Part shown: piece after piece, positions 1 through 41,291 of the stretch | How positions within the stretch are numbered: position 1 is the first letter of the stretch | Layout: the number at the start of each line of letters is the position of its first letter | From: an uncultured Flavobacteriales bacterium | GTDB lineage: Bacteria > Bacteroidota > Bacteroidia > Flavobacteriales_D > CAJJDF01 | DNA: 41,291 bases | Direction: 5' to 3' | Assembly (NCBI GenBank): GCA_905182785.1 | Contig: CAJJDF010000005.1 | Coordinates: forward strand, 1-41,291 | Notes under the pieces: generated by a model | What the model saw: only the letters and a program-made list of their open reading frames with translations | The model's database searches: none | What the model was told of the DNA's origin: nothing | Made by a program: the position numbers and the translations under genes

Positions 1-98
1 AATAGATATTTGTAATTTTCTGTATCACTGTAGAGATATGAAGCTAATAGAATTACAACAGCCCATATTATAGCACTTATAATCAGTATATTTTTCAT
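1..98 (-). CDS. N-terminal fragment of a small membrane-anchored protein of unknown function
   Basis: An ATG at 98 on the minus strand opens a frame that runs off the left edge (32 codons visible). It reads MKNILIISAIIWAVVILLAS followed by a polar stretch with Tyr, Asp and Glu. That is a single hydrophobic segment of about 17 residues after a short basic start, so a membrane anchor or uncleaved signal is likely. It lies on the same strand as the next small membrane-anchored gene (250-621) and is separated from it by a palindromic intergenic site (152-220). No family is recognised, and the missing C-terminus prevents a better call. Confidence 0.45.
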   Translation of the reverse strand, partial: MKNILIISAIIWAVVILLASYLYSDTENYKYL

Positions 99-151
99 TT
101 TTGAATTTATTTGATTGGGATTACTTATAGTTTAAGTTAGTATTCAATTAC

Positions 152-220
152 CTATAACGTTTACGCTAAAAAGCGTTGCCATCCCGCAGGGTGGCTATGA
201 TTTTTTAGTGTTTGTTAGCA
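152..220. repeat. Quasi-palindromic intergenic site, attC-like
   Basis: The outer ends are CTATAAC (152-158) and GTTAGCA (214-220). Inside them ACGCTAAAAA (163-172) is complemented by TTTTTTAGTGT (201-211) with one mismatch or slip. The centre holds GCCATCCC and GGGTGGC arms. The whole can fold as a long hairpin with extruded bases. The AAC...GTT ends and fold resemble integron attC sites, but the R-box bases outside AAC/GTT do not fit the consensus well. It sits exactly between two small same-strand genes. It may instead be a dispersed palindromic repeat of unknown function. Confidence 0.45.
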
Positions 221-249
221 TTAGTTTTTTAATTTGAGTATATTTTCCT

Positions 250-621
250 TTACCAATTATTCTCTTGAATTATTTCTGAATTCGTGATCGTTTCTGTGGT
301 TCTAAGCCCGTATTCAAAATACATCCCTTTTGATTGCAGAATAGAATCATTTTCAAGTTCAACTGTAAGAGTATAGCTATTTTCTCCAGTATTATGGAAA
401 CCCATATATGCTGTTTTGTTGACATCAACATTTGATATGAATAACTCACCATATCCATGTTTTAATGTCACTTTCTTTACTTTAAAATCCGATTCATTTT
501 TAATAGTAATAAAAGCAGTTTTATAATCAATTAATTCCCGAGAATAATTAATTGAGGTAATGAACCATGCTCCAGCACATAAAATAAATCCAAGTAATAA
601 TCCTATAATTATCTTCTTCAT
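250..621 (-). CDS. Small membrane-anchored protein of unknown function
   Basis: 123 residues starting MKKIIIGLLLGFILCAGAWF, with one N-terminal transmembrane segment (about residues 3-23). A polar domain follows, rich in short beta-prone stretches, with few charged clusters and no recognisable catalytic motif. The Cys at 16 is not followed by a convincing lipobox context, so anchoring by an uncleaved helix is likelier than lipidation. It is flanked on both sides by quasi-palindromic sites (152-220 and 635-679) whose inner ends are exact inverted copies of each other. This suggests the gene is a discrete transferable unit. No function can be assigned. Confidence 0.6.
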   Translation of the reverse strand: MKKIIIGLLLGFILCAGAWFITSINYSRELIDYKTAFITIKNESDFKVKKVTLKHGYGELFISNVDVNKTAYMGFHNTGENSYTLTVELENDSILQSKGMYFEYGLRTTETITNSEIIQENNW

Positions 622-634
622 ATTTCAAATTAAT

Positions 635-679
635 GCTAACAGCCGAATATAGTTAACTGTTAACTATATATCCGTTATA
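635..679. repeat. Second attC-like palindromic site with perfect 11-bp hairpin
   Basis: It starts GCTAAC (635-640) and ends CCGTTATA (672-679). The core is a perfect inverted repeat ATATAGTTAAC (647-657) / GTTAACTATAT (659-669) with a one-base loop. TAATGCTAAC at 631-640 is the exact reverse complement of GTTAGCATTA at 214-223, so the gene between them is framed by inverted ends. No T-run follows on the minus strand, so it is not a clear engB terminator. Confidence 0.45.
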
Positions 680-743
680 TATTTTATAAATATAAGAATT
701 TACACTTTGATTAACAAAGGATTGAAAAAAACAAGGATATTAA

Positions 744-1367
744 CTACCAAACCTTATTTGGATCAGGCTTCACAAATGTTTTGTTCGTCTCTTCTACAAA
801 AGCAAGAATTTCTTCTTTTCCAGTTTTCTTTTCGGCAGAGGTTAAAAAATACTGAGGAAGAAAGCTCCATTTTTCACTCATTTTTTCTAAGTAGGTATTT
901 ACGTTTCCTTCAATATCTCTTGGGTCCAATTTATCCATTTTGGTAAAAACCATTACAAAAGGAATTGCGTTTTCTCCTAGCCACTCCATAAATTCGTCAT
1001 CTGCCTTTTGCACATTGTGGCGGGAATCTAATAAAACAAACACACACATTAAATTCTCCCTTGATCTCAAGTAGTTTCTTGTAAAATTCTGCCATTTCAT
1101 TCTCAAATGATTGGGTGTCTTTGTAAACCCGTATCCAGGTAAATCCACCAAATACCACTCGTCATTTATCATGAAATGATTCATTAGCTGAGTTTTTCCA
1201 GGGGTAGAGGAGGTTTTAGCTAGTTTCTTGTTGTTACAAATAGAATTGATCAAAGAGGATTTTCCCACATTTGATCTCCCAATGAAAGCATATTCAGGAA
1301 TTTCTGGTTTTGGACACAGGTCAACTCTCGTATTACTTATTACAAATTCTGCAGTTTTTACTTTCAT
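744..1367 (-). CDS. engB: Ribosome biogenesis GTP-binding protein EngB/YsxC
   Basis: TRAFAC-class GTPase of the YihA/YsxC family, needed for assembly of the large ribosomal subunit in the cytoplasm. Motifs in order: G1 GRSNVGKSS (about residues 30-38), a G2 threonine in SSTPGKTQ, G3 DLPGYG, G4 TKMD and G5 SAEKKTG. About 207 residues, the usual length. The frame extends to a GTG at 1373, but the ATG at 1367 gives MKVKTAEFVISN, the usual start for Bacteroidota homologues. Divergent from mraZ; a TATCTTTG -7 element lies just upstream on its strand (1394-1387). The last ~60 bases of the gene are AT-rich and end in Trp. Confidence 0.95.
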   Translation of the reverse strand: MKVKTAEFVISNTRVDLCPKPEIPEYAFIGRSNVGKSSLINSICNNKKLAKTSSTPGKTQLMNHFMINDEWYLVDLPGYGFTKTPNHLRMKWQNFTRNYLRSRENLMCVFVLLDSRHNVQKADDEFMEWLGENAIPFVMVFTKMDKLDPRDIEGNVNTYLEKMSEKWSFLPQYFLTSAEKKTGKEEILAFVEETNKTFVKPDPNKVW

Positions 1368-1386
1368 TTTCACTTTAATTATTCAA

Positions 1387-1394
1387 CAAAGATA
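1387..1394 (-). promoter_or_regulatory. Candidate -7 promoter element for engB
   Basis: TATCTTTG on the minus strand fits the Bacteroidota -7 consensus TAnnTTTG and lies about 20 bases before the engB ATG. No clear TTG -33 box is seen at the expected distance. Confidence 0.45.
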
Positions 1395-1590
1395 CTAAAC
1401 TTTTTTGGCTTAAAAGTTTGAATAAAAATTCTGTTTTTGACCCACTTCCCCTCAACAATTAACAATTGATTGTTAACATTATGGGAATCTCTCCCACCGT
1501 TATCTCCTTGAGTTTTTTATGCCTTTAAGTCAATAAAATCAACAAATCCTTTATTTATCGAAACATTTTTGCTTCCTTTACGTTATAAAG

Positions 1591-1599
1591 TTATCCACA
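1591..1599 (+). promoter_or_regulatory. DnaA-box-like 9-mer upstream of mraZ
   Basis: TTATCCACA is a perfect match to the canonical DnaA box and lies 4 bases before the first MraZ repeat. A single box can occur by chance; no cluster of boxes, dnaA or dnaN is nearby. Confidence 0.25.
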
Positions 1600-1602
1600 A
1601 AG

Positions 1603-1625
1603 TGGTATAAAGTGGAGAAATGTGG
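1603..1625 (+). promoter_or_regulatory. MraZ operator: three TGG repeats at 10-bp spacing
   Basis: TGGTA (1603), TGGAG (1613) and TGGGA (1623) occur as direct repeats with exact 10-bp period and 5-base spacers. Known MraZ proteins bind TGGGN direct repeats with 5-base spacers upstream of their own gene and repress the dcw operon. The array ends 12 bases before the -7 element, so bound MraZ would cover the -33 region. Confidence 0.75.
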
Positions 1626-1636
1626 GATATATTAAA

Positions 1637-1644
1637 TATCTTTG
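1637..1644 (+). promoter_or_regulatory. Candidate -7 element of the dcw operon promoter
   Basis: TATCTTTG matches TAnnTTTG. It lies 18 bases before the mraZ ATG, implying a very short leader. The -33 position falls within the MraZ repeats and lacks a good TTG. Confidence 0.5.
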
Positions 1645-1661
1645 CTAACTAACAATAACTA

Positions 1662-2123
1662 ATGTCATACTTAGGAGAATACATATGTAAACTGGACGCC
1701 AAAGGTAGGCTCACGGTTCCTTCTGGTCTAAAAAAACAATTAGACAACGAGGGGCGTGAAGGCTTCGTGTTGAACCGTGGGTTCGAAGGCTGTTTAGGTT
1801 TGTATCCTTTCAAGGATTGGCAAAAGGTTGAGGAAAAGTTAAATGAATTGAATTTATTCGCGATCAAAAATCGACAGTTTTTGCGAAAATTTCAGAACGG
1901 AGCAACCAAGCTAGATATGGACGGAAACGGAAGAGTACTTCTCCCGAAAGAACTTCAAGAGTTTGCAGGTATTTCCAAAGAGGTAGTTCTCTTTGCTTAT
2001 GTCGACCGAATTGAAATTTGGGACAAAACTAAGTATGATGATTTGATGAACGAAGAAATTGGTGACTTTGCTACCCTAGCCGAAGAGGTTATGAGTGATA
2101 GCAAAGAACATGAAAAACGATAG
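1662..2123 (+). CDS. mraZ: Division/cell wall cluster transcriptional repressor MraZ
   Basis: 153 residues with two tandem SpoVT/AbrB-like MraZ domains. The first (about 1-60) contains the DAKGRLTVPSGLK motif; the second (about 70-130) contains LDMDGNGRVLLPKEL. These DxxGR signatures form the DNA-binding faces. MraZ oligomerises and represses the dcw operon by binding TGG repeats, which are present at 1603-1625, so autoregulation is expected. It is the first gene of the cluster and overlaps rsmH by 14 bases. The start has no Shine-Dalgarno motif but an A-rich leader, normal for this phylum. Confidence 0.95.
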   Translation: MSYLGEYICKLDAKGRLTVPSGLKKQLDNEGREGFVLNRGFEGCLGLYPFKDWQKVEEKLNELNLFAIKNRQFLRKFQNGATKLDMDGNGRVLLPKELQEFAGISKEVVLFAYVDRIEIWDKTKYDDLMNEEIGDFATLAEEVMSDSKEHEKR

Positions 2124-3021
2124 TAAATATCATATCCCCGTTCTTTTAAAAAGTTCGGTTGAAGGATTGAACATTGTACCTAGTGGAATCTTCGTAGATG
2201 TAACTTTTGGTGGTGGAGGTCATTCAAGAAAAATTCTTGAATCACTTGATGAAAACGGAAAATTATTCGCTTTTGATCAAGATGCCGAAGCTCACGAAAA
2301 TTCAATTGACGATTCACGTTTTACTTTGATAGACCAAAATTTTGCGTTTATCAAAAATTATCTTGCCTTCCATGGAATTGAAAAAGTGGACGGAATCTTG
2401 GCAGATTTAGGAGTTTCTTCTCATCAGTTTGATTCTGGCGAAAGAGGTTTTTCTATCCGTTACGAAGGGGATTTAGATATGCGAATGGATCAAAGTCAAG
2501 AGTTATCTGCAAAGAGAGTTGTAAACGATTACGAAGAAGATAGACTTGAATTTATTTTTAAAACCTATGGCGAAATAAGAAATGCCAGATTGGTAGCAAG
2601 AAAAATAATTGAAGCCAGAGAATCTAATTCAATCGAAACGACAACCCAATTGATTGACATTGTTAAGCTACTTACGATACGAAAAAAAGAAAACCAATTT
2701 CTTGCTCAAGTATTTCAAGCAATTCGCATTGAAGTAAATCAAGAGCTAGAAGTGTTGAAACAATTTTTAGTTGGAGCACAAGAAGTACTAAAGCCAGGTG
2801 GAAGGTTGGTCGTTATTTCTTACCACTCTTTGGAAGATAGGTTGGTGAAAAATTTCATTAAGAAAGGAAAATTTGAAGGAGAGATAGAAAAGGATTTTTA
2901 CGGAAATCCATTGGTAGACATGAAGGATATATCGAGAAAGGCAATTGTGGCTGATGCAGAAGAATTAAAATTGAACTCAAGAGCACGAAGTGCAAAAATG
3001 AGAATAGCAGAGAAACTTTAA
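2110..3021 (+). CDS. rsmH: 16S rRNA (cytosine(1402)-N(4))-methyltransferase RsmH
   Basis: SAM-dependent methyltransferase of the MraW family that N4-methylates C1402 in the decoding centre of 16S rRNA. It shows HIPVLLKSSVEGL near the start, the SAM-binding VDVTFGGGGHSRKILE (about residues 29-44), LADLGVSSHQFD, and the C-terminal ISYHSLEDRLVKNF. Length 303 residues, standard. A GTG at 2095 would add five residues; the ATG at 2110 gives the usual MKND-YHIPVLL start and a 14-base overlap with mraZ, suggesting translational coupling. Its stop is followed one base later by the ftsL start. Confidence 0.94.
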   Translation: MKNDSKYHIPVLLKSSVEGLNIVPSGIFVDVTFGGGGHSRKILESLDENGKLFAFDQDAEAHENSIDDSRFTLIDQNFAFIKNYLAFHGIEKVDGILADLGVSSHQFDSGERGFSIRYEGDLDMRMDQSQELSAKRVVNDYEEDRLEFIFKTYGEIRNARLVARKIIEARESNSIETTTQLIDIVKLLTIRKKENQFLAQVFQAIRIEVNQELEVLKQFLVGAQEVLKPGGRLVVISYHSLEDRLVKNFIKKGKFEGEIEKDFYGNPLVDMKDISRKAIVADAEELKLNSRARSAKMRIAEKL

Positions 3022-3022
3022 A

Positions 3023-3352
3023 ATGGCTGAGAAAAGAATAAACATACTAAAACCCATTACTGATATTTTATCAGGAAATTTCTTTGGAAAGGAGTTTATG
3101 CAAAAGAATCTTGGTTTTGTAGTTTACTTAACCTTTTTGGTGATGCTTTACATTGCTTACGGTTATTATGCAGATGGGTTGATGAAAAAAGCATCTGAAT
3201 TAGAAAACATGGAGGAGTTAAATTCAAAACTTCATTCTTCCATCAAAGAACTAAACCAAATTAGTCTTCAGTCCAATGTACTGAAATTGACAGAAAATAC
3301 AGGAATGGAGGAGTTGAAACAAGCTCCAATAATTATAAAAGAGAAAAAATAA
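3023..3352 (+). CDS. ftsL: FtsL-like divisome protein
   Basis: 109 residues: a short cytoplasmic segment, one transmembrane helix (about residues 30-50, LGFVVYLTFLVMLYIAYGYY), then a periplasmic stretch predicted as coiled coil (ELENMEELNSKLHSSIKEL). The size, topology and position between rsmH and the division transpeptidase match FtsL. FtsL sequences diverge strongly, so position carries most of the weight. In known systems FtsL pairs with FtsB/DivIC and FtsQ and activates FtsWI. Intergenic gaps of one base on both sides show a single operon. Confidence 0.8.
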   Translation: MAEKRINILKPITDILSGNFFGKEFMQKNLGFVVYLTFLVMLYIAYGYYADGLMKKASELENMEELNSKLHSSIKELNQISLQSNVLKLTENTGMEELKQAPIIIKEKK

Positions 3353-3353
3353 A

Positions 3354-5429
3354 GTGAGTACAGAAAAAATCATATCAGGGAGAATTTATGCAGTCTACGT
3401 GGCTGTGTTCATATTCGCCTTGCTTATAGTTTATAAGATTTTTTCTATCCAAATGACTGTAAAGCCTGCCAATAATCCTTATGTGTCCAGTATTTCTGAA
3501 GTAGAGATAAAAGCATCTAGAGGGAATATTTTTGCAGACGACAAAGAGAAGAGTGCTTTGGCAATTTCGGTTCCAATTTATGAGTTGAGAATGGATTTGG
3601 TAGCAGTAAAGGATGAGCTTTTTACGTCTAAAGTGGATTCTTTAGCAATCGTACTTTCAAGGTTGTTTGAAAATAAAACGGAACAGGAATACAGAAAAGA
3701 ATTGATAGATGCTAAGAGAAATAAGAGAAGGTATCATTTATTGAAAAAAAACGTGTCTTACAATGAATTGCAAGTCATGAAGCAAGCGCCAATTTTAAGA
3801 AAAGGACAGTTTAGAGGAGGTAGAATTATTTTGAAACAAAACAAAAGAGAAAAGCCTTTTGGAATGTTAGCACAGAGAACTGTAGGTTATATCAATGAAG
3901 ATGGAAATGGAGTAGGATTAGAAGATGCTTACCAAGACAGATTAAGAGGAGAGCAAGGTTTACAATACATGAAAAATGTGGGAGGAGGCAACAAGATTCC
4001 TTTGACTGATAATTATTTAATTAAGCCAGAAAACGGGAAAGACATTTACACTACGATAGATGTAAACCTGCAAGATGTGGCAGAAAAAGCATTGATGGGG
4101 CAATTGGTTTCACAAAATGCACAACACGGATGTGCTGTTCTTATGGAAGTGAAAACTGGTCATGTCAAAGCCATTGCAAATATCTCGAAAGATAAAAAAG
4201 GAAATTACAGAGAGATTTATAACCATGCAATTGGAACCTCCTCTGAGCCAGGTTCTACTTTCAAACTAGCTTCAGTCATGGTGGCTTTGGAAGATGGAAA
4301 AGTGAATGTAAATGATTTAGTTGACACTAGAGATGGAACTATAAAGTATTACGATAGAACCATGAAAGATGCTCATAAAGGGGGAGACGGAATTATTCCT
4401 CTTTGGCAAGCATTCGCAATTTCTTCTAATGTTGGAATTTCTTCTGTAATAAATGAAAACTATAAAAAAGACCAAACTAAATTCCTGAAAGGAATAAAAA
4501 GATTGGGCTTAGGAGAAAAACTTGGATTTAAAATAAAAGGAGAAGGAAGGCCTTATGTAAAAACAACAGCCGATTCTACTTGGTCAGGGATTTCTATTCC
4601 TTGGATGTCTATTGGGTACGAAACAAGGTTTACACCATTACAAATTTTAACTTTTTATAATGCAGTTGCAAATGGGGGGGAAATGGTAAAGCCTCAATTT
4701 GTAAAGGAGATAAGAGACGGAAGTGTGGTTGTATATAAAAGTGAAGTAGAGGTGTTAAATAGCAGTATTTGTTCTAAAAAAACGATTAAAAACGCTCAAT
4801 TCTTATTAGAGAAAGTAGTGGAAGAGGGAACGGCAAGTAACCTTAAAAATCTAGATTTTAAAATTGCAGGTAAAACAGGGACGACACAAGTTGGTTACGG
4901 AAATTCAGATTCTGAAACATCTTCTAGGGTAAGACACCAAGCTTCTTTTTGCGGGTATTTCCCAGCAGATAATCCAAAGTATTCTTGCATAGTGGTAGTT
5001 GCCGCTCCAACCAAAAGTATTTATGGAAATGTAGTGTCTGGAACTGTATTCAAAGAAATAGCAGAGAAAGTTTACGCTACAGACATTGAGATGGCAAGAA
5101 CAAAAGATAAGCTGGAAAATAAAAACATGCCAGTTTCTAAAAGTGGAAATCAAGACGATTTAAAAATGGTTTTTAATGCCATGTTGGTGCCTATTGATTT
5201 TCAAAATAAAGATTCAAAATGGACATCCACTTTTGCAAAAGAAGACAAAGTGACTTTGGGTAAAAAAGAAATAGAGGGGATACCCAACACAAAGGGGATG
5301 GGATTAAAAGATGCTGTTTTCTTGTTAGAAAACGAAGGGTATTCGGTTAGGATAAATGGAAAAGGAGTAGTGAAAAGCCAATCTCAATTAGGAGGGAATA
5401 AAAAAGTAATGGTACTGAATTTAGGATAA
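3354..5429 (+). CDS. ftsI: Septal peptidoglycan transpeptidase FtsI (PBP3) with C-terminal PASTA domain
   Basis: 691-residue class B penicillin-binding protein that cross-links septal peptidoglycan. One N-terminal transmembrane helix (about 10-32) is followed by a pedestal domain starting ASRGNIFADD and the transpeptidase domain. Active-site motifs: STFK (301-304, nucleophile Ser301), SSN (357-359) and KTGT (507-510). The last ~50 residues (IPNTKGMGLKDAVFLLENEG...) form one PASTA domain, usual for Bacteroidota and Gram-positive division PBPs and absent from E. coli FtsI. It starts with GTG one base after ftsL. It would act with FtsW, encoded downstream. Confidence 0.94.
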   Translation: MSTEKIISGRIYAVYVAVFIFALLIVYKIFSIQMTVKPANNPYVSSISEVEIKASRGNIFADDKEKSALAISVPIYELRMDLVAVKDELFTSKVDSLAIVLSRLFENKTEQEYRKELIDAKRNKRRYHLLKKNVSYNELQVMKQAPILRKGQFRGGRIILKQNKREKPFGMLAQRTVGYINEDGNGVGLEDAYQDRLRGEQGLQYMKNVGGGNKIPLTDNYLIKPENGKDIYTTIDVNLQDVAEKALMGQLVSQNAQHGCAVLMEVKTGHVKAIANISKDKKGNYREIYNHAIGTSSEPGSTFKLASVMVALEDGKVNVNDLVDTRDGTIKYYDRTMKDAHKGGDGIIPLWQAFAISSNVGISSVINENYKKDQTKFLKGIKRLGLGEKLGFKIKGEGRPYVKTTADSTWSGISIPWMSIGYETRFTPLQILTFYNAVANGGEMVKPQFVKEIRDGSVVVYKSEVEVLNSSICSKKTIKNAQFLLEKVVEEGTASNLKNLDFKIAGKTGTTQVGYGNSDSETSSRVRHQASFCGYFPADNPKYSCIVVVAAPTKSIYGNVVSGTVFKEIAEKVYATDIEMARTKDKLENKNMPVSKSGNQDDLKMVFNAMLVPIDFQNKDSKWTSTFAKEDKVTLGKKEIEGIPNTKGMGLKDAVFLLENEGYSVRINGKGVVKSQSQLGGNKKVMVLNLG

Positions 5430-5435
5430 TAACAC

Positions 5436-6899
5436 ATGAAATTATTAAAAGACATATTGTATAAAGTTAGATTGACGGGAGTCATTGGTTCTACCAATTC
5501 TTCAATTAGCTCTATTGCTTTTGATTCACGTAAAGTGGAACGAAATGGACTTTTTATTGCCGTAAAAGGAGGAGTTTCTGATGGACATCAATTTATTGAT
5601 AAAGCTCTTGAAATGGGAGCTAAAGCAATTGTCTGTGAAAAAATGCCCGATAACATTATCTCTGGAGTTACCTACATTGAAGTTGAAAACTCTGGAGAAT
5701 CTTTAGGTCAAATTGCTTCTAACTTTTATGAAAACCCATCTAATAAATTAAAGCTAGTCGGAGTTACCGGAACAAACGGTAAAACTACTACGACTTCTTT
5801 ATTATTTGAATTGTTTACCAACTTAGGCTACAAAGTGGGATTAATTTCTACGGTAGTTTACAGAATAGGAGAGAAAGAAATAAAAGCGACACATACTACA
5901 CCAGATGCAATAAGGCTGAATGAATTATTTGCTCAAATGGTGGAAGAGAAATGTGACTTCTGTTTCATGGAAGTGAGTTCACATGCAATTCACCAGGGAA
6001 GAATAAATGGAATTGATTTTACCGGAGGTGTTTTTACAAACATTACTCACGATCATTTAGATTACCACAAAACATTTAAAGAATACATTGATGTAAAGAA
6101 AAAATTCTTTGATGGATTATCGTCAGATGCTTTTGCTATTACAAACTTAGACGATAAGAACGGAATGGTAATGATGCAAAACACCAAAGCAGAAGTTTTG
6201 ACTTTGGCAATAAAAGGAGATGCAGATTTCAAAGCAAAAATTATTGAAAATCAATTTACAGGATTGCAATTAAAAATCAATGACAAAGATTTGTGGGTAA
6301 AGTTGATTGGCGATTTCAATGCTTATAACATTCTCTCGGTTTATGCAGTTGCATTGCAATTGTTAGAAGATGAATTGGAAGTGTTGACACAGATCAGTGC
6401 ATTAAATAATGTAGAAGGAAGGTTTGAATACATGAGAACTACCAAAAATATTGTAGCAATAGTTGATTATGCTCATACGCCAGATGCATTAAAAAATGTA
6501 TTGAAAACAATAGCGAACATCAGAACTGGAAACGAAAAAGTGATAACAGTTGTGGGTTGTGGAGGGGATAGAGATAAAACAAAAAGATCAATTATGGCAA
6601 ATATCGCTTGTAAATTAAGTGATAAGGTAATCCTTACTTCAGATAATCCAAGAACAGAAAATCCAGTTACTATCCTTGAAGAAATGCAAAAAGGGGTAGA
6701 GCCAATTGATTACAAAAAAACGATTACAATAACAGATAGAAAAGAAGCAATAAAAACTGCTTCAGCTTTGGCTGAGGAGAATGATATCATTTTAGTAGCA
6801 GGGAAAGGACACGAAAATTACCAAGAAATAAACGGAGAACGATTCCCTTTTGATGACCTAGAAATATTAACAGAAACTCTTAAAATCCTAGATAAATAA
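5436..6899 (+). CDS. murE: UDP-N-acetylmuramoyl-L-alanyl-D-glutamate--2,6-diaminopimelate ligase
   Basis: 487-residue Mur ligase that adds the third stem-peptide residue in the cytoplasm. ATP-binding motif TGTNGKTT at 111-118; central-domain [11 protein letters not shown] and [11 protein letters not shown]. The substrate-selecting motif is DNPR (403-406), characteristic of meso-diaminopimelate-specific MurE rather than lysine-specific enzymes. This predicts Gram-negative-type DAP peptidoglycan. Its TAA overlaps the mraY ATG by one base (TAATG), a sign of coupling. No murF is seen between murE and mraY, as is usual in this phylum. Confidence 0.95.
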
Positions 6900-8167
6900 T
6901 GTTATACTACTTATTCACATATTTACAAGAAATTGATTTTCCAGGAGCAGGGTTATTCAATTATATTTCGTTTAGAGCAGCATTGGCAATTGTCACCTCT
7001 CTTATCGTTTCTTTGGTTTTTGGAAAAAAATTAATAGAAGTTTTAAGAAAGAAACAAGTGGGTGAATCCATCAGAGATTTAGGACTTGAAGGACAGGTGG
7101 AAAAAGCAGGAACACCAACAATGGGTGGACTTATCATTATTGCAGCCATTCTTATTCCTACTTTACTATTTGCAAAACTTGATAATATTTACATCATTAT
7201 CATGCTTATCACGACTGTTGGACTGGGTGCAATCGGTTTTATTGATGATTACATCAAAGTATTTAAAAAGAACAAAGCAGGGCTTGCAGGGAAATTTAAG
7301 ATTGTAGGACAGATTTTAGTTGGGTTAGTTATTGCATTAATCTTGTTTTTTAATGATAATGTAACGATAAAAGAGAAAGTAGAGAATAAAGTACTAGCAG
7401 GTTTTGTAGAGAAATTGGGGGATGATTATGTAAGTGTAAGAGCTGATAATGATTCTACAGCCACATTTTCTTGGGTTGAATCTCATTCAACAAAAACTAC
7501 TCTTCCTTTTGTAAAGAACAATGAATTCAACTACCAATGGTTCTTGGGATGGATGGATAATGATGGAAGAGCTAAATGGGCTTGGTTAATATTTGTTCCA
7601 GCAGTTATTGTGATTGTAACGGCCGTCTCAAATGGAGCAAATATGACAGATGGAATTGATGGATTAGCCACAGGAACTTCTGCGATTGTTGGAGTTACAC
7701 TAGCGATTCTTGCCTATGTTTCAGGGAATATTATTTTTTCCGATTACCTCAATGTTATGTTTATTCCAAACTCAGGTGAGTTAGTAATTTTCATCAGTGC
7801 ATTTGTAGGAGCTTGTATAGGTTTCTTGTGGTACAATGCTTATCCAGCTCAAGTTTTTATGGGAGATACAGGAAGTTTGGCAATCGGAGGAATTATAGCA
7901 GTATTTGCCATAGCAATAAGAAAGGAATTATTAATTCCTGTGTTGTGTGGAATCTTCTTAGCAGAAAATTTATCGGTAATGATTCAGGTAGCTTATTTCA
8001 AATATACAAAAAAGAGAACAGGAGAAGGAAAAAGAGTGTTTTTAATGGCGCCACTTCATCACCATTACCAAAAGAAAGGAATGCACGAATCTAAGATTGT
8101 ATCTAGGTTTTGGATAGTAGGAATAATGTTGGCGATTGTAACGATTGTAACATTGAAATTAAGATAA
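6899..8167 (+). CDS. mraY: Phospho-N-acetylmuramoyl-pentapeptide-transferase MraY
   Basis: 422-residue polytopic inner-membrane enzyme that transfers phospho-MurNAc-pentapeptide to undecaprenyl phosphate, giving lipid I. Conserved features: [11 protein letters not shown] near residue 70, [16 protein letters not shown], the Mg-binding [25 protein letters not shown], and the C-terminal [11 protein letters not shown]. About ten hydrophobic helices. It is longer than E. coli MraY (360) through an insertion of about 60 polar residues (roughly 150-215) between helices, as in other Bacteroidota. It is followed by murD after 19 bases. Confidence 0.95.
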
Positions 8168-8186
8168 GACAAGAATAAAACTAAGA

Positions 8187-9530
8187 ATGAGCAAAAACAA
8201 AAACATAGCAATACTTGGATCTGGCGAAAGCGGGGTTGGGGCAGCTGTGCTTGCAAAAAAGCAAGGTTTTGATGTTTTTGTATCAGATTTTGGAAAAATA
8301 AAAGAAGAGTATAAAGCTGTATTAGAAAAAGAAAATATAGAATGGGAGGAAGGAGCTCACACGCTAGAAAGAATTTTGAAGGCTAGTGAAATAATAAAGA
8401 GTCCTGGAATCCCAGATAAAGTTGAGGTGGTACAAAAAGCATTAGAAAAGTCTATTCCAGTGATTTCAGAGATTGAGTTTGGAAGCAGATTTACTAAAGC
8501 AAAGTTGATTTGTATTACTGGTTCTAATGGAAAGACAACAACTACTCTATTGACTCATCATATTCTTAAGAAAGCTGGACTTAATGTAGGAATAGCAGGA
8601 AATGTAGGCGATAGTTTTGCTTTGCAAGTTGCGAATGAAGACTACGATTATTATATATTGGAGTTGAGCAGTTTTCAATTGGATGGAATAAAGAAATTCA
8701 AAGCAGACATTGCTATTCTTTTGAACATTACTCCAGACCATTTAGACAGGTATGATTATAAGTTTGAGAACTACGTTCATTCAAAATTTAAGATAACTGA
8801 TAACCAAACGAAAGAAGACTTTTTCATTTACTGCAAAGATGATAAAGCGATAACAGATGCATTTGCAAATTACGATTTAGCGGCTAAGCAATTGCCGTTT
8901 TCTATCAAAGAGGAGGTAAGCGAAGGAGCTTTTTTAAACGAGAAAGAAGAAATAGTATTTAACACCAAAAACCAACCCCAAACTATGTCAATACACGATT
9001 TAGCGTTAAACGGAAAGCATAATATTTACAACTCAATGGCTGCCGGAATTGCTTCCAAAGTTCTTGACTTGAGAAAAGAAATTGTAAGAGAAAGCCTTAC
9101 AGATTTTCAAAATGTAGCACACAGATTAGAGCATATATGCTATGTGAATGGAATTGAATTCATCAATGATTCTAAAGCGACAAATGTAAATGCTGTATGG
9201 TTTGCATTAGAAAGCATTAACAAACCTATTGTATGGATTGCAGGAGGTGTAGATAAAGGAAATGACTACGAAGAATTACTTGAATTGGTTAAACACAAAG
9301 TAAAAGCTTTAGTATGCATGGGAGTTGATAACTCAAAGCTTGTAGCAGCATTTGGAGATGTGGTTAACGTATACGAAACATCCTCTGCTGAAGAAGCTGT
9401 GAAATTGAGTTATAAGCTTGCAGAAAAAGATGAATTGGTATTACTATCGCCAGGATGTGCTAGTTTCGATTTATTCGAAAACTACGAAGACAGAGGATTA
9501 GAATTTAGAAAAGCTGTAAGAGCATTATAG
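8187..9530 (+). CDS. murD: UDP-N-acetylmuramoyl-L-alanine--D-glutamate ligase
   Basis: 447-residue Mur ligase adding D-glutamate to UDP-MurNAc-L-Ala. The N-terminal Rossmann-like UDP-binding domain begins AILGSGESGVGAA. The ATP loop is TGSNGKTTTT (111-120). Further motifs are LELSSFQLDG, NITPDHLDRY, FINDSKATNVNA and LLSPGCASFDLFENYEDRG, all typical of MurD. Length is normal. A 127-base A-rich gap without recognisable promoter or terminator separates it from ftsW. Confidence 0.95.
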   Translation: MSKNKNIAILGSGESGVGAAVLAKKQGFDVFVSDFGKIKEEYKAVLEKENIEWEEGAHTLERILKASEIIKSPGIPDKVEVVQKALEKSIPVISEIEFGSRFTKAKLICITGSNGKTTTTLLTHHILKKAGLNVGIAGNVGDSFALQVANEDYDYYILELSSFQLDGIKKFKADIAILLNITPDHLDRYDYKFENYVHSKFKITDNQTKEDFFIYCKDDKAITDAFANYDLAAKQLPFSIKEEVSEGAFLNEKEEIVFNTKNQPQTMSIHDLALNGKHNIYNSMAAGIASKVLDLRKEIVRESLTDFQNVAHRLEHICYVNGIEFINDSKATNVNAVWFALESINKPIVWIAGGVDKGNDYEELLELVKHKVKALVCMGVDNSKLVAAFGDVVNVYETSSAEEAVKLSYKLAEKDELVLLSPGCASFDLFENYEDRGLEFRKAVRAL

Positions 9531-9657
9531 GGAAAAGAGATGAAATTGTTTTAAGAATAAAGAGATAAGAGCAATGAAGAATAAAGCGAACTAATTAGAC
9601 CAGAAACGAGCAACTTATAACAAATTAAAACGAGAATAACCTGAAGTAACAAAAAAA

Positions 9658-10821
9658 ATGAGTAACATTTTTAGCAAATATCTAACCGGAGATAAGGTGA
9701 TTTGGGTGATAACAATATTGTTATCTCTCTTTTCATTGCTAATCGTGTACAGTTCAACTTCGCAGTTGTCTTATAAGTTTAGAGATGGAAATACAGAAGC
9801 TTATATTCTTAAACATGCATTAATTCTCGGGGGTGGATTTTTACTCATGATTTACATTCATAAGTTTAAGATAAATTATTTCTCACGTTTATCTCAAATA
9901 GGAATTATAATATCAGTTATTCTTTTAATGTTGGTGTTGGTGATGCCAAATGGAGGAAAAGCTGCATCAAGGTGGTTGTTTGGTTTTCAACCGTCCGATA
10001 TGGCTAAGATTTCATTAATAGTTTATCTCGCAAGGCAGTTGTCAGTAAATAAAGAACAGTTAAAGGTTTTTAAAGTTTTAGTTATAAAAATAATGTTGCC
10101 AATCGCACTTATTTGCGGGCTTATTTTACCTGCCGATTTATCTACAGCACTTATGTTATTTGCAGTTTCAATGGTATTGGTTTTCGTTTCTAATGTATCC
10201 ATAAAACACATAGGGGCAATATTTGGATTAGCAATTATTGGATTTTCGTTATTACTGCTATTAGGAACAGTATTTCCAAAAATGTTACCAAGAGTTCCAA
10301 CTTGGACCTCAAGAATTTCCTCTTTTGTAAAAGGAGACGAGACTGAAAATGCAGCAGATAAAAATTATCAAACGGACATTGCAAAAGCAGGAATTGCACT
10401 AGGAGGTTTACAGGGAACGGGCCCTAGTAAAAGCACAGTAAAAAATATTTTACCCTCCGCTTGGGCCGATTTTATATTTGCCATTTTCATAGAAGAATAT
10501 GGATCTATTTTAGGAGGGCTGACCTTAATATTGTTGTATTTAATAATACTCTATCGAGTCATTGTGATAGCCAAAACCTCCAAGAGTGATTTTGGATCCT
10601 ACTTGGCATTTGGATTAGGATTTAGTATTGTATTTCAGGCGTTTTTAAATATGGGAGTAAGTGTAAATCTACTTCCTGTTACAGGCCAACCATTGCCAAT
10701 GATAAGTATGGGAGGAACTTCAATTTTGTTTACTTCTATTTCATTAGCCTTGATTTTGAGTGTAAGTAAAGATATAGTTACAAACGAACCAGATAAAAAG
10801 AAAGCAGATTATGCAAGCTAA
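9658..10821 (+). CDS. ftsW: Septal peptidoglycan glycosyltransferase FtsW (SEDS family)
   Basis: 387 residues with about ten transmembrane helices. SEDS signatures: RWLFGFQPSDMAKISLIVYLA, the FAIFIEEYGSILGG segment and the C-terminal PLPMISMGGTSIL. FtsW polymerises lipid II at the septum and works with FtsI. Its position between murD and murG is canonical. Its 3-prime end overlaps murG by 11 bases. A large extracytoplasmic loop (about residues 215-260) contains TWTSRISSFVKGDE, as usual for the family. Confidence 0.93.
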   Translation: MSNIFSKYLTGDKVIWVITILLSLFSLLIVYSSTSQLSYKFRDGNTEAYILKHALILGGGFLLMIYIHKFKINYFSRLSQIGIIISVILLMLVLVMPNGGKAASRWLFGFQPSDMAKISLIVYLARQLSVNKEQLKVFKVLVIKIMLPIALICGLILPADLSTALMLFAVSMVLVFVSNVSIKHIGAIFGLAIIGFSLLLLLGTVFPKMLPRVPTWTSRISSFVKGDETENAADKNYQTDIAKAGIALGGLQGTGPSKSTVKNILPSAWADFIFAIFIEEYGSILGGLTLILLYLIILYRVIVIAKTSKSDFGSYLAFGLGFSIVFQAFLNMGVSVNLLPVTGQPLPMISMGGTSILFTSISLALILSVSKDIVTNEPDKKKADYAS

Positions 10822-11917
10822 TAAATTTATCATATCAGGAGGAGGAACCGGAGGACATATTTATCCTGCCATTGCTATTGCGCATGCAATAAAAGAGAAA
10901 CAGCCCAATGCTGAAATTCTTTTTGTGGGTGCTAACGGTAAAATGGAAATGGAGAAGGTGCCAAAAGCAGGCTATGAAATTATTGGATTAGATATCGCAG
11001 GACTTCAAAGAAAACTAACAGTAAAGAACCTTTCTTTTCCATTCAAGTTATTTAAAAGTTTGAAAAAAGCAAAGCAAATTGTAAAGGATTTTAATCCAGA
11101 TGTAGCGATTGGAGTGGGAGGCTATGCAAGTGGACCTTTGTTAAGGCAAGCAGGAAAACAGGGAGTGCCAACTTTACTGCAAGAGCAAAACTCTTACCCT
11201 GGAATTACCAATAAACTATTGGCAAGAAAGGCGAAGAAAATATGTGTGGCTTACGATAACATGGAACGGTTTTTTGATGAAAGAAAAATTGTTTTTACAG
11301 GAAATCCTGTGCGTAAAGAGATATTAAATATAGAAGGGAAAAAAGAGAGAGGATTGGCTCATTTTGGGCTAGAGCAGGGTAAAAAAACTCTGTTAGTGAT
11401 AGGTGGAAGTTTGGGAGCAAGAACTGTAAATAATAGTATTAAAAATACTGTTGAATTGTTGAATGAGAATGGAGTTCAAGTGTTATGGCAAACAGGTAAA
11501 TCCTACTGCGAAGACATGAAGTCTTTTGTGAAAGAAAAAGGATTTGAAAATATAAAAGTATACGATTTCATATACGAAATGGATTTAGCGTATGCTTCGG
11601 CAGACTTAGTTGTTTCTAGAGCAGGAGCATTGTCTATCTCAGAATTATGTTTGGTAGGTAAACCCATTATTTTGATTCCTTCTCCTAACGTGAGTGAAGA
11701 CCACCAAACTAAGAATGCAATGGCACTTGTTAATCACAATGCAGCCGTATTAGTGAAAGATGCAGATGCTCCAGAAACTCTAGGAAAAGAGATTATGGAG
11801 TTAATGAACAATGAAAATAAATTAATAAAACTAAGCGTAAATATTATTGGTTTTGGAAGACCAAATGCAGCTGAGGCTATAGCAAACGAAGTGATTAAAT
11901 TGATTAATATAGAATAG
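10811..11917 (+). CDS. murG: UDP-N-acetylglucosamine--undecaprenyl-pyrophosphoryl-MurNAc-pentapeptide transferase MurG
   Basis: 368-residue GT28 glycosyltransferase converting lipid I to lipid II at the inner face of the membrane. N-terminal donor/acceptor loop GGGTGGHIYPA (about 10-20), second glycine-rich loop GVGGYASGP, C-terminal IGGSLGARTVN and the UDP-GlcNAc-binding VSRAGALSISEL and PNVSEDHQTKNA. Length is normal. The start overlaps ftsW by 11 bases. An 86-base AT-rich gap without an obvious control site precedes murC. Confidence 0.95.
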   Translation: MQANKFIISGGGTGGHIYPAIAIAHAIKEKQPNAEILFVGANGKMEMEKVPKAGYEIIGLDIAGLQRKLTVKNLSFPFKLFKSLKKAKQIVKDFNPDVAIGVGGYASGPLLRQAGKQGVPTLLQEQNSYPGITNKLLARKAKKICVAYDNMERFFDERKIVFTGNPVRKEILNIEGKKERGLAHFGLEQGKKTLLVIGGSLGARTVNNSIKNTVELLNENGVQVLWQTGKSYCEDMKSFVKEKGFENIKVYDFIYEMDLAYASADLVVSRAGALSISELCLVGKPIILIPSPNVSEDHQTKNAMALVNHNAAVLVKDADAPETLGKEIMELMNNENKLIKLSVNIIGFGRPNAAEAIANEVIKLINIE

Positions 11918-12003
11918 GACATTTCGGGCTTGGCTCAAGATAAATTACAGTTAAAGCCTAAGAGAGAATAAGTAACCAGATTAAAAAGAAAAAGAACAAT
12001 AAA

Positions 12004-13371
12004 ATGAATCTAAATCAAGTACATACCGTTTATTTCATTGGAATAGGTGGGATTGGAATGAGTGCATTAGCACGCTATTTCAACTCTAAAGCTATTTCTG
12101 TGTTTGGATATGACTTGACTTCTACTGCGCTCACACAAGAAATGGAATCCAATGGGATGATAATTTCTTACTTGGATGATGTATTTGTAATTCCTGATAA
12201 TATAAAACAAGACAAGGAAAATACATTGGTGATTTATACACCAGCTATTCCTGAGAGTAGTGAGATGTTCAATTATTTCAAAGAAAATGGGTTTGCTTTA
12301 ATGAAAAGGGCCGAAGTGTTGGGTATGATTACCAAAAGCTTCAAGACAATTGCTGTAGCAGGAACGCATGGAAAAACAACTACATCTTCTATGATTGCTG
12401 TAGTGATGGAAAAATCTAAATTGAAGTGCAATGCATTTTTAGGAGGAATTTTAACCAACTACAATTCTAATATTGTGTTGGACTCTTCTTCAGACTGGGT
12501 TGTTGTAGAAGCAGACGAATACGATCGTTCTTTCTTAACTCTAGTTCCCAATATTGCAGTTGTAACTTCTACAGATGCAGATCATTTGGATATTTATGGC
12601 GACTCAGACTCTTTGAATAAATCGTTTCAAGATTTTGTAAATAAGGTAAATCTAAGTGGGAAAGTGTTTTTACAAGAAGAAGTTTCTTTGAAATTCAAGA
12701 ACAAAGAGAAGTATTCTTTGAACAATGAAAATTCAAACTATTACACGAAAAACATTACAGTGGATAATGGAAATTTCATGTTTGATGCAGTGACTCCAAA
12801 AGGAGTTATTAAGAGCATAAAACTTGGAATAAGTGGATTACACAATATAGAAAATGCCATGGCAACCATTGCAGTCTGTCAAGAAATAGGGTTGGAAGAT
12901 AAAGAGATTAAAAAAGGACTGGAAGAATACAAAGGAGTAAAAAGAAGGTTTGAATACCAGATAAAACAAAGTGACTTGATTTTTATTGATGATTATGCGC
13001 ATCATCCAACCGAGATAAAAGCGTTAGTGAGTTCGGTAAAAGAGTTGTATCCAGCTAAGAAAATAACTGGAATTTTTCAACCTCATTTATTCTCAAGGAC
13101 AAAAGATTTTGCAGATGATTTTGCAATTGAATTGAGCCAATTAGATGAAGTGATTGTATTGGATGTTTATGCAGCAAGAGAGCTTCCTATGAATGGAGTT
13201 GATGCAGAGTTTTTATTGAATAAAGTAACGAGCAGTAACAAAAGAAAAGAGACAAAAGAAACAGTAATTGGATCTTTGGATAGAAATAAATTAGAGGTAT
13301 TACTGACAATAGGAGCAGGTGATATCAACACATTAGTAGCTCCAATAAGAGAGAAGTTAATTCAGCAATGA
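12004..13371 (+). CDS. murC: UDP-N-acetylmuramate--L-alanine ligase
   Basis: 455-residue Mur ligase attaching the first L-alanine to UDP-MurNAc. N-terminal nucleotide-binding GIGGIGMSALA (13-23), ATP loop GTHGKTTT (120-127), EADEYDRSFL, TDADHLDIYG, DDYAHHPTEI and IFQPHLFSRT are all present. Length is standard. Its TGA stop overlaps the ftsQ ATG by 4 bases (ATGA), so the two are translationally coupled. No ddl gene follows, unlike in enterobacteria. Confidence 0.95.
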   Translation: MNLNQVHTVYFIGIGGIGMSALARYFNSKAISVFGYDLTSTALTQEMESNGMIISYLDDVFVIPDNIKQDKENTLVIYTPAIPESSEMFNYFKENGFALMKRAEVLGMITKSFKTIAVAGTHGKTTTSSMIAVVMEKSKLKCNAFLGGILTNYNSNIVLDSSSDWVVVEADEYDRSFLTLVPNIAVVTSTDADHLDIYGDSDSLNKSFQDFVNKVNLSGKVFLQEEVSLKFKNKEKYSLNNENSNYYTKNITVDNGNFMFDAVTPKGVIKSIKLGISGLHNIENAMATIAVCQEIGLEDKEIKKGLEEYKGVKRRFEYQIKQSDLIFIDDYAHHPTEIKALVSSVKELYPAKKITGIFQPHLFSRTKDFADDFAIELSQLDEVIVLDVYAARELPMNGVDAEFLLNKVTSSNKRKETKETVIGSLDRNKLEVLLTIGAGDINTLVAPIREKLIQQ

Positions 13372-14153
13372 GAAGATTAATTAACATAACTATTTGGGCC
13401 CTATTTGTAATAGGAGTGCTCCTGCTGTTGAGTTTTACTTATGAGAAAAAGAAGGAAAAAGTATGTGTTGAAGTGAAATATAGTATTGATATGTTGTCAG
13501 GAAATCACTTTGTTACTCCGGCAAGATTAGATGGGATTTTGAAAAGCATTGGATTCAAAGTAGGGCAAGATAAATTTAAAGATATTGACACTAAGAAATT
13601 AGAGAGAAAGCTACTCAGTATTTCTAGTATTGAAAGGGTGGATGTGTTCAAAAACATGAACGGAACTTTAGAAATAAAAGTAGAGCAAAGAAAACCAATT
13701 GCGAGAGTATTTAATAGAAATGGATATTCAGTGTATTTGGATGACAATGGAAAAACCATGCAAGTTTCCGATTTTTACACAGCAAGAGTTTTAGTAATAA
13801 ATGGGCATTTGAATTTAAAAGTAGGAGAGAATATAGAGGCGATTACCCACAATGATTCATTGAAGGGATTGACTCTAATAGATGAGCTTTACGAATTGGC
13901 AGCCTACATAGAAAAAGACAAATTTTTGAAAGCTCAAATTGAGCAAATCTATGTCAAGAGAAACAAAGAGGTAATCTTGATTCCTAAGGTGGGAAACCAA
14001 GAAATAATATTTGGGAAAGTAGAGGATGTAGATGCAAAATTCAAGAAATTGATTTTGTTTTACAAAGAAGGGATTAACCCAACTAATTTAAATTTATATA
14101 AGACCATTAACCTAAAATTCAATAACCAAATAGTTTGCAAAAAAAATAAATAA
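13368..14153 (+). CDS. ftsQ: Cell division protein FtsQ
   Basis: 261 residues with a short cytoplasmic tail, one transmembrane helix (about 6-24), and a periplasmic POTRA-like region (about 30-105) followed by the beta domain. Recognisable stretches are SISSIERVDVFKNMNGTLEIKVEQRKPIARVF and YSVYLDDNGKTM, typical of FtsQ/DivIB. It recruits and holds FtsL/FtsB in the divisome. Sequence conservation is low, but its place between murC and ftsA supports the call. It is separated from ftsA by one base. Confidence 0.88.
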   Translation: MRRLINITIWALFVIGVLLLLSFTYEKKKEKVCVEVKYSIDMLSGNHFVTPARLDGILKSIGFKVGQDKFKDIDTKKLERKLLSISSIERVDVFKNMNGTLEIKVEQRKPIARVFNRNGYSVYLDDNGKTMQVSDFYTARVLVINGHLNLKVGENIEAITHNDSLKGLTLIDELYELAAYIEKDKFLKAQIEQIYVKRNKEVILIPKVGNQEIIFGKVEDVDAKFKKLILFYKEGINPTNLNLYKTINLKFNNQIVCKKNK

Positions 14154-14154
14154 T

Positions 14155-15408
14155 ATGGACACATCAGAAATCATTGTAGGATTAGACATTGGTACAACTA
14201 AGATTGCTTGTATCGTAGGAAGAAAAAACGAACACGGAAAAATTGAAGTGATTGGTATGGGTAAATCAGAATCTCTTGGAGTTACGAGAGGTGTGGTTGC
14301 TAATATCGAAAAAACTGTACAATCAATTAAAGCTGCAGTAGAACAAGCTGAGCTTAAATCTGGTGTAGAGATTAAAGTGGTAAACGTAGGTATTGCAGGT
14401 CAGCATATCAAGAGTTTACAACACAGAGGAATGATTACTAGAAAAAGTCATGAAGATGAAATTTCTCAAGAAGACATCAATACTTTGGTAGATGATATGT
14501 ACAAATTGGTGATGATGCCAGGAGAAGAAATTATTCATGTTTTACCACAAGATTACATTGTGGATAGAGAGCAAGGAATTTTAGATCCAATCGGAATGGC
14601 AGGAGTTCAGTTGGAAGCAAATTTCCATATTATTACAGGACAAATTGCTGCTGGTAAAAACATCTACAGGTGTGTAGAAAAAGCAGGGTTAGAAGTTGCA
14701 GATATTATTTTGGAACCATTGGCATCTGCCGAAGCGGTATTGAGTCAAGAGGAAAAAGAAGCTGGAGTTGCTTTGGTTGATATTGGAGGTGGTACGACAG
14801 ATATCGCAATTTTTCACGAAGGAATCATCAGGCATACAGCCGTTATTCCATTCGGAGGAAATGTAATTACAGATGATATCAAAGAAGGAACAACTATCAT
14901 GAAACGTCAGGCAGAATTGCTGAAACAAAAATACGGGACTGCTTTTGCAAACAAGAGTCAAGAAAATGAGATAGTATGTATCCCTGGATTGAGAGGAAGA
15001 GAGCCGAAAGAAATTTCTATCAAGAATCTTTCTAACATCATCCAAGCAAGAATGGAAGAGATTATTGAACACATCCATTTTGAAATTAAAAATTCAGGAT
15101 TTGAGAAAAAGTTAATAGGTGGAGTTGTAATCACAGGAGGTGGTTCTCAGTTGAAATATCTTTCTCAATTATTTGAGTACGTAACAGGAATGAATAGTAG
15201 AGTAGGTTATCCAAATGAGCACGTGAGTAAAGGGGCTCAAGACGATATAACGAGCCCATTATTTGCAACAGGTATTGGACTTGTAATGAAAGGATATGAA
15301 ACTCAAAGAGCAGAGCCAAAAACAGATACTGTAAAAAGAGACACTTCATTCATGAAGCCAAATTTCTTTGATAAAATCAAACGATTTTTTGATGAAGAAA
15401 TAAAATAA
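14155..15408 (+). CDS. ftsA: Cell division protein FtsA
   Basis: 417-residue actin-like ATPase that tethers FtsZ filaments to the inner membrane. Motifs: phosphate-1 VGLDIGTTKIACIVG near the start, the SHS2/1C domain around GVTRGVVANIEKT, phosphate-2 VALVDIGGGTTDIAIF, and adenosine-binding GGVVITGGGSQLKYL. The C-terminal segment NFFDKIKRFFDEEIK can form the amphipathic membrane-targeting helix. A 39-base gap precedes ftsZ; the pair is the usual unit. Confidence 0.95.
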   Translation: MDTSEIIVGLDIGTTKIACIVGRKNEHGKIEVIGMGKSESLGVTRGVVANIEKTVQSIKAAVEQAELKSGVEIKVVNVGIAGQHIKSLQHRGMITRKSHEDEISQEDINTLVDDMYKLVMMPGEEIIHVLPQDYIVDREQGILDPIGMAGVQLEANFHIITGQIAAGKNIYRCVEKAGLEVADIILEPLASAEAVLSQEEKEAGVALVDIGGGTTDIAIFHEGIIRHTAVIPFGGNVITDDIKEGTTIMKRQAELLKQKYGTAFANKSQENEIVCIPGLRGREPKEISIKNLSNIIQARMEEIIEHIHFEIKNSGFEKKLIGGVVITGGGSQLKYLSQLFEYVTGMNSRVGYPNEHVSKGAQDDITSPLFATGIGLVMKGYETQRAEPKTDTVKRDTSFMKPNFFDKIKRFFDEEIK

Positions 15409-15447
15409 GAGTTAAACAACAAGACTAAACAACAAAAACCAACAGAT

Positions 15448-17112
15448 ATGGAATTTAACATGCCAAACAACAACAAAACTAACATCATCAAAGTGATAGG
15501 TGTTGGAGGTGGAGGTAGTAATGCCGTTAACCACATGTACGAACTGGGGATTAAGGATGTCGATTTTATCGTGTGTAACACTGATAGCCAAGCCTTAGAA
15601 GTAAGTAGCGTACCCACAAAAATTCAATTAGGGGTAACTCTAACAGGAGGACGAGGAGCAGGATCTATACCAGATGTGGGAAGAAATGCTGCAATCGAAA
15701 ATATTGATGAAATTAAGGAATACCTTTCTGATAATACCAACATGGTATTTATCACTGCCGGAATGGGAGGTGGAACTGGAACTGGAGCTGGACCTGTAGT
15801 TGCAAAAATCGCAAAAGATATGGGGATTCTTACAGTAGGAATTGTAACTGTTCCATTTAGTTTCGAAGGAAAAAGAAGAAAAGAGCAAGCGGAAGCAGGA
15901 ATCAAAGAAATGAGGGACTCTGTGGATACACTTTTAATTATCAATAATGAGAAATTAAGAGACATGTATGGAAACTTGACAATAAGAAATGCTTATGCAC
16001 AAGCTGATCAAGTTTTGGCATCTGCTGCCAAAGGAATTGCTGAAGTTATTTCTAAAATTGGATTCATAAATGTGGATTTAAATGATGTAAATACGGTAAT
16101 GAAAGACAGTGGAGTTGCTATTATGGGAACGGCTTCTGCCGAAGGTGAAAACAGAGCAATTGAAGCTGCTGAACAAGCATTGTCTTCTCCATTATTGAAC
16201 GATAATGACATCAATGGAGCTAAACAAGTATTGTTGAACATTACTTTTGGTGATGTGGAACTTACTATGGATGAAATGAGTGAAATCACTGACTTCATTG
16301 TAGATGCTGCAGGTGGATCTGCCGAAATGATTATGGGTCAAGGTTATGACGAAACTTTAGGAGATAAAGTATGTGTTACTGTAATTGCAACAGGATTTCA
16401 ATCTAATTCTACAGTAGATACAGGAGTTACTCCAGAAGAACCGAAAAAGAAATATTTGGACTTAGGAACGGATGAAACAACTATGATTTCTAAACCTATT
16501 ACTTCGCCTACTCAGAGTTTTGAAACTAAAGTGGAGCCAACTCTAGATAATGAGGCGGTAATGCCTTATTTAAAATCTGAAACGGTTCAGGAAATTCAAG
16601 AACCATTGAATGATTTAGATGAAGAGTTGAACATGGAAAGTATCATGAAAGAAGAACAAGCTACTTTCAATTTTGAAAACACACAACCACTTGAATTAAA
16701 AAAGGAAACTCCAAAGCCTTTGCCGGTTGTAATGGAAGAGCTAAAGAAAGAAGAGAAAATAATTCATTACTTAGAAGATGATTTGGAAGAAGAATCTCCA
16801 GTAAATGAAATTGCAAAAACTCCAGAAACTACAACAGTAGAAAGAGTTTCTAAGGAGGAACAACAACAAATTAACGAAGGAAGAAGAGAGAGAATTCAAG
16901 AACTGAGTATGAAGCTGAGAACTCCATTTGGATTATCCGAATTGGAAAATGAGCCAGCTTACATCCGTAGAAAAATTAAATTAGAAGATACTCCTCATTC
17001 CTCAGAAAGTGAAGTGTCTAGATTTACTTTGAGTGAAGAAGAAGGACAAGATGGTAAAACTTCTGGTTCGATTAAGAGTAACAATTCGTTTTTACATGAT
17101 AATGTGGATTAG
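15448..17112 (+). CDS. ftsZ: Cell division protein FtsZ
   Basis: 554-residue tubulin-like GTPase that forms the Z ring. The globular domain carries VGGGGSNAVNHM near residue 20, the tubulin signature GGGTGTGAG (107-115) and the T7-loop region VDLNDVNTVMKDSG. A long acidic linker (about 335-505) follows, then two conserved-looking tail motifs: EPAYIRRKIKL, resembling the FtsA-binding tail of other FtsZ proteins, and the extreme end NNSFLHDNVD. An internal ATG at 15460 is an alternative start. It is longer than E. coli FtsZ (383) because of the linker and tail, as usual in this group. Confidence 0.96.
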   Translation: MEFNMPNNNKTNIIKVIGVGGGGSNAVNHMYELGIKDVDFIVCNTDSQALEVSSVPTKIQLGVTLTGGRGAGSIPDVGRNAAIENIDEIKEYLSDNTNMVFITAGMGGGTGTGAGPVVAKIAKDMGILTVGIVTVPFSFEGKRRKEQAEAGIKEMRDSVDTLLIINNEKLRDMYGNLTIRNAYAQADQVLASAAKGIAEVISKIGFINVDLNDVNTVMKDSGVAIMGTASAEGENRAIEAAEQALSSPLLNDNDINGAKQVLLNITFGDVELTMDEMSEITDFIVDAAGGSAEMIMGQGYDETLGDKVCVTVIATGFQSNSTVDTGVTPEEPKKKYLDLGTDETTMISKPITSPTQSFETKVEPTLDNEAVMPYLKSETVQEIQEPLNDLDEELNMESIMKEEQATFNFENTQPLELKKETPKPLPVVMEELKKEEKIIHYLEDDLEEESPVNEIAKTPETTTVERVSKEEQQQINEGRRERIQELSMKLRTPFGLSELENEPAYIRRKIKLEDTPHSSESEVSRFTLSEEEGQDGKTSGSIKSNNSFLHDNVD

Positions 17113-17127
17113 AGAAGGCAAGAGTAA

Positions 17128-17145
17128 ATAGTTATTAGGCAATAG
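17128..17145 (+). repeat. Left inverted repeat around the S23/IVP pseudogene
   Basis: ATAGTTATTAG (17128-17138) is the exact reverse complement of 17541-17551, and the overlapping AGGCAATAG (17137-17145) is the reverse complement of 17549-17557. Together with the right copy they frame the four-helix-bundle gene. Confidence 0.45.
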
Positions 17146-17156
17146 AAAAAAACGAC

Positions 17157-17525
17157 TTGGGAAATATTAAGACATATAAAGATTTGTTGATCTGGTAAAA
17201 GGGAATTGAGTTGGTGAAATTCACTTATAAAATATGTCAAGATTTTCCTAAAGACGAAATTTTCGGGTTACAGAGTCAGATAAAAAGATCTTCTGTTTCT
17301 GTTCCGTCAAATATTGCTGAAGGCTATGGAAGAAAATCTACCAAGAGTTATTTGCAGTTTATAAGAATTGCAAGAGGCTCTTTGTTAGAGTTAGAAACTC
17401 AATTGATAATTGCAAAGGAGTTGGACTTTGTAAATCAAAGTAAATTTGATAAAATGAGTGACTTAATTGTCGAAGAAAATAAAATAATTAACGCCTTTAT
17501 TAGGTCAGTAGAGAAAAGTAATTAA
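17157..17525 (+). pseudogene. Four-helix-bundle (S23/IVP, TIGR02436) protein gene with in-frame stop
   Basis: From a TTG at 17157 the frame reads LGNIKTYKDLLIW, then TAA at 17196-17198, then KGIELVKFTYKICQDF and on to a stop at 17525. Family members read ...WQKG at this point, so TAA most simply replaces a CAA/CAG glutamine codon. The rest is intact: FPKDEIFGLQSQIKRSS, SVPSNIAEGYGRKS and the ELETQLIIAKELDF helix are typical. The open part after the stop could start at TTG 17211 (104 residues) but would lack the first-helix start. These proteins form four-helix pentamers of unclear role and often accompany 23S rRNA intervening sequences. The gene interrupts the ftsZ-yqeY interval and is bracketed by short inverted repeats. 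Confidence 0.8.
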
Positions 17526-17540
17526 TTCGTAAGGATAAAA

Positions 17541-17558
17541 CTAATAACTATTGCCTAT
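17541..17558 (+). repeat. Right inverted repeat around the S23/IVP pseudogene
   Basis: CTAATAACTATTGCCTAT contains the reverse complements of both segments of the left copy (17128-17145), in swapped order, as if both ends derive from a short tandem heptamer-like motif. Confidence 0.45.
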
Positions 17559-17578
17559 TTGGCTAATAAACTAAAATT

Positions 17579-18028
17579 ATGAGTTTAACAGAAACGATAA
17601 ATACAGATATTAAAAACGCTATGAAAGCCCGTGAAAAGGAAAAATTAGCTGCTTTGAGAGCAATAAAATCAGCTTTGCTATTGGAAGCTTCCAAAGATGG
17701 AAGTGGAGAAGTGAGTGAAGAAGCTGAGATGAAAATACTACAGAAGTTACACAAGCAAAGAAAAGATGCTGCGGCTCTTTACGAAGAACAAAATCGCCCA
17801 GATTTATTGGAAGACGAAGTTTTTCAGGCAGGTGTAATAGAAGCTTATTTACCGGCTCAAATGAGCGAAGAGGAAATAGGAGAGGTAGTAAAAAGTATCA
17901 TAGCTAAAACTGGCGCATCTTCTCCTGCAGACATGGGGAAAGTAATGGGAGCAGCAATGGGCCAATTGGCTGGAAAAGCTGACGGTAAAATTATTTCGAT
18001 GTTGGTAAAGAAATACTTAGTGGGTTAA
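17579..18028 (+). CDS. yqeY: GatB/YqeY domain-containing protein
   Basis: 149 residues, wholly helical, matching the stand-alone YqeY family: MSLTETINTDIKNAMKAREKEKLAALRAIKSAL at the start, LHKQRKDAAALYEEQNRPDLLEDE in the middle and the C-terminal LAGKADGKIISMLVKKYL. The C-terminal part is related to the tRNA-binding tail domain of the GatB amidotransferase subunit, but the role of stand-alone YqeY is not settled. It closes the dcw cluster, as in many Bacteroidota, and is followed 24 bases later by a strong terminator. Confidence 0.92.
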   Translation: MSLTETINTDIKNAMKAREKEKLAALRAIKSALLLEASKDGSGEVSEEAEMKILQKLHKQRKDAAALYEEQNRPDLLEDEVFQAGVIEAYLPAQMSEEEIGEVVKSIIAKTGASSPADMGKVMGAAMGQLAGKADGKIISMLVKKYLVG

Positions 18029-18052
18029 GAGAGATTAACCTTGTTGTTTATT

Positions 18053-18095
18053 AAAAAAAACCCCTTCTGTTGTTGTTGACAGAAGGGGGTTTTTG
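18053..18095. terminator. Bidirectional intrinsic terminator
   Basis: A-run plus CCCCTTCTGT (to 18070), an 8-base loop, and ACAGAAGGGG (from 18079) with GGTTTTT. A long G/C-containing stem has A/T runs on both flanks. It can stop transcription from the dcw cluster (plus) and from the convergent lipoprotein gene (minus). Confidence 0.92.
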
Positions 18096-18096
18096 T

Positions 18097-18594
18097 TTAG
18101 TTTACTTTTTCAAAAATGTGTTTAACATATGTACCACAGTTTTCACAAGGAGGAGATGAAAATATTTCATTACTATATGAAGTAATTGCCATTTTATTTT
18201 CATTAACAAAAAAAATGTCTTATGTTTTTTTGGTACTATATCTTTGTGATATTTCAGCAGAAAATAAGAAATAATTTGCCATTGTATCTATTGTTTGAGG
18301 GCAAGAAAAATAGAGTTTTCTATTAGGTGGATACTCCTCTGCCTCCTCTAAACGAATAAGAAACTTTTCTTCTTCATCATTTTTTTTTACGAAGATTTTA
18401 CCATTTTTTTTGAATGTAATCTTCGGAGGATTTGTAGTATCAAAAACTTCGAGCTTACAACCACTAGTTCTGTGATCAGTTGAAAATATTTCTTTCCATT
18501 CTCCTATTAATTTAGAATAATTGCCTTCTAATTTCTCTTTTTTACAAGAAAACAAGATTAATGTTAAAAGTAATATTGCGAGAAAAGGTTTCAT
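18097..18594 (-). pseudogene. Small lipoprotein gene with premature stop codon
   Basis: From ATG 18594 the product begins MKPFLAILLLTLILFSCKKE, a lipoprotein signal with lipobox LFSC, then a GEWK motif (KLIGEWKEIFSTD) and beta-rich segments like lipocalin-like Bacteroidota lipoproteins. The frame stops at TAA 18222-18220 after ...RYSTKKT. Directly after that stop the same frame stays open for 40 further codons with protein-like content, including SSPPCENCGTYVKHIFEKVN, and ends at 18097, two bases before the terminator. The simplest reading is one nonsense mutation in a ~165-residue lipoprotein. Alternatively the 124-residue form is the true product and the tail is residual. Function is unknown. 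Confidence 0.65.
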
Positions 18595-18668
18595 GAAATA
18601 AACTTGGCTAAAAAAAGCACTAAAAGAAAATTTAAGTCGATAAATACAAGAAAATTAAGTAGAACTAT

Positions 18669-19316
18669 TTAGTTTTTATAATAAATCTTAATCTCCACTT
18701 CTTGGGTTTTAAGATTCATTTTTCCAATTTTCACTCTTTCTATTTTCAATCCAGTTTGTGTGGTTAATTCAGCAAGTAGTTCTTCTCGTCTTTCGGGATT
18801 TGTTTTGGCAATATTACCATATACCAATTCCATAGAAGAAGGTTTAGTAATTGTTTTTCCTTTCAAAAACAACTCCATAAAATAAAGAATCGTAATTGCT
18901 GCCGTATTGATAAATACGATTTCGTAAACACTCATTTTTTTAGAAAAAGCATTAATCATAGAAAGTCCAATAAATACAAACAAGTAACTCATGTCTTTGA
19001 TAGGGATAGGATCTGTACGAAAGCGAATAATTCCTAAGAGAGCAAATAATCCAATTGCAACTCCTGTATTAAATTTGAATGCTTTAAGAGCAAAACAGAG
19101 GAAAAATACTACAGAGGCAATCAATAGATAAGCAAACAAGAATTGTTTTTTCTTTCCATTGAATGGGTAATAAATTAAGCGTGCAATTATGGTTGTGATT
19201 AATAAATTAAGCCCAAAAAGAACTACTAGTTTATAGAAGTCATCATTAAAGATTTCAATTCCAAAAAGTTCGGGTTTAGATACTTTAGAGGCTTGTAGGA
19301 ATAAAGTGTTTAACAT
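18669..19316 (-). CDS. DUF4956 domain-containing membrane protein
   Basis: 215 residues with four to five transmembrane helices in the first ~150 residues and a soluble C-terminal ~65-residue domain with ferredoxin-like alternation (LAELTTQTGLKIERVKIGKMNLKTQEVEIKIYY). The motif GLFALLGIIRFRTDPIPIKDMSYLFVFIGL is the hallmark of DUF4956. Relatives are often next to VTC-type polyphosphate polymerase genes, which are not seen here. Function is unknown. It lies 128 bases downstream of the ABC transporter pair on the same strand, so it may or may not be cotranscribed. Confidence 0.85.
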   Translation of the reverse strand: MLNTLFLQASKVSKPELFGIEIFNDDFYKLVVLFGLNLLITTIIARLIYYPFNGKKKQFLFAYLLIASVVFFLCFALKAFKFNTGVAIGLFALLGIIRFRTDPIPIKDMSYLFVFIGLSMINAFSKKMSVYEIVFINTAAITILYFMELFLKGKTITKPSSMELVYGNIAKTNPERREELLAELTTQTGLKIERVKIGKMNLKTQEVEIKIYYKN

Positions 19317-19444
19317 AGTTTATTGCTTTAGTTTAATCTTTGACGATATAATTTTTATTATCCTTTTATCTCCTCAAGGGAATAAGGTGTGATAATTATT
19401 TGTTTAACTAAGAGGTACTATTTCTTAATAGAACCTAGTGTTAA

Positions 19445-20203
19445 TTAGATCAACTTCCCCCTCAATTGCTTCATAAATTCTGAAGCATAAACAAAATCAC
19501 CAATTTCTTGATTGTTCGTAGTTACAATAGAATGGTTGTCGCCAGTCCACCAATTTTCACCTTCGTGAATGTACAGGATATTCTCCCCAATCTCCATTAC
19601 CGAGTTCATGTCGTGAGTAATTACGACAGTTGTCATGTCATATTCTTTCGTAAGGTCATGAATCAAATTATCAATTACGATAGATGTTTTTGGGTCTAAC
19701 CCCGAGTTTGGTTCATCACAAAAAAGGTATTGTGGATTAAGAGCAATTGCTCTAGCAATAGCAACTCTTTTTTGCATTCCTCCACTAATTTCTGAGGGGA
19801 ATAAGTGGTTTTTGTTCTCTAATTCTACTCTTTCCAGGCAAAAATTTACTCTTTCCAGCATCTCTTCTTTACTCATGTCTGTGAACATGGTGAGAGGAAA
19901 CATAACATTTTGTTCTACACTGTAAGAATCAAACAAGGCACTTCCTTGAAATAGCATTCCAATTTGGGTTCTGATTTTTTTTCTTTCTGATTTATTCATG
20001 GCAGAGAAGTTCTCCCCTCCATAAATTACCTCTCCAGAATCTACTTCATACAAACCAACAATGCATTTGGTAAGCACTGATTTTCCAGATCCACTTTGCC
20101 CAATGATGAGGTTAGTCTTTCCTTTTTCAAATTCAAACGAAATATCTTTTATAATTTCGGTTCCGCTAAATCCTTTTATTACGTTATTTACAATAATACT
20201 CAT
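19445..20203 (-). CDS. mlaF: ABC transporter ATP-binding protein, MlaF type
   Basis: 252-residue cytoplasmic ATPase. Walker A GQSGSGKS (35-42), Q-loop MLFQGSALFDSYSV, signature SGGMQKRVAIARAI, Walker B YLFCDEPNSGLDP and H-loop VVITHDM are all intact. The LFQGSALFDS Q-loop and GGMQKR signature are typical of ATPases that power MCE/Mla lipid transport. It is separated by two bases from the MlaE-type permease. The periplasmic MCE protein (MlaD) that normally completes the machine is not adjacent, so it must be elsewhere. Confidence 0.9.
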   Translation of the reverse strand: MSIIVNNVIKGFSGTEIIKDISFEFEKGKTNLIIGQSGSGKSVLTKCIVGLYEVDSGEVIYGGENFSAMNKSERKKIRTQIGMLFQGSALFDSYSVEQNVMFPLTMFTDMSKEEMLERVNFCLERVELENKNHLFPSEISGGMQKRVAIARAIALNPQYLFCDEPNSGLDPKTSIVIDNLIHDLTKEYDMTTVVITHDMNSVMEIGENILYIHEGENWWTGDNHSIVTTNNQEIGDFVYASEFMKQLRGKLI

Positions 20204-20205
20204 AG

Positions 20206-20952
20206 TTATAACAATAAGAAATAAGTGATTATAAGATTGATAAGCAGTATAACCATACTACTAGCAACAACCGATTTTGTTCCAGATTTCCCGACTTCTA
20301 AAGCTCCACCACTTGGGTTTACATAATATCCAAAATAGGAAGGAATAGTAGCAATAAAAAAGGCAAAAAAGAGCGTTTTTATCAAAGAATAAGTAATACT
20401 AAAGGGGTCGAAGTAATACTGGAGCCCCATGATGTACTTTTCTAAAGTTATAATACCTGCTTGAGTACCAATTAGTCCTCCGCCAATAAGACCTAGCCCC
20501 ATACTTATTAATACTATAAATGGAAAGATAAAAAGGGAAGCGAGAATTTTTGGTAAAACCAAATGGTTAATGGAGTTTACTCCCATAACTTCTAGGGCAT
20601 CAATTTGCTCTGTAAGTCTCATTGTTCCAACCTCTGAAGCAATGTTAGATCCTACTTTCCCTGCTAAGATTAAGCAAATCATAGTAGATGAAAACTCGAG
20701 AATCATAGATTGGCGAGTAGCAAACCCAACGGTATAGGCAGGAATCAAAGGAGAATCAATATTTGAGGCAGTTTGAATTACCATTACTGCTCCCATAAAA
20801 AGAGAGAGTAAAGCAACAATACTTAAGGAGCTAATCCCTATAGTATTAATCTCTATGATGAAGTTTTTTCTAAGCACAGACCATTTTTCAGGCTTTTTAA
20901 AAGCTTGTCCAATCATCAAAATAAATCGACCGATATGTTCAAATAAATTCAA
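20206..20952 (-). CDS. mlaE: ABC transporter permease, MlaE type
   Basis: 248 residues with an N-terminal amphipathic segment and about five to six hydrophobic helices. The conserved core GKVGSNIASEVGTMRLTEQIDALEVMGVN is the MlaE/MCE permease signature. PKILASLFIFPFIVLISMGLGLIGG and the GALEVGKSGTKSVVASS C-terminus also match. In known systems this inner-membrane subunit works with MlaF and an MCE protein to move phospholipids between membranes. It heads a two-gene unit divergent from the mini-lipoprotein at 21071. Confidence 0.92.
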   Translation of the reverse strand: MNLFEHIGRFILMIGQAFKKPEKWSVLRKNFIIEINTIGISSLSIVALLSLFMGAVMVIQTASNIDSPLIPAYTVGFATRQSMILEFSSTMICLILAGKVGSNIASEVGTMRLTEQIDALEVMGVNSINHLVLPKILASLFIFPFIVLISMGLGLIGGGLIGTQAGIITLEKYIMGLQYYFDPFSITYSLIKTLFFAFFIATIPSYFGYYVNPSGGALEVGKSGTKSVVASSMVILLINLIITYFLLL

Positions 20953-21070
20953 TTGTCTTATCTTTAAGATATAAAAATAGCCTTAATTTTAGTTTCTATC
21001 AAAATAGGCAAGGCCTTTTTACCGTTTACTTATAACCAATCAGGGTTTGATAAGTTTAAAAAACACAATA

Positions 21071-21202
21071 ATGAAAAAAGAACGATTAATAAAATTATTT
21101 TTTGCAGCAGCATTAATTGTTGCTTGTTCTTCATGTGTTACTAAGAAAAAAAAGAAATGCAATACTTGTCCTACTTGGGGAGGAGTTCAGACTGAACTAT
21201 AA
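21071..21202 (+). CDS. 43-residue Cys-rich mini-lipoprotein
   Basis: ATG at 21071 to TAA at 21202. The product starts MKKERLIKLFFAAALIVACS, a lipoprotein-type signal with Cys at 19 and again at 22, then VTKKKKKCNTCP and a short WGGVQTEL tail. The poly-lysine followed by CxxC could chelate metal or contact an anionic surface, but this is speculation. The intact signal, clear stop and isolated position between the lipid transporter and obg support a real gene. Function is unknown. Confidence 0.6.
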   Translation: MKKERLIKLFFAAALIVACSSCVTKKKKKCNTCPTWGGVQTEL

Positions 21203-21204
21203 GT

Positions 21205-21335
21205 ATTACGAATTATGAATAAAAAAACATGATTTTAATTCCTTAAAACGATTCAATGTTAAATTTCTTCTAAAAACCAATAAAAGAAGTTCAAAATCAT
21301 AAATAATTCGCAATTCGCAATTAATCATTCGTAAT
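21205..21335. repeat. Nested palindromic AT-rich element with 7-bp repeats
   Basis: Outer arms ATTACGAAT (21205-21213) and ATTCGTAAT (21327-21335), middle arms ATGATTTT (21229-21236) and AAAATCAT (21293-21300), inner arms CTTCT (21267-21271) and AGAAG (21285-21289) are all perfectly complementary and nested. The right end is a 7-base tandem: ATTCGCA, ATTCGCA, ATTAATC, ATTCGTA (21306-21333). It contains no open frame. Confidence 0.5.
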
Positions 21336-21340
21336 TCTAT

Positions 21341-21348
21341 TAGTTTTG
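21341..21348 (+). promoter_or_regulatory. Candidate -7 element for obg
   Basis: TAGTTTTG fits TAnnTTTG, 17 bases before the obg GTG, directly after the palindromic element. Confidence 0.4.
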
Positions 21349-21365
21349 TAAAAAACTAAACAAAA

Positions 21366-22373
21366 GTGTCAAAGTCAAATTTCATAGATTACGTTAAAAT
21401 CTGTTGCCGATCTGGTAAAGGTGGTGCAGGAAGTGCACATTTTTACAGAGATAAAATTACTGCAAAAGGAGGGCCAGATGGAGGTGATGGAGGAAGAGGT
21501 GGTCATGTTATTTTGAGAGGAAGTAGCCAACTATGGACTTTAATTCACCTTAAATTTTCTCGCCACGTAATTGCTGGGCATGGAGATGTGGGAAGAGGTA
21601 AGCATCAAACTGGATCCGAAGGAGAAGATAAAATTGTGGAAGTGCCTTTGGGAACTTTGATAAAAGATGGCGAAACAGAAAAAGTTTTGTTTGAGATTAC
21701 GGAGCACGGACAAGAGGTTATTTTGACCAAAGGAGGAAAGGGAGGAAGAGGGAATGATCATTTTAAATCTCCTACCAATCAATCTCCGAGATACGCTCAG
21801 CCTGGTGAACTTGGAAAAGAGGAATGGAAAATACTAGAACTTAAAGTCCTTGCAGATGTTGGTTTGGTAGGGTTTCCTAACGCAGGTAAATCTACATTAC
21901 TTTCGGTAGTTTCTGCTGCAAAACCAAAAATTGCCAATTATGAGTTTACGACTTTAGTTCCAAACTTAGGAATTGTAGAATACAGAAATCACAAGTCATT
22001 TGTGATGGCAGATATACCTGGAATTATTGAAGGAGCAAACGAAGGAAAAGGACTAGGGCATAGATTTTTACGTCACATTGAACGAAACGCATTGTTGTTG
22101 TTTATGGTTCCTGCAGATAGCAAGGATATTCAAAAAGAATTTGATATTTTGATGAATGAGTTAGGAACTTATAACTCAGAATTATTAGATAAGGACAGAG
22201 TGCTTGCAATTACAAAATCTGACATGTTGGATGATGAATTGAAAGAGGAAATAAGAGCAGAATTACCTCAAGGAATTGAAACTGTATTTATTTCAGCCGT
22301 AGCTCAACAAGGAATTACAGAACTGAAAGATTTATTGTGGAAGTATATTTCTCAAGTGGAAAAAAGTGTTTAA
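21366..22373 (+). CDS. obg: GTPase Obg/CgtA
   Basis: 335-residue ribosome-associated GTPase involved in 50S assembly and stress control. The N-terminal OBG fold is glycine-rich ([35 protein letters not shown]). The G domain has G1 [12 protein letters not shown]2 TTLVPNLG, G3 [10 protein letters not shown]4 TKSD and G5 SAVAQQG. The start is GTG 21366, giving [12 protein letters not shown], the expected N-terminus. No C-terminal OCT extension is present, which is normal outside Firmicutes. It is preceded by a palindromic intergenic element. Confidence 0.95.
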
Positions 22374-22501
22374 TTATTAGATCTATTTTTTAAAAAAAAG
22401 ATAAATGACCGCTCCATTTAAGGAAAGTCAGGAAGCCTTAATTCGAGAATAAAAAGGAGTAATTGACCAGATTAACCAAACTATAACATCCTTAAAAAAC
22501 T

Positions 22502-22849
22502 ATGAAAAAAGCATATTACTTATCTACTTGCGATACTTGTCAAAGAATCATGAAAGAGCTTAACATCTCTGAGGGATGGGAAAAGCAAGATATCAAAAAA
22601 GATAAAATTACTCTTGAACAACTAGAGAATATGCATAGTATGACAGGTAGTTATGAAAGTTTACTAAACAAACGAGCAAGAAAATTAGCTGAATTCAGAG
22701 GTCAAGAATGGACAGAGGAAAAACTGAAATCCATGATTTTGGGAGAGTATACTTTTTTGAAAAGGCCTGTTTTTATTTATGAAAACGAGATTTATATAGG
22801 GAATTCGAAAAAGACGGTTGAATCTTTAAAAAATAGACTAGGTGCCTAA
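22502..22849 (+). CDS. ArsC/Spx-family thioredoxin-fold protein
   Basis: 115 residues with an N-terminal CDTC motif (STCDTCQRIMKEL), the WEKQDIKKDKITLEQLE segment and the FLKRPVFIYENEIYIG stretch typical of the ArsC/Spx/YffB fold. Classical arsenate reductases carry three downstream arginines; only the R in LKRP is clear here, so arsenate reduction is not established. It may be a thiol-redox or glutathione-type reductase, or a regulator. Its end overlaps the GTG start of the permease gene by 8 bases, so the two are coupled. Confidence 0.8.
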   Translation: MKKAYYLSTCDTCQRIMKELNISEGWEKQDIKKDKITLEQLENMHSMTGSYESLLNKRARKLAEFRGQEWTEEKLKSMILGEYTFLKRPVFIYENEIYIGNSKKTVESLKNRLGA

Positions 22850-23747
22850 AAATCTACTTGCACATTTGGCTTTATTGGCTGTAAATCTAATTTACGGAAG
22901 TAGTCATTTTATTGCAAAAATAGTCATGCCTGATTATTTAAAACCCAATACTTTTATCTTGTTAAGGATATTTGGAGCTACCCTCATGTTTTGGTCTTTA
23001 CGGTTTTTTATCAGAGAAAAAGTTGAGAATAAAGACCTCATAAAAATTGCCATAGCTGGTTTTTTTGGAGTTGCATTAAATCAGTTATTATTTTTTCAGG
23101 GGTTGAGTATTACTTCCCCTATAGATTCAGCTATAATAATGGTTACATCTCCTGTAATTGTTACGCTTTTGTCTTTTTTTATACTTAAAACCAAGCTTAC
23201 GAGCAATAAAGTAATTGGAATCTCCTCAGGACTTATTGGAGCTATTTTGTTAATTTATTTGAGCAGTAACGGTAACACAGATTCTTCAATACTTGGAAAT
23301 TTATTTATTCTAGGAAATGCGACCAGTTATTCTTTGTATTTGGTATTGGTAAAGCCTTTATTAAATAAATACAAACCACTTACTGTAATCAGTTACATGT
23401 TTCTTTTTGCATTTTTTATAGTATTACCATTTGGGATTCAAGATTTGGATGATTTTAGTTGGGATTTTCCTCCTACTGTTTTATTGGCAATAGGATTCAT
23501 TATTTTGTTTACAACCTTTTGTACTTACTTGTTTAATATTTTTGCAGTGAAACAATTATCTCCAACCATTGCTAGTAGTTATATTTATTTACAACCGGTA
23601 TTTGCTATGTTGATCGGTTTTTTTATTGCATTGGGAGATTCAAATAGTAATCATTTTGGGGAGATTACTTGGCAAAAAATAGGATGCACTCTTCTTATTT
23701 TTACAGGAGTTTTTCTTACTAGTAGAACTAAAAAAGCAATCAATTAG
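22842..23747 (+). CDS. EamA/DMT-family permease
   Basis: 301 residues with ten hydrophobic helices in two five-helix repeats (EamA domains about 1-135 and 150-290). Motifs include NLIYGSSHFIAKIVMPDYLKP at the start, ITSPIDSAIIMVTSPVIVTLLS in the first repeat and LSPTIASSYIYLQPVFAMLIG in the second. Drug/metabolite transporter relatives export amino acids, nucleotides or other metabolites; the substrate cannot be told. The start is GTG 22842, overlapping the ArsC-like gene. Confidence 0.87.
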   Translation: MPKNLLAHLALLAVNLIYGSSHFIAKIVMPDYLKPNTFILLRIFGATLMFWSLRFFIREKVENKDLIKIAIAGFFGVALNQLLFFQGLSITSPIDSAIIMVTSPVIVTLLSFFILKTKLTSNKVIGISSGLIGAILLIYLSSNGNTDSSILGNLFILGNATSYSLYLVLVKPLLNKYKPLTVISYMFLFAFFIVLPFGIQDLDDFSWDFPPTVLLAIGFIILFTTFCTYLFNIFAVKQLSPTIASSYIYLQPVFAMLIGFFIALGDSNSNHFGEITWQKIGCTLLIFTGVFLTSRTKKAIN

Positions 23748-23773
23748 ACTCTCTTATTTAACTAAATTAAGTT

Positions 23774-23781
23774 TACCTTTG
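23774..23781 (+). promoter_or_regulatory. Candidate -7 element for yicC
   Basis: TACCTTTG fits TAnnTTTG in the 54-base gap before yicC, 20 bases from the ATG. No TTG -33 is evident. Confidence 0.5.
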
Positions 23782-23801
23782 CATAACAAATAGAACGCAC
23801 T

Positions 23802-24677
23802 ATGATTCAATCAATGACAGGTTACGGTAAAGCTACCGGAACATACAAAGACAAAAAGATAACAATAGAAGTGAAATCTCTTAATAGTAAATACTTCGAT
23901 TTAAATCTTAGGCTACCAAGTTTTTACAGAGAAAACGAACTGACTCTGAATAAAATGTTGTCCAAATTGATAGTGAGAGGGAAAGTAGACTTTTCTATTT
24001 ATGTGGAGTTACCACCAAAATCAAATTCTACCAAAATAAATCACGAAGTGGTGACCACTTATTTTAACGATTTAAAATCCTTATCAGACTCTTTAGGAGT
24101 AAAGGATGATTCGAAATTAATGGAAATGGCAATGAAAATGCCAGAGGTTTATAGTCAAGAAAGAGAAGAATTGGACGAAGATGAATGGAAAGCTGTAGAG
24201 TTAATGATTCAAGAAGCTATTGTGAATTTTGAAGATTTTAGAAAAAGAGAAGGACAAATATTACACAATGAATTTTCTGGTTATATTACAAGAATAGCAG
24301 AGTTAATGCAAGAAGTGGAGCAATACGAAGGAGAACGCATTGAAACGGTAAAAGCAAGGCTAAAATCTAACTTAGAAGAGAAGCTGGATAATCCACAAAT
24401 AGATAACAACAGATTTGAGCAAGAGCTTATTTATTTCATAGAGAAATATGATGTAACGGAAGAAAAAGTGAGACTAAAAGGACATTTAGATTATTTTTTG
24501 GAGGTAATAAAAAGTGAACAATCTGAAGGAAAAAAACTAGGATTTATTTCTCAAGAAATAGGAAGAGAAGTTAATACTTTAGGATCTAAAGCCAATCACC
24601 AAGAGATTCAAAAAATCGTGGTAGAAATGAAAGATTTACTAGAGAAGATTAAAGAGCAGGTATTAAATACGCTTTAA
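23802..24677 (+). CDS. yicC: YicC family endoribonuclease
   Basis: 291 residues. The start MIQSMTGYGKATGTYKDKKI and NSKYFDLNLRLPSFYRENE are the YicC_N signature, and the C-terminal LGFISQEIGREVNTLGSKANHQEIQKIVVEMKDLLEKIKEQVLN is the DUF1732 signature. The family (YicC/YloC) is described as an endoribonuclease that degrades some small RNAs. In many relatives gmk (guanylate kinase) follows; here a convergent sulfatase lies two bases beyond the stop instead, so that linkage is lost. Confidence 0.93.
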   Translation: MIQSMTGYGKATGTYKDKKITIEVKSLNSKYFDLNLRLPSFYRENELTLNKMLSKLIVRGKVDFSIYVELPPKSNSTKINHEVVTTYFNDLKSLSDSLGVKDDSKLMEMAMKMPEVYSQEREELDEDEWKAVELMIQEAIVNFEDFRKREGQILHNEFSGYITRIAELMQEVEQYEGERIETVKARLKSNLEEKLDNPQIDNNRFEQELIYFIEKYDVTEEKVRLKGHLDYFLEVIKSEQSEGKKLGFISQEIGREVNTLGSKANHQEIQKIVVEMKDLLEKIKEQVLNTL

Positions 24678-24679
24678 TT

Positions 24680-25999
24680 TTATAACCTAATCCTTACAAC
24701 TTCAGCTTCAAGTTCTGCTTTTATTATACTATCTGATGTACTAAGAGGAAGTCTTGAAGGTGCCATTAGATTTGGATTTTCAAACTCATTAATTGATAAA
24801 TTGTAAAGTGCTTCTGTACCATCATCAAACCTGATGTATTTGTGAGTGTTATTTCTTATCGTATAATCAGTATTAGAATTTGAGTTGTTTCCAACTTCAG
24901 AGTAAATGTAATTTCTTGTTCCTTTGTTTTGATCCGAAAAAGTGTTTTTGAAACTTTTACTGTCATTTATATCAGTAGTTCCTGTACCAGTTAAATCTGC
25001 AATAGTGGCATACACATCTACTGTACTAACAAAGGCATCATCTGTTTCGTTTATTCTGTTGACTCCATTACCCGAAACAATCATAGGGACATTAATTCCT
25101 CCTTTGTACACACTTCCTTTTGCCCTTTGCGAAGAGTATCTTTGCACAACCTGATTAGGAGTTCCGTTATCCCCGATGAAAATGATAATTGTATTATCTC
25201 TTTCAGTTTGACTCATAGAATCTAATAATCTTCCTATTTGATAATCCATAGCTTCTATCATAGCCATGTAATACGGCAAAGGATTTGCAGCAATACTTGC
25301 TGAATCAGAAGGTAAAGCTCCTTGAGAATGCATTACAGTTGGAGGTAAATGAAAAGGCGAATGTGGGGCCGTGTATGCAAGCCATAAGAACCAAGGTTTA
25401 GTTTGGTCATCTACCCAATCAATAGCTAAGTCTGTAATTTTTGTAGTTATATAGTCTGTAGAATTTGATGTAGCTCCATTTTCAGTAAAGTTCCAATTGG
25501 AATATGATTTGGCGGCTCCAGAGAGTAATCCAGCATAATATCCAACTCCTATGTCTGTAGGATGAGATGGTGAAGTAGATAAATGCCATTTTCCAATTAC
25601 AGCATGTGCATATCTATTACCAGTATTATTATCTATATGTGATTGTAAAGAAGTTTCAGAAGTAGATAATACATCACCTACTTTTAATACATTGGTTCTA
25701 AATCCATATTTTCCAGTTAGCATACTAGATCTTGTTGGAGTACAAACAGGATAAGACCAAAAGTTGTTATAACGAACCCCTTGGTTAATCATATTTTGAA
25801 TGTTTGGTACATTGGGTTTTATTGTTCCAACATTATAGCCTGGAGTAGCATCCAATCCCATGTCATCTGCAATAATTAGTAGGATATTCGGTCTTGTATC
25901 AGTTAATCCACCACAATCAATTGTGGATGATGAATTAGTCTCTTTTTTACAAGAAAAAAGGAAGACTATAGTCAAGGAAAAGTAAATTATTTTTTTCAT
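24680..25999 (-). CDS. Lipoprotein sulfatase
   Basis: 439 residues. MKKIIYFSLTIVFLFSCKKE is a lipoprotein signal with Cys17. The alkaline-phosphatase-like sulfatase fold is shown by PNILLIIADDMGLDA (metal-binding Asp pair) and by CTPTRSSMLTGKYG with Cys86, fitting the C-x-P-x-R sulfatase signature in which Cys becomes formylglycine. GKWHLS, the LWLAYTAPHSPFHLP segment and IFIGDNGTPNQV complete the site. Substrate is unknown; marine Bacteroidota use such enzymes on sulfated polysaccharides. No SusC/SusD pair or glycoside hydrolase is adjacent, and no anaerobic maturase is seen. It is 49 bases downstream of the photolyase operon on the same strand. Confidence 0.9.
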   Translation of the reverse strand: MKKIIYFSLTIVFLFSCKKETNSSSTIDCGGLTDTRPNILLIIADDMGLDATPGYNVGTIKPNVPNIQNMINQGVRYNNFWSYPVCTPTRSSMLTGKYGFRTNVLKVGDVLSTSETSLQSHIDNNTGNRYAHAVIGKWHLSTSPSHPTDIGVGYYAGLLSGAAKSYSNWNFTENGATSNSTDYITTKITDLAIDWVDDQTKPWFLWLAYTAPHSPFHLPPTVMHSQGALPSDSASIAANPLPYYMAMIEAMDYQIGRLLDSMSQTERDNTIIIFIGDNGTPNQVVQRYSSQRAKGSVYKGGINVPMIVSGNGVNRINETDDAFVSTVDVYATIADLTGTGTTDINDSKSFKNTFSDQNKGTRNYIYSEVGNNSNSNTDYTIRNNTHKYIRFDDGTEALYNLSINEFENPNLMAPSRLPLSTSDSIIKAELEAEVVRIRL

Positions 26000-26048
26000 A
26001 AGTATTGAAGTTATATCTTTTTGGACGATACTTCAAAATATTTCCTTC

Positions 26049-27539
26049 TTAATTTGCTTTCAAGGTTCCCAAAAATCTATCAGCTACTTCAAGATGGCCA
26101 TTCCTTTTTTCAGGTGATTGATTGTCAAAATTTCTTACCAGCATTCCTAATCGAGGGTTTTTAAGAAAGAAATCTCTATGAACATGCATGAATCTCCAGA
26201 ATAACCCATCCCATACTTTCTGCCAATCCTCTCCCTTTTTGTAATTACTCATTTTTAGAACGTAATTACTCCCACTGATATAGGGTTTTGTTGCAAAAAA
26301 GCCTCCATCCGCAAATTGACTCATCCCATAAACGTTTGGAACCATTACCCAATCGTAAGAGTCTATAAATAACTCCATGAACCATTTGTACACTTCGTCT
26401 GGATCAAATTCGCAAAGTAACATAAAATTCCCCAATACCATTAATCGCTCAATATGATGACAGTAACCCGTTTTTATCACTTTTTTTATCGTATCATCTA
26501 AGGGAGTGATTCCTGTTGTTCCATTATAAAATGAAGCTGGAATTTTCCGGTCAAATTCCCAATAATTTTTAATTCTAGAATCTCTGCCTTTAACAACATA
26601 CATTCCTCTCATAAACTCTCTCCAGCCTATTATTTGCCTCACAAACCCTTCTAATGAATTAAGTGGAACATTGTTTTTTTTTGCAAAATCAATTGCTTTA
26701 TCTACAATATATTCGGGTTCAATAAATCCAATATTTAGCATAGGGGAAAGCATGCTGTGATTCAAGAAGATTTCCTCTTTTACAATTGCATCTTCATAGG
26801 TTCCAAACTCATGAAATCTAGTTTCAAGAAATTGATTTAACCAAGTTTCTGTTTGTTCAAAGGTAACGGGGTAATAAGTCTCTATATTCAGTTTTCCAGG
26901 ATTGTCTTTGAAGTTATTAGAAACGTAACTCAATGCTTCTTTATGAAATTCTGTTTGCTGAGGAAAGTGAATTGCAGGAGGTGTTTTCTTTGTTGGATAT
27001 TTCTTTCGATTCTCATCATCAAAAGTTAATTTTCTTCCCTCAGGGTTACCTTCTTTATCCATTAAAATATTAAGCCTAACTCGTTCTTTTTTATAAAAAC
27101 TAGTCTGGAAAAACTTCTTTTTTGTAGGTTTAAAAAATGAACTTAATTCTTCTTTGGAATTGATAAATAGTAAGCTAGGTGATTCGTTTATTGTCAATCC
27201 TAACTGTTTCGCGCCTTCGTTTAGTCTTTTTTCAAGATAATAATCAGTTGGGTTTATGAAGAACAAGGTATCAACTCCAGAAGTTGATAAAGTAGGAAGT
27301 AACTTACGGATATCTGATAATTCATTCTGTGCATCAATGTACACAACTTTTATTCCTTTCGATTCTAAATGCTGTTTGTAAAACTGCATAGTAGCTCTAT
27401 GAAACGCTATTTTCTGCTTGTGGAATTTATACTGACTAAAAAATAGATACTCTTCAATTAAGTAAACTGTTGCTCCATTCTCAAACAAAGAAATGTCTGA
27501 GTGCAACTGGTGAGGAAAAATTAAATTGGCTCTATTCAT
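26049..27539 (-). CDS. Cryptochrome/photolyase-related protein (FeS-BCP/PhrB family) lacking the cluster cysteines
   Basis: 496 residues. The N-terminal alpha/beta domain (about 1-130: [37 protein letters not shown]) and the helical FAD domain ([55 protein letters not shown]) match the prokaryotic (6-4) photolyase family typified by PhrB. In PhrB four cysteines hold a 4Fe-4S cluster: one in the YCHHI motif and three near the C-terminus. Here C360 of YCHHI remains, but from [20 protein letters not shown] onward there is no Cys; the whole protein has only two (360, 376). It should therefore bind FAD but no cluster. Last gene of the operon; its ATG overlaps the DUF2256 stop (ATGA). Confidence 0.9.
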
Positions 27540-27676
27540 GAATTTTTAGGTTTGTTTCTTCGGCATTTTTCACTGCAATACTTAACATTATCCCACACTT
27601 TCTCCCATTTCTTTCTCCAAGTAAATGGTCGTTTACAAACTAAGCAAACTTTAGTAGGAAGATTTTGTTTTTTCAA
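27536..27676 (-). CDS. DUF2256 domain-containing small zinc-ribbon-like protein
   Basis: 46 residues from TTG 27676: [19 protein letters not shown], then [20 protein letters not shown], then NKPKNS. Two CxxC-type pairs (CLVC and CSEKC, about residues 11-14 and 34-38) likely bind zinc. This is the DUF2256 family, repeatedly found next to photolyase/cryptochrome genes. The start codon is TTG (no in-frame ATG), two bases after the flavin reductase stop; the end overlaps the next gene by 4 bases. Function is unknown; context suggests a partner in light response or DNA repair. Confidence 0.85.
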
Positions 27677-27678
27677 TT

Positions 27679-28317
27679 TTATTCGTTTTTAAAGTCAGGT
27701 ATTTCACTTACTCGAGCATAAGGAAATGAAGTGATTTTTTCTAACTTATAATAGCTGTTTAGCCCAGATATTCCCGTTGTATTTGCTTTTTCCAAATCAA
27801 TATATCCTTTTTTGTTTATTGCTTTATCTGGTATAATCACATGTTCTACTTCTCCAATAACTAAAATTGTTCCATTACTTTCAATCGGAATACTTTCAAG
27901 GTGTCTTAATCCGATTTTTATGGCGCTTTCTTTTACGAAAGGAGCTTCAAAATCAGTTAAATATTCCTCAGTTAAGTTGCAAATCTCAAACTCCGAAGTG
28001 CTTGCATCAAATTTTGCTGATGTATAATGGGAGTTTTCAATAAATTCCTCTCCTACATGATTAATGGTGTATTGTCCATTTTCTAATATGTTTTCATAAG
28101 TATTTCTTGGAATTTCTCCTGTAGGCCTTACGATTACACCAATTAAAGCAGGATTACTTCCCAAATGAACTACAGAACTAAAGATAGCCACATTAGATAT
28201 TTTATCTTTAGAGATGGTGCCGATTAAATTTGCGGGTTTAATCCCAGTAATTGAGTTGACTATGTTCAATCGTTTTACATTTCCAATTTCTTCTAAATCT
28301 TTCTTATTAAAGTACAT
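27679..28317 (-). CDS. Flavin reductase family protein
   Basis: 212 residues with the split-barrel FMN-binding fold of the flavin reductase (DIM6/NTAB) family: [63 protein letters not shown] and the Y.KLE region near the end. Relatives reduce or bind FMN. In an operon with three flavoproteins it may supply or keep reduced flavin, but this is inferred from context only. It lies 5 bases downstream of the photolyase gene. Confidence 0.88.
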
Positions 28318-28322
28318 ATTGT

Positions 28323-29801
28323 TTATTTATTTCTTGTATGAAGAGTAATTATTCTTCGTTTGTTTTCTATTACTTCTTTCGTTTTCCTGTGTCCCCAGAT
28401 CTTTTCCCGGGCGACACGGGCGGTTTCTTTTAATTCGACAATTTGCTTCGGATAATTTTCACCTAAAATAACTCCACAAAAAACTTGATCCATTTCAGTC
28501 ATCTTCCAGGGTTCATGAATAAATTCTTTTGGAAAATCTTTTAGTTCTGGAATCCATTTTTTTATAAATACCCCCTCAGGATCTTGGTCTTGAGATTGTT
28601 TAATGGGGTTGTACATTCTTACTGTGTTAATTCCTGTAGTTCCTGCCTGCATCTGAAACTGAGGATAATGAATCCCTGGTTCGTAATCCAAAAATTGGTG
28701 AGCTAAATGATAAACTCCATTTCGCCAATCATTATCTAAATTAAAACAAAGAAATGAGACTAACATGGCTCTCATTCTAAAATTCACCCATCCTGTTTGA
28801 GTCACGCATCTCATGCAAGCATCTACTAAAGGATAACCAGTTTTTCCTTTTTTCCAGGCTTCAAGAAATACTAGATTATTCTCGTGTTCTAATGTTTCAT
28901 ATCCTGGATTCAAACAATTAGTTTCGTACTCACATTCGACTTCAAATTTCTGTATAAAATGACAATGCCATTTTAATCTTGTTAGCATACCATCAAAGGG
29001 GCGTTTATTTTTAGAGTAATTTTCATGTGCTTTCACAAATTGTGCAGCCTGCTTTATTGATAGGTTACCCCAAGAAATGAAAGGAGAAAGTCTTCCACAT
29101 GATACTCTGCTTTCAGTTGGTTTAGAAATATTTCTGTTGTAGTTTTTACCTCTATCTTTTACAAAAGATTGCAAGTATTTCCAACCATTTCTCTCTCCAG
29201 CAGGCTGAAATTCTTTTGGATAGTGTTGCATTGATTTTTCAAAATCAAAGGGAAGAGAAAATGAATTGATTGAGTCAAGGCTATCTTTTTTATTGTATAT
29301 ATTTTGAATGCAAGCTGTATTCATTTTTGCATACCAGGATTTATCCCAACCTAATCTATTTTGAATTCCTCTTAAAACGGCATCTCTTTGGAATTCAATC
29401 CATTTTATATCATTCTGTTTACAGAATTTAGCTATTTCTTTATCCCTTATCCATGTTTTTTTTATTCCACTTTCTCTATAGCTAAAGAGTTTATTTACTT
29501 CATATTTTTTAAATAGGAAAGTGAATATCTCTCCAGCTTCTCCATACAATTGTATTACTCTTTTGTTCTTTGAAGAAAGTGTCTCGTTCATTTCTGTTAC
29601 CGAATGATAGCAAAATTGTAGATGCCGCAATGATGTGTCTAGGTAATTAATAAGAGAGGGCTCGTACAAAAAAAGGATAAGGTAGGGGAGTGGCTCTTTT
29701 TCTGCAAAAAAAAGAGGTCCGTGATCTTGAGTTCTTAAATCACGTTTCAGCCAAACTATATTTATTTTTTGTTTTATCAAAGAGATAGTAATTTTTTGCA
29801 T
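28323..29801 (-). CDS. Photolyase/cryptochrome family flavoprotein with altered FAD-site motif
   Basis: About 492 residues. The N-terminal photolyase alpha/beta domain starts INIVWLKRDLRTQDHGPLFF; the FAD domain has SCGRLSPFISWGNLSIKQ and GKTGYPLVDACMRCVTQTGW. Where class I photolyases read DGD-x3-NN-x2-WQWxAGT, this protein reads DYEPGIHYPQFQMQAGTTGI, so the acidic and asparagine residues near the flavin differ. This variant sequence recurs in bacterial homologues, so it is likely a distinct subclass. It may be a photoreceptor or a photolyase of other specificity. The ATG at 29801 (after GGAAAAA) overlaps the upstream gene by 25 bases; a TTG at 29780 would give a 4-base overlap. Confidence 0.88.
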   Translation of the reverse strand: MQKITISLIKQKINIVWLKRDLRTQDHGPLFFAEKEPLPYLILFLYEPSLINYLDTSLRHLQFCYHSVTEMNETLSSKNKRVIQLYGEAGEIFTFLFKKYEVNKLFSYRESGIKKTWIRDKEIAKFCKQNDIKWIEFQRDAVLRGIQNRLGWDKSWYAKMNTACIQNIYNKKDSLDSINSFSLPFDFEKSMQHYPKEFQPAGERNGWKYLQSFVKDRGKNYNRNISKPTESRVSCGRLSPFISWGNLSIKQAAQFVKAHENYSKNKRPFDGMLTRLKWHCHFIQKFEVECEYETNCLNPGYETLEHENNLVFLEAWKKGKTGYPLVDACMRCVTQTGWVNFRMRAMLVSFLCFNLDNDWRNGVYHLAHQFLDYEPGIHYPQFQMQAGTTGINTVRMYNPIKQSQDQDPEGVFIKKWIPELKDFPKEFIHEPWKMTEMDQVFCGVILGENYPKQIVELKETARVAREKIWGHRKTKEVIENKRRIITLHTRNK

Positions 29802-30871
29802 TTTTTCCAATACGCAAAAAACGACTTAAAATCCCCTCTAACTTCGGGTACTATCCAGTCTCTATCATCCTCTATTCCTTGGAAATGTTTGTTTGTTGGA
29901 TGCTCTTTAAAATAGATGTTAATTGAGTCGAATTCATTTTTAAAATCAGAAAATTCACCTACATATATTTGGCAGTCCTTTATGTTTTTGGTTAGATCTA
30001 ATACAAATTGAATACACTTTTCACTTACAGGATATTTTTTAAAAAAGGAGGGTTCTAAGATGAGAATTCTATTGATATCTTGATCGCTTCTCCAATTTGG
30101 GTCTAGGTTGTAATAAGTATAAAACGCAGTTGATAATCCCTTTTTTAATGAAATCACACCTTGTTTTGGCAACTCCGTATTTAGTTTTGGCTCAGATGTT
30201 TCTTCTAGTTCTTTTGGTAATTGAAGGTTAGCTAAATCTTCGTAGCTTACATCTAAAAAAGTGCCTGAATCATTTGTTTTGCAATACTTGTTTATGTTTG
30301 TTTGATTCGCAATATATTGTTTATTACTGTTCGTTCCTGCCACCCATTGCCAGCTTAATGCATTACTTGCCCAATCTCCATCTAGTAGATGATAATACAT
30401 CCATTTGGCAGGATATTTCCAGTGGTTTTTCCCAAAATTACAAGCTATAGCTGCAGTATACATTCGTAAGTGGTTGTGCATATAACCTGTTCCATATAAT
30501 TCATTTATCCCGTTATCAATGGCAGAGACCCCAGTTTTACCATGTAAAATGGCGATAGAAAGTGATTGATTGATTACTCCTTCCTGCTCCGACCTTAAGT
30601 CTTGGTCTATTTCATCTCCTTTATAAACCCATGTTTGTTGCCAATAATCTCTCCAAGCTAATTCTTGCAATAGTTTTTCTATTTGATAGGATTTAAAACC
30701 TAAAGTCATAACGTGATTAAAGACTTGTTTGGTTGAGATAACACCTCGGGATATATAAGGAGACAAATGAGTTACTTTCCCATCCAAGAAATTTCGAGAT
30801 TTACAATATTCAATCGGTTCTATTTCTAGAATTTTTTTCTTTATTGATTTATAATCAGTTGGAAATTTCAT
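29777..30871 (-). CDS. FAD-domain-first photolyase homologue with C-terminal alpha/beta-like domain
   Basis: 364 residues. It has no N-terminal antenna domain: it opens directly with photolyase helical-domain motifs THLSPYISRGVIS, LLQELAWRDYWQQTW, GTGYMHNHLRMYTAA and LLDGDWASNALSWQWVAGT, ending about residue 215. This keeps the canonical DGD, the N and the WQW residues. After a linker, residues ~255-350 (INRILILEPSFFKKYPVSEK, then CIQFVLDLT, CQIYVGEF) look like an alpha/beta unit and weakly resemble the first domain of the neighbouring PhrB-type protein. This may be a circular permutation. It starts directly after the TIGR03643 gene with no gap. Confidence 0.85.
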   Translation of the reverse strand: MKFPTDYKSIKKKILEIEPIEYCKSRNFLDGKVTHLSPYISRGVISTKQVFNHVMTLGFKSYQIEKLLQELAWRDYWQQTWVYKGDEIDQDLRSEQEGVINQSLSIAILHGKTGVSAIDNGINELYGTGYMHNHLRMYTAAIACNFGKNHWKYPAKWMYYHLLDGDWASNALSWQWVAGTNSNKQYIANQTNINKYCKTNDSGTFLDVSYEDLANLQLPKELEETSEPKLNTELPKQGVISLKKGLSTAFYTYYNLDPNWRSDQDINRILILEPSFFKKYPVSEKCIQFVLDLTKNIKDCQIYVGEFSDFKNEFDSINIYFKEHPTNKHFQGIEDDRDWIVPEVRGDFKSFFAYWKKCKKLLSL

Positions 30872-31153
30872 TTATCTTTTAGAGATTTTGTTGCCAGAAA
30901 TTGTTCTTTGTCTTGTGCATTTAAATCGATCAATATCAGGATTTCTCTTTTTCAAATGTTTTTGACTTACCCCACTGTTTACTCTTTTTCTCCATAGATT
31001 AAAGCTTTTTCGCTTTAATGAATTTCTCATTATTTTGATTACATCACTTTCAGTAGTGTTAAATTGAAATTCAATGGCTTCGAAAGGAGTTCTGTCTTCC
31101 CAAGCCATTTCAATTATCCTATTTATGTCAAGTTCTGAAAGGTTATTTTTCAT
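30872..31153 (-). CDS. TIGR03643 family (DUF2805) protein
   Basis: 93 residues from ATG 31153. It shows the family pattern ELDINRIIEMAWEDRTPFEAIEFQF, an acidic/hydrophobic helix pair that resembles a helix-turn-helix start, then LKRKSFNLWRKRVNSG and FKCTRQRTISGNKISKR. A TTG at 31162 would add three residues. Its start overlaps the SRPBCC gene by 11 bases. Members commonly neighbour photolyase genes in marine bacteria; no biochemical role is known. The basic C-terminus would suit nucleic-acid binding. Confidence 0.85.
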   Translation of the reverse strand: MKNNLSELDINRIIEMAWEDRTPFEAIEFQFNTTESDVIKIMRNSLKRKSFNLWRKRVNSGVSQKHLKKRNPDIDRFKCTRQRTISGNKISKR

Positions 31154-31613
31154 ACTGTCCAAATTTTTTATTCACAGCTAATGTGCGGTAGTCAAAAATT
31201 TCATTTAGTTTTTTTCTAATTATCAATTTATTTGCAAGTGCCCCCAAAAATCCAAAAGGTGGCGAGTAAGTAACAATGTCTCTCATTAAAACACCTCCTT
31301 TTATTGGTTCAATAAAATGTTGGTGATGCCATAATTTATAAGGACCAACTCTTTGCTCATCAATAAAAAATTCCAACTCTTTTACCTGAGTAATTTCCGT
31401 CATCCAAGGAGTCTTTATTCCTAAAAGAGGCTTTACTTCGTAAGTAATAATCATACCGGGATACATTTTCTCAGGAATATCAGTTGAAGTAATATCAAAT
31501 CCCATGTAATCGGGCGTAATCTCTTTTAGATTCCTAGGAGAGGATATAAAATCCCAAACCTCTTCCATAGATGCTTTTACTTTTTGCTCTTGCTTATATT
31601 GATAAAATGCCAT
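31143..31613 (-). CDS. SRPBCC family protein
   Basis: 156 residues with the START/Bet v1-like helix-grip layout: an N-terminal strand (FYQYKQEQKVKASMEEVWDFISSPRNLKEITP), a beta-rich middle (MIITYEVKPLLGIKTPWMTEI, WHHQHFIEPIKGGVLMRDIVTY) and a C-terminal helix starting FDYRTLAVNKKF. Such proteins bind lipids or other hydrophobic ligands. It is commonly seen in photolyase/SDR clusters. It overlaps the TIGR03643 gene by 11 bases and follows the Lacal_2735 gene after 5 bases. Confidence 0.87.
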   Translation of the reverse strand: MAFYQYKQEQKVKASMEEVWDFISSPRNLKEITPDYMGFDITSTDIPEKMYPGMIITYEVKPLLGIKTPWMTEITQVKELEFFIDEQRVGPYKLWHHQHFIEPIKGGVLMRDIVTYSPPFGFLGALANKLIIRKKLNEIFDYRTLAVNKKFGQYEK

Positions 31614-31618
31614 AGTTT

Positions 31619-31786
31619 TTATTTTTTTATTGCATCTATTTGTTTCAAAATAGCTTCTGCTTCAGCAGTTTTTTCGTCACTCTTGGTGCGATTAATTTTA
31701 GACAATTCAAAGGCTTCTTTCATTAGCCCTTTATATTGTTCTTGCAATTTTTCTACTTCGCTTTTCTTTTTAAATAATCCAAACAT
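31619..31786 (-). CDS. Lacal_2735 family small protein
   Basis: 55 residues: MFGLFKKKSEVEKLQEQYK, a heptad-like helical stretch through LMKEAFELSKINRTKSDEK, and EAEAILKQIDAIKK. This matches the short Lacal_2735 family of Flavobacteriia, a predicted coiled coil with no known function. It is tightly packed between the AarF-like gene (3-base gap) and SRPBCC (5-base gap), so it is part of the operon. Confidence 0.85.
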   Translation of the reverse strand: MFGLFKKKSEVEKLQEQYKGLMKEAFELSKINRTKSDEKTAEAEAILKQIDAIKK

Positions 31787-31789
31787 AAT

Positions 31790-33091
31790 TTATAAATTTT
31801 GATAATTTTTTATTTTAATATCAGTTGCTTGCAACATATTCATCAGGCTGTAAAGCCCAAAGAAAGTTCGATTTACATAAATAAAATGCTTCGACCCTCT
31901 GTTTGCATCCATTTTTCTTAGTTCTGTATTTTTGGTGTATTGCTCACTTAGTTGTGCTATTTTATCAAAAAATTCACTGTCACTAAAGTCAAAAGTTTCT
32001 GTATGAAACGGTTTTGCAAACCAACTCAGTAGTTCGTGAAACATAGAGGAGAAGAATTCTATCTCTTCTTCTGTATCAGAAGCCTTAATGATTTCTAATT
32101 CTTGCATTTTAGCAATAAAAAGTTCTCTTTTTTCTAACGTTTCTTTTTGTATTAATTCGAAATAAGGGGTGTAAAAATCCAAAGGAATTGTTTTCATACA
32201 ACCAAAGTCTAATGCAATTAATTTTTCATCTTCTGACACTAAAAAGTTGCCTGGATGAGGGTCAGCATGTACTTTTCTCAATACGTGCATTTGATGCATA
32301 TAAAAGTCCCATAAAGCTTGTCCTATTTTTTTACCACTTGCAGAATTTGGAGTGTATTCGGAGAGGTGTTTTCCTGTCATCCAATCCATAGTTATAATTC
32401 GTTCCGTAGAGTATTTGGGATAATACTGAGGAAATAATAGGTTAGGAATTTTTTTACAAGCTTCTGCAATCTCTATACTTTGTTTTATTTCAAGAAGGTA
32501 GTTTGTTTCTTCCATCAGTTTGTCTTCAACTTCTTTGAAATATTTGACTGAATCTTTTGCTGAAATATTAAGAATCCTCAAGGCTACTGGCTTTACCAAT
32601 TTAAGATCAGAACTGATACTCTCCGAAACCCCTGGGTATTGAATTTTTACTGCTAATTCCTGTCCGTCTTTTTCTGCTTTATGCACTTGCCCAATGCTAG
32701 CTGCATTGGTAGATCTTGAATTGAAAACATCAAATACTTCATTTGGAGTTTTCCCAAAATAGGACTTAAATGTTTTGATAACTAAAGGAGGAGAAAGAGG
32801 AGGGACAGAAAACTGCGACAGTGAGAATTTCTCGACATACGCTTCTGGCATCATTGTTTTCTCCATACTAAGCATTTGAGCTACTTTTAAAGCACTTCCT
32901 TTTAGTTTTTTAAGACTGTTGTAAATGTCTTCTGCATTGTCTTTATTTAATTGACCCCTTGCATCTTCTTCAGATTTAACCAGTTTACTTCCGTAATATT
33001 TCAAGTAATTAACTCCAACTTTTGCTCCGGTCCCCACCAGTTTGCTCGCGCGTCTTATCTTAGAAATAGGAATGCTATTAATGGTTTCCAT
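31790..33091 (-). CDS. AarF/UbiB (ABC1/ADCK) family atypical kinase
   Basis: 433 residues. An N-terminal ABC1 region with KLKGSALKVAQMLSME stands where the family has KxGQ, here changed to KVAQ. Then come the Ala-rich loop STNAASIGQVHKA, the VAIK-like lysine in ELAVKIQYPGV, catalytic HADPHPGNF and metal-binding ALDFGCMK. UbiB/ADCK proteins support isoprenoid-quinone synthesis and lipid handling at membranes. In this operon the link to photolyases is by co-occurrence only. No C-terminal membrane helices are evident, so it may be peripheral or soluble. Confidence 0.9.
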   Translation of the reverse strand: METINSIPISKIRRASKLVGTGAKVGVNYLKYYGSKLVKSEEDARGQLNKDNAEDIYNSLKKLKGSALKVAQMLSMEKTMMPEAYVEKFSLSQFSVPPLSPPLVIKTFKSYFGKTPNEVFDVFNSRSTNAASIGQVHKAEKDGQELAVKIQYPGVSESISSDLKLVKPVALRILNISAKDSVKYFKEVEDKLMEETNYLLEIKQSIEIAEACKKIPNLLFPQYYPKYSTERIITMDWMTGKHLSEYTPNSASGKKIGQALWDFYMHQMHVLRKVHADPHPGNFLVSEDEKLIALDFGCMKTIPLDFYTPYFELIQKETLEKRELFIAKMQELEIIKASDTEEEIEFFSSMFHELLSWFAKPFHTETFDFSDSEFFDKIAQLSEQYTKNTELRKMDANRGSKHFIYVNRTFFGLYSLMNMLQATDIKIKNYQNL

Positions 33092-33094
33092 TTT

Positions 33095-33739
33095 TTATTT
33101 TTTAAATTCTTTTAGTAAAAATTTACCTAAATCAAGAACACTTTGAAGGGGTTTCATATCTTGCAATTGGAAGCTAGTATTCACTATTTTCTCAATCAAA
33201 ATATCTGTTTTTTCAAAACTAGAAGAAGTGTCCTTTTGCCAATAACTCATTATAAAGGCAAACTGACCCCAATAAACTTCTGCAATTCCTTTCTCTTTTA
33301 GTGTTTCTAACCTATCCTCTCTCAAGTCTAACGTTTCAATTTCTAGGGAATGAATGTAATTTTTGAACTGCTTTTTAAGCCTTGAAGTAACCCCTAGGCC
33401 TTTTACTTTTTCGTGTAAAATAGCTTGAATTACATAACTTCTATTTTTTGTAAGTAATTCAAAAAATGTAAAATAAAAGCTTAGTAGTTTATTTTGAGCA
33501 TCAAACGATTGGTATTCTTTATTTTCATCTAGAAGGCCTAAGGTTTTTTTGAAGAATTCACAAAATATTTCTTTTTCCAGTTCTTCAAATGAAGGGAAAT
33601 GGGCATAAAATTCGCTTTCGCTCATTTCATTCTCTTTGGCAAATTTGAAAACATTATGTGGTTTTTTACCGTGCTCTAATACAAAATGCATGTAGTTAGT
33701 GATAATCGATTCTCTCTGATTTATTGATGTTTTTTCCAT
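33095..33739 (-). CDS. TetR-family transcriptional regulator
   Basis: 214 residues with an N-terminal TetR helix-turn-helix (about 10-55: ESIITNYMHFVLEHGKKPHNVFKFAKENEMSESEFYAHFPSFEELEKEIF) and a helical ligand-binding C-terminus. It is the second gene of the operon, 18 bases after the SDR gene and 3 before the AarF-like gene. It is the best local candidate to bind the 28-bp palindrome at 34457-34484 and so to control its own operon. The inducer is unknown. No MerR/B12 photoreceptor regulator, often seen with such clusters, is in the window. Confidence 0.85.
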   Translation of the reverse strand: MEKTSINQRESIITNYMHFVLEHGKKPHNVFKFAKENEMSESEFYAHFPSFEELEKEIFCEFFKKTLGLLDENKEYQSFDAQNKLLSFYFTFFELLTKNRSYVIQAILHEKVKGLGVTSRLKKQFKNYIHSLEIETLDLREDRLETLKEKGIAEVYWGQFAFIMSYWQKDTSSSFEKTDILIEKIVNTSFQLQDMKPLQSVLDLGKFLLKEFKK

Positions 33740-33757
33740 GGTTTTTAAAAAAAAGAG

Positions 33758-34453
33758 TTATGATTTTATGCTAGACATTCCACCATCTGCATGTATAATT
33801 TGTCCTGTAATCCACTTCGACTTTTCAGAAAGTAAGAAAACCCCTAGCTCGGCAATGTTCTCAGCACTTCCAATTGATTTTAAGGGGTGTCTTTGAGCAT
33901 TTGCTTCTTTCTTTTCGTCAGTGCTTAGTAATTTACTAGCAAGTGGAGTGTCAGTTAATGAAGGTGCAATTGCATTGACGCGGATTTTAGGGGCAAATTC
34001 TGCTGCTAAAGAGCGTGTAAGACCTTCTATAGCTCCTTTAGAAGCTGCGACTTGTGCATGAAAATTGAATCCGGTTTGAACAGCTATCGTGGAAAATAAT
34101 AAAATAGATGAATTACTTGCTGCCTTTAGATTTGGCAGTACTTTCTGTATCACTTTTATTGCTCCGTTTACCTGAAGTTCAAAATCTTCTGCAAACTGAG
34201 CTGGTTTTATTCTCTTAAAAGGCATTAGATTTATGCTCCCAGGACAGTAAGCTAAACCATGAACCTCTTCTGGTAAATTATTTAACTCAATTTCACTAGA
34301 AGTAACATCCAAATGGTAATAATTAACATTTGGGATGTTGCTTTTAGTTTCGTTTTTATTGAAGGTAGAGTATACATATCCTTCAATAGCTAGTTGCTCT
34401 GTTAAAGCTTTTCCAATTCCAGAGGAACCGCCTATTATTAAGTAATTTTTCAT
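33758..34453 (-). CDS. SDR family oxidoreductase
   Basis: 231 residues from ATG 34453 (an upstream in-frame start at 34486 would run through the palindrome and is unlikely). Short-chain dehydrogenase features: cofactor loop IGGSSGIGKAL near the start, HLDVTSSE, AYCPGS in place of NNAG, Ser in LLFSTIA, the AAS-K active-site pair (QVAASKGAIEGLTRS) where the usual YxxxK tyrosine position reads A-A-S-K, and the C-terminal GQIIHADGG. The apparent lack of the catalytic Tyr is worth noting and hints at altered activity. First gene of the photolyase operon. Confidence 0.88.
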   Translation of the reverse strand: MKNYLIIGGSSGIGKALTEQLAIEGYVYSTFNKNETKSNIPNVNYYHLDVTSSEIELNNLPEEVHGLAYCPGSINLMPFKRIKPAQFAEDFELQVNGAIKVIQKVLPNLKAASNSSILLFSTIAVQTGFNFHAQVAASKGAIEGLTRSLAAEFAPKIRVNAIAPSLTDTPLASKLLSTDEKKEANAQRHPLKSIGSAENIAELGVFLLSEKSKWITGQIIHADGGMSSIKS

Positions 34454-34456
34454 TGT

Positions 34457-34484
34457 GTTTAACTTGATATATATAAAGTTAAAC
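34457..34484. promoter_or_regulatory. 28-bp palindromic operator before the photolyase operon
   Basis: GTTTAACTT (34457-34465), a 10-base AT spacer, and AAGTTAAAC (34476-34484) form a perfect 9+9 inverted repeat. It sits in the 61-base gap between the TonB receptor stop and the SDR start, three bases from the SDR ATG. A minus-strand TTTG (34487-34484) touches its upstream edge, so a bound regulator would block or shape RNA polymerase access. The half-site was not found elsewhere in the window by eye. Confidence 0.6.
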
Positions 34485-34514
34485 AAAAAATAATTGCTTA
34501 TGCTTAATACTAGG

Positions 34515-36923
34515 TTAAAATTTAAGATTTAGACCGATTAGCAAGTTAGTTGAAGCTTGCGGATAGAACCCCATTTGTTGCTGAGATTCCCCTCCCGAAG
34601 AATATCTGTAACTCCAAGCATTTGCAGAGTATAATTGGTTAGTAAGGTTGTAAATAGAACCAAATAGGGTTAACTTATCCAATCCTGATCTAAATTTTAG
34701 GGAGTAATTTACTCTTAAGTCATGAATAAAATAAGACTCTAATTTTCTATCTTGACTTTGCGTATTGTCTACAAACTGCTCTCCTACATATTTACTAATT
34801 AAGGCAATGCTCAATTTATCAATTCTATTTTTCTTTCTTGCTCCATCCCATTGTTTGTATGGAGAAAACTCAAAAATACTACTTGCAATTACGCTAGGAG
34901 AAAATGCAAGAGTTGAGTTGGTATGAACGATTGTATCTTTTCCCCAAGTATCCCAATTGTCTACATATTCTGTCCATTCTTGTATTTTATTTTGACTCAA
35001 AGTTAAATTACCGCTCCACTTTAGACCTTTTGTAATTTGCACCCCTCCTTCAATTTCAATTCCTGTACGGTAAGAATCTTCAATGTTAGTTCTTACGGAA
35101 GCTCCCACGTCATTAAGAGCACCAGTAGCGACCAACTGATTATTATAGAGCATAAAATAACCATTAATGCTCAGTGCATATTTAGATTTTGATTGTTTAA
35201 ATCCTAATTCTAAGTCATAAAGCGTTTCATGTTTTGGTCTTGAAGTAGGCGAAGATTCTGTCAAGTCATCTCTGTTTGGTTCTTTATTGGCAATCGCTAA
35301 TAAAGTATAAAACTTACTACTACTATTTAAAGCATAAGAGGCTCCGATTTTTGGGTTAAAGAAAAAATAGTTTGCATCTTGTTGCACATTCTTTAATTCA
35401 TTATCAAAACCGAAGAAGTTGTAATTTATCTGCCTTACTTGTAAATCTAGAAACGCATTCATTTTTTTGGAAACCTGAACATTTGTTTTGGAATAGATAT
35501 TTCCATCTGTTTTAGTAGCATTGTTATTGTAATACCTTCCTCTGATGTTTAAGTTATTTGAATACCTTGCCCAAATAACTTCTCCAAAATGATCTCCATC
35601 ATATATATTATATCCACCTCCTAAAATAGACTGAATTTTGTTGTTAGGTTTATATTTCAAAGCGAATATTCCTCCGTAATAGTCATTGTCTAGCCACCTC
35701 CTTCTAATTAAATCGGTATTAGTTAATGTGTCGTTTGCTCTAAAAACTGGATCAATTCCATAAGTTGACATGTCGTCATCTTCACGGTATTGCTCAAAAT
35801 AACCTTGTCCTCTCGTGTAATGTAAAGCAGTATTTAAAAATAATTTACTATTTATTTTTCTATCAAAAAACAACTGATAATGTGTTTGTTGGTAATCATC
35901 CACTTCATTTTCATACGTATAAAGGTTGTAAGTTCTATTGGTTTTTAAAGAGTCTCTAGGTATTCCTCCCCAAGCTTGGTAAGTGGTTTCTTTTCCTGAA
36001 AAGGTTATAAATCTCAAACTATTTTTACCAGATGCGTATTGTCCAGAAAAGAAATAGGATTGTAAATCCGAAGAGGCTCTATCTACAAATCCATCTGATT
36101 TTACTTTGGATAACCTTCCTTCAAAAGAAATTTTTCTATTCATCACTCCTGTCCCAAACTTTACTGTGTTTTTGACTGTTCCAAAAGATCCAATAGAATT
36201 ATTTACTTCGGCATAAGGAGTTTGACTTCGAAAGTCAGTATACAGATTTACTGAAGCACCAAAAGCACCCACCCCATTTGTAGAAGTTCCAGCACCTCTT
36301 TGGATATCAACACTCTCAATAGAAGATGCAAAGTCAGGCATGTTTACAAAAAATACTCCATGTGATTCTGCATCATTTACTGGTATTCCATTTATTGTTA
36401 CATTAATTCGAGAGGCATCCGTTCCTCTAATTCTCATGTAAGTATATCCAACTCCAGCACCTGCATCAGATGTAACTACCATTGAGGGTGATTGTTGTAA
36501 TAAATAAGGGATGTCTTGACCCAAATTATTTTTCTCAATTTCTTCTTTATTAATTGTAGTATAGGTAGTTGGAGTATTTTCTTCAATTCTGGTTCCACTT
36601 ACCGTTATTTCATTTATCATTAAATCTTTTGGCTGTAATGATACTGAAGCCGATATGTCTTTGTCTTTTATTACTGCTTTATATTGAGTTGATTTATATC
36701 CAACATACCTATAATTCAAATAATAGGTTCCGGACTCTAAATTGGTAAATTCAAAATAGCCTTCGCCATTTGTAGTGGCAATATATTTTGTATTTTTAAT
36801 TTGGATTGTCGCCCATGGCATAGGTTCACTATTCTGGTTTGTTATTGTTCCTGAAATTCTAAATTGAGAATAAGAGAATGTAGATAGAAAAAGGGTAATA
36901 AAAATTAAGGATAATTTTCTCAT
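34515..36923 (-). CDS. TonB-dependent receptor, probable thiamine or thiamine-precursor importer
   Basis: 802 residues. The signal peptide MRKLSLIFITLFLSTFSYSQ is followed by a carboxypeptidase-regulatory-like beta-sandwich (about 21-105), a plug (about 120-230: YTYMRIRGTDASRINVTING, SIESVDIQRGAGTSTNGVGAFGA), then a 22-strand barrel region ending NLLIGLNLKF with the terminal Phe needed for outer-membrane insertion. The TPP riboswitch in its leader indicates vitamin B1 control. TPP-regulated TonB receptors of Bacteroidota have been called Omr1 and proposed as thiamine transporters; the substrate here is inferred from the riboswitch. No PnuT or thiamine kinase is adjacent. Confidence 0.9.
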   Translation of the reverse strand: MRKLSLIFITLFLSTFSYSQFRISGTITNQNSEPMPWATIQIKNTKYIATTNGEGYFEFTNLESGTYYLNYRYVGYKSTQYKAVIKDKDISASVSLQPKDLMINEITVSGTRIEENTPTTYTTINKEEIEKNNLGQDIPYLLQQSPSMVVTSDAGAGVGYTYMRIRGTDASRINVTINGIPVNDAESHGVFFVNMPDFASSIESVDIQRGAGTSTNGVGAFGASVNLYTDFRSQTPYAEVNNSIGSFGTVKNTVKFGTGVMNRKISFEGRLSKVKSDGFVDRASSDLQSYFFSGQYASGKNSLRFITFSGKETTYQAWGGIPRDSLKTNRTYNLYTYENEVDDYQQTHYQLFFDRKINSKLFLNTALHYTRGQGYFEQYREDDDMSTYGIDPVFRANDTLTNTDLIRRRWLDNDYYGGIFALKYKPNNKIQSILGGGYNIYDGDHFGEVIWARYSNNLNIRGRYYNNNATKTDGNIYSKTNVQVSKKMNAFLDLQVRQINYNFFGFDNELKNVQQDANYFFFNPKIGASYALNSSSKFYTLLAIANKEPNRDDLTESSPTSRPKHETLYDLELGFKQSKSKYALSINGYFMLYNNQLVATGALNDVGASVRTNIEDSYRTGIEIEGGVQITKGLKWSGNLTLSQNKIQEWTEYVDNWDTWGKDTIVHTNSTLAFSPSVIASSIFEFSPYKQWDGARKKNRIDKLSIALISKYVGEQFVDNTQSQDRKLESYFIHDLRVNYSLKFRSGLDKLTLFGSIYNLTNQLYSANAWSYRYSSGGESQQQMGFYPQASTNLLIGLNLKF

Positions 36924-36998
36924 TGGTTTTATTAATTAATGGTTTAAAATAAATTTCCAAGAGATGCACCTAATTTAACGGACAAAACATAGTTTGCC

Positions 36999-37075
36999 TT
37001 AAAATCCCTTCCATGAATTACCACGGCAGGTTCGATGGGTATAATCTCAGCCCGATATTTTGGGCACCCCTTAGT
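36999..37075 (-). ncRNA. TPP (thi-box) riboswitch
   Basis: On the minus strand the leader has GGGGTGCCC (37070-37062), a short stem, GGGCTGAGA followed by TATACCC, then CGAACCTG, a P4/P5-like stem around CCGTGGTAATTCATGG, and AAGGGA near 37005. These are the conserved TPP-sensing positions in order. It lies about 75 bases before the TonB receptor ATG. Binding of thiamine pyrophosphate would lower expression. Confidence 0.93.
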
Positions 37076-37080
37076 TAGGA

Positions 37081-37088
37081 CAAAGCTA
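37081..37088 (-). promoter_or_regulatory. Candidate -7 element for the riboswitch-TonB receptor transcript
   Basis: TAGCTTTG on the minus strand fits TAnnTTTG and lies just before the riboswitch, so transcription would start at its 5-prime edge. Confidence 0.5.
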
Positions 37089-37117
37089 CAATTATTTTCT
37101 ATTAGTTTAAAAATAAT

Positions 37118-37125
37118 TACCTTTG
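37118..37125 (+). promoter_or_regulatory. Candidate -7 element for kbl
   Basis: TACCTTTG fits TAnnTTTG, 100 bases before the kbl ATG and only 29 bases from the divergent element at 37081-37088. Confidence 0.45.
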
Positions 37126-37225
37126 AAAATCAAATTTAAAATGAAAATATGGAGAAAAACAACCTTATTTTTACATTTAAATAGCTATAAACAAAATCAT
37201 TGTAATAAATAAATAAAGTTTAATT

Positions 37226-38413
37226 ATGTACGGAAATTTAAAAAATCACCTTCAAACAGAATTAGAAGAGATAAAAAAAGCAGGATTATATAAATCTGAA
37301 AGAATAATTTTAAACTCACAATCGTCAGAAATTGAAGTCAGCACAGGGGATAATGTACTGAATTTTTGTGCCAATAATTACTTGGGACTATCTTCTCATC
37401 CAGATGTAATAAAAGCAGCAAAAGACACTTTAGATACGCATGGTTTTGGAATGTCATCAGTTCGTTTTATTTGTGGTACACAAGATATTCACAAAGAATT
37501 GGAGAAAAAGATTTCAGAGTTTTACGGAACAGAAGACACGATTCTTTATGCTGCAGCATTTGATGCAAATGGAGGGGTTTTTGAACCACTTTTTGGTAAA
37601 GAAGATGCTATAATCTCTGATGCTTTAAATCATGCATCAATTATTGACGGAATTAGATTATGTAAAGCTGCAAGGTACCGATATGCTCACTCTGATATGG
37701 CAGATTTGGAACAACAGTTAATAAAAGCACAAGAACAGAGACACAGAATAATTGTAACAGATGGTGTGTTTTCTATGGATGGTGACTTGGCCAAAATGGA
37801 TGAAATTTGTGCTTTGGCAGAAAAATATGATGCCTTAGTAATGTCAGACGAATGTCATTCGGCAGGATTTATAGGGAAAACGGGTAGGGGAGTACCGGAG
37901 CACTTTGGAGTGATGGATAAAGTTGATATAGTTACAGGAACATTAGGAAAAGCATTAGGTGGAGCAATGGGAGGTTATACAACAGGGAAGAAAGAAGTAA
38001 TTGATATGTTGAGACAGAGATCTCGTCCTTATTTATTTTCTAATTCTTTAGCTCCTGCGATTGTTGGTGCGGCTAATAAAGTGTTTGATATTTTATCTAA
38101 GGATACTTTATTGAGAGATAAATTGGAAGAAAACAAAAATTATTTCAAAGAAAAAATTATTGCTGCAGGGTTTGATATCAAAGAAGGAGATTCTCCTATT
38201 ATACCAGTCATGCTATATGATGCTAAACTTTCTCAAGATTTTAGTAATGCTTTGTTGGAAGAAGGGATTTATGTTATTGGATTCTATTTTCCAGTAGTTC
38301 CTAAAGGTGCTGCAAGAATTAGAGTTCAAATATCTGCGGGGCATGAAAAACATCATCTAGACAAGGCTATTGAGGCATTTATAAAGGTGGGTAAAAAATT
38401 AGGAGTTATTTAA
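37226..38413 (+). CDS. kbl: Glycine C-acetyltransferase (2-amino-3-ketobutyrate CoA ligase)
   Basis: 395-residue PLP enzyme of the alpha-oxoamine synthase family. It cleaves 2-amino-3-ketobutyrate with CoA to glycine and acetyl-CoA in threonine breakdown. Features: [67 protein letters not shown], and the PLP lysine K242 in [14 protein letters not shown]. The short, KBL-type N-terminus separates it from AONS or ALAS. The partner threonine dehydrogenase (tdh) is not adjacent. It has its own AT-rich leader of ~100 bases and stands as a single gene. Confidence 0.94.
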
Positions 38414-38421
38414 GTATTAAC

Positions 38422-38451
38422 TTGCAGATTAAATAAATTGTTGTAGATTTG
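38422..38451 (+). promoter_or_regulatory. Promoter of the initiator tRNA gene
   Basis: TTG (38422-38424), a 19-base spacer and TAGATTTG (38444-38451) form a full Bacteroidota -33/-7 promoter. Its predicted start lies just before the tRNA at 38464. Confidence 0.65.
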
Positions 38452-38463
38452 CAAACCAAATAT

Positions 38464-38536
<73 letters not shown>

Positions 38537-38541
38537 CTAAG

Positions 38542-38574
38542 AAAAAACCATTAGCATTTGCTAATGGTTTTTTT
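38542..38574 (+). terminator. Intrinsic terminator after the tRNA
   Basis: AAAAAACCATTAGCA (38542-38556) pairs with TGCTAATGGTTTTTTT (38559-38574), a stem followed by a T-run, 6 bases after the tRNA. Confidence 0.85.
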
Positions 38575-38575
38575 A

Positions 38576-39262
38576 TGCAAATTTTTTCTTTTAATTCTTG
38601 TGCTTCTATTGTAATTAGTTGAAAATAAACAGGATATTTTTTTGTTTTGAGTAGTGTTGTTGGTCTTTTTTTTAAATCACAATGATTTATTCTATTGCAC
38701 CGTATTCAATACTTTTATTATTAGTGTTTTTTTTAAAGTGTGTGGATTTAAAAGGTAATTCTTTAATTAGTGCTCTTTGGTTAATTTAGATCATGTTTTT
38801 TTTATCGATAAAACAAAAAAAATAGTTGTGTGAGATAGACTTAATTTTTCAAATAAAACTAAGTCTTTACATTAATACCTCTTAAAAAAAAGCCTTTAAA
38901 AGGACCAATTTATGTAATTAACTATGCAAATGTCTGAATTTTAGTAAATAAATTACTGACATATTTTTGTCTATATTTTGTATTCATGTTCCTTTTTCTG
39001 TAGAAGTTTCATTTGTACCGTAAAGGCTATAATGATTAAACATTATGGTGAAAACACATTGAAATTGATCAAGTTTTATAGGGTTATAACAGTTACTTTT
39101 GTCAACTTTATTATAAGTAAAAAAACTTACTTATTAAGTAGCGGTTGTTTATAAGATTGCTTTAATGATTTAAACCCATATTTTATGTCTAGGTTTGCAA
39201 ACTTATTTTGTTATTGATGTTATATGATTACATTATTAACAATAACTTAAAAAAATAGAGCC
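38576..39262. other. Long AT-rich gene-free region before the ice-binding adhesin
   Basis: About 690 bases with many T/A runs and stop codons in all frames; no plausible gene or RNA was recognised. It contains a small inverted repeat (TAAGT-N6-ACTTA near 39115-39131) and a TAnnTTTG match at 39190-39197. It is probably the regulatory leader of the adhesin. Confidence 0.5.
39190..39197 (+). promoter_or_regulatory. Candidate -7 element for the ice-binding adhesin
   Basis: TAGGTTTG fits TAnnTTTG, 65 bases before the ATG at 39263. No good -33 box is visible. Confidence 0.35.
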
Positions 39263-41291
39263 ATGAGAAAAAATATATTGTCATCTTGCGTAGTTGTTTC
39301 ATTATTGATATTTTCAAATATCAATTTCAGTCAAACACTTGAATTGGGAGTGCTTTCTTCCTTCGAGACTTTTGCAGGAGTTGGTGCAGTTACAAATGGC
39401 GGAACCTCTAACGGTAATGCTGGAACAAATACAGGTATAATTAGCGGATCTGGATTTGATAAAAAAAATATATTTACAGGTACTATATATAATAATGACT
39501 CCACAACTATTCAGGCAAGAATAGATTTACTTAGAGTGTATATTCATCTTGACGATATTTTTGTCACATATCCTAGCACACACGCTCCTGCTTTTGGAGG
39601 AGGAGAAACCATAACTCCTGGTGTTTATTCTATTGGAGGTGCAGGGTCTATAGCAGGAGGTCTTACTCTAGATGGAGGAGGAGACTCTAATGCTGTTTTT
39701 ATAATGAAATTCGAAGGAGCATTTACAGTAGGAGTAGGTTCAGCAATTACTTTAAGTGGAGGAACACGAGCAGCTAATGTTTTTTGGATTTCTCAAGGAG
39801 CTATTTCTGTAGGAGCATCCAGTACAATAAAAGGAACTTTATTTGCACATCCAGGAGCAGTTACACTTGGAGCAAATAGTAACATAGAAGGAAGGTTGTT
39901 AACTTCAGAAGGGGCAATAACAATTGCTGCCGGAGGTGTTGCAGTTATGCCAGTTGGTCCAATTACTGTTCCAATACAATGTTTAGGTAATTGTATTTCT
40001 GTTCCTACTCTTGATGTTTTAAGAAGTCTTAAAAAATACGCTCTTTTTACAAGTAATGGAGCTGTGGCGAATGCTGCTACATCTGGTATTGTAGGTAATA
40101 TAGGTACAAATTTAGGAGCTATAAGTGGTTTTGGAACTTCAACTCATGTGGGTTATACATATCATCCTGGAATTGAGACAGCAAAAGCCGTATTAGATTT
40201 AGATTCCGCATATAACGATCTTATTGCTTTACCAAATACAGAACTTGGTCACACACCAGCTTTTGGTAGTGGAGAAACGGTATATACTGGAGTTTATTAC
40301 ATAGGAGGGGCAGGGTCTTTAGCAGGAACAATCATCTTAGACGGTCAAAATAATCCCAATTCAATATTTGTATTTAAGTTTAACGGAGCATTTTCAGTAG
40401 CTGCACAATCAAGAGTAATTTTGATTAATGGAGCGAGTCGTTGTAATGTTTTTTGGATTTCTGAAGGAGCTTCCGATATGGGAACTTTTACTTACATGAA
40501 AGGAACGGTTCTTGCTCATGGAGGAGCATGTTCTATGGGAGCAAATGGAAGTATGGAGGGAAGAATGCTTTCTACAGCAGGAGCAATTGGATTTAGTACA
40601 GGTGTAGTTTATAATGATGGACTTTGCTTTGGAGACGATACTCCTGTTCCTGGACCAGACCAAACGGTTTGTTCAGATGGGACATCTACCCAGGCCATTA
40701 CTGCTACTGCTACTTCTAACACTACTAATGGAACTATTATTTGGTATGATGCTGCAACAGGAGGAGCTGTAGTTTCGAATCCTACTCAAATTGGTTTAGG
40801 TACTAAAACATATTATGCCGAGTCTTTCAATGGTACATACTCTAGTACTACTAGAGCTTCAGTTACTTTAATTATAAAAGTTTGTAGTATAGGCCCTAAG
40901 TCGCCAACTATCACTCATCCTAACATTGTTGTTCCAGAGGATAGTTCTGTTGTTTTTTGCCCTACTCTTACCGATCCAGATCTGCCAAATGACAGTTTAT
41001 TTATAAGTAGTTGTAATACTCAAAAACACGGAACACTATTGGTAGTAGGAGGTACTTGTTTTGAATATAAACCCGATTTCAACTTTGTAGGTGTGGATTC
41101 TTTATGCTTAATTGTATGTGATACTTCTGGATTATGTGATACTACCGTAGTCTTGATTTCAGTAACTCCAGTAATTGATACGTTAATAAAAGTGATTCCA
41201 GAGGACAGTACATTAGTAGTATGTCCACCCGAGTCAAGTTTAGTAAATACAATAACAGGATTAAGTTTATCATGTGGCGCAAGTCATGGGA
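39263..41291 (+). CDS. Large secreted adhesin with two tandem DUF3494 ice-binding domains (3-prime end missing)
   Basis: The frame is open from ATG 39263 to the window end (676 codons). A Sec signal (MRKNILSSCVVVSLLIFSNI, then NFSQ) is followed by DUF3494 domain 1 (about residues 25-231: PAFGGGETITPGVYSIGGAG, AANVFWISQGAISVGASS, IKGTLFAHPGAVTLGANS, IEGRLLTSEGAIT) and domain 2 (about 248-452: PAFGSGETVYTGVYYIGGAG, CNVFWISEGAS, MKGTVLAHGGA, MEGRMLSTAGAI). Then comes an Ig/PKD-like domain (about 460-542, with IIWYDAATGGAVV) and CshA/cadherin-like repeats from ~548 (PEDSSVVFCPTLTDPD; FEYKPDFNFVGVDSL), with a second starting at ~636 (IPEDSTLVVCPP). DUF3494 beta-solenoids bind ice. The repeats probably extend the ice-binding head from the cell surface; secretion by type IX is expected but its C-terminal signal is outside the window. 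Confidence 0.9.
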   Translation, partial: MRKNILSSCVVVSLLIFSNINFSQTLELGVLSSFETFAGVGAVTNGGTSNGNAGTNTGIISGSGFDKKNIFTGTIYNNDSTTIQARIDLLRVYIHLDDIFVTYPSTHAPAFGGGETITPGVYSIGGAGSIAGGLTLDGGGDSNAVFIMKFEGAFTVGVGSAITLSGGTRAANVFWISQGAISVGASSTIKGTLFAHPGAVTLGANSNIEGRLLTSEGAITIAAGGVAVMPVGPITVPIQCLGNCISVPTLDVLRSLKKYALFTSNGAVANAATSGIVGNIGTNLGAISGFGTSTHVGYTYHPGIETAKAVLDLDSAYNDLIALPNTELGHTPAFGSGETVYTGVYYIGGAGSLAGTIILDGQNNPNSIFVFKFNGAFSVAAQSRVILINGASRCNVFWISEGASDMGTFTYMKGTVLAHGGACSMGANGSMEGRMLSTAGAIGFSTGVVYNDGLCFGDDTPVPGPDQTVCSDGTSTQAITATATSNTTNGTIIWYDAATGGAVVSNPTQIGLGTKTYYAESFNGTYSSTTRASVTLIIKVCSIGPKSPTITHPNIVVPEDSSVVFCPTLTDPDLPNDSLFISSCNTQKHGTLLVVGGTCFEYKPDFNFVGVDSLCLIVCDTSGLCDTTVVLISVTPVIDTLIKVIPEDSTLVVCPPESSLVNTITGLSLSCGASHG

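Follow-up and report, generated by a model that had tools for sequence, protein, structure and literature searches.

In integrons, short and mutually unrelated genes stand in one orientation with hairpin sites between them. The R' box behind a hairpin is part of the cassette that comes next, so that the ends that match are those of one cassette and not necessarily the two arms of a single site. The enzyme is recognised by an insertion: excerpts of PMC9024848 (IntegronFinder 2.0) take an extra domain as the mark of IntI among integrases, and parts of PMC7790495 present the extra helix of IntI as the innovation that allowed recombination of single-stranded cassettes. Passages of PMC8138268 describe an "integron-like" subgroup of simple tyrosine recombinases in which this insertion is not fully conserved, while calling it essential for integron function. 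A list of phyla with integrons in PMC8618304 includes Bacteroidota, and passages of PMC9024848 mention In0 and assign one complete integron, in Salinibacter, to the Bacteroidetes proper. Across titles and abstract openings (preprints and most subscription journals lay outside this scope, and a prior description is possible) we found no published account of cassette arrays beside insertion-less enzymes.

The locus described here lies at one end of a 41,291-nucleotide stretch of DNA (C5:1-41291), which as a whole is called the window; its base 1 is base 1 of the contig, and the feature is cut on that side. We hold, with a probability of about 0.84, that the window contains the engB-side end of a small integron-type array, consisting of an attI-like site, an orphan cassette, an attC-like hairpin, and the start of a second cassette (Table 1).

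Table 1. Features of the locus and of two further places in the same genome (G000)
Feature	Position	Strand	Remarks
Candidate attI-like site	638-669, within site 2 (631-679)	-	Palindrome ATATAGTTAACAGTTAACTATAT (669-647), TCGGCT, then GTT
R' of the cassette	640-631	-	GTTAGCATTA
Cassette as a unit	159-640	-	From its own R' through the gene to the hairpin end, before the R' of the next cassette
Cassette gene	250-621	-	123 aa, orphan
attC-like site 1	149-223	-	Follows the 123-aa gene in gene sense
R'' of the cassette	223-214	-	TAATGCTAAC; opens site 1, then a 3-nt spacer
Stem of site 1	210-202 / 172-164	-	CACTAAAAA / TTTTTAGCG; then a 5-nt spacer
R' of the next cassette	158-149	-	GTTATAGGTA; closes site 1
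Start of the next cassette	1-158	-	R' GTTATAGGTA; the ORF opens with the ATG at 98 and is truncated where the contig stops
GTPase gene	744-1373	-	Chromosomal neighbour outside the cassette; Pfam MMR_HSR1, 1.1e-21
Second lone cassette	G000:C16:41500-46500 (L244), gene 2479-2838	-	119 aa; framed by GTTGTGTGTA/TACACACAAC, exact over 10 nt
attC-like site	G000:C34:2470-2527 (L245)		Located where a 370-aa ORF ends (by eye, fatty-acid-hydroxylase-like)

The preliminary description had seen a gene for a 123-residue membrane protein between two foldable stretches, with another small gene behind it. The gene is present, a hydrophobic N-terminus is visible in its product, and both flanks fold better as single-stranded DNA than dinucleotide shuffles do: for site 1, z was -2.5 on the plus strand (6 of 200 shuffles were as good) and -1.8 on the minus strand (11 of 200), and for site 2 it was -2.8 and -2.9 (2 and 1 of 200). 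The second small gene is likewise found on the same strand and leaves the contig. The inner ends are exact inverses over 10 nt, as had been noticed, and are also part of a 15-nt pair with 93% complementarity; five further exact 10-nt pairs occur in the window at spacings of 150 to 3000 nt. The idea of a gene framed by inverted sites was given up in favor of the R'/R'' pair of one cassette, with both sites in direct orientation, because the asymmetry of the stem spacers in gene sense is 3/5 nt in site 1 and 4/6 nt in site 2. The outer TATAACG and CGTTATA both exist, but as ends of an element they probably match by accident, one belonging to the R' of the next cassette and the other to a bit of the attI-like region. 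The pattern TATAACG-N25-55-GTTAGC occurs twice in the 2.32-Mb genome, both times at this feature (the reversed control pattern, 0). The 123-aa protein reached no family above cut-off in Pfam (best match DUF4894, E 0.022), NCBIfam, or PHROGs and had no homologue beyond itself in 40 relatives or in 395 genomes of the phylum, its own genome being included in both sets. An Rfam search of positions 1 to 1400 gave four matches, all far under the gathering scores. The GTPase gene beyond the cassette, which we take to be of the engB/yihA type, was matched in all 10 genomes searched, its own included.

The first lead to comparable arrays was a pattern search of 150 genomes of the order, of which 62 matched, with control counts as high; by eye, structural relatives of site 1 were present among the matches (e.g., in G035 and G102), and two adjacent genes of G035 are framed in the same way. 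In G037, an array begins directly behind a same-strand tyrosine recombinase. The motif pair TGCTAAC..GTTAGCA occurred in 19 of 199 genomes across the order, mostly noise-like, with one real site by eye (G101). An alignment of the recombinase led to at least 80 named loci, and 24 of them, filed as full-length-recombinase loci, entered a count of cassette-end frames from which the long-protein loci L159, L160, L165, L174, L177, and L179 were left out. Among the matches listed for these 24 named loci, an exact 10-nt inverse frame enclosed 31 of the 121 same-strand genes downstream of the recombinase, or 42 when one mismatch was allowed, compared with 15 and 277, respectively, of 14,520 non-cognate pairs. 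By chance, a gene would thus be enclosed by an exact 10-nt GTT...AAC frame in about 0.1% of cases. Genes upstream of the recombinase, on both strands, were framed exactly in 0 of 191 cases and with at most one mismatch in 2 of 191. Opposite-strand pairs were not used as a control, the frame rule being symmetric. Frame length peaked at exactly 10 nt (30/121), and the 31 exact frames were spread over 14 of the 24 loci and comprised 29 different 10-mers. The two boxes of a single site, R'' and the R' that closes it, matched at just 3 to 8 of 10 positions in the 28 sites measured. The arrays thus counted follow immediately behind a Bacteroidota tyrosine recombinase and run in the same direction as it does, and to this extent the earlier suggestion of an attC-bounded cassette is borne out.

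The rule is far from universal in these loci: 90 of the 121 downstream genes have no exact frame (79 even when one mismatch is allowed), and 10 of the 24 loci have no frame at all, three of these having no downstream gene in the fetched sequence. In five loci filed as "short-form," exact frames enclosed none of the 14 downstream genes and 3 of the 43 upstream ones; three of the five (L149, L162, and L169) turned out to be full length. As a positive control, four of seven loci with canonical-type IntI (L206, L218, L220, and L222) carried frames of 7 to 13 nt on the divergent side, a comparison made without statistics; no framing was seen at L205, L211, and L217, which have 1, 4, and 0 genes on that side, respectively.

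The sites between the framed genes share an architecture. Stems begin 3 nt after R'' and stop 5 nt before R', and site 1 of the window fits this in gene sense, with 55 nt between R'' and R'. The gaps from R'' to the next R' are alike within an array, being 53 to 54 nt in Rufibacter (one first gap is 118 nt), 118 nt in Arundinibacter, 120 to 121 nt in Algibacter (with one of 184 nt), and 177 to 180 nt in Carboxylicivirga. As a side observation, gap lengths fall mainly into classes about 62 to 65 nt apart (54, 118, and 180 nt), together with a class of 38 to 40 nt. For stem pairing, 36 sites were chosen from the 50 distinct hits of the models; weaker hits, partial hits, and those with long gaps were set aside. 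At least eight of nine stem pairs formed in the 3/5-nt register in 18 of the 36 sites and in 50 of 1,260 mismatched partners, a count that is favored because the stem is part of the models behind the hits; none of 10,000 permutations reached the observed sum.

Two site models were used for searches. Because model R1 contains site 1, which makes its hit in the window circular, model R2 was built without the window. Of the four hits that R2 gave in 11 sources, the best was site 1 (E 2.2e-5 in 89 kb); the other three were at loci to which R1 had led, two of them in the genome of the window. Site 1 is thereby recovered independently, in agreement with the preliminary description as far as this one of its two foldable sites is concerned. 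On 29 recombinase or array sources, R2 gave 13 hits at an E of ≤0.1, all downstream and co-oriented; 11 of the 13 lie in G007 and G053, which were fetched because R1 hit them, and 2 of 26 named loci were hit. On 27 other recombinase loci it gave one hit, in a Bacteroidetes MAG, again downstream and co-oriented. R1 had hits at an E of ≤1 in 25 of 60 relatives. Sites downstream of and co-oriented with a nearby recombinase on the same contig were found in G007 and G053 (four each), G027 and G049 (three each), G019 (two), and G037 and G038 (one each); in G005, a single site lies near the recombinase on its other side, and in G007, 9 of the 13 R1 hits are far from the recombinase. The Rufibacter array (L161) has 15 full-length sites, all on the plus strand, of which 6 were used in model building.

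Within the genome of the window, R1 pointed to three places, namely, the window, contig C16, and contig C34. The sites are thus neither single nor confined to an invariant locus, which would have spoken against a cassette. On C16, a site with a 38-nt gap follows the framed gene; at the C34 site, no R' mate was detected. The preliminary description had also proposed a search for a tyrosine recombinase, and none of either type was found in this genome at an E of ≤1e-30; because no recombinase copy was detected there, we call its cassettes orphans.

A comparison with relatives proved informative, since congeners differ at both the window and the C16 loci. The neighbors of the C16 cassette, a methyltransferase-like gene and a convergent gene, stand 4 nt apart in the congener G001, where there is no cassette. 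In a by-eye comparison of the flanks for presence or absence, G001 also lacks some 330 nt on the left side of the cassette, so that more than a single clean cassette insertion separates the two genomes here. The fetched stretches of G002 and G003 have a different gene after the methyltransferase gene and are uninformative for this locus. At the window locus, the neighbors of engB in G002 and G003 are a lipoprotein-like gene, which is convergent, and a gene for a transporter (MATE by eye); the distance is 50 nt in G002. Yet another gene lies behind engB in G001. The G000 counterparts of the pair are on contig C24 (transporter, 75 to 76% identical; lipoprotein, 39%), where co-oriented genes and a long attC-like site at the contig end face the lipoprotein/transporter pair; this site is weak in R1 (E 0.049) and absent from the R2 hits. 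If C5:1 joins C24:1, as we infer across the contig gap, the array would lie between engB and the lipoprotein gene. The window locus looks empty in G002 and G003, in a comparison that spans this gap. Elsewhere in G002 there is a separate cassette (an R2 site, with an R' mate at one mismatch).

The left-hand site is probably better read as attI-like than as a second attC. Its 24 nt at 661-638, the last three of which are the GTT of R', are found again ahead of the C16 cassette with a single mismatch, and no third place with fewer than six mismatches was found in the fetched loci (1.87 Mb, part of the genomes). In G099, a similar palindrome and TTCGGATGTTAGCATTA follow shortly after the recombinase, together with the same R' 10-mer (GTTAGCATTA) as in the window. 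Palindrome scores of at least 8 were reached in 8 of 13 recombinase loci (95th percentile of controls, 8; n = 390), at variable positions, and the C16 copy of the stretch is without a strong palindrome. Three sequences thus suggest an attI-like character for site 2. We had also considered that site 2 was the attC of a preceding cassette; this was dropped, as the chromosomal engB is only about 65 nt away and the sequence resembles the post-recombinase stretch of G099.

The recombinase linked to the arrays in Bacteroidota lacks the insertion of about 42 residues found in canonical IntI. The distance from KGxKxR to HxLRH was 57 to 63 residues in 30 of 33 Bacteroidota proteins (3 unmeasured), whereas it was 99 to 100 residues in 6 of 8 IntI-type proteins (2 unmeasured). 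An alignment to VchIntIA (2A3V, named IntI4 there) left 56 IntI and 11 query residues unaligned between two matched stretches. One such recombinase, P0002, passes NCBIfam NF040815 (XerA; 221.8 bits, cut-off 220), its best match there, and fails TIGR02249 (193.5 bits, cut-off 265); the top PDB sequence hit is 5HXY. In a midpoint-rooted tree of 52 proteins with moderate deep support, the Bacteroidota group (34 rows, support 85/82), in which the recombinase of the order-mate G037 falls with the named Bacteroidota, stands apart from the IntI clade (100/98). From this position of the G037 protein, the genome of the window is presumed to belong to Bacteroidota as well. The predicted structure of the Algoriphagus recombinase (pLDDT 84.4, pTM 0.57) has IntI4 and XerA as its best matches, and its first ~80 residues are predicted to form a separate domain (pLDDT 84.8).

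This extra N-terminal domain is present in many array-linked recombinases, and some related ones are without it. Its nearest matches all score weakly. The top-ranking match was SMARCAL1 HARP (4O66) in a profile search (E 0.097) and again in Foldseek (E 0.079). In a second structural look, XPB chains led (Z 6.4, rmsd 3.5 Å, 63 aligned), level with eIF1-type folds (Z 6.1); HARP had a Z of 4.2 (rmsd 1.9 Å, 49 aligned). In Pfam, DUF5710 was matched in 7 and HARP in 4 of 23 members (best E 0.0012). Sequence and structure prediction thus offer a weak lead toward a HARP/XPB-like N-terminus. HARP and XPB domains recognize DNA structures, and a similar domain might play such a part in the recombinase. 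The annealing activity of SMARCAL1 is treated in portions of PMC9371921. Much longer N-termini were seen in the recombinases of L166, L161, L182, and L189 (proteins of 457 to 683 aa), which perhaps consist of repeated HARP-like units.

In the mechanism that we propose for the integron-type array, a tyrosine recombinase would cut between the G and the TT of the R boxes, with a folded strand as its proposed substrate. On excision, R'', hairpin, and R' would be joined in a circle, with a site in which the 10-bp R boxes pair perfectly. The cassette would be inserted between the G of the left flank and the TT of the cassette that comes after it; each hairpin would hence be followed by the R' of the next cassette, with every gene standing between the R' and R'' of its own cassette. 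The likely enzyme has a Bacteroidota Xer/XerA-like catalytic domain without the IntI insertion, mostly with the N-terminal HARP/XPB-DRD-like domain. The orphan cassettes of the window may have been left by an integrase since lost or brought in by one acting in another cell.

The arrays resemble integrons and CALINs in their short, unrelated, co-oriented genes with hairpins between, in the complementary R' and R'' of each cassette, in site lengths that are similar within an array, and in the adjoining tyrosine recombinase. They differ in that this enzyme lacks the insertion, mostly bears an extra N-terminal domain, and is co-oriented with the array, and in frames that peak at 10 nt and gaps mainly of ~38 to 40, 53 to 58, 117 to 121, and 177 to 184 nt. 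The system appears to work like an integron, having a one-orientation array with attC-type sites and complementary R' and R'' in the same cassette, yet it is without the insertion-bearing IntI by which a complete integron is recognized. Compared with the "integron-like" subgroup in the passages of PMC8138268, the enzymes adjoined by arrays here are ones without the insertion. They are close to XerA and archaeal Xer in their NF040815 and 5HXY matches and unlike them in the N-terminal domain and the linkage to cassette arrays. We put forward tentatively, at somewhat less than even odds, that these arrays represent a second, separately evolved class of integron in Bacteroidota, with a Xer-like recombinase lacking the IntI insertion, 10-bp R boxes, recognition of folded sites gained through the N-terminal HARP/XPB-DRD-like domain, and phylum-wide arrays missed by integrase-based integron searches. 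Arrays beside an insertion-less recombinase would mean a second solution, or a wider integron ancestry, and would open a pool of Bacteroidota cassettes little counted so far.

The window could instead hold what is left of a canonical integron (CALIN), with an ordinary IntI as the mover of its cassettes. The cassette-end rule is common to canonical integrons, which have been reported in the phylum (excerpts of PMC8618304 and PMC9024848), and toward a CALIN the window contributes one full attC-like site and the beginning of another cassette, and C24, across the gap, one further site. We nevertheless regard this origin as improbable: a TIGR02249 match over cut-off was found in 0 of 100 relatives, the genome of the window included, and the framed arrays adjoin a recombinase that is not IntI. 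R2 hit none of five canonical-type IntI loci (L206, L211, L218, L220, and L222), a weak argument given that only Bacteroidota sites went into the training of R2.

Far less probable is an insertion unit of the transposon or MITE type, with inverted ends around a passenger gene and a transposase acting in trans. The inner and outer inverse repeats would fit such a unit, which needs no transposase nearby, and the C16 difference from G001 does exceed the cassette; but the terminal inverted repeats that insertion sequences and MITEs share are lacking, as shown by the diversity of 10-mers among the 31 frames, the hairpins recur in one orientation in arrays, and the outer repeat is explained by the neighboring cassette. 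We give least credence of all to two unrelated hairpins (terminators or regulatory elements) around an ordinary gene with a chance 10-nt match. Intergenic hairpins are common, and the window has its five other exact pairs; this account would nonetheless need a frame of ~0.1% chance, a hit of the independent model R2 on site 1, and a second framed gene in the same genome at a locus that differs in G001.

Apart from the integron-type array of the window, two arrangements were observed in other genomes. At L170 (Flammeovirgaceae UBA6059), three genes with exact 10-nt frames lie on the upstream side of a recombinase (275 aa) that has no extra N-terminal domain, and the arrangement may be a divergent one. 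In the single-contig genome G007 (C1:3915000-3954999; L247 and L248), the array behind the recombinase includes a DNA methylase-like gene (by eye), and the other strand carries a gene resembling a group-II-intron-type reverse transcriptase (423 aa, by eye).
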